Positions 1 through 64,000 of a stretch of 64,000 nucleotides of DNA are shown piece by piece. This stretch comes from Planoprotostelium fungivorum (Eukaryota > Evosea > Variosea > Cavosteliida > Cavosteliaceae): positions 62,001 to 126,000 of the forward strand of contig MDYQ01000121.1 in NCBI GenBank assembly GCA_003024175.1, read 5' to 3'. The notes below the pieces were generated by a model. The model made no database searches and had not been told where the DNA came from. It was given only the letters and a program-made list of their open reading frames with translations. Position numbers and translations under genes: made by a program. Numbering within the stretch: the first letter of the stretch is position 1; every line of letters begins with the position of its first letter.

Positions 1-557
1 TCGGATCGGTATCCTGGAACCTGACTGGGTTGAAAGACTAATTGACTGTAATGTGCTCCCATTGCATCATGCTGTATCTTCCATCAAACGTATCACCAAA
101 AATTCGATGCCTGTCAGATTTCCAACGGCATTGTAGAATCTCTCGCCCATAATCCATTTTACTAATATATCGTAGAACTTGCGATACGGATGCAGCTTGA
201 CAATCAGCGCCGATGAAAGATAAACAGTTACCGTTCGCACCCGAAAGGGAAAACAGTGACAGCGTGGATGATCAGTGTATAATCTTCCTTAGAAGTCTGA
301 GGCGCAATGCTCTAAATCGAAAAAGAAAAACTGACTACTGCTTCGGTCGAACAAAACCTATCCGGTCGACCGTGGGACGACATTGCTCTTCATCCCCTAG
401 CGCTAGGAGCTAAATATATCACCATGTCACATGAATGAACGGTTCCGTCCGAAGACGGAAATAGCTGTGAATTTCACCGCTTCGATCTGAACTGTCGTGT
501 CACCATGACTATATCCACAGCCTTGTCGCTAAGGAGCACAGTAGAAGTAGGGATAAG
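1..557. other. 5' gene-poor stretch
   Basis: No recognisable protein, tRNA or repeat is seen here. A 66-codon ATG frame at 213-413 shows no family resemblance and no splice signals that tie it to the cyclase downstream. The interval is probably the upstream region of the adenylate cyclase gene, and may hold its non-coding first exon. Confidence 0.4.
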
Positions 558-629
558 GTGGAATCCTCGTTCAATCGTGTCCGAAGTAGAAAGGGGAACA
601 CACTTATTTTTACATCAGCTCACGATGCG

Positions 630-3255
630 ATGAGAGGCCACACCATACAGGTAAGAGCCTTCGGCGATGGTACTTCTTCCGCAAGTTCGAGCCGCCTACC
701 ATCGAGAGGTGAGCTAATTCTGAATTCGCATGAATCTGAGACTGATGCAGATGGATTCTTCACTCCAAAGAAGAGGAACAGCTTTTCTCATCAGCTGATT
801 CACAATTTCTTCTCCGTGAGGAACGTACTGACGATCGTAATGATGATTCTCATGGCCGTCTGCCTCGCCACCATCTCTATTCTCAGTCATTCTTTCGAGA
901 AGCAGATCGTCGCTGCATTGAATGGGGACATCCTGTTGGGCAAGGAAGAGGACATCAACCATTCGATCGATCAAATCTGGCGGGAATTGGACACGGTGAT
1001 GAACGCCACCAACACTTTCCTCTTGGGAGAGTACCTACCCGTTCACGTAAACCTCACGACGTACGACTTACAAAACGGATCACTGCTCGATGCCTTCCCT
1101 CGTGTCTACAGTTTCTTCCTATCCCAAGTCGAGAGGAACATACAGGGGACCACTTTAGAATTCTACTGGGATTCAGGACAAACGATGGGGGTGGAGGCCA
1201 TCAACGGATACATCGACGCGTATGAGTATCATCTGGTGAATGGAACATGCTTTTGTAGAGGTCATACCATCAAGGCAGGTATGATGATCCGAGATGTGGT
1301 CATTCCAGAGTAAGTGATGGATGCTCATTTCAGTCGATGGACCAACTCATATGACAACAGTCCAAATCTGTATTACGATTTCGAGCTTCCCTTATCTTTC
1401 TACACTTCTAAATACGCATTATCCCAGCCAGTCTGTGGTTACAAGTGAGACTCTCCTAATCGGGTGATGATTGAGCCGTCCCAACAGATGGTATACGGAA
1501 TTTTATCTCCTCTTCCAAGAAGGTGCACCTAACCTCTTTCCCGTCACTCGGTGCCAGTACTTCTGCAACCACGAGGGAGTCTTCGTAGGGATGTACTGTC
1601 TCAGCACAGAGAGGAGACCGTGAGTGATGATGTTCGTGACCGATTTGATCCGTTAACGTTCACCTCAGGATCACGCTTTATCTCCAGGGAATCATTCAAG
1701 AGACCCCTGGAAAGTTATTGATCACATCATCAGATGGTCAGATCGTCAGCTCTTCTTCAGGTACCAATCCATTCCTTATTCTGAAACAGGGGTGAGTTTT
1801 TTCTTCGATTCGACGCCACTCTAACCTATTGGAAGCGTATCCTACGCATCGGTGTACGCCCAAAACGCCTCGGAAGCATGGATCAATCAGGTGAACATCG
1901 ATGGTGACATCTCATCGTAACCTCCACAGTTGGCTCCGTTTATGCACCAAGCTGAGGCACCAGCTTCGGGCCACATGATTGTAGATGGTGTACCTTACAC
2001 GTACAACGTGTTTTCACTCGAGAGTACGACCGGCTTGAATTGGATCGTCGGACAATTATTGGAAAAATCGAAGACGGATCGTCTCGTAGCCAACACCTTA
2101 GCGTGAGTCGATTGAATCTATCCTCGTCATCAAAATTGACGCACGACAGTCTCCAGATCGGTATCGATGCTGCCGTCATCTGCTTGTCTCTCATTTTGAC
2201 TTTCACGTTCACCTTCTACATCACAAGGCCCCTCAGGAGATTATGCTTCGAGTTGTCTCGCGTGGCCCATCTGGAATTAGACATGGAGATATTGCGAGTC
2301 CCCTTAGTAGAAGAGGGGAGGGTCTTACACCGAGCTTTCGTTCTGATGCACGCTGCCATCTCCAGCTTCCGTCGCTTCGTCCCGGCCGCTGTCATCGTGA
2401 ACATCCTCAAGACAGACGTGAGTCCCACCGATTCTCCATTCCTTCTCCATTGACCTCCCACAGAAAGAAGTCGTACCCGAGCTCAAATTGCGCGTGGCCA
2501 CCGTTGTCTTCCAAGACATTGTAGATTTCACCAAGATGTCGGAAGAGATTGAAGTTTCATCTTTGGCAGCTCTTACGTCAGAATACATGGATGCCATGAC
2601 CTCGATCATCCACCGCCACGGAGGAACCATAGACAAATACATCGGAGACTGCATCATGTCCATCTACAACGCGCCGAGCCGGGTCAACAATCACGAAGAA
2701 GCGGCAGTACGGGCCGCCCTGGAGTGCCAGAAGGAGCTGGAGCGGCTGAATCCTTCGTGGAGAATTCGTTACGGTTATACGCTCCACCAACGCATCGGCA
2801 TCCATACGGGGGACATGCTGGTAGGAACTATGGGATCCATCCATCGAATGAATTGGACTGCCATCGGCGACACCGTCAACGTGGCCGCTCGACTAGAGGG
2901 AGTCAACAAGTACTACGGGACGGAGTTGCTGACATCGGAGGCTGTGGCGACGAAGCTCAAGGGAGAAGAATTCCTGTGCAGACGGATCGCTACCGTGAGA
3001 GTTTCGGGCAAGCAGACACAGACCAGCATCTTCGAGGTGTCTAAAGACAAGACGAAGAGGGAGTTGTACGCGTCTTACGAGAGAGCTCTCGGCCAATTTC
3101 AGCGGAGGCAGTTTTCATTTGCGATGGAATCGATCGCGGAGGCTTTGGGTATCGACGGAAAGGACAGGCCCTCTCAGATTTTGAGGAGGCGGATCGAAGA
3201 GAACCAAGACTCGGCCGAGGACAGCTGGTCTTACGTAGAGAGTATCGTCAAGTGA
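630..3255 (+). CDS. membrane adenylate cyclase, class III
   Basis: This is a two-transmembrane class III nucleotide cyclase that would make cAMP from ATP at a membrane. Exons read through at least seven short introns (for example 1310-1360 and those near 1450, 1620, 1795, 1890, 2104 and 2418). Order: cytoplasmic N-terminus, hydrophobic helix near 830-890, an extracellular region of roughly 350 residues with several N-x-S/T sites (sensor-like), a second helix near 2170-2225, a HAMP-like linker, then the catalytic domain at about 2490-3020. Metal-binding aspartates lie in FQDIVDFT and KYIGD, and the transition-state pair in NVAARLE. A Lys (DKYIGD) paired with Thr (WTAIGD) at the purine pocket favours ATP over GTP. 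Both catalytic halves are in one chain, so it should act as a homodimer. The start at ATG 630 is uncertain; the frame stays open to 558 without another ATG. Confidence 0.85.
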
Positions 3256-3376
3256 CGATCAGAGGAACATCGGACACGAAGATCATCAGCCACGATGACG
3301 AGAAAGTCTTGCAAGGGGAGATGGAAGACGAAAGAGAGAGACGACCCGAGTAGGACGAACAGAATGCATCCGAACT

Positions 3377-6300
3377 TTATGTGGACTCTACATAAACATT
3401 ATCAAGCCCCGATGGCAAGCGATTCTTCCTCTCCTTCGTACTAGCAGATTCGAGGTACAGCTGCTTCAATCGATCATTGGCTTCTCTGTACTTGTGAATG
3501 TCTCCCTCCAAGCTGATTCTCCATCAGAACGTGGAGCGGTGACATCTTGTACGTCACCATTGTGTAGCTATATCGGTATAAACATCGGATGACCATCTCT
3601 GATCGTCTTTGTGGCTCAACCTCTGGTGTTGCACTTCCCTTTCACACAGTCAACTTTGAGCTCAGACGGTGAAGACATATTCACCACATGAACAAGCCCA
3701 ACTGCTTGACATCGTTCTTATCTTTACCTCCTGCACTTATCTGCAACCGTCAGCGATCATCATATCCTTTCAATAACTCTTATTCACGTGAAAACCATTT
3801 AGCTTAGAGATGTAATCTTTGTCCGCACATTTGACTAAGACGGTGGCGATCGACAGCTCGTCCAGTAACATCTATGTACACCTTTTAATCGAGAGATTAT
3901 ATCGAAAACTCACGTGGATATCATCCAGGTAGACCATGGCTGAAGATACATCCATGCATCTGTGAACCTGTCAATTTGAACCGTTTGACGTTCCACTCAC
4001 ATCTGTATCATCTGCAGGGGAGTCAGCTCCACTCTACCCCTCTCAAAGTGCTCTATATATAGACCGCTCGGACAATATTCCAATATGGTGCAGGCCTCTT
4101 CTTCAGCGTCGATGTAGTATCCGAAATATTGAACGATGTTCGGATGATGCAACCTCTGACATTTTCGTCGGTCACTCAAATCTGCGAAAAACATGCGACT
4201 CCCACCTGCACGATGGAGATCTGGTTCGTTGTAGTGGAAGATTCTTTGCTCTTTCTCACTACGACAGGTGTGTTCTGATATCGCGCTCGATGGATGACCG
4301 TACGGGGGCTACTGTAGATGACATCATCTGTGATCACGTGATCGGAGGACAGCTGAGTCGATAGATGATACATCTCCCTTCCCTTCGTAACTTCCTCGTA
4401 GCGCTTGCGTCTGTCATATGTCAGCTGAAATTTCGATGAATTTTCACCTGACGACCAGGTAGGCGACGACACCGATTGAGATGAAGAGGATACCACCTCC
4501 GACGCATGTCGTGATGATGATGATGAGACGGGTGTCATCGTTCTTCTTCGAGACGTTCGAAGGTTCGGCTCCGACCGAAAAGTTTGTGAGGTGATTGCAG
4601 TGACAGATCACGTGACGAGAATCAGAGAGGGTGGAGTTGCAGCCGTTTTTGGACCAAACGCGATCCTCTTCGATCCAGTGGAGACAAGTGGGTGCTACAG
4701 TGACGGTCAGACGAGACATCGTGACGGTGATGACCCGCGATGATCGCGATCGAGATCATCATGTGATCGATGGTGAGACGAAAGAGTCTCGAGATGAGAA
4801 ACGATCGATCGATCTCACCGTAGGAATAAGGTATAGAATCGAATGGTATCGTGATATTGATCGATTGCGTCGTGTTCTCCACGGATTTCTCTTCCCCTTG
4901 TGAATCGTACAGACTGACGCCGACGACAGGTGAATATCTGTGAGACGTGAGATGATCAAGTGGTACATCGACATCTTTACATCTGTCCACTGTCTATGGA
5001 TCCAAAGGCATTATAGGATAGACTGGATAAACTGAACGAGACGGCTGGAGAAAATTCAATGAAAGTTCAAAAAGCTACTTCCCGCTCACCCGTCTCGTTT
5101 CCCGCCACGATGTCCGGAAAATTCACGGAAATTTCGTTCAAGGATAAGTTGATGGCTGCGGTCGATTGTGACGTATTGTACGTAGTGACAGTCAGATTGA
5201 CATCTTTCGTACGTAAATTGAATGAGTTCTGGTCTCTCAACAACACGGAGGTAACAGCCGATACCAACTGAGGCACCTGCAGAGGTCATCATGATCATGA
5301 TCATGATCGTGATCGTGATCGTGATCGTGATCATCATCTATGACTCACCATAGAGCTTCTCGTGATATTCTCCAATAGAATCTGATCGTTACGTCACGAT
5401 TGGTCATCACATCTCCCCCACCTCCGCCTCCGTCACATCCAATCTCGTCGAACGATCGTACAATCCGTTCAGGACGTCCGCCACGTTACATACCGTGGGC
5501 GTCACGGTACAGTTGTGAACCTCTCGTAAATAACAAGGAAAGTTGTTGTGGCTGAGATCACATTGACTCAAAGTCAGATGACTCGAGAACACAACGCTCG
5601 TAAATAAATTGTAAGAGGCATCGAGCGCGGAGTTCTCAACGTAAATGGTTCCACGGAGAGAATTATTCTTCAGCAGAAGAGTCGTAATATTGTTTGTAGT
5701 GAGTGCATTGCTCGAATGCGTCAGAATGGAAGACGAAAGAAAGTCACATACTGTAAGAGGTTCGATTGGAAGATGGTGCCGGTGAGTTGACAGTCACTCA
5801 TGCTCAAGTAGGTCAGATGAGGTAGCTGGAAGAGCTGCGGTGGAATATTGGTGTTGAGTGGATTACCGTCCTGTGCCGCGTGAGATGCAGAGATGCAAGA
5901 TGGAGAAGAGATCATCTACGTCTAGATGATGTTCTCACCAAGATGATCTCGCGGAGAGATGTCATGTTGGTCAAGATGGATAAGATGCTTCCATTAAAAC
6001 GGTTGTGAGAGATATTGAGAGTTTGAAGTCGAGTCAGATTTGTGAAAGAAGAGGGAAGAGATCCGGAGATGTTCGACTCCTGTTGACGATGAACTCGATT
6101 GGAGAGGGGACAGCAGATGTGTTTACCAGGTGCAGAGTCGTCAGGTTTACCAAGTTTCCGATGCTAGGGTTGATGCTGCCGTTAAGAGGTCGATTCAAAG
6201 AGATGCCCGTCGGCCATTCTTCCCCCGGGTTCAGACCCTGACCGCAATTCAAACCTGGGAATGTACTGCAAATGAGCTGCGGAGGATGAACACTTAAGAT

Positions 6301-6508
6301 GAAGGTAAGGCACTCACTCGATTGTTCATTCCTCCATATTGTACTGTATAATCTGAATAGGGTTCAAATTGACGACCAAGGATGTATTGTACGACTCACT
6401 CTGACCAAGTTGCTGATATACGTCCACCAACCATTGATACGTCTGAAGTTCCAAAGTATTACATCCTAAACATAGATAGAGGATGACAGCACTCGTGAGG
6501 GGGTGCAT
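3377..6508 (-). CDS. LRR-GPS receptor pseudokinase
   Basis: This is a single-pass receptor with a signal peptide (start MHPLTSAVILYLCLGC), an N-terminal cap, leucine-rich repeats spread over exons at about 6260-5400, a GAIN-like stretch, a GPS motif at 4686-4570, a transmembrane helix at about 4527-4450 and a C-terminal kinase-like domain at about 4440-3560, followed by a short tail ending at 3377. The GPS keeps W-x6-W, the cysteines, CHCNHLTNF and the HL/T cleavage tripeptide. The kinase-like domain has the N-lobe motif HPNIVQYFG and a C-lobe helix NDVKQLGLFMW, but the catalytic residues are changed: the VAIK position reads VVVR, HRDLxxxN reads LDELxxxT, and DFG reads KLN. It is therefore probably a pseudokinase that signals by binding. 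Introns are about 40-60 nt; one contains a GATCRT microsatellite. Confidence 0.8.
4570..4686 (-). other. GPS autoproteolysis motif within the receptor
   Basis: The translated motif has the GPS pattern known from adhesion GPCRs and polycystin-1: C-L-H-W, W-S-x2-G-C and C-H-C-N-H-L-T-N-F-S. The HL/T tripeptide, where the GAIN domain cuts itself, is encoded at about 4593-4585. Here it sits between leucine-rich repeats and a single transmembrane helix rather than a seven-helix domain. Confidence 0.85.
5286..5338. repeat. GATCAT/GATCGT microsatellite in receptor intron
   Basis: About nine hexamer copies of GATCAT or GATCGT lie in an intron of the receptor gene. The tract is nearly self-complementary and could fold back on itself. 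It is one of several GATC- or GATGAT-rich intron tracts in the window. Confidence 0.85.
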
Positions 6509-6829
6509 CTGATTGAAGAATGGCGAGAAAAGGCGGAATATATTTTTGAAGTGTGTCGTAACAAGGAACACCGCACGCCGGATGGCTTCACATTCGATCG
6601 GTCCTGGGTCGAATCGTGTGATAGTCTATCCATCAGCTCAGCCTGGACAGCCCGATGCATCCACAAACAAACGAAATTTCTGCATCAGTGTCACATTCGG
6701 ACCACACCGATACCCATCATGTCTTCACCTCCTTCGTCTCACCCCTCTCATCCACGTCCAAAGACATGTTGGGTGAAGCCTTCCCTCGTGACCGTCACCA
6801 GTGGAGGTCGCCGTTCTTCCCACCGTAAA
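6509..6829. promoter_or_regulatory. divergent intergenic region
   Basis: This gap separates the divergent starts of the LRR-GPS receptor (minus) and an unrecognised membrane protein (plus), so it probably holds both promoters. An in-frame ATG at 6719 could move the plus-strand start upstream. No specific motif was recognised. Confidence 0.35.
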
Positions 6830-9292
6830 ATGCAACATCCAGATGGAACTCCAATGACGTCGCGTCTATTCGAGGTGATTCTGTCTACAGATAACCAGTT
6901 TCATCCTCGATCCATCCTAGATTGTTTAAACTTTAACAGGCGGAATCTTATGCAGGGCTACTGAGCCGCTACCGATATCGCATCATGATCCAGTTGAAAA
7001 AGTACAACAATTACCGTGTGGCCGCCACCAATGATTTCGAGGCATTGAAGAACTGTTGGAACTACTGCACGCAGACAATTCCTACGTGAGAAGCGAAACG
7101 ATGTCTGGCAGACACCGTAGCTGATGGTGTGTTCAGTTTGATGCCAGCACATCTAAATGAACACGAACAATTTCAGTGGATCGAAACACACATCACCTTC
7201 TTGTATTACAATCAGGATGCAGCCGGAACATCAGGTATGACGAGGATGGAATGGTGATACCATCAACTCACACGATGCAGATCCGGAGGGACCCTCTTAC
7301 ATCGACTTAGACACGAGTGGCTCCTCTGACGATGATGACGATGATGATCCAGACAGCGACGACAGCTCCTTCCTCCCGGTGATGATCTTGACCCCGTCGC
7401 ATTTTATTGTATTTTATTCACGTCCCACCAGTCTTCTAATCGATTGGCATCCTCTCACGATACTCTACCCTCTCTACGCTCGAGTACCCCATCCCTGTAC
7501 GCCCGAAATTTCCTCCAGTTTTCTCACGTCTGTACAGGCATCATCAGCTGTCGAAGAGTGCACCCATCATACCCAGGGCAAATGCATCGGAGCCAACGAT
7601 CAACACGAGCACGAATTCTCTGAGGAACAGATGGTTCAGAAGTAGCTTTCGATCACCAAAGGTGGACGGTAGTAAGATGGTGAAGTTTAGATCTGATTGT
7701 ATCATTGCATGTGATCGCGATGGCGATCAGCCACGATCAATGATCGACACCACGATCGATGATGATCGACATCACGATCATCGATGTCGATCATGACCGG
7801 AGACTGACTCGTTGTAGACAAAGAGAGAAGAAGAGGTGGAGAAGATGGAGAAGGAAGTTCCATACAGTTCGATCGACACGAAGGCACGCAAGCATCTGAA
7901 TCCGACAGTTCTAAAGTACTTCCTCGAATACAAAGCATACCTCAAGAAGATATTCTCCAGTGAGTACTTCCCTTTCTTCATCAGCATCATTATCAGCATC
8001 ATTATCAGCATCATCATTATCCTCATCATCATCTTCCCCACCAGATCATCGTGAAGTGATCACGTGAGAGGGGGATGAAGAAAGAAAGTGGCAAATTGAC
8101 GCATCACAGTCGACGCAACGAGAGATGAAGAGACGATCAAATACCTCATCATCTTCATCACTGCCTTTCTCGTTGACATGTTCATCATACGCTACTGTTC
8201 CTTCGATTTATTCTTGGTGAGGACAGCTCATCCATCATCATCTAAATCTTTTCAGTTCCTGATGGCCATACATATCTATGGCATACGTCATCTTATCGTG
8301 GAGAGGAGGAAATATATCGTCCTCTTGGCAAAACGCAAGCTGAACAAGGCCGTGCAGAAGGAGAAGAGAAAGTGGTACAACCTCCTGAGCTTACGTCAGA
8401 CCATGCCCGAGGTCGTTCAAACAGTCAACGTGACGGCAGAGGTGACATCATCGTCTTAACCCATCACAATGATGAACATGTGATGTGCATGATGTGGAGA
8501 AGCTGAACTTATATAGACAACTGTGACGGCGGCAAACAATGAGATCGCAGTGAAATCAGAGAAGGAAGTCACGTGGACAAGGGTGGGCTGAGAATGCAAC
8601 TGTTCGCGCTGACAGAACTGCAGAAAGTGCCACTGTTGCCCGAAGACGAAGTTCGATGATGAATAAACTTGTTTTAGCGCTTATTAGCGTACCGATACGA
8701 ATTCCCACACCAACGCGAACACGAGCTGAAATTTCGCGAGTTGACATTCATTTCAGCATTAAAACATACATCGACAGCTGTGGGAGTCCTTCCTGAGAGA
8801 CCAATTCGTTCACGATGAACTAGAGGAAGAACATTTCACTCAGCTGGAAGGTGAAGGTCTCATCGCTACCTATCCTACATATTCCGCAGACGATCTGGCA
8901 ACAGCTGAAGCCAAGTACCTCACCCACGATAATGGAGGATGTCCCTACCTAGTGTCTACCATGACTCCGGAAAGGTCATACGTGTTTTCAGAAAGAGCGA
9001 ACAAGAGAGTGAAGACGTAGAAGTCAACTACGATCTGCCCGTGTTGGAGATCCCGCGAGCCATCCGGTTCTGGCCTGCCGTCGACAAAGGAGAACCAAGC
9101 TACCCTGATTTCCACCGAAAATTTGCAGAAGACACAAACCTGCCCTTCACTCTCTATTACAATGCGGAAGTGAAGTCAGAGCAGGTGCAGCTGACGACAA
9201 TCTTTTCACGCGAGATCTTCACGGCGACACGCAAGAGACCACTTCAAACACGTGGCGAAGATCAGAAGAGATCCATCGTGGAGACGACGTGA
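6830..9292 (+). CDS. unrecognised membrane protein
   Basis: I do not recognise the family. A consistent multi-exon model can be read: an N-terminal exon ending TSRLFE joins AESYAGLLSRYRYR; then exons with LYYNQDAAG, a run of seven aspartates (about 7330-7350), a Ser/Arg-rich segment, a Lys/Glu-rich helix, two hydrophobic segments near 8125-8290 (IKYLIIFITAFLVDMF and a following short one), a basic helical stretch, and a C-terminal region containing LWESFLRDQF and YPDFHRKFAEDTNL. The intron at about 8647-8777 would use an unusual GTTCGA donor. The alternative is two genes, the first ending at the TAA at 8664. The last join is best explained by a 38-nt intron ending CTAG near 8950. The start could also be 6719. 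The coding nature is fairly safe; function is unknown. Confidence 0.5.
7980..8016. repeat. 12-nt minisatellite in intron
   Basis: About three copies of a 12-nt unit (CAGCATCATTAT type) lie in a predicted intron of the membrane-protein gene, followed by more ATC-rich sequence. The reading frame through the tract gives only Ile/Ser repeats and is not taken as coding. Confidence 0.6.
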
Positions 9293-9576
9293 GACGAAAT
9301 CATCTCGATCGATGGCTCATTGTTGAAAGATATCACGGCATGAGGAGTATAAAGTCAAAAAAATGACTCCTGAGCACTTCCCAACTCCCGCCCAGGTGCA
9401 TTACCATAGGCGGACGAAGTTATTGACAACCTTAATAGTAAATCTCCCGTGCGGAACGATAGCCGCTTGCCATGTATAAACTTTGATTTACAGTGAGGTC
9501 GATCCAATTTTTTGGAAGACGCAATTATTATGGGAATGCGTTGTTGCAGGTCTGATTTCAGTTTTTCGTTGCGCCG

Positions 9577-10936
9577 ATGGAGGAGATACCACAAGATGTC
9601 TGGAATGAGATCTTCCTCTATCTGCCCCTACCCGACCTCTTACCCATCGGCTTTACGTCGAGTGAATGGTGCCACTCTGTCCTCGAGATCTTCCCAGATC
9701 AGGAAGGTTACTCAGAGGACAATCTGATCAAGTTGGACAAGCAGCTTTATCCCTGTACCTCTGTAGAGCTGGTGCAGTGGTGGTCTACTTTCCACAAGCC
9801 CTGTGTGGCAGAATTTCGCAGAATATACCTTCTCAATCACTCAGAGCTTCTGGAGGTGAATCTGCAGATCTCAGTTTTGCTCGTTAACATTACTGATCAG
9901 AACATTAGTCTTCGAAAGCGGGTCTGTTGGAAATGGGATGCGACCGTGATTTACTTCGCTCTGTCACTGAAGGTGGCCACTTGGAATCGCTTCGCTGGAT
10001 CAACCAAGTTTTCGGCCCAGGCCAGATTCCAAAAGAGAATTGGTTCAGCGCCACAGGTGGAGCTGCTGCTCAAGGCAGGATACAGATTTTAGAGTTCCTG
10101 TTGCACCGTGAGGGCGGAAGACTGATGGTGGCCAAGAATCTGAAGCACGCTGCGGCCAATGGACAGATCCATGTCATCGAGTGGAGTATACAACAGGGAT
10201 TCGACAAGGAGATTCCTGGGATCGAGCGCGCCGCCATTAACGGAGGACAGCTGGACCTTCTCAAATGGCTGCAAGCACATGGACGCAACGTGCAGTCTGC
10301 CATATGCAACCGCTCTAAGACCATCATGCTCCCTCGTGCTGTCGATGACGAGTCTGCCGTCCAGCTGATGGAAGATTTCGTGCGACTGGGTGCCAAGCCC
10401 AATCAGTTCTCTCTGGCACAGATGATCCGCCAAGGCTACAAGGAGTCCATCACATATCTCCTCCGTGCAAAGTGAGACTTGTAGAAGAACACGATCTCAC
10501 TGTGTTCAGAGTCCCCTGGACAGTAGGCGACAGTGTCAAATGTCTCGTTCGCCACGGCCCTTCCTTCTACCAGTGGGCGAGAAAGACATTTTAGGTCGCC
10601 CCCATCGATCGCAACACACCGCGTGCCATGGTCGAAGCGGAATATGAGGGAAAAGCGGACAGCATCCTCTACCTCTACAACGAGGTGGGGCTGACACCTT
10701 GTTCGGACCGTCTCTTCGTGAAGAGTGGCGATCCGAGGAAGAGATCGTTAGAGACCCTGAGGAACGGGGGATATCCCATCGATGACATGGATGTGGTAGA
10801 GCTTAATCTCATGTTCAAGACCACCCATTACACACTTCATCATTTTGAGAAGACAGAGGAGGGAGACTTTCATGTGACAGAGGATGTGGAAGAAAATCTG
10901 AGGGAGGCCAGAAGACAGAGAATCACCGAGACGTAG
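9577..10936 (+). CDS. F-box and ankyrin-repeat protein
   Basis: The protein opens with an F-box (EIPQDVWNEIFLYLPLPDLL), the Skp1-binding module of SCF ubiquitin ligases, followed by degenerate ankyrin-type repeats (for example EGGHLESLRWI, ANGQIHVIEW, NGGQLDLLKWL) that would bind the substrate. ATG at 9577 is the natural start. A first intron runs from about 9858 to 9910. A frame-preserving intron of 72 nt (10523-10594, GTAGGC to TTTTAG) removes a TAG that would otherwise stop translation at 10592; the frame then stays open to TAG at 10934. Without that splice the protein ends at 10594 and the 3' part would be a separate small frame from ATG 10628. An AATAAA lies about 17 nt after the distal stop, which supports the longer model. 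Confidence 0.75.
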
Positions 10937-11077
10937 TTCAACACAGACAGAAGAATAAATGAAGATCGAGATGAGCGACTGGATTCTATGACGAAGCTAA
11001 AATACAATTTATTCAAAATTACCGGAATGAGCTCGAGCTCAAACAAATACAGTGTCCTCTATACATCGTATGATACA

Positions 11078-12694
11078 TCACTGGCTGCTCGCCTTCAGTC
11101 GAACTTGTCCACTAAAGAAGTCCGCGTGCAGGAAGGTGTCCAACACGGGCGAGGGGCTGTTACAGTCCTCCCTTTTGCCCTTCTGAGGTGAAGACGTTCC
11201 CATCGATGAGAAAGTTCCCGAGCCGAGATGATCGAAGGTGAATGAGCTCTGCGATGCCAGACTGAAAGCAGACTGGGCACTCATGGAGAAGGCAGAAGGT
11301 CGAAAGAGGGAGGGTGACGAAGTCAATGAGCCGGATGAGCCGACGGGAGTTGACAGTTGAGAGCCGATGGATGACTGAGAGCTCATGGATAGAGAACTCA
11401 AGGAGGAATTGGAGGAGGTGAAACGAGAAGACTTGAGTTTCGGGTTCCATCTCTGGATGGGAATAGGGGCGACGATCTTGGTTTCGTTGGATAATGGAGA
11501 TGACGACCGGACGAGCTCGCTGAAAGAACGCTTCTTCTTGATCTTGGTTTGGAGTTCGTCTAATTGCTTGTCACTCAAGAGGGCAGATGTAATGACCTGA
11601 TGGAAGATTAGAGGACGATGAGACATTGCACACGGACACACCTTCTTGGTTAGATCCTCGTGAGAGATCTTTGAAAAGCGGATGAGCTCGATCAGAGGTG
11701 CGGCCAGAATCCTCATCGGAATGAAGGAGGAGCTGGAGGAGCAGTACCCCTTCTCCCAATCAATACTCCTTCGCGTCGGTGATCCACATCGTGATGGGAA
11801 GCACTGTAGAGTGTCAACGATGGAGGCTGCGTCTGATGGATCTCCACCTTCTGCAGTTGGTAGTAAGCCCATTTCTGCACGGCAATGAACAACTTGATCT
11901 CTTCCGTTCGGTCGCCTGCTGTCTTTAAAACAGCTTTGGCCATATCTAGGGGTAGACTGCAGAATCTAGTCAAGTTATCCTCTTCGAAGACCTTTGGAGG
12001 GTAAGAATGGGTCGAGGGGTGAAGAAGTGCTCACTTGGTCTGAGAAATGGGCTATCCGCTCGAGGCAGTTGGACTGGAGGATCTCGATCTTGGCCAAAGA
12101 GGCAAAAGCGTAGACGCCGCATGCAGTCTCGTGAGTGATGGTGGAAGGGTTGCAAAAGTGTTCGGCGAATAGATTAATCAGTCTCCCTATGTTGAGTCTG
12201 ACGGCTAACATGGCAAATGGGATGATCTCCTCCTCCTTAATTTCTACGGGGTGACCGTGTAGGTGGCTGATAAGGATCCGAAAGAGGTCGCAGTTTTCTT
12301 CGGTCTCAATGATAGCCCTCTCGAAGACTCTTCGGTTGTGCAGCAGATTGTGAAAGTTGTTCTGCAGAGTCTGATTCTTGAGACACATGTCCTTCAAGAC
12401 AGAGGATTGCAAGCATATGGCCCCGCAGTTACCCTCGACCAAGTCGTCGGCTTTCTTCTTTAAGAATCTAAATTGGACATTGTATGGCGTGCTGTATTTC
12501 GCTTCTTTGATACTCTGCAAGAGTTCTTTATCGCTGTCACCAAATGTGAGAGCAAACATGCTCGTCTTCAGGGATATCAGCCAATCTCTAACCCCGCACT
12601 TCATCTCACCTGGTCGTTCGTTATAGATAGTGAGGCTGGTAACGTCTCTGAAGAAGAATTCAGCCTCCTTTTGCTCTCCTTTATCAACATCCAA
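11078..12694 (-). CDS. BTB-BACK domain protein
   Basis: The N-terminal exon carries a BTB/POZ-like fold (FRILISHLHGHPVEI, then EEEIIPFAMLAVRLNI) leading into a BACK domain (CGVYAFASLAKIEIL, later FIAVQKWAYYQL and LIELIRFSKISHEDL, with VITSALLSDKQL in the next exon). Such proteins often serve as substrate adaptors for cullin-3 ubiquitin ligases. The C-terminal 150 or so residues are a Ser/Pro-rich, low-complexity tail without a recognised domain; no Kelch or PHR module was seen. The 5' end is not resolved: the coding frame is closed by a stop a few codons upstream of 12694 and has no ATG there, so a further 5' exon joined by splicing is likely. Introns lie near 12030-11990 and 11640-11597. Confidence 0.65.
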
Positions 12695-12992
12695 GGGAAA
12701 ATTCCGCGGCTTTCGTCAATCACGAGATCCTGAGAGAGGGATCGCATAACAATCTGCCAACTTTAGTCACCTTACGTTCACACGGCCCGTCCATATCTTC
12801 ACGTCTGGCACTCTATTGAACCCAATCGATAGACTCGCAACGCGCTCCACCTCATCACCTCTACGTGAACGGTCATAGAGGGTCGTGTATACGATATAGA
12901 GGGTAAACAAAACAGTTCGCACGGGATAGAGGTGAAGAGAAGCGGAGCTCCGTGTGTTTTGTTTTTTAATGTAGAAAACGTCCCGTTCATCA

Positions 12993-14277
<1,285 letters not shown>

Positions 14278-14682
14278 GTCTATGTATGGAGGTTGATTGA
14301 AAGGTCAACGGGTTAAACCTCTTTCGTTCGAAAAGAATACAGTCAGCGGTAGTTGAATGTGTGTGCGTGCTTGTCCTTGCTGACCTTGGCGAAAGAAATA
14401 CTCGATCACCTCTTTAAAAAACCTCCGACTAGTTTTCTATCACTTTTACGCTGACCTCCTCCACTTTTTTCTTCCTCGTCATCCATGCGACATCGCTCGA
14501 GAGGTTCCACTCTGTGGAATGGATGGATCCAATGTCGGTCAGTTTCATCCTTGTCAACTCTGTGGACGTCTCTTCTGATTCGTGTTTGCGTTTATTCTGT
14601 CCAACATTTGTTTGCTCCTGCCGCACAGCTGGAACTGAGGTCCGCGTCACAATCTCGATGAAGAGGGAGGGTGTACCATCGT
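14278..14682. other. intergenic between eaf6 3' end and cdk5 start
   Basis: This stretch of about 400 bp contains no convincing gene. Minus-strand frames reading through from the Eaf6 gene are out of frame with it. It likely holds the Eaf6 3' UTR and the cdk5 promoter. Confidence 0.4.
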
Positions 14683-15363
14683 TCAGAAATCGTCTTCGTC
14701 TGCAGAGAGTTAGATGATGGTGATGTGAAGCGGATCTCACCGTTGTTCGAGTTCTTCTTCTTGCGGCTACCACTCTTCTTGCTGTTGCCTGAAGACTTCT
14801 GCATCTTGGTCGGTCGGATGACAGCCTCTTCTTCGGGTGCTCCTTTCAGAACATCAGGGAGGATGGATCATCGATTACCCATCACCTGTATCGACTTGAC
14901 CGAGACTATCCTGCGCGGAGGGATCTACATACTGCGACGAATGAGATCGATTGGAAGCGTGGAAGAGGAAGATGTATGAGTTCCATCTTGGTACTCACTC
15001 TGACCGATGTAATTGAAGACAGAGAGAAGAGGCGGTCTGAATCTTTGTACTTCTGAGGTCGTTTGAGAGCTCCACTTCTGGCGGATAGATAAGAGTCCCA
15101 GCCGACCAGTATGTTGCCCAAGTTTCGTGTATCATGTAGATATGAACCCTCTAAGGCGTAGATTTGTTTCTCCAAAGATGCAAGCTTCTCTTCTGTCGAC
15201 TTCTTCTTCTCTGCGAGACGATTCAATTCTGATGTGACCTCCTTTGGCGTTCGAAGGTTCTCTATGATGCTGTATAATTCAGCACCTCATACGATGTGAT
15301 TTACTCTGTTCTCAATAAGACCTACCTCTCAAACCCTGGAGCGAGTGGACTCGTTGGGTCCAT
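14683..15363 (-). CDS. eaf6: NuA4/MOZ subunit Eaf6
   Basis: The short protein matches Eaf6/MEAF6, a small coiled-coil subunit shared by histone acetyltransferase complexes. Seen directly: an N-terminal helix (ELNRLAEKKKSTEEKLASLE), the family signature IYALEGSYLHDT then GNILVGWDSYL, and SDRLFSLSSITS. The C-terminal tail is basic then acidic, ending NNDEDDF at 14683. A consistent start is MDPTSPLAPGFE at 15363, spliced over an intron of about 52 nt to SIIENLRTPKEV. Two further introns lie near 14985-14880 and 14757-14707. The protein would act in the nucleus. It is about 150 residues, the usual family size. Confidence 0.85.
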
Positions 15364-15652
15364 CGTCTGTGGATGGATGTCGTTGATGATTGGCTGCAAC
15401 GGTTTACCGGTGGTGCGCCAAAAACTTGAGAGTAAAATTCTAGACACCCCGTTTGGAGGCTCCCGCGTTCGATTGCTACCTCTCCAATCTTGTGTGTGAA
15501 TAGAGAGGGAAGGTCCAATGACGCGACCGATTTGGGTATGTAATTTTTCAATCACTCCACAATGATCGTGGAGTGGACGGATTCGTAGCCACACTCTAAT
15601 TGGACATCACATAAAGACCCAATGATACATGCTTTGATAACATCATCTATTC

Positions 15653-16085
15653 TCAAGACTCCATAAACATACCAGCGGGCTTGGCTCCGTGTATATCGAG
15701 CTGTCTGGTCTGTTGAATGGTCGCACAGCATGGAAAACAGAAATGGCAACAGAGATCTCCAGCAGTAGAACCGTAGATTCCATACTTATCTCTGATTCGA
15801 CCACGGACAACGCATCCACAGATGCAGGGATAGCAAGTGGCGAGACAGCAATCAACAATGCTGCATTCGGTCTGATTTACGGCGGCATTCTGATAAGCTA
15901 ATTGACAGGGAAGACAAAACATGGTCACGCAGCCTGATTCGGATGAGTTGACTTCGAATCATCCTATAATCGATGATGGGTCTTGGATCAAATCACTCAC
16001 AGACTTTGAAGTCATCGAAGCAGTCGCAGATTCCTACGTCCCAATGGCCAGAAACTCCATCACTATGCATGGTCGTGTACGCCAT
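15653..16085 (-). CDS. PLAC8-family Cys-rich protein
   Basis: This small Cys-rich protein of about 115 residues has the PLAC8 pattern: GICDCFDDFKVCC, then FCLPCQLAY, CCLATCYPCICGCVVRGRIRDKYGI, and LCCHFCFPCCATIQQ before a C-terminal tail. PLAC8 proteins lie at membranes and are variously linked to cell size, cadmium or calcium handling and lipid droplets; no precise role can be given here. Two exons are joined by one intron at about 16013-15947 that removes a short in-frame extension. The ATG at 16085 gives a compact N-terminus before the first Cys motif. Confidence 0.85.
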
Positions 16086-16236
16086 CTTGGCTGTTGTTCT
16101 TTTTGCCTCCCAGCCACATTTACGCGTCACGTTGAAGAACGTGACATCGCACGTTAACTACCGGTGTTGGATTACAGGAAGAGCCCTTCCGGAATATTCG
16201 TGAGAGGAAGAGAATCAATGAAACAGGACACATCAT

Positions 16237-18084
16237 CTATCTCAAGTCTAATTTCAACTCTGACAGGGACTTGTCTCGAATCGATTGCTGCAGTTGGTTG
16301 ATCTCGTCGTGCGTCAGAGATCGATCCATGGATCGGAAGTTGATGCGATAACAATGGCTCTCTCTCTTTGTCTTTGGATGAACGAATCGATCGGCAAGTT
16401 GGACGCTCTCGATCAAATCACCTCCCACGCCACGTACCATCTTTCGGTATGTGAATTTTATGTTTAGAGGCGATGAGATGGACGTAGAGGATGATGGATG
16501 TCTCTCACTTCGAAGAAATCGTTCGGTTGGTATCTCTCATCGATCCAGAAGGAGATGTCTTTGATGCAGGGAGGATACTGCATCCGTCATCTTTCACCAC
16601 GATGCAATCCATCTCCGTCGATGGTCACCATCTTCCATCTCTTCTCACCTTCGAGTACTCTTGAAACTTGATGATCTCATCCCTCGTGAACTGCGATTTG
16701 AATCTCTCATCTTGTGACCAGAACAAACGAATGTCAGGTATCTGAAAGAGAACCATGGCCAACCTCTCTAAACCCAAACCAAAGGCCCAACCGACGTGGT
16801 CTCTCAATCCAATGGACTTTAAAATGTCTTGGTGAACGAGACCACAACCGAGCATCTAAGAGGTGTCACTGTGGTGATGGTGGCTGTACAAGCTGGGACA
16901 CCTCGAGCCACTTTTCGCGGAAGTAGATTTCGAGTTCAAAGGAAGGATGAGTGAAGGGGAAATAAGCGTCGACCCATTTCATCTGTAGTTCTTGACCGAA
17001 GATGGCGGTGATGGCACCTGATGTGTGTCATGCGACGGTGACGATGGTGATTAGACGATGACCATGATGGTGAGGTGGAGAAGGTGTCGATATCGAAAGC
17101 GAGAGGATATCTATAGATGATGTTGATGATGATGGTGGTGATGGAGGAACACGTGGACATGTGGTTTGATGATGTGATGATGAAGGTGAGTTTCGCACCT
17201 TGCAGCCACTTCTTCAGATCCTCTTCTATGATTTTGTTCTGTTGGTCTTCTGTGAGGTTTCCAAATTGTTTCCTCTCAAAGATGCGGACACCTGTTCTCA
17301 CGGTTCACACGTAACGTACGTATGGATCGTGACATTTCAGCGAGATTCACCTTCCATCTGATGGAATATGGGATAATGCGTCGAGTCGATTTCGTCTCTC
17401 CTGAATACGCATCAGCGACAGCTTCAAATCGATCTGAATAAAAACGTTCTTCTTTTTCTTCTGTGTGTCACACCTATACACGTCGCCAGTCACCAAGAAG
17501 GCATTGTTGTGATTAGACATGAGTTCTGTCTGATGGGCACTTTAGACAGTCAGAGATGCACTTGATGAGACGGTAACAGGAGAATGGAGGGAGGTCTACC
17601 TGGTGTGTGTCCTGAGGACGGTGTCTTTGTTGATGTAGTACGTGTCTGATGGTCTCCTGCTCACATGATCTTTCGGTGTTAGCAGTGAGTCGAAGCATTT
17701 GTGAGTGCTAACGATGGGGTTGAGATTGTCGAAGAAGGTGAATGTTGGTGTCAATTCGTTCCCTGATCGAAAATGATTTTCGACTTTTGTCTTAATGATA
17801 TTCAAAGGATGGAGTTTCTGTTCATTAAGTGAGACGATTGAGAATAGGATTCGTGATTACCTGTTGATGTAGATTCTTTCCAATCTTCTCTTCGATGTTT
17901 GAGGGTACGTTGAACCATTCATCTCTAGATTTTCCTTACCACGACTCAGATATCCAATGCAATAGATGCAGTCGATACCTGACAGAGGACCTATTGAATG
18001 ATACCTCTTTATCTGAATGTGAGTGAATACAGTTTTGATCCTCTTTTCCCCACACGTGGGTATTCTTCTCAGCATCCCGTGCAT
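16237..18084 (-). CDS. FARS2: mitochondrial phenylalanyl-tRNA synthetase
   Basis: This is a monomeric class II aminoacyl-tRNA synthetase that charges tRNA-Phe. Motifs in order: an N-terminal basic segment ([17 protein letters not shown]) that fits a mitochondrial presequence, KIGKNLHQQ with KLHPLNIIK, a motif-2 region around [15 protein letters not shown] and VTGDVYRCD, then [10 protein letters not shown], the motif-3 stretch [13 protein letters not shown], and a C-terminal anticodon-binding (FDX-ACB) domain ending with [17 protein letters not shown]. The presence of the FDX-ACB domain on the same chain distinguishes it from the two-subunit cytosolic enzyme. At least eight short introns are present, one spanning about 76 nt after the presequence. 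The start codon lies only 90 bp from the divergent WD40 gene. Confidence 0.88.
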
Positions 18085-18174
18085 ATCTGGATGCGATGTG
18101 ATGTGATGATCGGAAATTTGGTTCAAAGCACGGCTCTATTTTCGGGCCATCTCATACATCACTCGTAGCTGCTG
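18085..18174. promoter_or_regulatory. compact shared promoter
   Basis: Only 90 bp separate the start codons of the divergent mitochondrial PheRS gene and the WD40 gene. Any promoters must overlap or lie inside 5' UTRs. The interval contains TGTGATGTGATGATCGG; no known factor site was identified. Confidence 0.45.
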
Positions 18175-20114
18175 ATGGGAGGCGCAGCGTCAGCCAGACC
18201 CTCTCAACCATACAAACCTGCCCACTATCCACAACAGGATCAACACAAGGATCACTTTCAGAGGGTGTATGAAGGCCACAGAGACAGTGTGACAACTGTC
18301 GTCGTATCGGGCAAATACCTTTTCAGCGCGTCGAGGGATACGTACGTTAAGAGGTGGAACTTGAAGGTGATGATTCCGTGACTCTACGAGGAATGACATG
18401 CCGCAGAACACAGCTAAGCGAAGAGAATGTTCAGTTACATATAGAGGTCACACGTTCTGGGTGGAATGTATGCAGGTAGTGGACAACTATCTCTTCACAG
18501 GATCAGCCGATCACACGATCAAGGCGTGGAACGTCAAGGTGATTCACGATCATCGACTCTATCGCTGATCTCGACAGACGGCAGAATGTCTACAGACGTA
18601 CAAAGGTCACACGAACGACGTGACTAATATCAGCGTGAAGGGAAAATACCTCTTCAGTACATCGAGAGACAACACGATGAAAGTGTGGGACATCGAAAAG
18701 GTATCTCATCATCATGCAAATGTAAATTCTCAAAGAGAATAGGGAGAAGTACTGCGAGAATATCTTGGGCACAGTGGTTGGGTGGAACAATTTGTCTTAT
18801 CGGCCGGTACAGCCTTCACTGGTTCTCATGACAAGACAGTCCGAGCCTGGGACGTGGAGGTGATGTCACAGAACTTCATCCATCACGTTCGAATGAGATG
18901 ATGCAGTCTGGGGAGTGTACCAGAGTATATGATGGTCACATGCATCGCATTCAATGTATGGAAGTCGACCCCGTAACCAACATTTTGTACACCGGATCAG
19001 CCGATGAAGTCATCATATCGTGGGCCATCATGGTGAGTGATGATGAAGAGTGAAAAGGAGTGAGACGAGATAGACGGGGGACGTCCTTCACATGTTCAAG
19101 GGTCACCAATTAGAGATCACTCATATATCCATTCACAACGGAAATATGTACAGTAGCAGCAGAGATTGCACATTGCGGCAGTGGAATACGACGGTGAGAA
19201 AGATTATCCTTATATCGTCTCGTCGCTGAAGCTTAACAGACTAATGAAATGACGAAAATCTACCGAGGCCACACGGCTCCAATCAAAACGTTCATCATTT
19301 CACAGAATCACATGTTCAGCGCTTCTGCCGACCACAACGTGAGAATGTGGTCTCTGGAGGTGATGGACAACTTCTACATTTCCTTCTAACAGGAGCAGAC
19401 GGGCGAATGCGTAAAGACAATGAGAGGTCACACGAACCCTGTGACGAGTTTGGCTATCTATAGACGTCTCTTGTTGACGGGGTCAGATGACAAGAGGGTG
19501 TTGGGATGGAAGGTGAGACGGTGCGATTTCGTCGGCCATTTGATTTGATAAGATTCCTCTCCCGAAAGAACCAAGAAATTCGTTGAGCCTCCAGGCTGAC
19601 TCTCCAAGAAAATCATCATCTGATCAGGTGATCATCATCACCAACCTTGACCTACTCATCACCGACTCATCTCTTTACACAGAACGATGACTCCGACTCT
19701 GAGTCCCACGAGCCATACACGTCACCAACTAATATCAGTCGCCCGGAATTTAACACACCAGAGATAGAAGAGCCTCCTGCTCCTTCTAACGAGAATGTCA
19801 TTCCTCCCGGCTCGGTGATCACATTGGTCGACGTGGAAAATTCTCTGACATTTCACCAGCTCGACTACGATCGTGACGATCATGGTATGGAGGATAGAGC
19901 AGACGAGAGAGTCAGCCATCTTGTCATGGATGCAGAGGGCGAACGATTTAAAAACGATTCCAAGTTTTCAGACATGAGAGGTGAAGAGGAGACAGACACG
20001 TGAGATGATGATTGATGAGGTGCAGGTCTACTGAAATTCGATGACGAAGATGATGAGCCACCCAAACCAGTCGGACGAGTGAATCCTCCAAAGAGGAATA
20101 CATTTGTGACGTAG
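18175..20114 (+). CDS. WD40-repeat protein, eight repeats
   Basis: After a short N-terminus (MGGAASARPSQ, where Gly2 makes N-myristoylation possible) come eight WD40 repeats, each starting with a GH-like dipeptide and ending in a W-containing strand: for example EGHRDSVTTV to VKRWNLK, RGHTFWVECM to IKAWNVK, and RGHTNPVTSL to VLGWK. Most repeats sit on separate exons with introns of about 40 nt between them. The C-terminal 160 residues are acidic and disordered, ending PKRNTFVT with TAG at 20112. The repeats resemble those of F-box/WD proteins, but no F-box is present, so it is best described as a beta-propeller scaffold of unknown role. Confidence 0.85.
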
Positions 20115-20339
20115 ACATGAGCGTGATCTTTTCAGCTACGAACGGTCTCGTGCAACTGACGAGAGAAGGCGTGACACCTCTCAGGACATTGAAAGTTCTA
20201 TATGCTCCAGTCGTGCCTGCGTTTGACAACTCAACTTCTCGGAGATAAAGAACTTTCTTGGAACTCGGTGATTGACTTTGTGCTTCGCGGGTGTCTCGTG
20301 CCACAGACAGACACATCATCGCATCACGTCACCTCTTTA

Positions 20340-23306
20340 ATGAGGGCCCTGCACAATCTGGGTGGCCAGATAGAGTACACCCGGCACAAGGTGAGAAGAG
20401 CCGCGATCTGTGTCCCATATCCACCCCTGCAGTATTTCACCTCTCGATCCGATGAATTGAAAGGAGATGCTGTTCTTAACGAGATGAGATTGCAATGGGA
20501 GAACATGATGGGATCCGTCGATGGTATGAAAAAGTTGATCACGAAACAGTTCCAATTTCGAAGTGTGTGCATCATAAACCAACTCATCATCTTCTGAGAG
20601 TTTGACAGGTCAACAGGCGCACCTGCTTCGGTGTGCAAATCTCTTGAATGAATTTTACGAAAACGATGCCGAGATGGAGGACCTCTTTGTGCAATTATCA
20701 TTGGCACATCAGAGGAACGACATCACCTTCACAGAGTTTCAGGTTGGGATGATATATCGTCATAGACATCTTACATTCCTCTACAGCAGAAGCAAGTGGC
20801 ACTGCAAGACAAATTGACAGTTTTCGCTCAAGTGGCGCAAGGTCCACGTGCTGTCTTCCGAAAGAGGGAGAAGGACTACGCAGAATATGAAGCCAAGCGA
20901 TCGATGCTCAATTATTTACAAGACAAGAGTCGAGTCGAAAAGACAACGAACGTCATCGAGGTGATTACGATCATCATTCGCCCCTCATAATGCATTACAC
21001 CCATCGACACGTGCTCCATCTTCTCATCCCATCCGACAGGCAACCGCGGCCGTTGAGACGTCCAGAAACGATTACCTTCGCTCCGATGAGAACCTCAGAC
21101 ACAACCTCTCTAAACTGTTGGGTAACCGTCACCTCTACTTCCAACCCATCTTCCAATCCATATTATCGGCACACTCTTCCCTCTTCTATCACTTGGCCCA
21201 ATCTTACGTTCGTGTCCACTTTGACACCAAAGTGAGAAGTGTACCACTGGAGATGATGGAGATCAGGAGGAGCAACACGAGAGCTGTAGCGGTGGACGGT
21301 GAGGAGCGGCAGGTTGTAGATGGATGACGTGGTAATAGAAGCGAGGATTCTGCAGATACAACATGATGCCCTTCCGGCGTCGCCGATCAATACGGAGATC
21401 ATTCGAGTGGAGTTGAACTGTCCGAAGCCACAACCACTGACGAGAGAAGAGAAAGACATCGTGGAGAGCAGGTGAAGCGTCAAGAGAACATCATTTGTCA
21501 TCATTCATGAAATATGTGGAAGAACGAACACCTCATCTTCATCTTCTTTCGAGGACAATACTAATAATAATATTATTTATATGTTAAAACATTTTTATTT
21601 CAAAATAAAACGAAATCAATTCGATTTTTGATCGGAATATCGCAGACTCATGAAGAGAACTCTGACCGACCGCGACGCTTACCAAGACCTGATGGATCTA
21701 TTTTTAGACCCAAACATGACTCTGGTAGACACTCTCATCCGTCTCACCACCGCCAGCGAATCAGACACCCACGCTTACACTCTGGTCGAATTCTACAACC
21801 GTTTGGACTGGACTTCTTATCTCATTCGAATGGGAATCACACTCGAGGTCAGGTACATCAGTGAGTTGCAAGAGCCACCGCGGCCACACATCGTGACTCG
21901 TTGTAGATTGCGAGACGACTCTATTTCGAGCCAATGGATTGGTATCGAAAATGATGGTCGGCCACGCGGCCACGAATGGATTTTACGATTACGCATTAGA
22001 CGTTCTCACGCCAATCAGAGATTATCTCAAGTCGAGGGACGAAGACTATGAGGTGACAATATCGTGTCGTCGCCTTGCCTTTGGCGTGGAGGTTTCGTCT
22101 GACACGAATGGTTCAGATCGATAGTTTCAAATTGGAGAGGGGAAACGTGGAGGAGAACGTGGAGAACCTGTTGAAGTTGACTGGATTGTTACTGGATCGA
22201 GTCTACGAATCGTTTGACAAATTACCAAAGTGAGTCTCATATCGAATAAAACGATCATAAATGATTATATTTTGTGACGAGACATCCAGGTCCATACGAG
22301 AAGTCTGCACATACCTTCGCTGTACCTTAGAAGAGACGTATCCAAAGAGTGCTGATGCTATTTTGGGAGGTTTCATTTTTCTGCGACTTTTCAACCCCAT
22401 GCTCGTCACTGGGAAAGTCCTGGGACACCCAGAGGCACTGAAGGGTGCGTTGTAGATCGAAACGATTTTCTCAATGGATTCAGATTTGAGTCCAAGAGAG
22501 AGGAGGGGCCTCATGTTGGCATCCAAGGTGAAGAAATTTCGACGTTTTCATCAGAGATGTCAATTTCCATCTCCTTCATTGACCATATCATCGTTACTAT
22601 TTCACTTGACGAATGCTTCAGACTTGACATTCTGACACACGAAACAGATCATACAAAACGTTTCCAATTTCGTCACACACCCGAAAGAGGAATACATCGC
22701 ACCCACAGTCGCGTGGACGCAGCAGCAGATCCCTCACATTCGAAGTTATTTTGAGAGATTCGGTACGTCGGAACCCGTGGAGCCTACGCCTGTCACGGAG
22801 ATGTCACCGGAGGTAAAGTTCGAACGAGGAGACGAGGCTGATGAGATCAGAGTTTCATGAAGATGTATACCATCGTCTACAAGGCGAGAGATCGACTGAT
22901 CAAAGGTCTCGAGTTGAAAGATCCAGAGGTGAAGCCATCACATCATCACGTACATCACATCATCATCAAGTACATCATCACAACACCATACGCCACCATC
23001 ACATGACTACACTATTCACATGTCATCACCACATGATGAATCGATGACTCGCACCCAAACTGACCTCAGCATCAGATGGCGAAAAAGTTGGAAGGAGCGA
23101 TCACCAAGATCGGAGAACACGTGAAGAAGAGAGAGAAGAGATTCACAGAGGCCATCGCACCCATTCGAAAGAGGACGGGAACGTTCATTGCCATGTCCAG
23201 AAATACAGAAGGAGGGAGCATGATTGCCATGTCTAGAAACACAGAGGGAGGGAGCATGATTGCCATGTCCAGAAACAAGGAGGGAGGGAGCATGATCTCC
23301 ATGTAA
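20340..23306 (+). CDS. BAR and RasGAP protein
   Basis: The 5' exons encode a helical BAR-type domain (LQWENMMGSVDGMKKLITKQ, LLNEFYENDAEMEDLF, EYEAKRSMLNYLQDKSR, RHLYFQPIFQSILSAHSSLF), which senses curved membranes. The 3' exons encode a RasGAP domain: FRANGLVSKMMVGHAATNGF, the family signature GGFIFLRLFNPMLVTG (FLR-x3-P type), and IIQNVSNFVTHPKEEYI. RasGAPs speed GTP hydrolysis on Ras and switch it off. The two halves are joined across an AT-rich gap of about 175 bp (21473-21646), which is either a long intron or the boundary between two genes. The C-terminus is basic and carries three copies of a 12-residue repeat before TAA at 23304. An AATAAA lies at about 23359. The start at 20340 is the first in-frame ATG before the BAR exons. 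Confidence 0.65.
21551..21640. other. AT-rich spacer between BAR and RasGAP parts
   Basis: This block is far richer in A and T than its surroundings and contains runs such as AATAATAATATTATTTATATG and AATAAA elements. It could be an intron within a BAR-RasGAP gene or a polyadenylation and promoter region between two genes. Confidence 0.5.
23187..23294 (+). repeat. three 36-bp tandem repeats in RasGAP C-terminus
   Basis: Three near-identical 36-bp units encode IAMSRNTEGGSM three times (the last with K for T), followed by a partial fourth unit and the stop codon. The copies differ by only a few bases, so the expansion is recent. The repeats add basic, Ser-rich, possibly phosphorylatable sequence. 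Confidence 0.95.
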
Positions 23307-23468
23307 CATAATGCGTGGCGTCACATTGCCACGATGTACCATAGAATGTATCAAGATCGAAATAAATGTGTATGTGTCACCCGATGGATGTTTCATCTTA
23401 TCCTCATCACAAGTGTAACACCAGATGATGAGAGAGAAAGGGAGGGACGAATGGATGTCTGTATGGGT

Positions 23469-25032
23469 TTATAGATCGTTATCTGAGAAGGACTCTTTCT
23501 TCAGCCTGATCTCGATCATCTCTGCAATCTCCTTCTCTAAAGCGGCCTGAATGGACTTGTCGAAGGCAGAGATGAGTAAGTTGTAAATGAAGCTGATCTT
23601 CGTGCCTGAGATCTTCATGTCTGTGTGATGATGTCATCAGAATGAATCGTTTCGTATCGAGATTTCACCTAGTTGTCCGATCTTGAAGACGCTGCTCAGT
23701 ACTAGAACGGCACCCGTCCTCGCTGATACTGCCATGGTGACCTCCATCTATAGAAACATTAAATCCAAATAAAATGATTTTTCACTCACGCGGCCCTTCT
23801 CGAATTTGGCCGTGGCGACACCATCATCCTGAGTGAGAATCAATTTGTCATCTTTTATGATTTACACTATAAACAATATAATGACGATTTTGTCCATTCT
23901 AATGAATGATTCAAATGAAGCATCACTTCAATCTTGGGGAACGTCTCCTTCTTGTAGAACCATTTGAATTCTCTCACAGATGCAGAGATGTCGTCACTGA
24001 TCCCATATGTCAGTCGATCAAGTCATCAACATCCATCATCTCACATGATCATGACCACACGGTCCGTTCCATTCAACGTGACTTCTACAGCCTCCGGTTT
24101 CAACACCACCTTCTATTGTCATTTTCTTCCATCATCGTGATCTCACCTTCTCCATCTTCAGATCACTGACACCACAGTTGATGATTCCAAAGGGGCTATC
24201 TAAACGTCTTCAACATTCACCATCGGTCGATGTGCGATGATGCATCACCTATCGTCTCGTTGATGGGTGGCAACACTAACTCCCCAAACTCTTTTTCGAA
24301 GCCTGGAACAGTTTCTCCTTTCACATGTCCTGTGATTTCGACAAGTGTTTCATCATCAATTTGGTTCAATTCTTCTGTTTGTTCGAAATGGATCTCTTCT
24401 ATAGAGGATGAGTGTGATGTGATTTGAGATCAGATCACTTTGAAGGTGAGCGGGAAGTTCGTCGGCTGATTTTCTCTCGACTGGAGGTGTGCCTTTGTCT
24501 GTATGATATGATCAACGGAGTATTCGATGATGTCAATCTCACGAAACAAGAATAATTGTTGGGCCAATAGCTCGTCGAAATCGTTTTGTGTCTTTGACTC
24601 CTGTTCTTCGTCACGGTCGAGAACCAATCGCATATCATCACATCTGAGTCTTTCACTGAGATCTCCTCAGCAAGAATCTTGGCCAACTCGGCATCTGTGG
24701 CTGCATTATCTTCTTCTTGTCTATCCATCTGCTCCTGTAATTGTCTAGCGAGCGCCTCATCGTCTTGTTCTCCCGTTCCTTCTATCACTTGTCCTATGAT
24801 ATGGTGTCAGGAGTACAAGAGATGTTCACATCGAACCCGATAGAATCAGATCGGCGGCTTCATCTACGATACCCTGACTTCTTCTCAATGCGTTCTGGAT
24901 GAGAACGTCGGAAGCATCAGGAAATATGGCTTTTAGAGTCTCTTGACCCTCCACCTCAGCATTCACACTCATGATGCCTTGCGTATTTTGACGTGGGTTT
25001 GTTTGTGCAATTTGAAAATCGGACGGTGGCAT
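23469..25032 (-). CDS. CUE domain plus TULIP lipid-binding domain
   Basis: The N-terminus (MPPSDFQIAQTNPRQ) leads into a CUE domain, a small ubiquitin-binding three-helix fold (ETLKAIFPDASDVLIQNALR then AADLIL). A Gln/Glu-rich segment with EALARQLQEQMDRQEEDN follows. The C-terminal half resembles a BPI/LBP-type TULIP barrel, which holds lipids in a hydrophobic groove: SPFGIINCGVSDLKM, SVREFKWFYKKETFPKIE, DDGVATAKFEKGR, and the helix IYNLLISAFDKSIQAALE before the end SDNDL. No signal peptide is present, so this TULIP domain would face the cytosol, unlike secreted BPI. About ten introns of 35-60 nt were inferred. The CUE call is firm; the TULIP call rests on pattern resemblance. Confidence 0.65.
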
Positions 25033-25229
25033 CCATTCCTATTCAAGGAAAGAGGACAATAAGATCAATGACGTCAGCTTCTAAAGGTCTCAGAAGATAT
25101 GGTGGTGCTGTGGCTCTCTGTTGAAGTCGTGCGAGACGCACCAGCTGAAGAAGTGATACAAGATGAGGTGTATTTCCCGCGATTTATTGTTTTACGTAAC
25201 CACGCCCGATCACAATTCCAGTGATCACA
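25033..25229. promoter_or_regulatory. divergent promoter interval
   Basis: This gap of 197 bp separates the divergent starts of the CUE-TULIP gene and the Abraxas-like gene. It probably contains both promoters. No distinct motif was recognised. Confidence 0.35.
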
Positions 25230-26198
25230 ATGGCGGAGATCAAGGTGAAGCTATCTTCACTTGCCTTGTCATTTCTTTTCAAGGAGATGGCATTATCGGA
25301 CGAACTGGTGATCCTGATTCGTCTTGCTAACGAGCTGAGATGGATAGGAGGGTGTGATGTTGGGCAACACTTCTGTGGAGTATCGTCAATATACGACAGA
25401 CCAATCCGAAACAGTCGTGAAAGAATCCACGGACACATGTGAGATCAATCGGATTGCATCGAATGTACCCCCGAGCTGATTAGTGACATCCAGCTGTATA
25501 TACATTTCAAATCACAAGTAAATCAAAGAACTGCTTTCCAAAGTCAAATGAACAAATCATCTCACACATGAACTCCAACGAGAACCATCAAGTGAACAAT
25601 ACCATCACATCAAAAACTCAAACGATATCTCACCAGGTGGTCGGTTGGTTTCATTACATGAAGGACCGAAAGACGTTACGACCGACAATGAGGGAGCTTA
25701 CACATCACAAGACTACCATGTCACAGAGAGGCGACGTCCCGATCAACCTCTTTGCCATCTTCTCTCACTCAGATGGTTCGGAAGATGATCTGAAGACACT
25801 CGACTTCTCATATCGTTTCCAGACCATGATGTGTGTTCTTAAATGACTTCTCAACTACATCTCACTCCACCTCTTAGAAACCATACTTTTCAACCTGTCG
25901 ATGTGAGATGAAGCATCGGTTTCCGTGTGTGATGTCATCTCAAGGTCCAGATCGCCTTCTGCCCGCCATCACCTCTACATTCTCTGGGCTCTCCCTTCAT
26001 GAGAGGTGTAGAAGTAAAACGCCCTCCATCAGTACCACAACGTGTCGTCGATGATCTGAAAGCCTCTTGCAGTGAGATCATCCGAGAGACGAGGGTGAGG
26101 TGATTAGAGATGTGAACAACTGATGTAAATTCAAGGAAATGACGGAAGAGTATTCAAAGTTGAACTGTGCAGAGAAGAAGAAGCTATTGGATGAATAA
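25230..26198 (+). CDS. Abraxas-like MPN protein
   Basis: The start MAEIKVKLSSLALSFLFKEM matches the first strand of an MPN domain, followed after an intron by GVMLGNTSVEYRQY and later VVGWFHYMKDRKTLRPTMRE, a pattern of Abraxas-1/Abraxas-2 (FAM175). These MPN- proteins lack the JAMM zinc residues and act as scaffolds for the Lys63-specific deubiquitinase BRCC36 in the BRISC and BRCA1-A complexes. The C-terminal part is predicted to be helical (IIRETREMTEEYSKLN), as in the family's coiled coil, ending KKKLLDE with TAA at 26196 (an AATAAA overlaps the stop). No C-terminal S-x-x-F phospho-motif of Abraxas-1 was seen, so a BRISC-type role is more likely. Several introns were inferred, including a 3n one near 25440. 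Confidence 0.68.
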
Positions 26199-26579
26199 AC
26201 CGAATCTTGTCCGTGTTCGATGTCATCACCGTCATCATGGTCATCGACGTTCAACAATCATTTAAAATCAACATTGATTGTTATTGACGAATAAATAAAT
26301 GATTCTTAGACGTATGCCACGTGAGAGTGTCGCTGTCGTCACGGTGAAGAGAGTGAAAAAGTAGACAATCCATCCATCATTGTAGTGCGGGCTCGAATTT
26401 GTTTCCCGCTTTGCCATTTCGCAAACAGCTCGCACTGTGGCACCTCTTCTCTTCAATCGCTCTCGAATCCTACCGTACTACCTTTCAGTCCACTCATTAA
26501 GAGGTCAGTGACATCACATTTTGTGTGATCGATCGAATCACGAGGGGTCCAGAGTCCGGAATATCTAGCAGAGACATGT
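26199..26579. other. intergenic
   Basis: This region of about 380 bp lies between the Abraxas-like gene and the U-box gene. It begins with an AT-rich 3' flank and ends with an open frame leading into the U-box protein. No separate gene is supported. Confidence 0.4.
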
Positions 26580-28452
26580 ATGGACGTCACAGTCCAGGTG
26601 ATGGTTTCCGATGGATCATATCAGGAGCGGATGATGCTAATCCGGGATGCAGGAAGCTCGGTGGTGAATTTCACTCTCTTCCAGATCGATGTATACTTAT
26701 CTTTGGGACGTACTCGAGAGGAAATCCTCGAACTCGTCGGTGCGTGATGACACGAGCATCACCACTGATGATTCCAACAGGTGCAGAGAAGAGGCAGGTG
26801 GCGGCCGAATATCTCAGCGCTCAAGAAGCTGAGCTGAATCGCCTGGAACATCGAACGCTCAGCCCTGATACGGCACCAGCAACACCGAGGTTCGCCTCTC
26901 TTCCCACCTCTAACGTCAGTCCGAAGAGATCTGTACCGTCTCTTCAGGTGCTTCAACCTCCTCATATCAACCCACATTGCTGAAATGTCAAACAGCTGCA
27001 TCACAACTTATTACCTCCACCGCGGATCTTTGACGTCACGGAAGCAGGAGAAATCGTTCTTCCTCCTCGACCTTCCTCTGCATCGGATCACCATCACGAG
27101 CTTCACAGACGCCACACGCCACCCAATGTCGCCGTGTCTGTTGATTCCTTCGAGGTATTTGAATACAAAATCCAACATCACTCATCACTCAATCCATCAT
27201 CAGACGTCGCATTATAAAGAACATGGGAGGCCCCATCGCTACGGTTCTGGAGAGATGGAGGAGTCTGATGCGGTGGAATCATACCAGATGGTAGAGACAA
27301 TCAAAGGAGAGGAGGAGTATGATGACTTTGAGGTGGAGATACCACATGAATATCTGGATCCCATCACACAGGTGATTGCATTTGATGATACGATCATGAT
27401 GCCGATGAGATTTTAGGAATTGATGCTAGATCCCGTGTTGTGTTGTGATGGATACACCTACGAGAGAGGATCAATTGAGAAGTGGTTGCGAACGAGCCAC
27501 ACATCACCGATGACAAATCTCAAATTACAGACGAAGAAGATGTTCGAGAATCGCGTTCTGAAGAACCTGATCGAACAGTTTCGAGAGAAGGTGAGACCAT
27601 CATCTCGTGTCATGAATGTCTTCATCAGATGATCTGTGATGATGATGACACTCTGTGCAGGTCAAATTGACGCAAGAGATCTATCGGCTCACACAAGACG
27701 CTGAACGATTGATCGTGGAGAGAAGTGACTGGCCCAAGCGAGAGGATTCACTTCACAAACTCCTGCAGACCCTGGATGTACAGATCGCCAGCAACAGGGC
27801 GCAGAGGTCGGTCAATTTAGAGGAGAGAGCCAAGCTGGAGAACAAGAGACAACAATTAGAAGAGCAGATGAAAGAATTGGGGGTGCAACGCAACGCATTA
27901 CAACAGAAGAACAGCTATCTGGAGGAAAATTTCATAGCATTAGAGCGGCACAAGAGAAGAGTTACGTCACAGATCGAGGAGCAGCATCCATTCGCGAGGA
28001 GGAAGAATCTAGAGACGAGGATCAAGAAGGCGTCAGACAGAGTGAGTTGAGATCGACATCGTGATGATGGATGGTGATGATTAAGACAGGTGAACGACTT
28101 TGAGAAATTGGAGGGTATATTTCAGCTGCAGACGGCCTTGTCGAAACTGCAAGTGACATGCGTTGCCTTTGATGCACCCACACAGGACACCGCGAAGACC
28201 ACTCATCACTCAGTAGAAGTTCTGAAAGTGGATGAGATGGAATCCTCATTTGCAGCTGAAATTGACACGAGCCTGAAGATCCCGGTGAGGTCGTCATGCA
28301 CCACCATCTTCTAATCAAACGACAGGAGGAATTCATTCCTAGTTTGTTCGAAGAGGAGAAATCGGATCTCAATGGTGTCAAAAGTCTAATGAGCTCAACA
28401 GAGCTCAAACTTGATCATCAGACCACGCCGCGGAAGACGAAAGAAGAATAAT
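26580..28452 (+). CDS. U-box coiled-coil protein, putative E3 ligase
   Basis: A U-box is encoded at about 27340-27570: the opening IPHEYLDPITQ, then ELMLDPVLCCDGYTYERGSIEKWL and SPMTNLKLQTKKM. U-boxes recruit E2 enzymes, so this is a likely ubiquitin ligase. Upstream is a region with MDVTVQVMVSDGSYQERMML and a helix EYLSAQEAELNRLEH, then Pro/His-rich linker. Downstream is a long coiled coil (LEERAKLENKRQQLEEQMKE, YLEENFIALERHKRR), and a C-terminal part ending with KTKEE at 28450. Introns near 26741, 26950, 27153, 27373, 27592, 28038 and 28287 give a continuous frame. The start at 26580 is the first ATG in the frame, but the frame is open further upstream. Confidence 0.75.
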
Positions 28453-28633
28453 TATGATGATCCAAACGATCACAACCATTGAGATTTGGAAGAGACTGAT
28501 AAAGATACGACAAATCTGATCGAATTCGTCTAAAAATGTGTGAAACTAAAGAGGCCTGTTGCTGCCCAGTGCTCTTTTGTTGATCGGTTGGATCTTCTCC
28601 TGTAAGTCATAAGAGACACTCTTGAAGAGGTCA

Positions 28634-28837
28634 ATGTTCGAAAATGTGAAAGATGGAGAAGCTCAGGTCTTTTGGACGAAGATGGGAAACGGTCGGTCCT
28701 TCAAGGCTCATGTGATGGAGTCAGATCTTGTATACACAGTCACAGACTCCATTGAGGGGGCGAGATTACATGATGTTCGGATGTACGCCCGTATGAGATT
28801 GAGACTTCAGTTCTCCTCCAACGAAGCCCGTGGCTGA
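28634..28837 (+). CDS. small hypothetical protein
   Basis: A single-exon frame of 67 codons begins MFENVKDGEAQVFWTK and ends NEARG. No family or signal peptide is recognised. It sits between the U-box gene and the heptad-repeat gene on the same strand. It may be chance; only its modestly protein-like composition supports it. Confidence 0.25.
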   Translation: MFENVKDGEAQVFWTKMGNGRSFKAHVMESDLVYTVTDSIEGARLHDVRMYARMRLRLQFSSNEARG

Positions 28838-28982
28838 TCGAAGTCGGTTTTCCGCCAACAATGAACCAAAACACCGCCGGAAATATCCTTCGATCAACTC
28901 AACTGCGATTACCGTATTTCCGTAACTCCGTGAATGATTAGAATCACCCAGTGGTCATTCGAATTCAACAGCGACAACCAAC

Positions 28983-29510
28983 ATGAGCAACAACCAACAA
29001 GCCAACAGATCCACCGGTGCCCCCCCGCTCCACCAGAGCGGTGCACCTGCACCCAACACCGGAACTGCGACCGCACCGGTTTCAGCTAACCCACCCGCCG
29101 GACAGGCCCCCTCGCCTCAGTCTGTCATCCTTCAGTGGCAGAAACAAGCGAGGGAAGCCAACGAGGTTATCTCTCAGCTTAGGAAGGGCGTATCACTCCA
29201 CAATGAGACCATTGCTGCACTGAATGCAACCATCGCTGTACGGGACAAGACCATCTCCCAACTGAAGGAAGACGTATCGTTCCACAATAAGACCACCGCT
29301 GCACAGAAGGAAGCCACCGCTGCACAGGAGAAAACCATCGCCGCACAGAAGAAAGCCATCGCCGCACAGGAGAAAGCCATCGCCGCACAGGAGAAAACCA
29401 TCGCCGCACAGGAAAAAGACTTGAAGAGGCAGATTGAAAGCAGAGACGATCGTGAGAACGAGCGCAGGAAGAAGATGAAAGAGGAGAGGGTAGATCTCTC
29501 CAGGGAGTAG
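28983..29510 (+). CDS. heptad-repeat coiled-coil protein
   Basis: This intronless gene encodes 175 residues. Residues 1-50 are rich in Pro, Ala, Gly, Ser and Thr and look disordered. Residues 50-150 form a coiled coil that ends in six tandem copies of a seven-residue unit, AAQEKTI with small variations (codons at about 29298-29423). A longer internal duplication precedes this: VSLHNETIAAL and VSFHNKTTAAQ start two related blocks. The tail is highly charged (ESRDDRENERRKKMKEER). No known family is recognised. The absence of introns in an intron-rich window, together with the recent repeat growth, suggests a young or lineage-specific gene. Confidence 0.7.
   Translation: MSNNQQANRSTGAPPLHQSGAPAPNTGTATAPVSANPPAGQAPSPQSVILQWQKQAREANEVISQLRKGVSLHNETIAALNATIAVRDKTISQLKEDVSFHNKTTAAQKEATAAQEKTIAAQKKAIAAQEKAIAAQEKTIAAQEKDLKRQIESRDDRENERRKKMKEERVDLSRE
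29298..29423 (+). repeat. six 21-bp tandem repeats encoding heptads
   Basis: Units of 21 bp encode AAQKEAT, AAQEKTI, AAQKKAI, AAQEKAI, AAQEKTI and AAQEKDL in a row. The period matches one coiled-coil heptad exactly, so copy-number change lengthens the coil without breaking its register. Long antisense frames here are a by-product of the repeat. Confidence 0.95.
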
Positions 29511-29575
29511 AGTCGAACGCTCCTGCGCTCGTCTGTCCCAATAAAAGAAGGCGAGAAAAGCTACGATTGGATCTT

Positions 29576-30783
29576 TTACAACTTTGGACGTATCTCTCCC
29601 ACTTCTTCGTTCATGAGGATCTTCTCTTCTCCGTTCACTGACACCTTCAACTGTCCATTGTCCATCACCTGTTCATCGTCATCTCGAGATGATCATCATC
29701 GTGATCGCGCTCATGATCATCATCATCATCACCTCCACGACTGACGCTTCGAAACTTTCCATCTCTTCCAACCCTTTCGGCTTGATGATGACTGTTCGGC
29801 CTGACAACAGATCCACCGATCGATACAGAGACATAACGCCCTCCCTACTCTTCTGAATGTTCTCTTCCAGGTGATTCATAAACTGCGCCAACAAGATCTG
29901 TACTATGTCAGGAATTTCCGCGGAGATTCCGTGAAATGTCTAAAAATAGCACCTCACGGCTGACGATCTTGCCCATGATCTGTGATAAGCTGATGGCACC
30001 CTTTGAGAGGAGAGGGTCAGGGTGTTTGGACATGTCCTGATTGACGTTGATACCGACACCTGTTGGTCGTCACGCTGTGTGATACGTACCGTACGCACCC
30101 AACATGCTGTAGTAGGAGCCGCAGTAGGGGCTGTTGTCTTCTTGCTCGTACTCCACCGGTTGGATCATTCCACTCAATTTCTTGTTGTGAGACCAAACGT
30201 CATTAGGCCACTTGACTTGAGCATCTACACCTGATGGAAGACATGAGATGAGGAAGATATGAGACGATGCAGACGAGTGAGATGGATATGGGAGGGGAGA
30301 GGAGATGATGAAGAGATGATGAAGAGATGATGAAGAGGAAGTATGATGAGACGCATCATCGACTTCACCTCGATCACGACAGGCCATAGCGAGTGAGGCG
30401 GGTGCCGCGAAATGTACGAGAGAGAGGGGTTCCAATTCTGCCGAGCGAAGTATGACGGTGAAGTACAGATTACCGGCTGGCATGCTGGACCAAGATCGAA
30501 AGTCTTTGCGAGCTTTTCCGTGCGTCTGTTCTTCTGCGATGATCAAGGTTCCATGCGGTGCTCCTCGTTGTGCCATCTAATTATCGATCAGAATGTTGTG
30601 ATGTGGAGTTTCAGTTGATCACGTCAAGCTCACTCGTAAGGCATCGTCCATCGTAGACGTGGTCGTCTGGTGGTGAATGAGATTTCGGCCGAGGAATGAT
30701 GTTTTCAGATGATTGTGGAAGATTGGAGTTTGGAAAGTCGTGTCGACGAGGAAGCCTCCACTGAGGTGGATTCTCCCGCTCAT
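29576..30783 (-). CDS. biotin protein ligase
   Basis: This enzyme attaches biotin to carboxylases. Recognised motifs: HHQTTTSTMDDAL (the substrate-recognition strand), GKARKDFRSW with the preceding EEQTHG (the ATP/biotin loop normally GRGRxxxxW, here GKARKDFRSW), GNLYFTVILR, VKWPNDVW and KLSGMIQ (biotin-binding), and VGINVNQ. The C-terminal BPL_C-like part contains SGRTVIIKP and ends VGEIRPKL with TAA at 29576-29578. All key stretches are present, so it should be active. Four introns of 35-110 nt split it; one near 30230-30370 is longer and GATGA-rich. The start MSGRIHLSGG at 30783 is the first ATG in the frame after an upstream stop; a further 5' exon is possible. Confidence 0.88.
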
Positions 30784-31891
30784 CCCTTCCGTGTTCGCGA
30801 TGATGTGTCCGCACAATTTCAAATTCCCAGTGTAGATTCAAACACCAATCATCATCTGATCAAGGGATCCAGTGCAGTGAAGCGTACAATTTTGTTATTA
30901 TAATATACCTTAGATAACAACGGAGAGTAGAGGTTCGATGCAAACGTTTATATGATACTGATTGTACTTGCGTCTGTCGCGCTGACGAGACGCTTGGCGG
31001 CCGATGGCCTTGGGGCCATGGCCTCTGGTCCAACGCTACTCGTTGTGGTGATGGTGGTGATATAGAGGATCATTCCAGGAGCACATGGAGTGGTTTAAGG
31101 AAGGTCAGCTGCCTCGAATATGATGCGAGGTACTCTGCAACCGAGAAAGACACCATTGTGAAATTCTGGCCTGGCCACCAGCTCTCCCTTTGCCACGATC
31201 TTCACCAGAGATGAAACTCTTCGAAGGACTTTGTTGTTCATGCTGATTTGTGTCTTCTGTTCGATACTGGTTGCGCTATAGAGTGGTGATCACCCGTCGC
31301 TAGCGATCCGGGACGCAGGAAAGCCCGACTCGCATCAATTCGCACGAAGTCCTGGTGAAACGATCTCTTAGCTCGCAAAGGTCACACCTTATCTCGCTTG
31401 AATCTGATAAACACTTCTAGTCCCGGAAGAAGCGCACATATCTGAGATGTATTATTAATAATAGCAGAGTTAAGACACGGACGTTCTCTTTAAGATACTA
31501 AGAAAGAGATCAGTTGCTATGGATGAGGCTTAGCATTGTTGATTTCGACAGGCTGCCGATGTGTTAGATGCTCTTAGTGAGCGAAAGTAGAGTGCTTTAA
31601 CCCACGCGATAGCATCTCGCTTCCACCAATCCTCTATCTTTGATAAACTAATGAAGAGTCCTTTACAGCTGGAATGGTCGCAGATGAAATGGTTTTTGTT
31701 CCTCATCGAGTTGGTGATGCCCTTTGATGCAGCGTCGCGTTGTTTGATCATCATCATGCAACAAGAGAAACTTACAACCGTTCTTCGCTGCACCAACGAA
31801 CCATCGATACACACGCCCTATTTATACGTCCTGACGACACAGCTACCCTTCATGTCCATGATGTGAGAAGAGAAGACACTTACAACCGTTT
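30784..31891. other. gene-poor kilobase with weak coding-like stretches
   Basis: No known gene is recognised here. On the minus strand, short stretches look protein-like: one at about 31460-31425 ending in a GT donor, one at about 31380-31325, and a 48-codon ATG frame at about 31236-31090 (NGVFLGCRVPRIIFEAADLP). They could be exons of a small unrecognised gene, but the joins do not agree on one frame. An antisense pair of frames at 31530-31866 has no family resemblance. Confidence 0.3.
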
Positions 31892-33037
31892 TTATTTATA
31901 CGGATGAGCTCTCTGTCGGCTCCTTTCGATTCTCATAGGTCCCTCCACCTCATCTTGCATCTCCTTCTTCACCCTCTTCTCTACCTCGTGCGTCACATCC
32001 ACGTGATCCACCGTGCGGGGTGTAGAAGGTATCTCACTTCCAGTGGGTGACCCCATGACCTACAGCGTATACCATTACGCTCGATCACATGATGGATGAT
32101 GGACTCACCGATGATGGTGAAGACACTGCGGGGTGCTGGGGAGCAGATGGACACACGGATAAGATGGCGTTGCAGATGTTGGCGACTTGAAGTCTGGAAA
32201 CACCCAGCGGCTCGTACCACAGTTCTTCGCTGTCGTTCGACTTGAACTTGAGGTGGTTCATCGCCATCTGGATGGAGGCGATGCCGATGGTGCGGGGATG
32301 ATGATGGAGGCAGAGGTCGGTCTTGTAGCTCTGGACGATGAATTTCCAGGCTGTCTGCATGAGCTCTTTCGTGGTGTCTGTGGGGGATGAGATGGAGTTG
32401 ATGATGGAAAGAGACGGGAGGTGGTCGGGAAAATACCTGGTACGTGTTTGTTGCAGGCAATCATGTGTTGGAAGGGATGTTCTACAAACATATCTAGTCC
32501 CATGGCCGAAACGATTCTCAACTCGGCACGAGTGATTCGATTTGTGACTTGAACGATATCCTATGGATCATTCAGAGTCTGCTTAAATCACATCACGCTT
32601 GAAATGTTCTGGGGTGGTGAAATTGACCTTGATCACCTCTTCACGGGGGCGGCAATTGTAGAAAACTGGGAAGCAGACATGAATAACCTCTTGAAGGCAC
32701 TTAAATGACTCCTCCACTTTAGCTGCGAAGAAGATGCAAGCCATGGCATGCATCTAACATTTCGATGACAATCTGCCCTTAAAGAAAATAACAAGTTAAA
32801 TCCTCACTCTTCTATCGTATCTATCAAATGATCTACACGAGAAGAAACGGTGGAAGAAGACAATGGCCGTAGAAATGGCTAATTGTGGTCTTCTATGTGT
32901 TAATGTCGTCTGTAATCATACATAAATGAAACTCACAGACGCAATCTCTCCCCCGAGGCTTGTATGCGTTCTATGATATCTATTGTCTTCACTTTGTGTA
33001 AAGCCTGAGCTTCCTCACGCGTGATCTTCCTCTCCAT
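31892..33037 (-). CDS. transcriptional cyclin, T/K type
   Basis: The order of exons gives a cyclin-box protein of the family that activates CDK9, CDK12 or similar kinases acting on RNA polymerase II. Seen: an N-terminal helix MERKITREEAQALHK, then ISTAIVFFHRFFSCRSFDRYD (cyclin-box helix), HAMACIFFAAKVEES, IVSAMGLDMFVEHPF, and the second box with TAWKFIVQSYKTDLC, RTIGIASIQMAMNHL and WYEPLGV. The C-terminal tail is short and charged, ending RSRQRAHPYK at 31892. About eight introns were inferred. Assignment to T/K rather than L or C type rests on the HPF and WYEPLGV segments and is moderate. It would act in the nucleus. Confidence 0.75.
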
Positions 33038-33644
33038 CTTGTTCTTCTGTTGCCCGCCCTTTTTGCCCAGAAAAATGAGGGAAGCTGAATCGTCTATCTA
33101 TTCGACCGTTCACTGAATATTCACGGATCTACAACGCTTGATCTTCCGTATATCTCCGTCCTCACTTTTCTCATCTAATTCTCTACTCTTCTATCTATAG
33201 ACCACATAAAGATACTGTACTGTGATACAGCTGGCGAATGAGCAGTAAAACAGTATGCGGGCTTCAACCATAATGAGTCATATAGAGACACTCCTGGTGT
33301 TGTCGTTGTGGAGACAGAGGGTGAAGTATCATTCATTCCCTGATAAAATGATTGAGCGTCTGTTTGGATGACGACTTGATAAGGCTCGGGGGCAGAACCG
33401 GAAGAATATCTCCTGCATGTATGTGTATACAGACAGGTCATCAAACTTTCAACATTCCTCACCATCAATACCAAAGAAGACAAAGAACCCACGGAACGCA
33501 TCGAACGCTCATCATCAATGTCTCACTTTGCACATCCTTCATCGCACACGACGATTTCAATGTCATCATCAACTCGAACCCCTGAAAACAACCGAGACCG
33601 AAAGAACATACATCTTTATAAATAAGATCTTAAGAGCTCCTCCT
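33038..33644. other. intergenic between vacuolin and cyclin genes
   Basis: This gap of 600 bp lies upstream of the cyclin start and downstream of the vacuolin stop, both minus strand. A 108-codon minus-strand ATG frame (33501-33175) has no recognisable family and no support from splicing. It is more likely the cyclin promoter plus a possible small gene. Confidence 0.3.
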
Positions 33645-36041
33645 TTAGCTCTCTCCAGGGGCTCTTGGCTTCTTCACCATCGTCTGAGCCTGGGGCATTC
33701 CAGGCATTCCAGCCATGTTCATGGCGGCACCCGACGCCAAGCTCATGAAGCTGAAGGGGTTGTTCTGAGCGTCTGAGGGCAAGTAGATGACCTTCTCTAC
33801 GTTGCCCATAGAGCCCTTGACCATGTCCGTGTACATCTCAAAGAGGGTCATCTGGCTACCCAAGCTCGTCTGCGACAGTTTCGCGGCCTTCTGCGATTCT
33901 GCCTCGGCTCTCATCTGGATGGCCTTGGCTTCTGCCTCGGCCTGGATCTCCAGGGCCTTGGCGCGAGCTCTCGCGGCGATGAGCGTCGCCTCTGCCTCGG
34001 CTTTCGCCGTTTCCATGATCTGCATGTTCTTCGAGTCTGTCTCCGTCTTGAGAGAGGTAGCCATACCCTCGGCCTTGATTCTAGACACGTCTGCGTCTCT
34101 CCTCTGTTGGGCCGTCGCGATTTCGGTCTGTGAGGCGAGATTGGCAAGTTGGGTTTCGGTTTGAGTGGTGACGAGGGCCTGCTTAGAGATGTTGTTGGCC
34201 AGCTCTTGGTTCATAATCTTGAAGCTCTCGATACGGATGTTGCAGATCTCTATGCCGTAGCGGTCGTGGAAGGAGTCGTGCAGCTTAGCGATGAACTCAT
34301 CGTGGACCTTGTCGAAGAACATGGGAGCGGTTGGACTGGCTCCTCCCGCGTGGTCTTTGAATCTTCTCTCGGATTGGGCGTTGACCTCCTTCGATTGGGC
34401 CACCTGATGATGAGATGAGAAATAAAATCGAATAAAATCGAATTTTTCTCACCTCGGCCAGAGAAGTAGAACGGATGATAGCGTTGAGAGTGGCGATGGA
34501 TGTCTCGCGGACGAGAGGGATGACAGAGTCCTTACCAACAACCAATAGGACTCTCTCGGCGTCAGAGATACGGTAGAAGACGTCGGCCTTGATTCCGATT
34601 TCGACAAAGTCTTTCGTCTCGCAGGAGAGCATGTCTGGGTTCTCCTTTGAGTTCTGGTGGATGAGGTGGAGGCACTGCTGTTGTGTGGAGAGGAAAGAGT
34701 GGAAGATGTGATCGGCGGACTCGATGAGGTGACGGTTGGGGTATAGAACCTGGGAAGAGTTAACAGACGACCTAAAGGATGATGATGTCAAGATGATGCG
34801 TTGATGATTAGGGAGATGATGGTGGATGAGATCACCTGGAGCTTTCCCTTCAAGAAAGAGACACCGACTTCACCATCCCAGACGGTGATGATCTTCTTCG
34901 AGCCGAGAGCGATCTCCTTCTCAGAGGCACTGACACACTTGACGAAGGTGAAGTTGGGAGAGTCCTTCTGGTAGATGCCCTCTGAAATAAAATCAGATTT
35001 AAATCGCGATGGAGATGATATGTAGACGATGATGATGTCGTGTGATGTCTCACCGCTGAAGAACACGGGCTCGTTGTCTTCCCAGGCGAGACCGAGCTCT
35101 CCTCTTCTGACTCTGAATCTCGTGATGGTTCCGTGCTTGATGCAACCTTGGTTGAGATCCTCCATGCCGGTGAACTTGAAGGCCACCGAGTTGATAAAGT
35201 GTGTGCCTTGAGGAAGGAATTTGTAGTGGTTGTTGTCGTTGACCAGTGCAACCTGATGGAAGATGAGATGATGAAGTAGACACGATGCGATAGACTCACT
35301 GTTCCCTTGGGGACACGAATGAGGTTGATGGTGGCGTGGGTGATGACCGGCTGATTGGCGGAGACGAAGCCATCGAATGTGAGAAGATTGGAGTTGGTAA
35401 CATGGACACCCTCTCCCAAGAGCTTGGGGATGGCGTTCTCGGTGACCTTTCCAAACTGTCCACGGGGTACACGGATGACAAAGAGGGAGCCGTGCTTCAA
35501 ACAGGGTTGATTGAGATCCTGGACCTTGTCGAAGGCGAAGAACCGAGAGTTACGGACGTGAAGTCCCTCCCCGAGAATGATGGGGTGTCCCTGATCGGTG
35601 GCGAGACCGATCTGTCCTCGGGCCACACGTGCAATGGTGAGAGGTCCTCTGCGAATGAGACTCTCGCTGACGGAGTGTCTCTCGACGAGCTCGGCTCTAG
35701 GGTTCGGGCAGATCCAACGACCTGGCCCGACGACTTGAATCATACCATTGTACTCTGATGTCAGATTAGAAGATGAAGAATGGAGGGATTCTCTCACCTA
35801 CGAGCCCGATGTTTCCGACGTCGATGAGATGCCCGAAGACGGATTGAGAAGCATTGGGGGAGCGACCTCCATTGGCGACCTTGACTACATCTTCAATGGT
35901 GACGGCGTTAGGGCCGGTGATGAGCTTCTCCAGCTCCAGCTCGTTCTCCAGTCTCTGCGTGACGACGGCAGATAAGTCTGACTCATCCTCTACCAGGACG
36001 AGTGCGTCGGCTGGTGTGGCTGCCTTGTCGGATGTGGCCAT
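33645..36041 (-). CDS. vacuolin, SPFH/flotillin-like membrane coat protein
   Basis: The protein resembles dictyostelid vacuolins A and B, which coat late endocytic compartments. N-terminal exons start MATSDKAATPADALV. Then come repeated beta-rich blocks of about 50 residues (RVARGQIGLATDQGHPIILG, RVPRGQFGKVTENAIPKLLG, RVRRGELGLAWEDNEPVFFS), an SPFH/band-7 domain (GEVGVSFLKGKLQ, FLSTQQQCLHLIH, TKDFVEIGIKADVFY), then IRIESFKIMNQELANNIS and a long Ala/Glu coiled coil (AKAEAEATLIAARARAKALE) that would drive oligomer formation. The C-terminus is Met/Pro-rich, ending KKPRAPGES. Introns near 35820, 35300, 35060, 34830 and 34430 are short. The gene is strongly biased in codon use, suggesting high expression. 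The GC-rich coding bias produces long antisense frames here. Confidence 0.82.
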
Positions 36042-36676
36042 CTTAGAGGTTGTCTCTGTGTGTGGGTGGTGATCTGTGATCGACCGGTGGTGTTTTGTCT
36101 GTTCCGACGAAACCGTTTTACGCTAAGGTGGAATGTCTTAAGGACTTTCTTAAGCGTTAAGTCACGAGAACCGCCTGCGGCTGTCGGACTTCGCTGAATG
36201 GTTTTGCGGGAGCGAGAACCACAGTTTGTTCATTCCCAGCCACAGGAGTGTTCGCAATCGTCTGCGATTTCTCTTCTTGTTGTTGTCCGTCGTCTCATCG
36301 CATCATCGTTGGCGACGCTCAGATTCTATGCAGCCTTTCATTTAAGTCAAGGCGAGAAATGCGACTTCTGGGTCTTAAGGGGTCAGCGAGTGACAGGCTT
36401 AGAGAATGTACACCAGAAATGCGAGATACTGAGATACGTTGAAGAAAGGCCTTCCTTGCAGGATGTGTTGTGATGATGTGATCCTGATGAATTTGTCCAG
36501 AGGATTACGGCAGTGGATTTGTGAAGACATCACCAGGAGGTTTATCCCTCTAGAAGAGCTACTCGATCTGGTAAACAAATGTCAGTCTCCTAACGAAGAG
36601 GTCATCTCTGTGGTTAGCTTGTCGCAGCTGTGCTCTCAAAAGAGGCTTGTCATGTCATCGTATACTCGTAGTTTTA
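36042..36676. other. intergenic with uncertain plus-strand frame
   Basis: This gap lies upstream of the vacuolin start. A plus-strand frame from ATG 36463 to 36705 (with PLEELLDLVNKCQSPNEEV) looks partly protein-like and would overlap the 3' end of the GMC oxidoreductase gene by 29 bp, but no family is recognised. A small gene cannot be excluded. Confidence 0.25.
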
Positions 36677-39135
36677 TTAGAAGGACAGGGCGAAGAAGGA
36701 GATGATCGCCAGGAGAGGTGACGCGAAGATGAGCGCAGCAGATGAGGTCGTGCTCTGATCTCTGGCCACAGTCTGGGCCGCATTGTTGTTACCCGACTGA
36801 ACAGAGGAAGCAGAAGCAGCGGCGGCATTCGAAGGGCTAGCGCTGGAAGATGCAGCCGAGCCAGACGTGTAGGTCTCGGACATCTGTGGGTGATGATCAG
36901 CATCATGTGAGTGCGTTGAGGGTTCTCACCTGGACTTGCAAGATATCTGCAGCACGGACACCGAGTGCCATCACCATGGCAACTGGATGGGCTGGAATCG
37001 AATTGGGTAACAGAGACGCATCTACAACGTGGACGTTGCGAGTGCCTCTCAGTCTCAGAGTCGAAGGCTCGACACCTGACGACACATTAAAATCTTTTTC
37101 TCGTATTTTAATCTCCTCACCTCCAGCAGATTCGTCACCATCGAGGAGAGGAACTGTAGCGGTGTAGTGGTTCATGATGAGTCCAGAGACTCCAATACCG
37201 CCGACGTTGTTGCTCTTCACGTAGGAGCGGATATCAGCCTGATTTGTGGTCAGATATCACGTAGGCGTTTCATTCGCTTCACCTTATTCTTCGGGTCGTA
37301 AGAGTAATCGCCGACACCACCGGGGCCCAGGGTAACTTTGAGACCCGGACTGTTGGGCACGATCTACAACGATGAGCTTCCCGCGAAATTTCGATGAATA
37401 CTCACGTCGTTGATGGTGGTGTACATCGCATCCACCATGACATTGATGTCATTTTCAGATTGGAGGTAGATGTTAGGGTACTTTACATTGTAGCTCGAGT
37501 CAAGTTGAAGTCTGGCGGTACTGTTTGGTTCTAATAACATGAGAACGGCCTGGAAGGAAGTGTTCGTGTTGTAGATACCATTTCCGACACCGTTGGGGTT
37601 GACGAAGATCTGAAATCCCCGTGAGTTTTCTGTCGTCTCCCTGGTTTTAGGGTTTAACTCACCTCGACGTTGGGGTGAGCCACGGTGTTGGGATCAGATT
37701 TGATGTGAGCGGCGATGACTGGGCCGTACTGGCAGTACGGTCCGGTACGGTTGTAGACGAAGTTGCGGAGCACTTGCGTGTTTGCGGCGAAATTTCCGTA
37801 GGCAATGGTGGGTGTCTCGATTCCGACGCTGTTGTCGTGTTCTACAACGATCTGAACGCCAACGTGGTCGTAGACGTTGGATCCCACGGCCTTGTTGTCG
37901 ATGGTAAAAGTGACGGAATTTCCTTCGAAAATCTGAGACTCTTGTCCCTGGGGGCCCACGCCGCTGAGGTAGAGGAGACGGGGGGTCATCAGGGCGCCGG
38001 CACCGACGACGATTCTTCCCTGGGAATTGAGGGAAGCAGTTTGGGACTGATTGTTTACGGTGTATTCGACTCCAGTTGCCACGTCACCGTTGAAGATGAT
38101 CTTGGTCACCTGTGATCGTCAGTCAATGATCGTCATCACGATCGGATGATGATGGATGTGATGATGCGATGAGGTCATCTCAAAAAAAAGTGACGTGAGT
38201 GGATGATTCGGTCTCACCAGAGCGGACGAGACGATCTTGAGGTTGCTGAATTTGGATTGTCCGTCCTTGCCCACAACATCCTTGAGATAAGCGCTGACGG
38301 GTCCACCCCTCTGACCGTTACCGTCCGTGACCACGTATCTACAACGATTACGGACGGATGAGTGGAAGTGAAAAACTCACGGCGCGTTGTAGTAGCCCTT
38401 CAGATCTTGAAGGGGAGCGAGATCGCTCGTGTCAGATTTCGTGTAGCCGGTGGCGGCGAAACCGTTGAACATGACGTCAGCGATGCCGGAGAGGTAGGCC
38501 TTGCCGTCAGTAGAAGGTGTGGGAGTCACGGTCATCTTCGATCGTAACTCGGAGAATGCGGCAGCCATGTCAGATGATCTCCATCCTTGGGGGAAAGAGT
38601 CGAGGTAATAGCTGGGGGGGCTCTGGAATAGCATTCCGTTGAATTGAGAGTTTCCTGCGTAACCCTTTCCTGTGCATGATGTCAGCGGATGATGTGATGG
38701 ACGATGATTCATTCACCTTGCCAAGTGAAACCGAGCTCTTGGATCTTGTATGGATCTCCTTGGGATTGGAATGCGATGTCTTGGTATTCGCCCGGAATGT
38801 CAAAGATGGTGAGTTGTTGATCCTGGGGCACCCCATCGAAAAAATCGGGGACGTTCTGGCCTCCATTCTGCAGGTGACATCAGTACGAGTCGTGCACAGG
38901 TGGATGTCAGCTCACTAGAGAAGAGAGGGGTCCTCCATATTCTAAGACGAGGAAGCTGATGGTGTTCAGTGGGTGATGACGAGAGAGGGGCTTACCTCTT
39001 CGAAGAGTTCTGTAACAACTTGGACAGAGCGATGGCACTCGATGTGCCGAGTCCTACAAAGATGGCATCATATGATTGAGATGCGATGCATGTGATTTGT
39101 AATAGGACCAATAGAGAGAGTAGTGTTCGTTTCAT
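36677..39135 (-). CDS. secreted GPI-anchored GMC oxidoreductase
   Basis: This FAD-dependent glucose-methanol-choline family oxidase or dehydrogenase has a signal peptide (MKRTLLSLLVLLQITCIAS) followed by an FAD-binding start (YDAIFVGLGTSSAIALSKLL, a slightly altered GxGxxG). Middle exons carry GKGYAGNSQFNGMLF, substrate-pocket sequence, and GAGALMTPRLLYLSGVGP (the second GMC signature). The C-terminal domain has GIGVSGLIMNHYTATVPL and the catalytic-side VVDASLLPNSIPAHPVAMVMALG (HPVAM; the histidine is present). After this come a Ser/Ala-rich stalk and a hydrophobic end (SAALIFASPLLAIISFFALSF), typical of a GPI-anchor signal. It would act on the cell surface on sugars or alcohols. About ten introns interrupt it. 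The substrate cannot be told from sequence. Confidence 0.85.
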
Positions 39136-39503
39136 CGTAGCGTACGTGGTGTCTTGTTGCGTGATGCGTGGGAGTGTTTGAATCTCAGTGTTGAGTTCAG
39201 GTCCGAAATGTCATCGAGATTCGAAGATTTTAGGCACAAATGAAAATCGGCGAGTTTCACGGGTTCTATGAACGATTCTGGAGCTGTCAATCTATAGCCG
39301 CGGTTTACGATGGTGAGACTCCACAGTGTTGCAGCATCAGAGCTTCACTCCATCATCGATCACTTGAATGGTCCCAATCGAGCAGTCAACCGCGCACAAG
39401 CAAGAGTCACATCAGGCAGGAACATCATCAACCTCTTCCACTTCAATTTGAAATTTGTCAAACGAAAGTGATGAACTGTTCATTGTACAAAACGAATTGA
39501 AAA
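39136..39503. other. intergenic
   Basis: This gap lies between the GMC oxidoreductase start and the HAD hydrolase stop. An 86-codon plus-strand ATG frame at 39240-39500 has no recognised family and is not taken as a gene. The GMC promoter is expected here. Confidence 0.3.
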
Positions 39504-40603
39504 TTAAGCCTTCTGTAACAGCTCGTCCAGCAGCTTCAATGTGATGCCGCTGAAATCGGAGACTATCGTCTGTCATTACAATCTTCAAATTCAGCTCTGG
39601 CACTCACCGAAATACGTCGCTCCCGCCGCTTTTAACGTCTCTTCCGTCTGAGTCGACATGATGCCCACGATCACCTTGATACCGGCGGCTGTCATACGTT
39701 CGGTACGTACGTACTACGTATCGTCACTTCACCTGCTGCCGATCGAACGCCGGCGGGCGAGTCTTCGAAGGCGACGCATTCATAACCGGACACTCCGATC
39801 CTCTTCATACCTTCCAAGTATGGATCTGTATCGCTTCAGTTTCTTCCGTTGAATCTCTCGCGGCTATCCTGTGAATGCTCTCACCCGGGTGAGGCTTTCC
39901 ACGCTCACACTCATCGCCGATGACGATGCTCTCAAAATAGTCGGCCACCTGCGAGAATGAGCATCATCCATCTCGATGGACCATCGATGTCCAACATCAC
40001 CTTGAGATGATCGACCATAAATTCTGCGTTGGCTCTGCAGGCGTTCGTGACGCAGATGGATCTAACTGATCTGAGAGAAACTCCGACCGGTGTTCTCTTG
40101 ATGCTGTCGTTGTACTCTTTGTTAGACTGGAGGAGTTCGAGGAGTCCGAGTGTGGGATCTAGCTTGCTCTTACCGGAAGAGATGTGCTGGCGAAAGACTG
40201 CCTCCTTCTCTTCACCAAAGTCGAGTACCTGAGAGATTGAACATCGATTCAAAGATCGATGGATGTAGATGACTGACCTGCTGCGTTGTGTATTCTTTCG
40301 GTAAGAGTTCTCTGAAGATCACTGGGTTGTGCCGACCTGACAGACGATCACGATTGTGATTAACATCTACATCAGCAGGGGAAAGAAGAGGGATAGGTAC
40401 CTGAGACTTTCGCCTGGTAAAACTCATGATCGACGTTATAACCAAATGGGATCAAGACCTCCTTGAAGATATCAAAATGTATGCTGTCAGTCTCTGTCAT
40501 TGATCAGGTCTAATAGGATTGAACACTCTGCAATACCTGCCAGCGTGCCATCAATGTCGAAGAGGAGTCCTCTCAGCTTCTCAAATTTGGGTGGTGCGCT
40601 CAT
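39504..40603 (-). CDS. HAD-superfamily hydrolase
   Basis: This protein has the haloacid dehalogenase motifs in order: motif I LLFDIDGTLAG, where the first Asp is the nucleophile; a cap-domain segment (FYQAKVSGRHNPVIFRELL); motif II with VTNA; motif III around GDECERGKPHPDPYLEGM (the Lys); and motif IV YECVAFEDSPAGVRSAAGAG. The layout with a helical cap after motif I fits the beta-phosphoglucomutase/sugar-phosphate phosphatase group. It starts MSAPPKFEKLRG and ends LLDELLQKA. Five short introns are inferred. All catalytic residues seem present, so a phosphatase or mutase acting on small phosphorylated metabolites in the cytosol is likely. Confidence 0.85.
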
Positions 40604-41045
40604 GTCTTCCTTGTTCTCTGTTGGTAGTCTTGATACCGAGGTAAAATACGCTAGCGTGGCAAGAAAAGCCTTAGAGGACGATGTGCTTGAGATGAGGAGA
40701 CAGTTGACTCTTCGGCAATTCAAAAAAGCGGATTCTCCTTCGCCGCCGAATTTTCATCCGATGCGGCCCACCGCAGCGACCAGTGGTCAAGAGAAAAGGG
40801 AGGACTCTCCCTAGGTTGATACTGCTACCCTCGCCCTATTCACGATACAAAAGAGGAAAGAAGACCGATCATTACACAAAACTGCTACGGTGACATCGCT
40901 CGCTCATGGCGAACAAATGACCTCGAAAACAGAATAGATAGATATATGCGTAGCAGGATTACGGATTGGATAGCTGTTGTCTGCAAAGCTCCTCTTCATG
41001 GTGCACGATGAAGCACGGGCAGAGCGAAACGATTTATTCTTCCAT
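40604..41045. other. intergenic
   Basis: This gap of 440 bp lies upstream of the HAD hydrolase start and downstream of the secreted protein's stop. Plus-strand frames here are antisense extensions of the HAD 5' exon and show no family. Nothing else is seen. Confidence 0.35.
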
Positions 41046-41866
41046 TTAGAACATGGCACGCAACATTCTTTTCACAGGAGAAGATGTCCAAGAGGACTTG
41101 CATGACGCTTCGTTTGGAACTTGGAACCAAGAGGGAGAGGGTGTACCGATCACAGTGTTCTTGAAGTCGACCTCAAAGTGTTTGACGTAGGGGACGGTAT
41201 CATACACCATCTGCAATGTGTGAATCTGAGATCAAGGGTGATCGAAATTCACCTTGACGATGCTGTTGTCGACGACGCTGACCCACGCGAGAACGTCGTA
41301 TGCAGAGAGGTAATCGAAGGTCCAACCGGTCACTTTGACTCCGTCAATCACAGAAGTTCCATTAAATTGAGCAGTGGGTGGAACCTGTGAGGTTGAGACA
41401 CATTGCAACTGGGGCTGTACAAACCTGAAGAGGGAAGAATTCGCTGATGAAGGAGGGAATGCTAGGGTACTTCCAACACAGAGGGCCCTCAAACATGTAG
41501 GTCGAAATGGTGGAACCATCGGAGGATGGCTGTGCGACAAAGTTGGTGTGGATGGAGAGAGGTAAGACTACATTCGAGATCAATGTCCTGATTACGATCC
41601 AGCCGAATGACTCACATTCCTCTCCACCGAGCTCGATGTAGGCGGCGTTAGTGGTCAGGTCGACGGCGACGGCGCCTAGGAAGCGTGCATAAGTATCACC
41701 CACGTAATCGGGGAAGGTGACTGAAGCGATGTTAGAATGGAGAAGATGACCGTACGGTTGTCTCACGTGTATAGTTGGTCGTGTACGCTTGAGCGGTAGT
41801 GGGAGGAGTTGGGATGCTGATGGCGACAGCTACGAGAGCCATCAAGATAAAGAACTTCATGTTCAT
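41046..41866 (-). CDS. secreted ependymin-like protein
   Basis: A signal peptide (MKFFILMALVAVAISIPTPP) is followed by a beta-rich secreted domain: VTFPDYVGDTYARFLGAV, IYMFEGPLCWKY-like sequence (STYMFEGPLCWKYPSIPSF), VKVTGWTFDYLSAYDVLAW and MVYDTVPYVKHFEVDF, with few cysteines. The pattern of a single hydrophobic signal, a W/Y-rich beta sandwich and a late F-x-V-P-x2-C-like end recalls ependymin/LolA-fold proteins, but the match is weak. Two ATGs occur at the start (MNMKFF); the first, at 41866, is used. Four short introns are inferred. It is probably exported; the ligand is unknown. Confidence 0.55.
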
Positions 41867-42351
41867 GTCGGTGTGTGATCACTGTGATGTGATTTTCGGT
41901 CGGTGTCCTTGCAGGGTAATCGGGTAATCGGATAATCAGCAACGTGTTCGTGAAGCGAAGCGAACGGGTGGGAATCATTGATGTCTACACGCCAATACCG
42001 TACATCAACCAACAGAGGACAAAGATATTCGTCCGAGATGATTTGATTTTTCCGGTTGATGATGTACGACAAAAAATTAGGAGCGGACTACAAACGGATG
42101 ACAACTACAGTGGAACAAAAAGTGGATACATTTGTGAAGTGATCTTCGATGGTGAAACCTCATCAACAATCCAAGCTGCATCATTGAACGAACACGGTTA
42201 TTCTCCGCCGATTGAACTGAGTGCATCTATTTTACACGTCCATGACATAGAAATCCTGTGTGCCTCCGCCATGTACGAAAACTTCACATTCTCATGATCC
42301 TCTGCTTGTCTTTATTCACATATACGTTCGTGTGTGGATGTCACACAAAAT
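41867..42351. other. intergenic with an open frame
   Basis: A plus-strand frame at 41944-42297 is open for 117 codons (with KIFVRDDLIFPVDDVRQKI) but has no usable ATG until near its end. It could be an internal exon of an unseen gene divergent from the ependymin-like gene, or chance. No family is recognised. Confidence 0.25.
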
Positions 42352-43129
42352 CTACAAGCTGGGCGACAGCAATCGGCTCAAAAAGAGAGAATGGCCCTGT
42401 TGTGACTCTGTGCGTTGTTCTTGCTTCGCATTCATGGTCAGTTGCGGGGCGGTCGGGATGATCGGGTCTTCAGATGGCTGATGTTGCCTGTGTGATGGGA
42501 CTTGCATCAATTGCAGCTGAGGTATAGGTAGGACCATTCTTCCTTTCATCATCGGAGGGAGAGAGCTGACGGCCTGATAGAGGTGAGCTCCTTGAGGAGG
42601 AGCGTGTCCGTCGGTTACCTCGGTGGCCACTTTGGACCTCTTATAGTATTTCTTGTTGTATTCACTGATCTTGTCTTTGTTCTCGTCTCTGTATCGCTTG
42701 TTGCTAATCTTATTTCTCTGATACTTCTTCTCGTGAACTTTGCATCTGGAGGAATTGGTGACGCATGGTTTTCCACAGGGTCGCCCGAGGACTCTCAAAT
42801 TGCATGTTGTCTGACCATCTATGAGGGACAGTGTATCGTCGACCTGACCGTCTTTGCACGCGTGTTGTCGGACGGCTTCCATTACCAGTGATTCCATTCC
42901 TTCGTGCATTAGCTCTCTTGATGCGTCTGTCTGGCCGAGTTATCAGCAAGCCTGGTACTCCTGAATCGGAATTTCTCTTCACAAGCCACAAAGTGTATCC
43001 TTTCATCCATCTGCGAATCGGCACGGCGTCCGGTACAGTTTCGCAGATGCGAACGTAAAGATCCTTTGACCAGTTCGAAGAATGACGTCCTAAGGTCCGA
43101 CCTCTACAAATGAGCTCTCCAATAGGCAC
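42352..43129 (-). CDS. Cys/His-containing protein of unknown function
   Basis: A large 3' exon begins near ACA at 42930 (TDASRELMHEGMESLVMEAV) and contains a possible zinc-binding cluster CNLRVLGRPCGKPCVTNSS then RCKVHEKKYQ, a basic helical stretch (RNKISNKRYRDENKDKIS), and a Pro/Gln/Met-rich tail ending LLSPSL. An upstream exon (KDLYVRICETVPDAVPIRRW, MKGYTLWL) joins it in frame over a 51-nt intron near 42980-42931. The basic residues and Cys/His cluster suggest a nucleic-acid-binding protein, but this is inference. The 5' end is not resolved; 43129 is only the limit of the open frame, which starts with GTG. The alternative start is ATG 42909 inside the last exon. Confidence 0.5.
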
Positions 43130-43537
43130 GATCCCCCCATTTGCACGCCCGATAAACCTTTACCGCTACGTTCTCGAACCTCTATGTCTCTGCCTCTCAT
43201 GCGACCGTGCTCTCCTGCTCTCAATAAAAGAGAATACGGAAGTGTGGAAGCGCGAGAAGAGGAGATTCTTAAGGGGGTGTGTGGTAGGACAATTGACTGA
43301 ACTGGTCAACCTGTCAAGGGCAATGATGGAGATGGTGTCATTTGTGCATAAATCGAGCAAGTTGCCTTTTCGTTTTCCACCTTCGCCATTGTGGCATCAT
43401 CATGCGGTTCTCACCATGCTTTTCTAAAAGAGACCTTCGCTGCTGGTCAACAAGGACGGCGGTGAGTGACGATCGCTTAGACATTATACGAGAGGAAGAC
43501 AACAAACACTGTATTGCATGAAAGACCTCGGACAGTT
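43130..43537. other. intergenic
   Basis: No convincing gene is seen between the Cys/His protein and the chitinase stop. Frames on both strands lack family resemblance. The promoter of the Cys/His gene is expected here. Confidence 0.35.
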
Positions 43538-45465
43538 TCAACCGTAGAAGCCATTGTTGAGAGTTTGACTCCATCTGACCGAGCTAGAGTCGCGGACCAG
43601 CTCCCATCCCATAGCTCCTCCACAGGTATAGCCACGTCCGGCGCCTCTGGCCTTTCTGAATGCGCTCGCCAAGGCTGATGGAGTCATGTATCCGCGGCCG
43701 TCGTGATTTGAAGGACTTCCCAAAGGCTTTCCCACTACGATCTGACTGCATCCTATGCCCAAGCCACCGTTGGCAGTGCTCATGAGTTGAAAGACAGCAG
43801 TGTTGGGTCCGTATCCGCTTCTTTGCACGAAGAGGTCGTTGTAGGTGGGGATGTTGTCGTTGTTATAATACTGTCGGGGTATCAGTATGAATCGACGTGG
43901 ACATATCGTGATACAATGAGATAAAGCTGTCTCACCTGGATGTTGTACCAGTCGATCGACCCGCCAACTTGCTGATGAATGCTGTAGTAAGCATTGTCGG
44001 GGTAGTCACCGTTGGTCTGAGTCGAGAAATGAGGTCCTTGTGGTGCGTGAGTGATCAGATAGGTGCCCTGCGGCAACAGATTCCTCAAATTCCTCTGCAG
44101 GGAGATGACCCAAGAGGCCGAGAAGCAGTTGCCACATCTCTGGTTGGATCCAGGGTGAGCTGGGGCCTCGTAATCGATGTCAATGCCGTCCAGATTGTTG
44201 CTCTTGACGAAGCTGGCCAGTTGAGAGGCCACACTGGACGCAGATCGAGTGGTCGGATTATCGTCCGCGCCAAAAGCAGACGCGATGACTCTCATTCCCA
44301 CGTTGTGGTAGGACCTCTGGTATTGCACCTGAATGCTGCCGGACAAACGATCCCAGTAGCCAAGGGCAGAATATTGGTCGGGGGAGTTACGAGCGGACAG
44401 CCAGAATGCCAGTATGATAACGTTGTAATTGTGAGATGGAGTACCAGAGGCACCAGGAATGAGAATGGACCGAGCGAAGTTGTTCTGAGACACGAGCTGA
44501 TAGACGTAGATTACGTTCTTCCACGTGGGCCTGAAACCGTCGACAGTTCGCTTGTCGACAGAGGGGAGGAGAGGATCTTCAGCTCTCTTGGAGGTGGAAG
44601 GACCAACGTAGAAAGGTCCGATCTGATCGGGTGAGCGATGAGATGATGGAGAACGTCTCAACATACCTTCGTGCTGTAGCTGCACCAGCTCCATCCACAC
44701 GTACAATTGAGGCGGAGGTAATATGTCTCGGACACGTTGAGAGAGAAGGTGAGTTGGTAGAGGTTGTACAGAGAGTTGGAAGTAGGATCGCTGGAGAACC
44801 AGAAGCTCTGCAGCATGCGCGATTCAGAGTTGTTGAAGAACTTGAGCTGAACGGGGCATTGTGTCAGATTCAAGCTTCCGTCACCTGCAACGTCGATCAG
44901 ATGACAGCGTGATGGAGGATGACATGATGTTACCTGTGATGTTGACCGAGCTGACCTGTCCTACCGTGAGACTGCTGATGGTATAGCCAGGGACTCCATA
45001 AGAGATAGAGGGAGGGCTAGCGTAGGCACAGTTAGAGACACAGTTGGGAGGGTTCGTGTTGATGGCACAATAGTCGGAGGAGTTGCCGCAGTATCTGTCG
45101 AGAACTTTAGAAGGTGAAGGAGATGACTGCACGAGCCCACCCGTATTGAGAGCAACACAAGCCAGTTGGGCAGCCGAATGAAGCGCAGGACCAGCACTGG
45201 TTGACGCAGTTGTTGATGGGAGAGCAGTATTGATCCGTCGATCCGCAGCTGCCGTCCGGTCAGACATCATGTTCATCGGGATGAAAACTCACAATCCGTC
45301 AACACTGCAGCATTGGCCTTGGGGACACCAGTAGTCGTTGTCCGCATCACAGACTCCACTGGTGACGTTGGAATAGGTTACATTGGACGATGCGACGGCG
45401 AGATCGTCACACTGGCCGAGGGCTCCGGTGATGGCCAAGAGGAAGAAGATCGCGAGGGTCTTCAT
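43538..45465 (-). CDS. secreted GH18 chitinase with chitin-binding modules
   Basis: A signal peptide (MKTLAIFFLLAITGALG) is followed by Cys-rich hevein-type modules (CCSVDGLCGSTDQYC and CCSQYG, CGNSSDYC), a beta-rich linker domain with SESRMLQSFWFSSDP, then a glycoside hydrolase family 18 barrel. The catalytic signature DGIDIDYE keeps all three Asp and the acid/base Glu, so the enzyme should cut chitin. Barrel strands around YNVIILAFWL, GMRVIASAFG and the final YTCGGAMGWELVRD are visible. Introns lie near 45290, 45120, 44890, 44630 and 43930. Export and the two binding modules suggest digestion of fungal walls or remodelling of the organism's own wall. The codon-biased reading also gives an antisense frame of 221 codons, which is not a gene. 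Confidence 0.92.
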
Positions 45466-45951
45466 CAGAGCAGAATGGTACAACTGAGTGCAGGCTCTTT
45501 GCTTCCTGTACGAGGGGAGAATGATTGAGCGGAAGAGAAAGAGCGATAGGCAGGAGCGCAGGTAGACAGAGACAAAGGTGCGGTATTCGATGCCCTTACG
45601 ATGAGATATGTATCTGTCCTACCGTTCAACCAGCGAATTTTGATCTTTCAACTGTCACCGGCCTCGCGGTATTGTTCGAAATTCTCGTAACAATTGGAGA
45701 TGGCTCATTCTCTTTGGTTCTCGTGTGACAAGAAACGGGCACAAGACGATTCTACCGTATAACCCGCAGGGATGGCTCGTGTGGACTTGGAATCGTAAGG
45801 TCTATCTTCCACGACGGTACTGATGTCTGTTTTGTCTCATGAGTTCCGTCTCCATGCTTCCGTCCCAACCTTCTTCTGTTCTATCTGATCGCAAAGAGAA
45901 ACCACCACAACACCATCATCTCATGAGAACATCATCTTCTTTATCGAGTGT
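45466..45951. other. intergenic
   Basis: This gap lies between the chitinase start and the stop of the zf-PARP/FHA/PBZ gene, both minus strand. No gene is seen. It should contain the chitinase promoter. Confidence 0.4.
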
Positions 45952-48077
45952 TCAACATAGAGTCAGAATGGCTTCTTCGAGGTTCCCATTGGCCTCTCTC
46001 AGGACCTTCTTCAATTTGTCCTTTGAAACGTCCGAGAACATCTTCACCAGCTGGTTCAACTTCTCTTCGTCCGTTTTCCCGCCCTCTTCTTTCCCGCCCT
46101 TTTTCTTTTTGGCGGGAGATTCATCCGTCTTCTGCGTGGACTCCAGTGACTTCTGTCTCTTCATCTCGTTTCCCTCTCCTTTCAAATTTTGAATTCTGAA
46201 CGACCCTTCATTTTGGCGGGAACTCACTTTTCTTGGGGTGCCAGTATTCGTTGAGGTGATCTTCGTTCTTGCGGTAGCAGGTCTCACCGTACTTACACTT
46301 TGTCCTCTCTAGAGGGTCGTTCTCTTCGTCAAAATCATCGCTCGTCTTTCTCTTCTTCGAATCGAGGTTCTGATCGAAGAGGATGAGATGATGATCGTGA
46401 GATGATGATCGTGAGATGATGATCGTGAGATGATGATCGTGAGATGATGATGAGATGAACGGATGATCACCTTGACGAATGCTTTTCCCTCTCTGATGGT
46501 GGCTGACTCATCATCGTCCTCACTCTGATCACCGTCAGATGAGACGACACAATCCACACACCTCTTCTGCCTCGTCATCATTGATGAACGGATCGTTGGC
46601 GTCGTACTCGTCCGTCCCCGAGCTCTCTTCAGAGCTACCTCCCTTTTTCTTCTTCTTCTTCTTCGGCTCCGTACTGTCCGTCTACAACTAGTCATTCTCA
46701 CGAATTCCACGCGAAATTTCGAGACGAATCCCACCTTGGTTTTCTTCGCTGCAGGTTTCTTCGGTGGTTGTTTTACTTCCTTCTCTTTTTTCTTCCCCGC
46801 AATCGTTTTTGGCTTCTCCTTCTCTTCCTTCTCTACCTTCTCTACCTTCTTCTCCTTTGCTTGCTCGGTAGGCTGATTTCAGCTTCAGGATCATCGTTGA
46901 GAATGGCAGAATCATCACCTTGACCCCCCTGGCATCCAGCCTGAACGCATGCTTGTCGATGAAGAGGCTGATGACGTCACCGTTGTAGATGGGAACCGCT
47001 TCGTCCTTCTCCAAGACAGTGGATTGTTCTTCTCTGCTCTTCAAGAGGAAAGATGGGTTGGTGCCCCTCTGCGAAATTTCAACGAAAATTTTCCCGCCGA
47101 AATCTTACCCTGACGACCTCGATGGTCTTTCCTCTCACGATGATCTCGACTGACGGAAGATGAGCACGTGCATGTGATCATCGTGATGTATCTCACGTTG
47201 TTTCCTGCTGATCTTCTTCACGTCATCTCCCCTGACGTTGTTTCGCCCCAATGAATTGACGCCCGATTTCAACACGATGGGTTCTTCTGAGTCGTCGGTC
47301 GCTCTCAACTTGAATTCTTGTGGACCCGCGTCACCTACATGGCTTTAGAAGATGATGCGATGAGGGATGGTAACTCACTGACGTCGCTGGCATCACTGAT
47401 ATCACTGACATCACTCGCCGATTGGGTGGAGTTGTTCGTCTTTTTCTTGATTGTCTTCGGTTTCTTCTTTTCTTTGGGCTTGTCTTGAGAAGCTTCTGTC
47501 TCTTCGCCGACTGGAGGTATATCACCTTTCATGATGTGAGAACGTAAGTCGTTAACGATGAGATGATCAAAGTGTCCATCGTGAGACAGGGAGTTGGAGT
47601 CGTCTTGACGTATCACCTTCGATGCATTGTCGTATGAGAGCTTGATCTGAATCAGCGAGACCATCGAAACCTTCTAGATCGTCTTCAGACTCGATCTTCT
47701 TAGTGTCTTTACGAGCGCGCTTGAGGGCCTGTTAGACATGAGTTAGAATAGAATATGGTGTGGAGAGAACGAACATCAAAGATGCAGTTGTAATGAAACC
47801 AGTCAGTCTGTGTTCCTCCCTCTGTGCTGAATCAGCCGATCGTTTTGTGACGTCAGACATTACCTGCAAAACGATCTGAAGGATACTTTTTGGCAATTCG
47901 AACTGCATCCTTCTCGATCTTTTTCTTGCATTTGTTGTTCTTGCACTGACATCTTCAATCATACGCCCATCCATACTCAACTCACCGCAGACCTGGCTGA
48001 CTTGGCATATTCCACCTGATGTAATGAGATATCGACATCTTCACAGATTCACTCACGCTGTATGTGTTGGACGCCAT
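45952..48077 (-). CDS. zf-PARP, FHA, PBZ and CUE DNA-damage protein
   Basis: Four modules are seen in order. (1) An N-terminal PARP-type zinc finger: VEYAKSARSACKNNKCKKKI, a W-FHYNC cluster and DDLEGFDGLAEIDQIK; it would bind DNA breaks. (2) An FHA phosphothreonine-binding domain: SLGRNNVRGDDVKKISRKQ, RGTNPSFLL, YNGDVISLFIDKHAFRL. (3) After a long Lys/Glu-rich linker, an acidic block, then a PBZ finger CKYGETCYRKNEDHLNEYWHP (C-x5-C-x6-H-x5-H), which binds poly(ADP-ribose). (4) A CUE-like ubiquitin-binding end: LNQLVKMFSDVSKDKLKKVL. FHA plus PBZ matches APLF, an end-joining factor; the added PARP finger and CUE are unusual. Twelve or so introns are inferred. The start MASNTYS at 48077 gives the complete finger. 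It should act in nuclear DNA repair. Confidence 0.82.
46379..46456. repeat. 14-nt minisatellite in intron
   Basis: About five copies of a 14-nt unit (GATGATGATCGTGA type) lie in the intron just before the PBZ exon of the DNA-repair gene. The unit introduces stop codons in all frames. Confidence 0.85.
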
Positions 48078-48467
48078 CGCCGTGTGTGTTTCCTTTGATT
48101 TTTGTCTGGACAAAAATCCGTTATAAAACACGTGACCAGAAAAGTGTCAGAGAACCACTCCCCTTTTCTCTCACGCATGCAACACATGATCGTGAGAGAC
48201 GAACGGTTGAGGCCTCAACTTCCAAAGTTGATGTACCGTTTTGTATGATGTTGGTCCATTTGGAGTGCGTTCTAAACGTGAACAGTGCTCATGCAACTGA
48301 TTGATTGAGTTAAATCATCTATCAACCTTCTTGAGAAGAGTTGTGGTACCCATCAAACACATTCAGCGTATTGATCATCGCCTTCCATCATCGCCATCAT
48401 CATCACGATCACAAGAAACGGTCGTCGTTGCATTTTATTCCTTACTATAAATATGTACAATCTCTTC
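48078..48467. other. intergenic
   Basis: This gap lies upstream of the zf-PARP gene and downstream of the YhhN-like gene's stop. An 80-codon plus-strand frame (48062-48304) has no recognised family. Nothing else is seen. Confidence 0.35.
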
Positions 48468-49735
48468 TCAATTGTTTCTAGAAGCCAACTCCCTCGCCAG
48501 CTGGTGCATGGCCCTCGCTCTCTGTTCTTTCGTCTGTAACCGAGACGGTAGATACTGAGACGTGTCTACTCCCATGAGTAGAAGGATGTTCTGTGCTCGA
48601 TTGAATAAACTCGTCGTCTCTCCTCTGTCCCTGTCTTGATTGTGCTTCTGCAGCCACCTGGTTCCCGCCAAAAATAAGAGGCATTGAGCGATGTAGTAGA
48701 GGGGCCAGCTGAGGAGGAAGAGAGGGAAACTCGCGGGGACAATGTCTTCTAAAGCGATGCATGTGTCGCTGGCGAAATAACAGAGAGTTCCCTGTGTCTA
48801 ATGAGACACGACGTCTCCATCGATCCGTGTCCAACTTACCACGATCATCATCTTGTCACCTGCCAACATGGCAGAGGCGAAGAAGAAGATCTGAATGTTT
48901 CGTCAGAGACTTCATCTTCGCGTGATGACGACATCATTACCTCTGTAGCGACGTATGGAATGAGTAAGAGGGCCCAGGCTCCGTCGTTCTTCTCTAATTC
49001 TAAATTCTTCACGAGGAAACCGATGACTCCAAGTCCGTAGATCATCCCCAAGGCTGTTCCATCATTAGAAGATCCTTCTGGAACCCTTCGCAACGCCGCT
49101 CACCGAGAGAGATCTTGAGCCGCAGGCTCATCATGTTCCATGATCTTTCTTCCTCCTTCAACTCGGTCAACACGAGCACAGAGTTGAGTAACCATCCGAA
49201 ACCAAAGAGGATGGTAGATACGGCCATGTTCTTCATGTGTGACTTTCCCAACATCATCTCGGGGACATCGCTTTGGGCGAGTAGTGAATCGCCGAAACAA
49301 TGCATGGCGAAGACCGCACATAACATGACGGCTTTATCGGCGTAGTGAGGAACCTGGGTGTGAGTGAGACCGTGGACCCATCGCAGTGCACCGATGGTCA
49401 CCTGGTGCCTCTTTCGAAAGATGTTCAGAGCTAAGATACCGGTTGGAAACAGCTTCCATAGTGGAGCTTGTGATAGCGATCTGAAACTGGGAATGAGAAA
49501 GAGGAGTGCAGTCAGAACGGAGAAGATGAGCGTGTGATCCTTCCCCAGATAATATGTATCTCTTCCTCCGAATATTTTAAGAGGGTAAAGAGGTCCTTCC
49601 ACCTGATCTGCGTCACATCTACCGTTTGGACGATGATAAAATCACCTCTGGTACAACGTGTGGTAGCTTGACTGGTGACTCTTCTCTAATTCTGTGCTTC
49701 CTCTTTGGTGATTTGTTTATGCGGTTGTTCTTCAT
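48468..49735 (-). CDS. YhhN/TMEM86-type multi-pass membrane protein
   Basis: About seven or eight hydrophobic helices are seen, including TLIFSVLTALLFLIPSF, VMLCAVFAMHCFGDSLL, MAVSTILFGFGWLLNSVLVL, GMIYGLGVIGFLV, WALLLIPYVA and ASFPLFLLSWPLYYIAQCLL. The pair FGDSLL and GTLCYFASDTCIAL, with Asp in membrane segments and YYIAQ near the end, matches the YhhN/TMEM86 family, whose animal members are lysoplasmalogenases that cleave vinyl-ether lysophospholipids. The first exon (MKNNRINKSPKRKHRIREES) is basic and cytosolic, joined over a 43-nt intron at about 49645-49603. The C-terminus is charged (KEQRARAMHQLARELASRNN). Family membership is likely but enzymatic activity is inferred. Confidence 0.7.
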
Positions 49736-50295
49736 CGTGATCGTGCGTGCGTTCGTCTGTGTGTGGTGCGTTCTGTGATTGGTCTTGTATACGAACAAAC
49801 GTGCGAAATTTCCAGTTCGATTTTCATCCAATTTTCAATCATTTGAAACCCACACCGCACGGCCACTACGGCTGAAGGCCAGATGAGGACGGCACTCAAA
49901 CGTCGGCACTGATGCCTATAGAACCTCCTCGATAGAAGCAACATACAAAACGCCTCCTCCTTCTAAAGGCTAAAGGTCAGGTGCCGATCGGAGATTTTTT
50001 GAGCGGTACTGGCTGTCAGCTTCTTTTTTGTGTATCCGCCTCAAACGCCGAGCGAGAAACGACCGAAGCACCGTCATAGGCCAAGTGTATCCTCTATATC
50101 ACGCATAGATGTGATTACAAACACAACAGAGGGAAGTCTTCAGCGAAGATAGTTGTTTGCGGTGTCTCGTGCTGAGAAAAAATGCTCAGATCATTTCTTT
50201 CATTCGGAAGAAAACAGAGGGAAAATTGAAGCACCATCATCTTGCTCCACCCAACTTTTAGAGGCATCGAAAGACCGACCCCCTTCACTTTAGAC
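49736..50295. promoter_or_regulatory. divergent intergenic region
   Basis: This interval of 560 bp separates the divergent YhhN-like and HPt genes. It has no supported gene. An in-frame extension of the HPt frame runs upstream to 50242 without an ATG. Confidence 0.35.
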
Positions 50296-50634
50296 ATGTC
50301 ACGAATCATTCCAAGTCGTCTCACAGATATCTCTGGGGGGATGAAAGAGATCGAGGCCGAACTTTTGACCATATATGCTTCCTCATGTCAAGAGGCGCTG
50401 ATCGAGCTGGAGAAAGCCTTAAAGACGAGATCGATAGACAATTCGGTGCTCCATTCACACTCCCTGAAGAGTTCATCGGCCAATCTGGGAGCAGAATCAG
50501 TTCGTATCGTATCTGAACACGTGGAGACGCTAGCAAAGCAAGGAAGATTTGAAGAGGCATACGCACAACTGGGTCATCTCAACAACGAACTGCAAGCCAC
50601 TTATTTAGAATACAAGACCACATTTGGTCTTTAA
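50296..50634 (+). CDS. histidine phosphotransfer (HPt) protein
   Basis: This intronless gene of 112 codons encodes an all-helical HPt protein. The phosphoacceptor histidine lies in the motif HSLKSSSANLGAESV (typical HxLKGxxxxxG), with flanking helices EIEAELLTIYASSCQEALIE and VRIVSEHVETLAKQ. HPt proteins shuttle phosphate between hybrid histidine kinases and response regulators; in dictyostelids RdeA does this upstream of the cAMP phosphodiesterase RegA. It would work in the cytosol. The ATG at 50296 follows a GACATG context; the frame upstream has no other ATG. An RdeA-like role is an inference. Confidence 0.88.
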   Translation: MSRIIPSRLTDISGGMKEIEAELLTIYASSCQEALIELEKALKTRSIDNSVLHSHSLKSSSANLGAESVRIVSEHVETLAKQGRFEEAYAQLGHLNNELQATYLEYKTTFGL

Positions 50635-50830
50635 ACATAGTGAGAACTTTATTCTTATGTTCTGTCTTCGCACTGCTCTTGCGGAATAGTCGAGAGCACT
50701 AGTGTGATCCATATCGGATCCAGATATCACATCATTCTTCGGGTCTCTCGTTCATTGGTAACACGATGTATCAACACACTCTGTCGAATTTATTCGTCGT
50801 CCTCTCTCTATTCACATCACATCTTCTCCT
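50635..50830. other. convergent 3' region
   Basis: This short gap separates the HPt stop from the convergent STAT stop. Only 3' UTR sequence is expected. Confidence 0.4.
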
Positions 50831-53613
50831 CTACCAGTGTTCCAGTTTACTGACATACCCCTCCGGTGTTGATTTTACGTCTGCTGTGTCCCTCTTTGTC
50901 TTTCTCATCCACTTTTTGAAGGCCAACTCCTTCGGTTGTTTCGTCAAGGCCCCTCCCGGTGTGAAATGAACCACCATGCGGAACTGTGTCTTCTCTAACA
51001 AGAAATCCGCCAGCGACTGCATCATTGGTCAATCATCCGAAATGATACGGACGCAATGGATAGAAATGACTCACCCTGTTGACGCCAATATCTTCTGGAC
51101 GCACGAGATAGTGCTTGACTGCCTCTGATGGATCGTCGGTCACGTAGCTGAGGGCAAACTGCCCAGCAGCCGAGTCACTGAAACGGATGAGGAAGTCTCC
51201 AACACTCTGACTCTCTAAGACCTTCTTGCACTCTGCTTTCGTGGCAAGAGAATAGATGAGTCTGGACCACGTTCAACATCGACGCGGAACCTCTAAAGCC
51301 TCACCCCTCGTACCACATGGGCCGGATGTATCGTTTGAACTTGATGGTGCAGATGACGTGGCCGAGCCAGTCCCAACACGTCTTGACTTGTTCGCTCAGG
51401 GCCTTCGTGCTCCTTCCTATAGAGGATGAGCATCGTGATGGTGATACGGATGATGATGTGAACGCACCGAAAAACCTCTCGGACAAATAAGAGAAGTCGG
51501 CATCACCAAAGACTCTTCTGAGATTGTCTATGGGCTGTTGTGTCGCAGTGAGGAGATGTCTCTGTAAGACGTTGCAGAAGAAGGGCCAAGGGATCGACCT
51601 CTGTGTTTCAAGATGAGAAGTCGATGCGATGAGAAGCCCGGTGATGCGATCAGATGTTGATGTGAGAAGTCGATGATGAAAGATGGACGGTGGACTACTT
51701 ACAGAATTAGAAGAAGGGAACATGTCCTTGTCGATGAGTCGATACGCTGCCTCCGGCCATTGACTTTCGTTCGTGATGACGATGATGGGTGCCGACGGAA
51801 CGGACGTGACTTCTAAGAGCTTCCCCTCTGTCCTTCGTCACCCCATTCATCTACACGTTTGTAGATCGTCCGAACTCACTCGACTTGATTCTCGTTACGA
51901 ACTGGAGGCTGATGGGACCCATTCGTGTGGACATGTTGACCTTGATGTCTCTGTAGATCGTCTCCGATGGTTGTCCACTGGGATGGCCTTGGTTGTTCTC
52001 CAGTAGAGGCCCCTTGGCCGCATCAGTCGACCAAGACGATTCTTCGCAGATCCTGGCCTTCGTGTTCTCGTGGACGACTGAGATGATGATCAGACGCGAT
52101 GATGTGATGGGTGTCGTGAATCGTCGATGGATATATCAAATCGACGATGTGGATCACGCATCATCGATGTGATGTGTTGATGAGGTTCACCTTCGTATTG
52201 ATTCAATCTCGCCCCCGTTATGAGTTTGATGATGTAATTTGAATCGAGGGGTCTTCCCTTGAATACCACCTGTCTACTGTGAGCTCACCTCAAATCTGCG
52301 CGTCGCAGATGCTCCACTCACCTGACCCAGCGCCTGCTCTTTGATGACGAGAGTGGCCATGTGGCTGTTTGGGTCAATCTACAACGAGCCGATGAGAACT
52401 CACGCCGAATTTGTTTCTTCCGTCAGACCCTGCAGCTCCCTCCTCAATAGCTCTACCTTCTGGTGTTGTTCGTGGATGAGAGAATTTATCTTTGAAGACT
52501 CGTACAGCTCCACCGGCCTCAACACATAATTGTGAATCAAATTCTTTAAATTCTCCGCGTCAGTCTGCACTTCCTTGTGCAGAGAGAAGTAGACCTTTCA
52601 CATGTGAGCGATGGACGAGACACTCGATCGTGATGGTCTTCACCTGTTGCAGTCGTGCGAACTCGTCTGTGTTTTGGACGGTGACTTTCGATTGGGCCGC
52701 CTCTGATTTCGTGATGACCATCTCTCGACTGTCTAAAGCGGCTCTCAATTGTTGCAGCGTCTTCTTGACTTCCTCGTATGCGGCTGCCACGCTCGATTTC
52801 GTCGTGGATCGCTGCAGAGGCTGTGGTGCGGGGAAGATCGTCATAGTGTTGTTCTCTCTGATGGGGATGACTGTTGTGCTTCCGTTATTTGTCTTGTTCT
52901 TCGACTTGTTGCCGTTCGTCTTGTCGTTGTCACTGTTGATCGCGCCAGTTTTTTCATCGCCGCCGAGAACGATGCGAGATGGAGGTAAAGAGGATGATGT
53001 CGATGACGATGAGCGGAGGATGGGGATGTTGAGAGGTGGTCGGGTCTCTTCGGTCGTCGATGGAGTCTCACCCATGTAGAGATCGGCAGGTAGCTCGGCC
53101 TCGAATGCGGCGTCGGCCTCGGATGAGTCATAAAGAGGTCCGTGGTACGTGATGGATCTCACCTTCACCATGGCAGAGGCGCGAAGACCTGATCCCATAT
53201 CTCCCCCTGATGTGTCCAAGATGGGTGGTTCGAATGGATCGATATTACTCTGGATGAGGGAGGATAGTGTCAGACCTCGCATCGTCGCTCCCTCCTCGTC
53301 ATTTTGAGAGGACATATCTCCCGTATCGATTCCGAACCAAAAAGGGTATCGTGTGTCTGATTCGGGTGGCAATCTGATTTCGGTCAATGATGATTGGAGT
53401 GCGAATGGAATGCATTGGGACATCGATGAGAATCATTAATATCGAGGGGAACCACTTGATATAAACTATGTATAATGTAATGATTGTGTATTGAATGGAA
53501 TGGAACATGCTAAAGTGTATGATTTGAACTCACTCGGACAGAAGATCTGCGGCTTCTGCTAATATATCGTCCGGTATACCAAAGAATTCGTCAATTTCTA
53601 CTTTATACTCCAT
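50831..53613 (-). CDS. STAT transcription factor
   Basis: Order of parts: an N-terminal exon MEYKVEIDEFFGIPDDILAE, joined over an AT-rich intron of about 165 nt to LPPESDTRYPFWFG; a long Ser/Asn-rich region; a coiled coil (YEEVKKTLQQLRAALDSREM); a DNA-binding region with VVFKGRPLDSNYIIKLITGARLNQY and MGPISLQFVTR; the linker VKTCWDWLGHVICTIKF; an SH2 domain with SVGDFLIRFSDSAAGQFALSYV (the phosphotyrosine-binding Arg is present); and a C-terminal GYVSKLEHW, where the Tyr fits the site phosphorylated in STATs to drive dimer formation. It resembles dictyostelid STATs. About twelve introns are inferred. On activation it should move to the nucleus. No JAK is needed in amoebae; the kinase is unknown. 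Confidence 0.87.
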
Positions 53614-53806
53614 TGCTCCTGTCGGTGCGTGTGTGATGCAGTTTTTGAATAAGGAATTCCGGTAAATGAGATCACATCAACCTCCGTTGGGCCTTTCAAC
53701 AACGACATACCCATCGTACCCTTTTCGCTCTTCTTACGAGCTCAACGTCTGAAGAGTGTCTTAATTCAGTTCCCTCCGTCAGGCATATTCAAATATTACA
53801 CACCGC
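53614..53806. promoter_or_regulatory. divergent promoter interval
   Basis: This gap of 193 bp separates the divergent STAT and RPAIN-like start codons. It contains several TTC- and TC-rich tracts but no recognised element. Confidence 0.35.
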
Positions 53807-54543
53807 ATGTCGAGCACAAGAACATCAGTGAAAGGACATCAGACATTATCAGATGCAAGGGAGCGCATGAAATCAGACTGCCTTAAGAAGGCCAGTGCTG
53901 ACAAACAGCGTCTCATACAGAACATGAGGCAGCGTATTCAGATGGGCGACACCAGCTCGACTATGGAATACATGAAACAATCCATCAGACAGATCGTCAA
54001 TTCTGAAACCGGAGAAGATGAAGATCTGATACAGTATCTCGAAAATCAGCTACTTAGTGAACTGCAAGCAGAAGGTGTGATAATCTCAAAGAAGATGCAG
54101 ATCGACATTTATTGAGTATACAGAGGATGCCATACTGGAAGATTATCGACGTCAACAACAACAAGATGAACAAGAAATTGCAGAAGCCATCGCTTCCCAA
54201 GGTGATAAGAGACGATGTGAGTCAAATTGATATCTATAAGGAACCATGATCTGTCCATGTTGTCGAAAGCAGATGCTTCACACGAATCGTGGGATCATCT
54301 TCTGTGGCTGTGGCATGAGAATCGATGGAGGGAGAGACGGAGTAACGATACCACTCCTTCAGAAGAGATGTGAAGATGTTTATTTCTCTCACAGGTGCCT
54401 TCCATGTCCATCTGCCACCTCTCTGACACCATCACAGCTCACGATGTAAAGCCGAACCCACCTTCCAGATGCGAGAGGAATTCGGCCCTCCAACCCTCTG
54501 CATCTTATGTTCCATCTGTGGGGACTTGGACATCGTCGTCTGA
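53807..54543 (+). CDS. rpain: RPA-interacting protein
   Basis: The protein has the two halves of RPAIN (RIP), which escorts replication protein A into the nucleus. The helical N-terminal half contains SDARERMKSDCLKKAS, MRQRIQM and DEDLIQYLENQLLSELQAEG, spliced to YTEDAILEDYRRQQQQDEQE. The C-terminal half is a zinc-finger region: MICPCCRKQML, IIFCGCGMRI, then a histidine-containing segment and LCILCSICGDLDIVV, ending at TGA 54541-54543. A 40-nt intron after the N-terminal helices removes a stop. The last 39 bp of the coding region overlap, in antisense, the coding end of the gene on the other strand. Confidence 0.75.
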
Positions 54544-55048
54544 ATCATCTTCCATCTGCACATCGCCCATCTCGTTTGGCGGGAAACTGGAAACAATGAA
54601 GGCAACCACTGCGACTGAGATCTGCGATTCCTTCTGTTCCAGCGAAACGCGAGAACAGCATTCACGGAAGGCGAACGGACAGGTAGCTGCACCCTCGCGT
54701 TTGTTACCGTAGTTAAAGACGTTCTCTTACCGTAACGCCCTGAACAAAATCGGAGGTTGTCTCTATGACACGTATGACAGCAGAATTGGCGGGAAAAAGG
54801 GACTTGAAGCGACCAAGCATTTCTCTCATTCCCTTGGCCGAGCCAGTTCTCAAGAGGAGAACGAAACAGAAAGGTAAGATGTGAGATCCATCCTCATACT
54901 CTTCTCTGCTTCTCCTTTCGTTGGCAGGCGAAGTGTCCCACCTGTTGGTTTTACATCTTGAGAGATACTCGATAGGGCGTGCAAGGCTTTCGAGCTCACG
55001 CCTATCAGAGTCATAGAAGGTGTTCTCACCTCTCTCGAAGAAAACCAT
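54505..55048 (-). CDS. small protein of unknown function
   Basis: A consistent three-intron model gives about 145 residues: MVFFERG joined to VSSKALHALSSISQDVKPT, then EEYEDGSHILPFCFVLLL, GMREMLGRFKSLFPANSAVI, TSDFVQG, CPFAFRECCSRVSLEQKE, and VAVVAFIVSSFPPNEMG with an acidic end DDSDDDVQVPTDGT. Introns are about 29-40 nt. The mixed helix and strand pattern looks like a folded domain, but I do not recognise it. The 3' end of the coding region overlaps the RPAIN coding end on the opposite strand. The joins all agree in frame, which supports a real gene. Confidence 0.5.
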
Positions 55049-55134
55049 CAGAAGGAATCACATGCTTTTCATTATCTCTTCTTCTTTTGACTTACTCTTG
55101 AAACCAGTTATCTACACACACACAAGTCAAAGAC

Positions 55135-56601
55135 ATGCGAGAGATCGTCCACATCCAGACCGGTCAGTGCGGTAACCAGATTGGAAACAAGTTCTGGGAG
55201 ACCATCATCAAGGAACACGGCCTTGATAACACTGGCCAGTACGTAGGAAACAACGACCAACTCCTCGAGCGTATCAATGTCTACTTCAACGAGGCCGCCG
55301 GCCAGAAGTACGTCCCCAGATCTGTCCTCGTCGATCTCGAGCCCGGAACGATGGACGCCATCCGTGCTGGACCCCTCGGCAACCTGCATCGCCCAGACAA
55401 CTTTGTCTTTGGACAGAGCGGTGCTGGAAACAACTGGGCCAAGGGCCACTACACAGAGGGTAAGTCTCATCATCTTTCTCCATCCTTTCTTGGCATCATC
55501 TGATCTCGTCTCAGGAGCCGAGCTGATCGAGAACGTCCTCGAGGTCATCCGTAAGGAGGCTGAAGGCACTGAATGCCTTCAAGGATTCCAGCTCACCCAC
55601 TCCCTCGGTGGAGGTACCGGATCCGGTATGGGAACCCTCCTCGTCGCTGTGAGTCTCTCGTCTCCTCCATTCTCACCGTATCTCATACTGTTTAGAAAAT
55701 CCGCGAGGAGTTCCCCGACAGAATGCTTTGCACATTCTCCGTCATGCCCTCACCCAAGGTGTCCGACACCGTCGTCGAGCCATACAACGCCACCCTCTCC
55801 GTCCACCAGCTCCTCGAGAACGCCGACGAGGTCTTCTGCATCGATAACGAGGCCCTCTACGACATCTGCTTCCGCACTCTCAAGCTGCAGAACCCCGCCT
55901 ACGGAGATCTCAACCACCTCGTCTCCGAGGTCATGTCCGGTATCACCTCCTCCCTGCGTTTCCCCGGTCAGCTCAACTCTGACCTGAGAAAGTTGGCCGT
56001 CAACCTCATCCCCTTCCCTCGTCTCCACTTCTTCCTCATCGGTTACGCTCCCCTGTCCAGCAAGTCGGCCGCAGGATTCCGCTCTCTCACCGTCCCTGAG
56101 GTCGTCCAGCAGATGTTCGACTCGAAGAACATGATGGCCGCCACCGACCCCAGACTCGGCAAGTACCTGACAGCCTCCGCCCTCTTCAGAGGAAAGGTCT
56201 CCACGAAGGAGATCGACCAGCAGATGGTCAACATCCAGAACAAGAACTCTTCTCATTTTGTGGAGTGGATCCCCAACAATATCAAGAGCTCCATCTGTGA
56301 CATCCCCGCCCAGAGTGCTCCCCTCTCTGCCACCTTCGTCGGTAACTCCACCGCCATTCAAGTTCTCTTCAAGAGAATCAACGATCAGTTCACGGCCATG
56401 TTCAGAAGAAAGGCCTTCCTTCACTGGTACACCGGAGAGGGTATGGACGAGATGGAATTCACCGAGGCAGAGTCCAACCTCCAGGATCTGGTCAGCGAGT
56501 ACCAGCAGTACCAAGACGCCACCGTCGAGGACGAAGAGAACGGAGAGGAAGTCATCGAGGAAGACGGAGAGGGAGAGGTCGTCGAGGAGGACCAAGAGTA
56601 G
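55135..56601 (+). CDS. beta-tubulin
   Basis: This is a full-length beta-tubulin of about 445 residues. The N-terminal MREI is the conserved tetrapeptide needed for co-translational tubulin autoregulation. The GTP-binding motif [10 protein letters not shown], the [19 protein letters not shown] loop and [19 protein letters not shown] are intact, and the acidic C-terminal tail ([18 protein letters not shown]) carries many Glu for polyglutamylation. Two introns interrupt it, at 55460-55514 and about 55650-55695. Codon use is strongly biased towards C-ending codons, as expected for a highly expressed gene. Transcription start should lie in the pyrimidine-rich stretch just upstream. Confidence 0.98.
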
Positions 56602-57507
56602 ATCTACATAAAATAACATACTTGATTGTCTCTCATTGCTTCATGATGGAACGTGTGGAAAGTGTCGATGAGAGATGATGGGAGAGGGAATGGTGTCGAT
56701 CGATGAGATGTGTTACGATGCAAGGATTCAATGCTTCACGATGGAACGTGTGGATGAGAGACGTGAGGTGGATGAGAGACGTGATGGTGTCGGTTGATGT
56801 CTTACGATGCAAGAATTTATCGCTGTGAAGACATCACGCTGGATGATGATCGTGATGAAATGGCGAACTCGTCGTATTATATAATAGAAATAGAGGAAAG
56901 TCTCGCTGCTGGAGCAGTAGACAAGAATAGAGCACCGGCCAGGATCTGGGATACGAGCTGATGGACAGACTACCTTCTTCCACGAAGATGATGAGGACCT
57001 CGATCGTTGCGTGAACAGCATGGATTGCCATTCAATAAAAATACCACGAACTCCACTTCTCACCTTCTCGATGATCACTGCCTCAATCATCATGTCATCA
57101 TATCGCACCTCTTTATTCTACTCAATTTATGTCTCATTACGACAACCTCTCGAGTTCTCCACACCGAGTGTTTCAGTGATGTGATGACAATCATCTCTCC
57201 TAGATAATAAGATAACGCTATGGTATACTGTCATTATTCCCTCTAGTTTCTGTGTGATGAAGTTTAAAGCTCATTTAAGGAATGATGATATGTAGCTCAA
57301 TTCATCTGAGTGTCATTTAAGAACTACATATACATGGTCTAATGTATGTAAACCTTCTATTCAGTAATCCTGAAAGGAACTGTATCATGGTACTGATCGG
57401 GTTGGTTTTCTCGGGTGTGAAAAAAGACGTCATGACACATTGTCTCAGTCAGAAAGAACAAGGAAGATCATCATCTCCATCTGATCTGTTATACTCTATA
57501 GACCGAG
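56602..57507. other. intergenic with local duplication
   Basis: This gap of 900 bp after beta-tubulin contains a diverged tandem duplication of about 95 bp (listed separately) and AT-rich sequence towards the eIF3e gene. No gene is supported; the small frames on both strands lack recognisable features. Confidence 0.4.
56633..56819. repeat. two diverged 95-bp tandem copies
   Basis: The segment 56633-56727 starts TCATTGCTTCATGATGGAAC and recurs at 56728 as TCAATGCTTCACGATGGAAC; both copies include GTGTGGA, GATGAGAGA, GGTGTCG and end TTACGATGCAAG. The period is about 95 bp with many substitutions, so the duplication is not recent. Confidence 0.75.
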
Positions 57508-59396
57508 ATGGCGGACCACGATCTATCGCAAAAGCTGATAGGCTTTCTTGACCCTCACATGGGCATCCTCCTTCTGGAGTTTTTGGATCTGAAGAGTGTG
57601 AGTATCTGTCAATCGTCATCACCTTCACCGCCTTTCGGTTGTTGGACGCTCATGATCACATGTTATGTGACATGCATTTTTAATCATCTATTCAGACGCC
57701 CTCGATCCCCAAGCAAGTTCCCGTATATTCAAAGGAGGAGATATTGAAGGCTAAAATCGCTCTGTTGGAGAAGACCAACATGGTCGATTTTCAAATGGAA
57801 GTATTCAACAAGCTTCTCCAAGAGACCGACACAGCTCCTCCCGGTGTGTATTCTATCGATTTAAACATTATCAGGAGACCCTCTCGAGTTTCATTAAACG
57901 ATATCACGTGTCGCTGATGAAATACAGAAGAGGAACAGAAGAGAATGGCACAGAGAAAAGAAATCATCGTCAACCAAATCAAACAGTTCAAGACAGAAGA
58001 GAAGCCAGCCATCCTCCGCCTTCTCAAGGACAGAAACCTCGTCGCTCAACTAAAAGAGGAAAAAAATTTCAACTTGGAATACCTCAAGCAACATTACGAC
58101 GTGAGCTCCATCCACCCATTGCATCTGCATCCATCCCATCTCATCATCTCATTTCCGATCAGATCGACCCCCGCACCGTCGACACCATCTACCAACGCTC
58201 CAAATTCATCTTTGACTACGGAAAGTATACGAAGGCCTTGGAGCTCCTGATCAACTTCCGCGCTCTCACCTCCAACGACAACGAGCACAGTCTATCCGCC
58301 TTGTGGGGCAAGCTGGCCTGCGAGATCGTCAGCTTCCAGCCCGAATCCGCCCTCGAGTCCATCAACCAACTGAGAGACGCCATCGACCAGAAGGTGACTC
58401 AACGTTCCGACGTCGTCCAGATGAAATCCATCGCACCTCCTGACTCATCACAGACCTTCACCTCCCCTCTCAAACAGCTGCAGCAGCGTACATGGTTGAT
58501 TCACTGGGGACTCTTTGTATTCTTCAACCATCCCAACGGAAGGAACGCGATCATCGATCTCTTCTTGCAAGACCGTTACCTCAACGCGATTCAGACCACG
58601 TGCCCTCACATCTTGAGATATCTCACTGCCGCTGTCATCATCAACAAGCGCCGAAAGAATGTTCTGAAGGACCTCGTCAAGGTGGGTGGAAGAAGTTTCC
58701 GCGAAGATTTAGGCGGGAACAGGTCATCCAGCAGGAGTCGTACGTGTACAAGGACCCCATCACGGAGTTCCTCGAGGCTCTCTACGTCAACTTTGATTTC
58801 GATAGCGCTCAGCAGAAGCTCGGAGAGTGCGAGAGCGTAAGTCGAAATCCACACGGAATCCAACTGACTTTCACAGGTGCTCGTCAACGACTTGTTCTTG
58901 GTCTCGTGCCACAAGGAGTTCATGGAGAGCGCCAGACTCTTCATCTTTGAGACGTACTGCCGCATCCACAACTGCATCGACATCGGGTGAGCCATCATCG
59001 TCCAAAACGCATGCACGATCGAGATGACACGATGCATCACCTCGCATGAGCCAACACAGACTCACCCTCTTTAGAATGTTATCGAAGAAATTGGGCATGG
59101 ACGAAGAGGCCGCCGAAAAGTGGATCGTGAACCTCATCCGCAACGCCAAATTAGACGCCAAGATCGACTCACAGGCCAACACGGTCCTCATGGGTTCTCA
59201 ACATCCTTCCGTCTACCAAAAGGTATGCACCTCTTCTTCTTCATCTTCTCCTTCATCTTCATCATCGTCTAAATGTCATGTGCAGGTGATCGAGAGAACG
59301 AAAGCCTTGTCTTACCGCTCTTACGTTCTGGCCAACAACATCACCAAGACGGAGGCGGGCAAGTACCAAGTGCAAGAAGAGACCGCCACCCTCTAA
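57508..59396 (+). CDS. eif3e: translation initiation factor eIF3 subunit e
   Basis: The protein is eIF3e (INT6), a scaffold subunit of the eIF3 complex that brings the 40S ribosome to mRNA. The start [20 protein letters not shown] is typical of the family, followed by [17 protein letters not shown], a long helical region ([18 protein letters not shown]), and the PCI domain with [40 protein letters not shown] and [20 protein letters not shown]. It ends [14 protein letters not shown]. Nine or so short introns split the gene. The subunit also occurs in proteasome and COP9-related PCI assemblies by fold, but the N-terminal sequence makes the eIF3e identity secure. Confidence 0.95.
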
Positions 59397-59803
59397 TAAA
59401 ATAACACCGCCGCACGATGATAATTCTCTTCCCTCTACACTAAAACCTACACTATGAAATCTCTTCCCTACACGAACGTGAAATCTCTCCCTCCCTTCTC
59501 CTTGGGTTGTTTGTTTGTCTATGGTGTGTGGACCAGATCTCTGAAATAAGAGATATGGGGTGTGACGGACATTAAGGTGAACCACCACATCTGTAGTTGT
59601 ATGAATAAGGCGAGCCAGTTTCATAGAGACACAAGTGATTAGACAGTCTCAGGGACCGTTTGTGGAACTGAAGATCTTAAGGGACGTTTTAGTGGGAAAG
59701 GAGGTTGAGATGAGGCAGATCCTGGGCCTCTTCTGCGGAAGGGATAGCGGCTGAGGAGTCTTTGGACACTGGATAACCATTATCATAATTCAAACGCACA
59801 AAG
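59397..59803. other. intergenic
   Basis: This gap between eIF3e and the RasGEF gene begins with an AATAAAATAA-like polyadenylation region right after the eIF3e stop. No gene is supported. Confidence 0.4.
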
Positions 59804-61925
59804 ATGAGGAGGCTTTCCATCAGCTTTAGAAAGAGAACCTCTCTCAACTGCACTCCCATGGAGAGACTCAAGATCGACTTCAAGAGGGTGGACACAACGG
59901 AAGAGAGCAGAAAGTTCTACGTCCGTTTGATCGACGCCGAGTTGATGATGTACGACGACATAGAGGTGAGTGAACAAGATGGTGGGGGTTGTTGACGTGA
60001 TAAAGAACCTTCCACATCGAACGGTCAACATCACTCGCTTCGTCATGTCTCCCTCTAAATTGGCTGAGAACACGATACTTCTAAAGAGGAGAGATATGAA
60101 GGGAGCTACCGGGTCTGACTTCCACCTCCTTCTCATGCATTTCCCACGTGAGCCTCTTTAATATTTCCGTCCCTCGTTACGACGCTGACTCGAATCAGCC
60201 AACTGTTATCAAGAGTGGACAACCAAGTTGAACACCTTCTATAGAAGATCGAACGCCGCTATCATCATACAGAGGACCGCCCGCGCTCGAACCTTCAGAG
60301 AGAGGGCCGCTGATCTGGTCGAATGCATCAAAGACTCCTCCGCTAGAACCATCCAGAAGTCATGGAGATCCAGCACCATTCGCAATCGATGGAAGTCCCT
60401 AGTACCTCTCGCTCTGGCATCCAGGAGAAACCCAACGTCTAGATATTCTGTACCCCCTCGCACTTTGTTGGCCGAAGTCAACTTTAAAGAGCTCCCCGAC
60501 GATGAGACGCAGATCATGTACGATACGAAAGACAAGAAGGAGAAGAGAAGAAGGAAGGTCCTCTCTGCCACTCTGCCCAAGTTGGTCGATGTCATAATGA
60601 GAACCGATGGTGAAGATCGATCGAACCACATCCATCGATTGACGACATCTACAGACACGGGTCTCATCCAGACCGTCATCACGACCCTCCCCAACTTTGC
60701 CGAGCCCTACTCCCTCATGCATCTCATCTTGAGATGGCTCAAAGAGGCAGATCACACATCCGTCGATGGTCTCATCCGCGTCCTCTCCATCTGGGTAGAG
60801 CTCGCCCCCGAGGATTTCGACACTCCCCACATCCGATCGAAGCTCGACGAGCTCCTCATCTTTGTCCGCATGGCATTCGGCAAAGAGAAGGCCAACACCA
60901 TCACCTCCCTCACCCAACCTCAATACTTTCGCAGCCGCAGCTTGAGCCCCAAACTCTTACGTCACGCCAACAAGATCCGTCTCTTCATCGAATTAGAGCC
61001 GTTAGAAGCCGCTCGCCAGTTCACTCTCAGTTCTTTCGGTCTCATCCAAGAGATGAAAGTGAGGGAGCTCAACAAGTTGGCCTGGCAGAAGGACCCCAAC
61101 CGAGCTCCCACCGTCCGCGTGACCGTTGACCGCAGTAACAAGATGAGCCGATGGGTCGCATCCTCCATCTTAGATGCCGACCCCGTCAAAGGCCTCCAGA
61201 TTTTCGAATGGTGGATCGCCACCGCTCAGTTCTGCCTCGGCCTGGGCAATTACTCTGATCTCGTTGCCATCAGCATCGGCCTACAGCATCACTGCGTGTC
61301 ACGTCTTAAGACGAGGATCGCCGCTCTGTCTCCCGAGTCACAGAAGACGATGACGACGTTGGAAGAAGTCTGCTCCATGGCGAGGAACCACAAGAACTTG
61401 AGGGAGCTGGTGAAGAAGAGGACAGCGCCGTACGTGCCCTTCTTGGGTATCTCTCTGAAAGATCTCGTCTTCATTGAAGAGAATCCGACTTTGGTCGAGG
61501 GCAGAATCTGTCTCGGTGAGTCGACTCTTTCTTCTCATGAGATGGCATCTGATGATGATGCAGAGAAGATGGAGATGATCAACAGTGTCATCACGAACGT
61601 CAAGCGTGCCGCTACCATCAACTACGATCTCACACCGGTCCCCGCCTGGCAGGCCCTCCTGTGGCCTCCTTCGGGCCACGACGACGCCGAACTCTACCGC
61701 ATGTCACTCGTCATCGAGCCCAAGACGAGCAGCACGAGCTCCAGCTCTTACCCGACGAATCCAGTGCCAAGTTCAGCGACCCTGAGTCCACCTTCTCCCT
61801 CGCGAGCACGCTCCAAGTCGATCGATCGGAGGTCTGGCACCGCCACCCTTCGACATTCGACGCCAAAGATGTCAGTGGAGCATCTGTTCAAGGCGGAGCA
61901 AATGAGCGTGCCCGTTGTACTGTAA
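59804..61925 (+). CDS. PH-IQ-RasGEF protein
   Basis: This protein would load Ras with GTP. Order: an N-terminal PH-like domain (MRRLSISFRKRTSLN; ERLKIDFKRVD; FVMSPSKLAENTILL; FHLLLMHFP then CYQEWTTKLNTFY), two IQ-type calmodulin-binding motifs (AAIIIQRTARARTFRER and ARTIQKSWRSSTIRNRW), a RasGEF_N domain (EPYSLMHLILRWLKEAD), and the catalytic CDC25 homology domain (DPNRAPTVRVTVDRSNKMSR, WWIATAQFCLGLGNYSD, AISIGLQHHCVSRLK, YVPFLGISLKDLVFIEENP). The Ser/Pro-rich tail ends EQMSVPVVL. Introns: about 59967-60006, 60147-60199 and a stop-free 48-nt one at 61516-61563. IQ motifs imply calcium/calmodulin control. Signature residues are intact. Confidence 0.9.
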
Positions 61926-63449
61926 ATGGAACTTGTATGCGATATCCTATAAAATTTTGTATTATGAGGTGAAACGTGTCTTTCGTGTGATGAGGAGGAT
62001 GGTTGTTTGATGGTGTAATGAAGTAGTGATCGATGGTGACTCCACCGATGTATGGGACGACGGAGAAAGTGTAGACACGACGTCAACTTCGTTCTTTTAT
62101 CTATGACATTCCTTCTCCAAGCCTATAGGTTCAGACCCGAGTATATATCAGGCCTCAAGATGAGACCAAGTATGAGAGAATCACCGTCCAATGCCCGTGG
62201 TCAATGCAACAGGTCAGGCAGAGCCGAAGTTCTGTATTTGATAGAAAATGAACCGGAGTCTTTTAGTGTCATCGTCTTTATGGTATCTACATTCAGATTC
62301 CTCTCTCCGATCCGTCCTGTTTGAGCGTCCTCCTTGTGCCTCTTCTGTGGGGTTCTTGTATGACCCGTCGCAATTTGGTGGTTTGCTCGAACTCGGCTTC
62401 TCTTCTAATGGATATCCTTTCGTCGTCTACCTCATGTTCTCCTCTTCATCTCATCGCATCATCCCGTCGATCATTGCAGTGCGATTGTGGTGTGCCGCTC
62501 TCCGTGTCAAATATCGGTAGCGTCTTTCATCCTCTTCGTTAAAGCATGTGGCTTCTCGCCGCTGTGTCTGTTGGATTGTGGCTATCCAGCCCTCTTCCTC
62601 GCTCTTCCACTCCTTACGGTGCAAAAGGTCCGTTTTTTTTAATCCTAAACTCTCTCGAAAGGTTGATCGAGTGTCAGATGTAGCAGGTTAATTCCTGGGG
62701 GGCGATTTCACAGGTAAGAGGAAATCTTTTCACGAAGCGGTGAGAGGATGCTGAGGAGAGACCGCAGCACTGTACTGGCACTTCCAGGGATGCGGAGTTT
62801 GAAGGCGTTGCCCGGTGACACACCGTGGCGCTTCGTGAAGGAGCCACCCCTTTTACTTTACTTTCTATAGAATGTGCTACGTTGGCCAGCTCAGAAGAGA
62901 TAGGAAGTGGGCATCGCACTTCCATTGGATATTCCCAACTTCCTGGTTTTCTACCCTCGGTAGCGTCAACGGATGTGTCGCTGGCGTCTCATGGACACGG
63001 TGGAAGGCTGGATGGGGAGATAGAGGATAGAACGTGGGGAGACAAGGGATGGCATCTTGCGTTGTTCTGTTCAGATGAAAGATTCTTCACCGTCTTGACA
63101 TCTCGAATGAAATCAAGATTCTTACGGTGAATACGCCAACAAGTGAACAGATAGACTTAACCTGTTCGTTCAAGTAGAACACTCTAATTGAGTTCATCTA
63201 AATTATTCGATGAAGAAAATACACAAAAAGATGCGACTCCTTGGTGAGCAAGGTTCTTTGTTGAATAACTATCCCTCTGAACAGAAGAAACAAGCTTTGT
63301 TAATAAATGGACGAGAGTTCTTCTAAAATGACGTCAGAGCATGAGCTCGGAAAATCAAGTCACGTGATCTACATCCACGTCATTTCGAGTAATACAGAAT
63401 TTCGTTGGGCATCATCTCTTTACATCAGCCCCCACAACAAACAAACGCC
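61926..63449. other. gene-poor interval of 1.5 kb
   Basis: This is the largest gap without a recognised protein gene. A short ATG frame at 62547 reads MWLLAAVSVGLWLSSPLPRS, which looks like a signal peptide, then runs into a possible donor, but no later exon could be joined. Frames at 62052-62542 and 62825-63130 have no family resemblance. A strong inverted repeat lies at 62730-62838 (listed separately). Confidence 0.35.
62730..62838. ncRNA. candidate structured RNA with closing stem
   Basis: The ten bases TCACGAAGCG (62730-62739) are perfectly complementary to CGCTTCGTGA (62829-62838), with a further GGTG/CACC pairing just inside after a small bulge. The enclosed sequence of about 90 nt is GC-rich compared with its surroundings. 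The stem lies in a region with no protein gene. I could not match it to RNase P, SRP, U-type or telomerase RNA. Confidence 0.25.
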
Positions 63450-64000
63450 ATGAGCTCACTGAATTCTGTAGCTGGATATATCAGTCAGCTGCAGGATGAC
63501 CAACCAGAGATACAAGAGATTGCTCTGCGGAAACTAGACCGAGTGGTCGATAACTTTTGGCACGAGATTTCAACAGATATCACACTCATGTGAGTATAGA
63601 CGATGTACCATATGCGAGCTCATTCGTATCTATAGCGAGGAGTTACACGAGAACCCAAACTTCAAACATAGAGAATTGGCTTCTCTTGTGGCCTCCAAGG
63701 TATGTCTATCGATAGTTCACACCATTATCGATGTCTTGACTATCTTCTCATTTTCAAATCAGGTCTACTATCATCTCGATGATTACCAACAAGCTATGTC
63801 TTACGCTCTTGGAGCAGGAAAGCTGTTCGAGGTGACGGCCTTCCACCACCATCCATCATATCATGACGTCATGTGTAGGTTTCACAAAAGACAGAGTATG
63901 TCAACACATTAGTGGCTCATTTCATAGACGAATACATTCGTCTGCGCACCCAGCAGGTTGAGGCCAAAGATGGCGCCAGCATCAAAATCGACAGCCGCCT
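63450..64000 (+). CDS. PSMD1: 26S proteasome subunit Rpn2, 5' part
   Basis: The reading starts MSSLNSVAGYISQLQDDQPE and continues over three short introns with LRKLDRVVDNFWHEIS, the exon NPNFKHRELASLVASK, VYYHLDDYQQAMSYALGAGKLF and DEYIRLRTQQVEAKDGASIK. This is the N-terminal helical region of Rpn2/PSMD1, the largest scaffold of the proteasome regulatory particle base, which binds Rpn10, Rpn13 and the ATPase ring. The gene runs off the right end of the window, so only about 120 of an expected 950 or so residues are seen. Introns are at about 63591-63635, 63700-63762 and 63831-63927. Confidence 0.9.

Follow-up and report, generated by a model that had tools for sequence, protein, structure and literature searches.

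GPS-bearing single-pass receptors with tyrosine-kinase-type, mostly degenerate kinase-like domains in Planoprotostelium fungivorum

GAIN autoproteolysis is usually discussed as exposing a peptide to a seven-transmembrane (7TM) bundle. A gene of Planoprotostelium fungivorum carries a GPS motif between leucine-rich repeats (LRRs) and a single transmembrane (TM) helix, followed by a kinase-like domain, and raises the question of what a cut would do without a 7TM pocket. A family that combines a GAIN domain, one TM and a kinase or pseudokinase lets this be asked, and separates shedding from tethered agonism. The gene lies in a stretch of 64,000 nt (positions 62,001 to 126,000 of contig MDYQ01000121.1, assembly GCA_003024175.1), here called the window, to which the coordinates below refer unless a contig is named.

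The window receptor gene

The exons of the predicted gene were connected manually across GT..AG introns of 37-124 nt, with splice sites inferred from the sequence. This model was used rather than the output of the gene predictor, which at several loci ran on into adjacent genes; at other loci its output was used only close to the GPS. The 739-aa reading has a single terminal stop and no internal stop, and a suspected frame break in the kinase exon was rejected, as it is an ordinary 50-nt intron at 4205-4156. Introns 5, 16 and 17 of the 17 have weak acceptors (GAG, AAG and AAG, respectively) that were picked to hold the frame, so the last exon joins are the least sure. The features are as follows.

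3377..6508, (-) strand: whole gene model, predicted, 18 exons, 739 aa, joined by hand
6461..6508, (-) strand: probable signal peptide MHPLTSAVILYLCLGC, first exon read by eye
5677..6168, (-) strand: LRRs, aa about 82-193 (Pfam LRR_8, 2.1e-8; also LRR_14, LRR_4 and LRR_1)
4693..5490, (-) strand: predicted GAIN domain 5' of the GPS, aa 256-413 (family profile against PDB, ADGRG2 top)
4573..4692, (-) strand: GPS motif PTCLHWIEEDRVWSKNGCNSTLSDSRHVICHCNHLTNFSV (PF01825)
4585..4593, (-) strand: HL/T cleavage triad, from the sequence
4450..4527, (-) strand: single TM helix LIIIITTCVGGGILFISIGVVAYLVV, from the sequence
3558..4330, (-) strand: tyrosine-kinase-like domain, catalytically degenerate, approximate bounds (PF07714, 2.7e-12, aa 541-646)
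3857..3865, (-) strand: HRD replaced by LDE, aligned by eye to the intact paralog C33_10946
3791..3799, (-) strand: DFG replaced by NGF, from the sequence
3380..3403, (-) strand: C-terminal tail D-N-V-Y-V-E-S-T with an acidic-x-Tyr motif, from the sequence

The initial annotation had placed a GPS motif at 4570-4686, and PF01825 confirms it at 4573-4692 on the (-) strand. A six-frame genome-wide search gives the match 48.9 bits (E 4.5e-11), and it persists in the spliced protein at 44.2 bits (2.7e-11); the cut-off is 22.5 bits. Both Trp, all four Cys and the HL/T triad are present. In the 739-aa protein the Pfam matches follow the order LRR_8 (34.3 bits, cut-off 27), GPS and PF07714 (47 bits, cut-off 23.1), and the TM helix begins 16 residues past the GPS match. 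The layout that the annotation described, LRRs, GPS, one TM and a kinase-like domain, is thus found within one gene model, and the GPS, TM and kinase loop keep this order in paralogs. The architecture, with a GAIN/GPS between the LRRs and the TM, is well supported.

The stretch ahead of the GPS was compared with solved chains using a profile of 12 family members, 168 positions long, with the GPS at its end. Adhesion GPCRs are the 23 best of its 28 matches, with ADGRG2 first (2e-15). When the GPS is left out of the profile, ADGRG2 is still top at 6.9e-4 (two sequences of one receptor, 128 positions aligned) and is the only adhesion GPCR among the six matches up to E 10, with an LRR protein as the runner-up at 0.031. 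The Pfam GAIN model PF16489 gives no matches in the genome, and its controls are equally silent. From these profile comparisons, the stretch before the window GPS is predicted to be GAIN subdomain B.

The kinase-like domain is altered, as read by eye, at all five positions: K to R, E to Q, HRD to LDE, N to T and DFG to NGF. Its C-lobe appears shortened. Compared with PDB, the domain matches CSK first, then BTK, BMX, ITK and others; the 60 matches listed of 388 are mostly tyrosine kinases, with two MAP3K12 entries and one for a calcium-dependent kinase. Two intact members of the family match tyrosine kinases only, among the 60 matches listed of 1716 and of 1355. A plant-type RLK/Pelle kinase was rejected, since the nearest solved chains are tyrosine kinases for the window domain and for two paralogs. 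Judged by its sequence, the domain is of the tyrosine-kinase type with degenerate catalytic positions. The gene has the layout of a receptor tyrosine kinase (ectodomain, one TM, tyrosine-kinase-type domain), and with its catalytic residues lost it falls among the receptor tyrosine pseudokinases.

A family of GPS loci and its kinase-like domains

In the genome (36.86 Mb in 471 contigs), the six-frame PF01825 search finds at least 150 GPS matches above the cut-off. This count comes from scoring 150 of 176 candidates, all of which passed, one with an in-frame stop, and some of the 150 may be copies on duplicated contigs. None of 14 control genomes has a PF01825 match over the cut-off, so the GPS match is not a chance one. 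For scale, the human adhesion GPCRs number 33 (PMC6287011). The loci are clustered, with 59 of the 150 lying less than 10 kb from another; 200 random placements that ignored contig ends gave 12 on average and at most 25.

Sixty-eight of the 150 loci were read. They comprise a first set of 42 (the 30 top-scoring and 12 others within stretches from contigs C1-C33), six hand-picked for a strong adjoining kinase match, and 20 taken randomly out of the other 102. When copies that agree at 97% across 500 nt are merged, the 68 loci become 66. H-[LF]-T is kept in all 68, the window's included, as HLT in 67 and HFT in one. The GPS cysteines are kept in 67 (C1), 61 (C2), 68 (C3) and 52 (C4) loci. All seven loci that lack Cys 2 also lack Cys 4, a hint that the two pair, although related copies inflate this count. 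A hydropathy scan in three frames found a single TM segment in 57 of the 68 loci, two in six and none in five.

The ectodomains vary. Of the 21 loci with 4 kb or more of sequence, 15 have a strict LRR motif upstream (18 of 42 overall; antisense 0), though in tandem arrays the motif may be a neighbour's. The window gene scores 0 by this strict pattern, yet matches Pfam LRR models. Among other ectodomains searched with Pfam, C1_231845 gives LRRs, C1_290502 gives the GPS alone, and C33_10946 gives no match. The LRR-less ectodomains of L032 (C1_290502) and L042 (C5_24593) resemble bulb-type lectin repeats by eye. A Ser/Thr-rich subfamily (L002, L005-L008, L010, L014-L016 and related loci on C196, C335 and C1) has long linkers with TTSSTTSTT repeats before the GAIN domain; it forms tandem arrays, with highly similar copies on several contigs.

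In 41 of the first 42 loci, a segment resembling the catalytic loop lies 216-277 codons (introns included) 3' of the GPS, and a similar distance was found in 23 of the 26 further loci, giving 64 of 68. The four loci without a located loop are C196_626 (where the GPS was mislocated), C351_55341, C99_259892 and C36_60513. In these segments, read by eye, the catalytic Asp is absent in 56 of 64 and kept in eight, or in 7 of 62 once copies are merged at 97%. The first set keeps it in 3 of 41 loci, two of which are copies of a single gene, the random set in 2 of 17, and the loci picked for their kinase in 3 of 6. Across loci the Asp is substituted by 11 different residues. HxD and the N are kept together in six of the 64, and HxD, N and the DFx Asp in three (C33_10946, C109_175681 and C149_202326).

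The profile matched the N-lobe in 46 loci; the other 22 of the 68, the whole Ser/Thr-rich group among them, are excluded from the Lys and Glu counts. The beta3 Lys position holds K in 43 of these 46, R in two (one being the window gene) and M in one. The alphaC Glu is kept in all 42 profile-matched N-lobes with a residue there.

Selection on the catalytic-loop region differs between groups. In a group of 14 loci, of which 12 lack the Asp, the median dN/dS over 58 pairs is 0.23, so that clear purifying selection acts on this group at least. Taken over all 770 pseudokinase pairs, the median is 0.57, with a pooled pN/pS of 0.74. In the other pseudokinases either constraint is weaker or saturation hides the signal.

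Tail, stalk and a possible mode of signalling

Many members have an acidic-x-Tyr motif a few residues ahead of the stop, as in DPYSQI, DNVYVE, DAYGVVEI and FDPYAMNS. Among loci with enough sequence, the pattern was found in 36 of 47 sense tails vs 6 of 47 antisense, a count from three frames and inferred splicing with a pattern that was framed after seeing the tails and scored on the same loci; it is absent in 11 of the 47. Other sense windows contain it in 6 to 16 of 47. Swapping Ser for Tyr in the pattern also gives 36 of 47 sense, but then 35 of 47 antisense, and of the 20 residues tried at this position Tyr has the largest sense excess. When loci are collapsed at 70% GPS identity, the tail remains in 14 of 21 sense vs 4 of 21 antisense. 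None of the four assessed members that keep HxD and N has the tail vs 36 of 43 others (Fisher p 0.002), though three of these four belong to the hand-picked loci. Among all six of those the tail occurs once, and some ends may fall outside the sequence read.

The genome also has 86 SH2 matches and 48 exon-level PTP matches. One of the SH2 matches lies in the window at 51084-51242 on the (-) strand (PF00017, 7e-10). Two PTP matches, C12:261202-261894 and C13:73998-74690, score identically, which suggests that the assembly contains duplicated contigs. Long single-exon kinase frames form arrays on C65 and C190.

After HL/T, the stalk begins T-x-F in all 68 loci. Adhesion GPCRs have Leu at stalk position 6. 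Here that position is G in 46, Q in 15 and A in five of the 68, while position 7 is V, I, A or L in 54, so that some hydrophobic character is left. In the window gene no 7TM domain follows the GPS, only one TM and then the kinase-like domain. A search with 7tm_2 gave no matches in the genome, and its control was likewise silent. The stalk position 6 and the single TM make a tethered agonist of the 7TM type unlikely, and such a peptide was rejected as a candidate. The initial annotation had suggested a tethered peptide beside a single-pass receptor; with G or Q at position 6 in 61 of 68 loci and no 7TM bundle, a peptide that acts like the Stachel of adhesion GPCRs is unsupported.

On balance we favour the view that the family consists of cleavable adhesion receptor tyrosine pseudokinases that are phosphorylated in trans. 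The domain order, GAIN homology, intact triad, kinase type, lost catalytic residues, tail motif and presence of SH2 and PTP domains are read from the DNA; cleavage, shedding, signalling by trans-phosphorylation and the type of ligand are what we infer. In this model the ectodomain (the LRRs in the window receptor) would bind a ligand. The GAIN domain would cut itself at HL/T, leaving two fragments held non-covalently. A ligand bound under tension would pull the LRR fragment away and release a short membrane stub, which might then change its pairing within the membrane. The dead kinase would act as a partner or scaffold, and the tail Tyr would be phosphorylated by an active kinase, either a rare intact family member or a cytosolic tyrosine kinase, to be read by SH2 proteins. 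The acidic-x-Tyr tail together with the SH2 and PTP matches is the basis for the trans-phosphorylation step, and HER3, which works with active ErbB kinases, is its model. Recognition of prey, self or microbes would be a fitting role for receptors that expanded in tandem and vary in their ectodomains. More tentatively, this unicellular eukaryote may use self-cleaving single-pass receptors as a main recognition system, with a few active GAIN tyrosine kinases and well over 100 GAIN pseudokinases with phosphotyrosine tails, where force-driven loss of the ectodomain gates trans-phosphorylation.

The GAIN/GPS might instead be an uncut or closed structural stalk, and the proteins adhesion molecules with a relic kinase-like part. 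The loss of the Asp in 56 of 64 loci would fit this, as would the loss of GPS C4 in 16 and C2 in seven of 68, a position 6 without the agonist pattern of adhesion GPCRs, and the dN/dS of 0.57 across all pseudokinase pairs. Some GAIN domains also stay uncut, which counts against cleavage. We consider a stalk with a relic kinase unlikely nonetheless: H-[LF]-T stays fixed in a GPS that varies elsewhere, the N-lobe keeps its beta3 Lys and alphaC Glu where readable, in one group a catalytic loop that is mostly dead is still under purifying selection, and the tail has its tyrosine. The kept Lys (43 of 46 readable N-lobes) and the three of 64 loci with HxD, N and the DFx Asp could also be taken to mean that these are active kinases with an unusual catalytic mechanism, of which WNK and CASK are exceptional examples, rather than pseudokinases. 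The eleven different residues in place of the Asp, and a window gene altered at all five positions, make this improbable.

It is a little less probable still that the stub left after the cut acts as an agonist in the manner of adhesion GPCRs, on a partner 7TM receptor or on its own receptor. The invariant T-x-F and the hydrophobic position 7 in 54 of 68 loci would agree with such a role, but G or Q at position 6 in 61 of 68, the single TM and the lack of 7tm_2 matches in the genome (with a silent control) speak against it. The least probable reading, which we rate very low, is that the gene model fuses neighbours and that the LRR, GPS-TM and kinase exons are transcribed separately. The joins were indeed chosen by hand from the sequence, with three weak acceptors; yet one stop-free frame runs through all 18 exons, the loop follows the GPS at similar spacing in 64 of 68 loci, and the LRR motif lies upstream in 15 of 21 loci and never antisense, allowing for a tandem neighbour's LRR.

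Relation to known receptors and the surrounding genes

The family shares GAIN subdomain B, a GPS with HL/T and a large ectodomain with the adhesion GPCRs (ADGRG2, ADGRG6, ADGRL), and ADGRG2 is the best solved relative of its GAIN domain by sequence. It differs from them in having one TM and an internal tyrosine-kinase-type domain in place of seven TMs, and in the lost pattern at position 6. The PKD1-like proteins, with polycystin-1, likewise have a GAIN domain with a GPS outside the GPCR family, and are described as the only other family known with GAIN domains (PMC11697300, 2025). The window receptor lacks their multi-TM polycystin part and has one TM. PKD_channel has 11 matches in the genome, none beside any of the 150 GPS matches (the nearest is 10.9 kb away), and the Pfam scan of the window protein found neither PLAT nor REJ. 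If the more tentative reading of a main recognition system is true, these proteins would form a third GAIN receptor class alongside adhesion GPCRs and polycystins, perhaps the most numerous of any genome.

Receptor tyrosine pseudokinases (HER3, PTK7, ROR1/2, RYK, EphB6 and others) have the tyrosine-kinase fold with catalytic residues lost and one TM, as here. They make up about 10% of the receptor tyrosine kinase family (PMC13259870). In P. fungivorum, in contrast, the dead form is the large majority of the loci read, and the ectodomain has a GAIN/GPS; the family offers many natural receptor tyrosine pseudokinases beside few apparently intact relatives. The pairing of active kinase and pseudokinase proposed here resembles that of OLD-1 and FLOR-1, species-specific receptor tyrosine kinases of the C. 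elegans KIN-16 family that act in pathogen recognition (PMC10523662). Those are animal proteins, and the part of that paper available to us makes no mention of GAIN/GPS.

Plant and oomycete LRR receptor kinases have an LRR-TM-kinase layout (PMC3268121), but their kinases are of the RLK/Pelle type, whereas the window gene has a tyrosine-kinase type and a GAIN/GPS between the LRRs and the TM. Acanthamoeba has a comparable amoebozoan toolkit of tyrosine kinases, SH2 domains and PTPs, with 22 protein tyrosine kinases, seven with a predicted TM (PMC4053784). These are far fewer, and GPS goes unmentioned in the available portion of that source. As far as the consulted text of PMC10445921 extends, no GAIN was found in family 2 GPCRs of Amoebozoa, and the fusion of GAIN and 7TM has been placed in stem Holozoa, with both domains present in other genes outside Holozoa (PMC12716839). 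Among the top-ranked open papers on GPS or GAIN with LRRs, kinases and amoebae or protists, no title or abstract opening describes this layout, though it may stand unremarked in subscription papers or in protein databases with automatic domain tables.

In the window, a convergent neighbour at about 630-3255 on the (+) strand ends about 120 bases from the receptor stop. By eye it encodes a membrane protein, and it has a class III adenylate/guanylate cyclase domain in 2422-3255 (PF00211, 3.2e-19). An open frame with weak ankyrin repeats lies at 9909-10475 on the (+) strand (PF13637, 9.9e-5). GATC-rich simple repeats with GATCATGATC units occur at about 5285-5340 and 7690-7800, one of them within an intron of the receptor gene.
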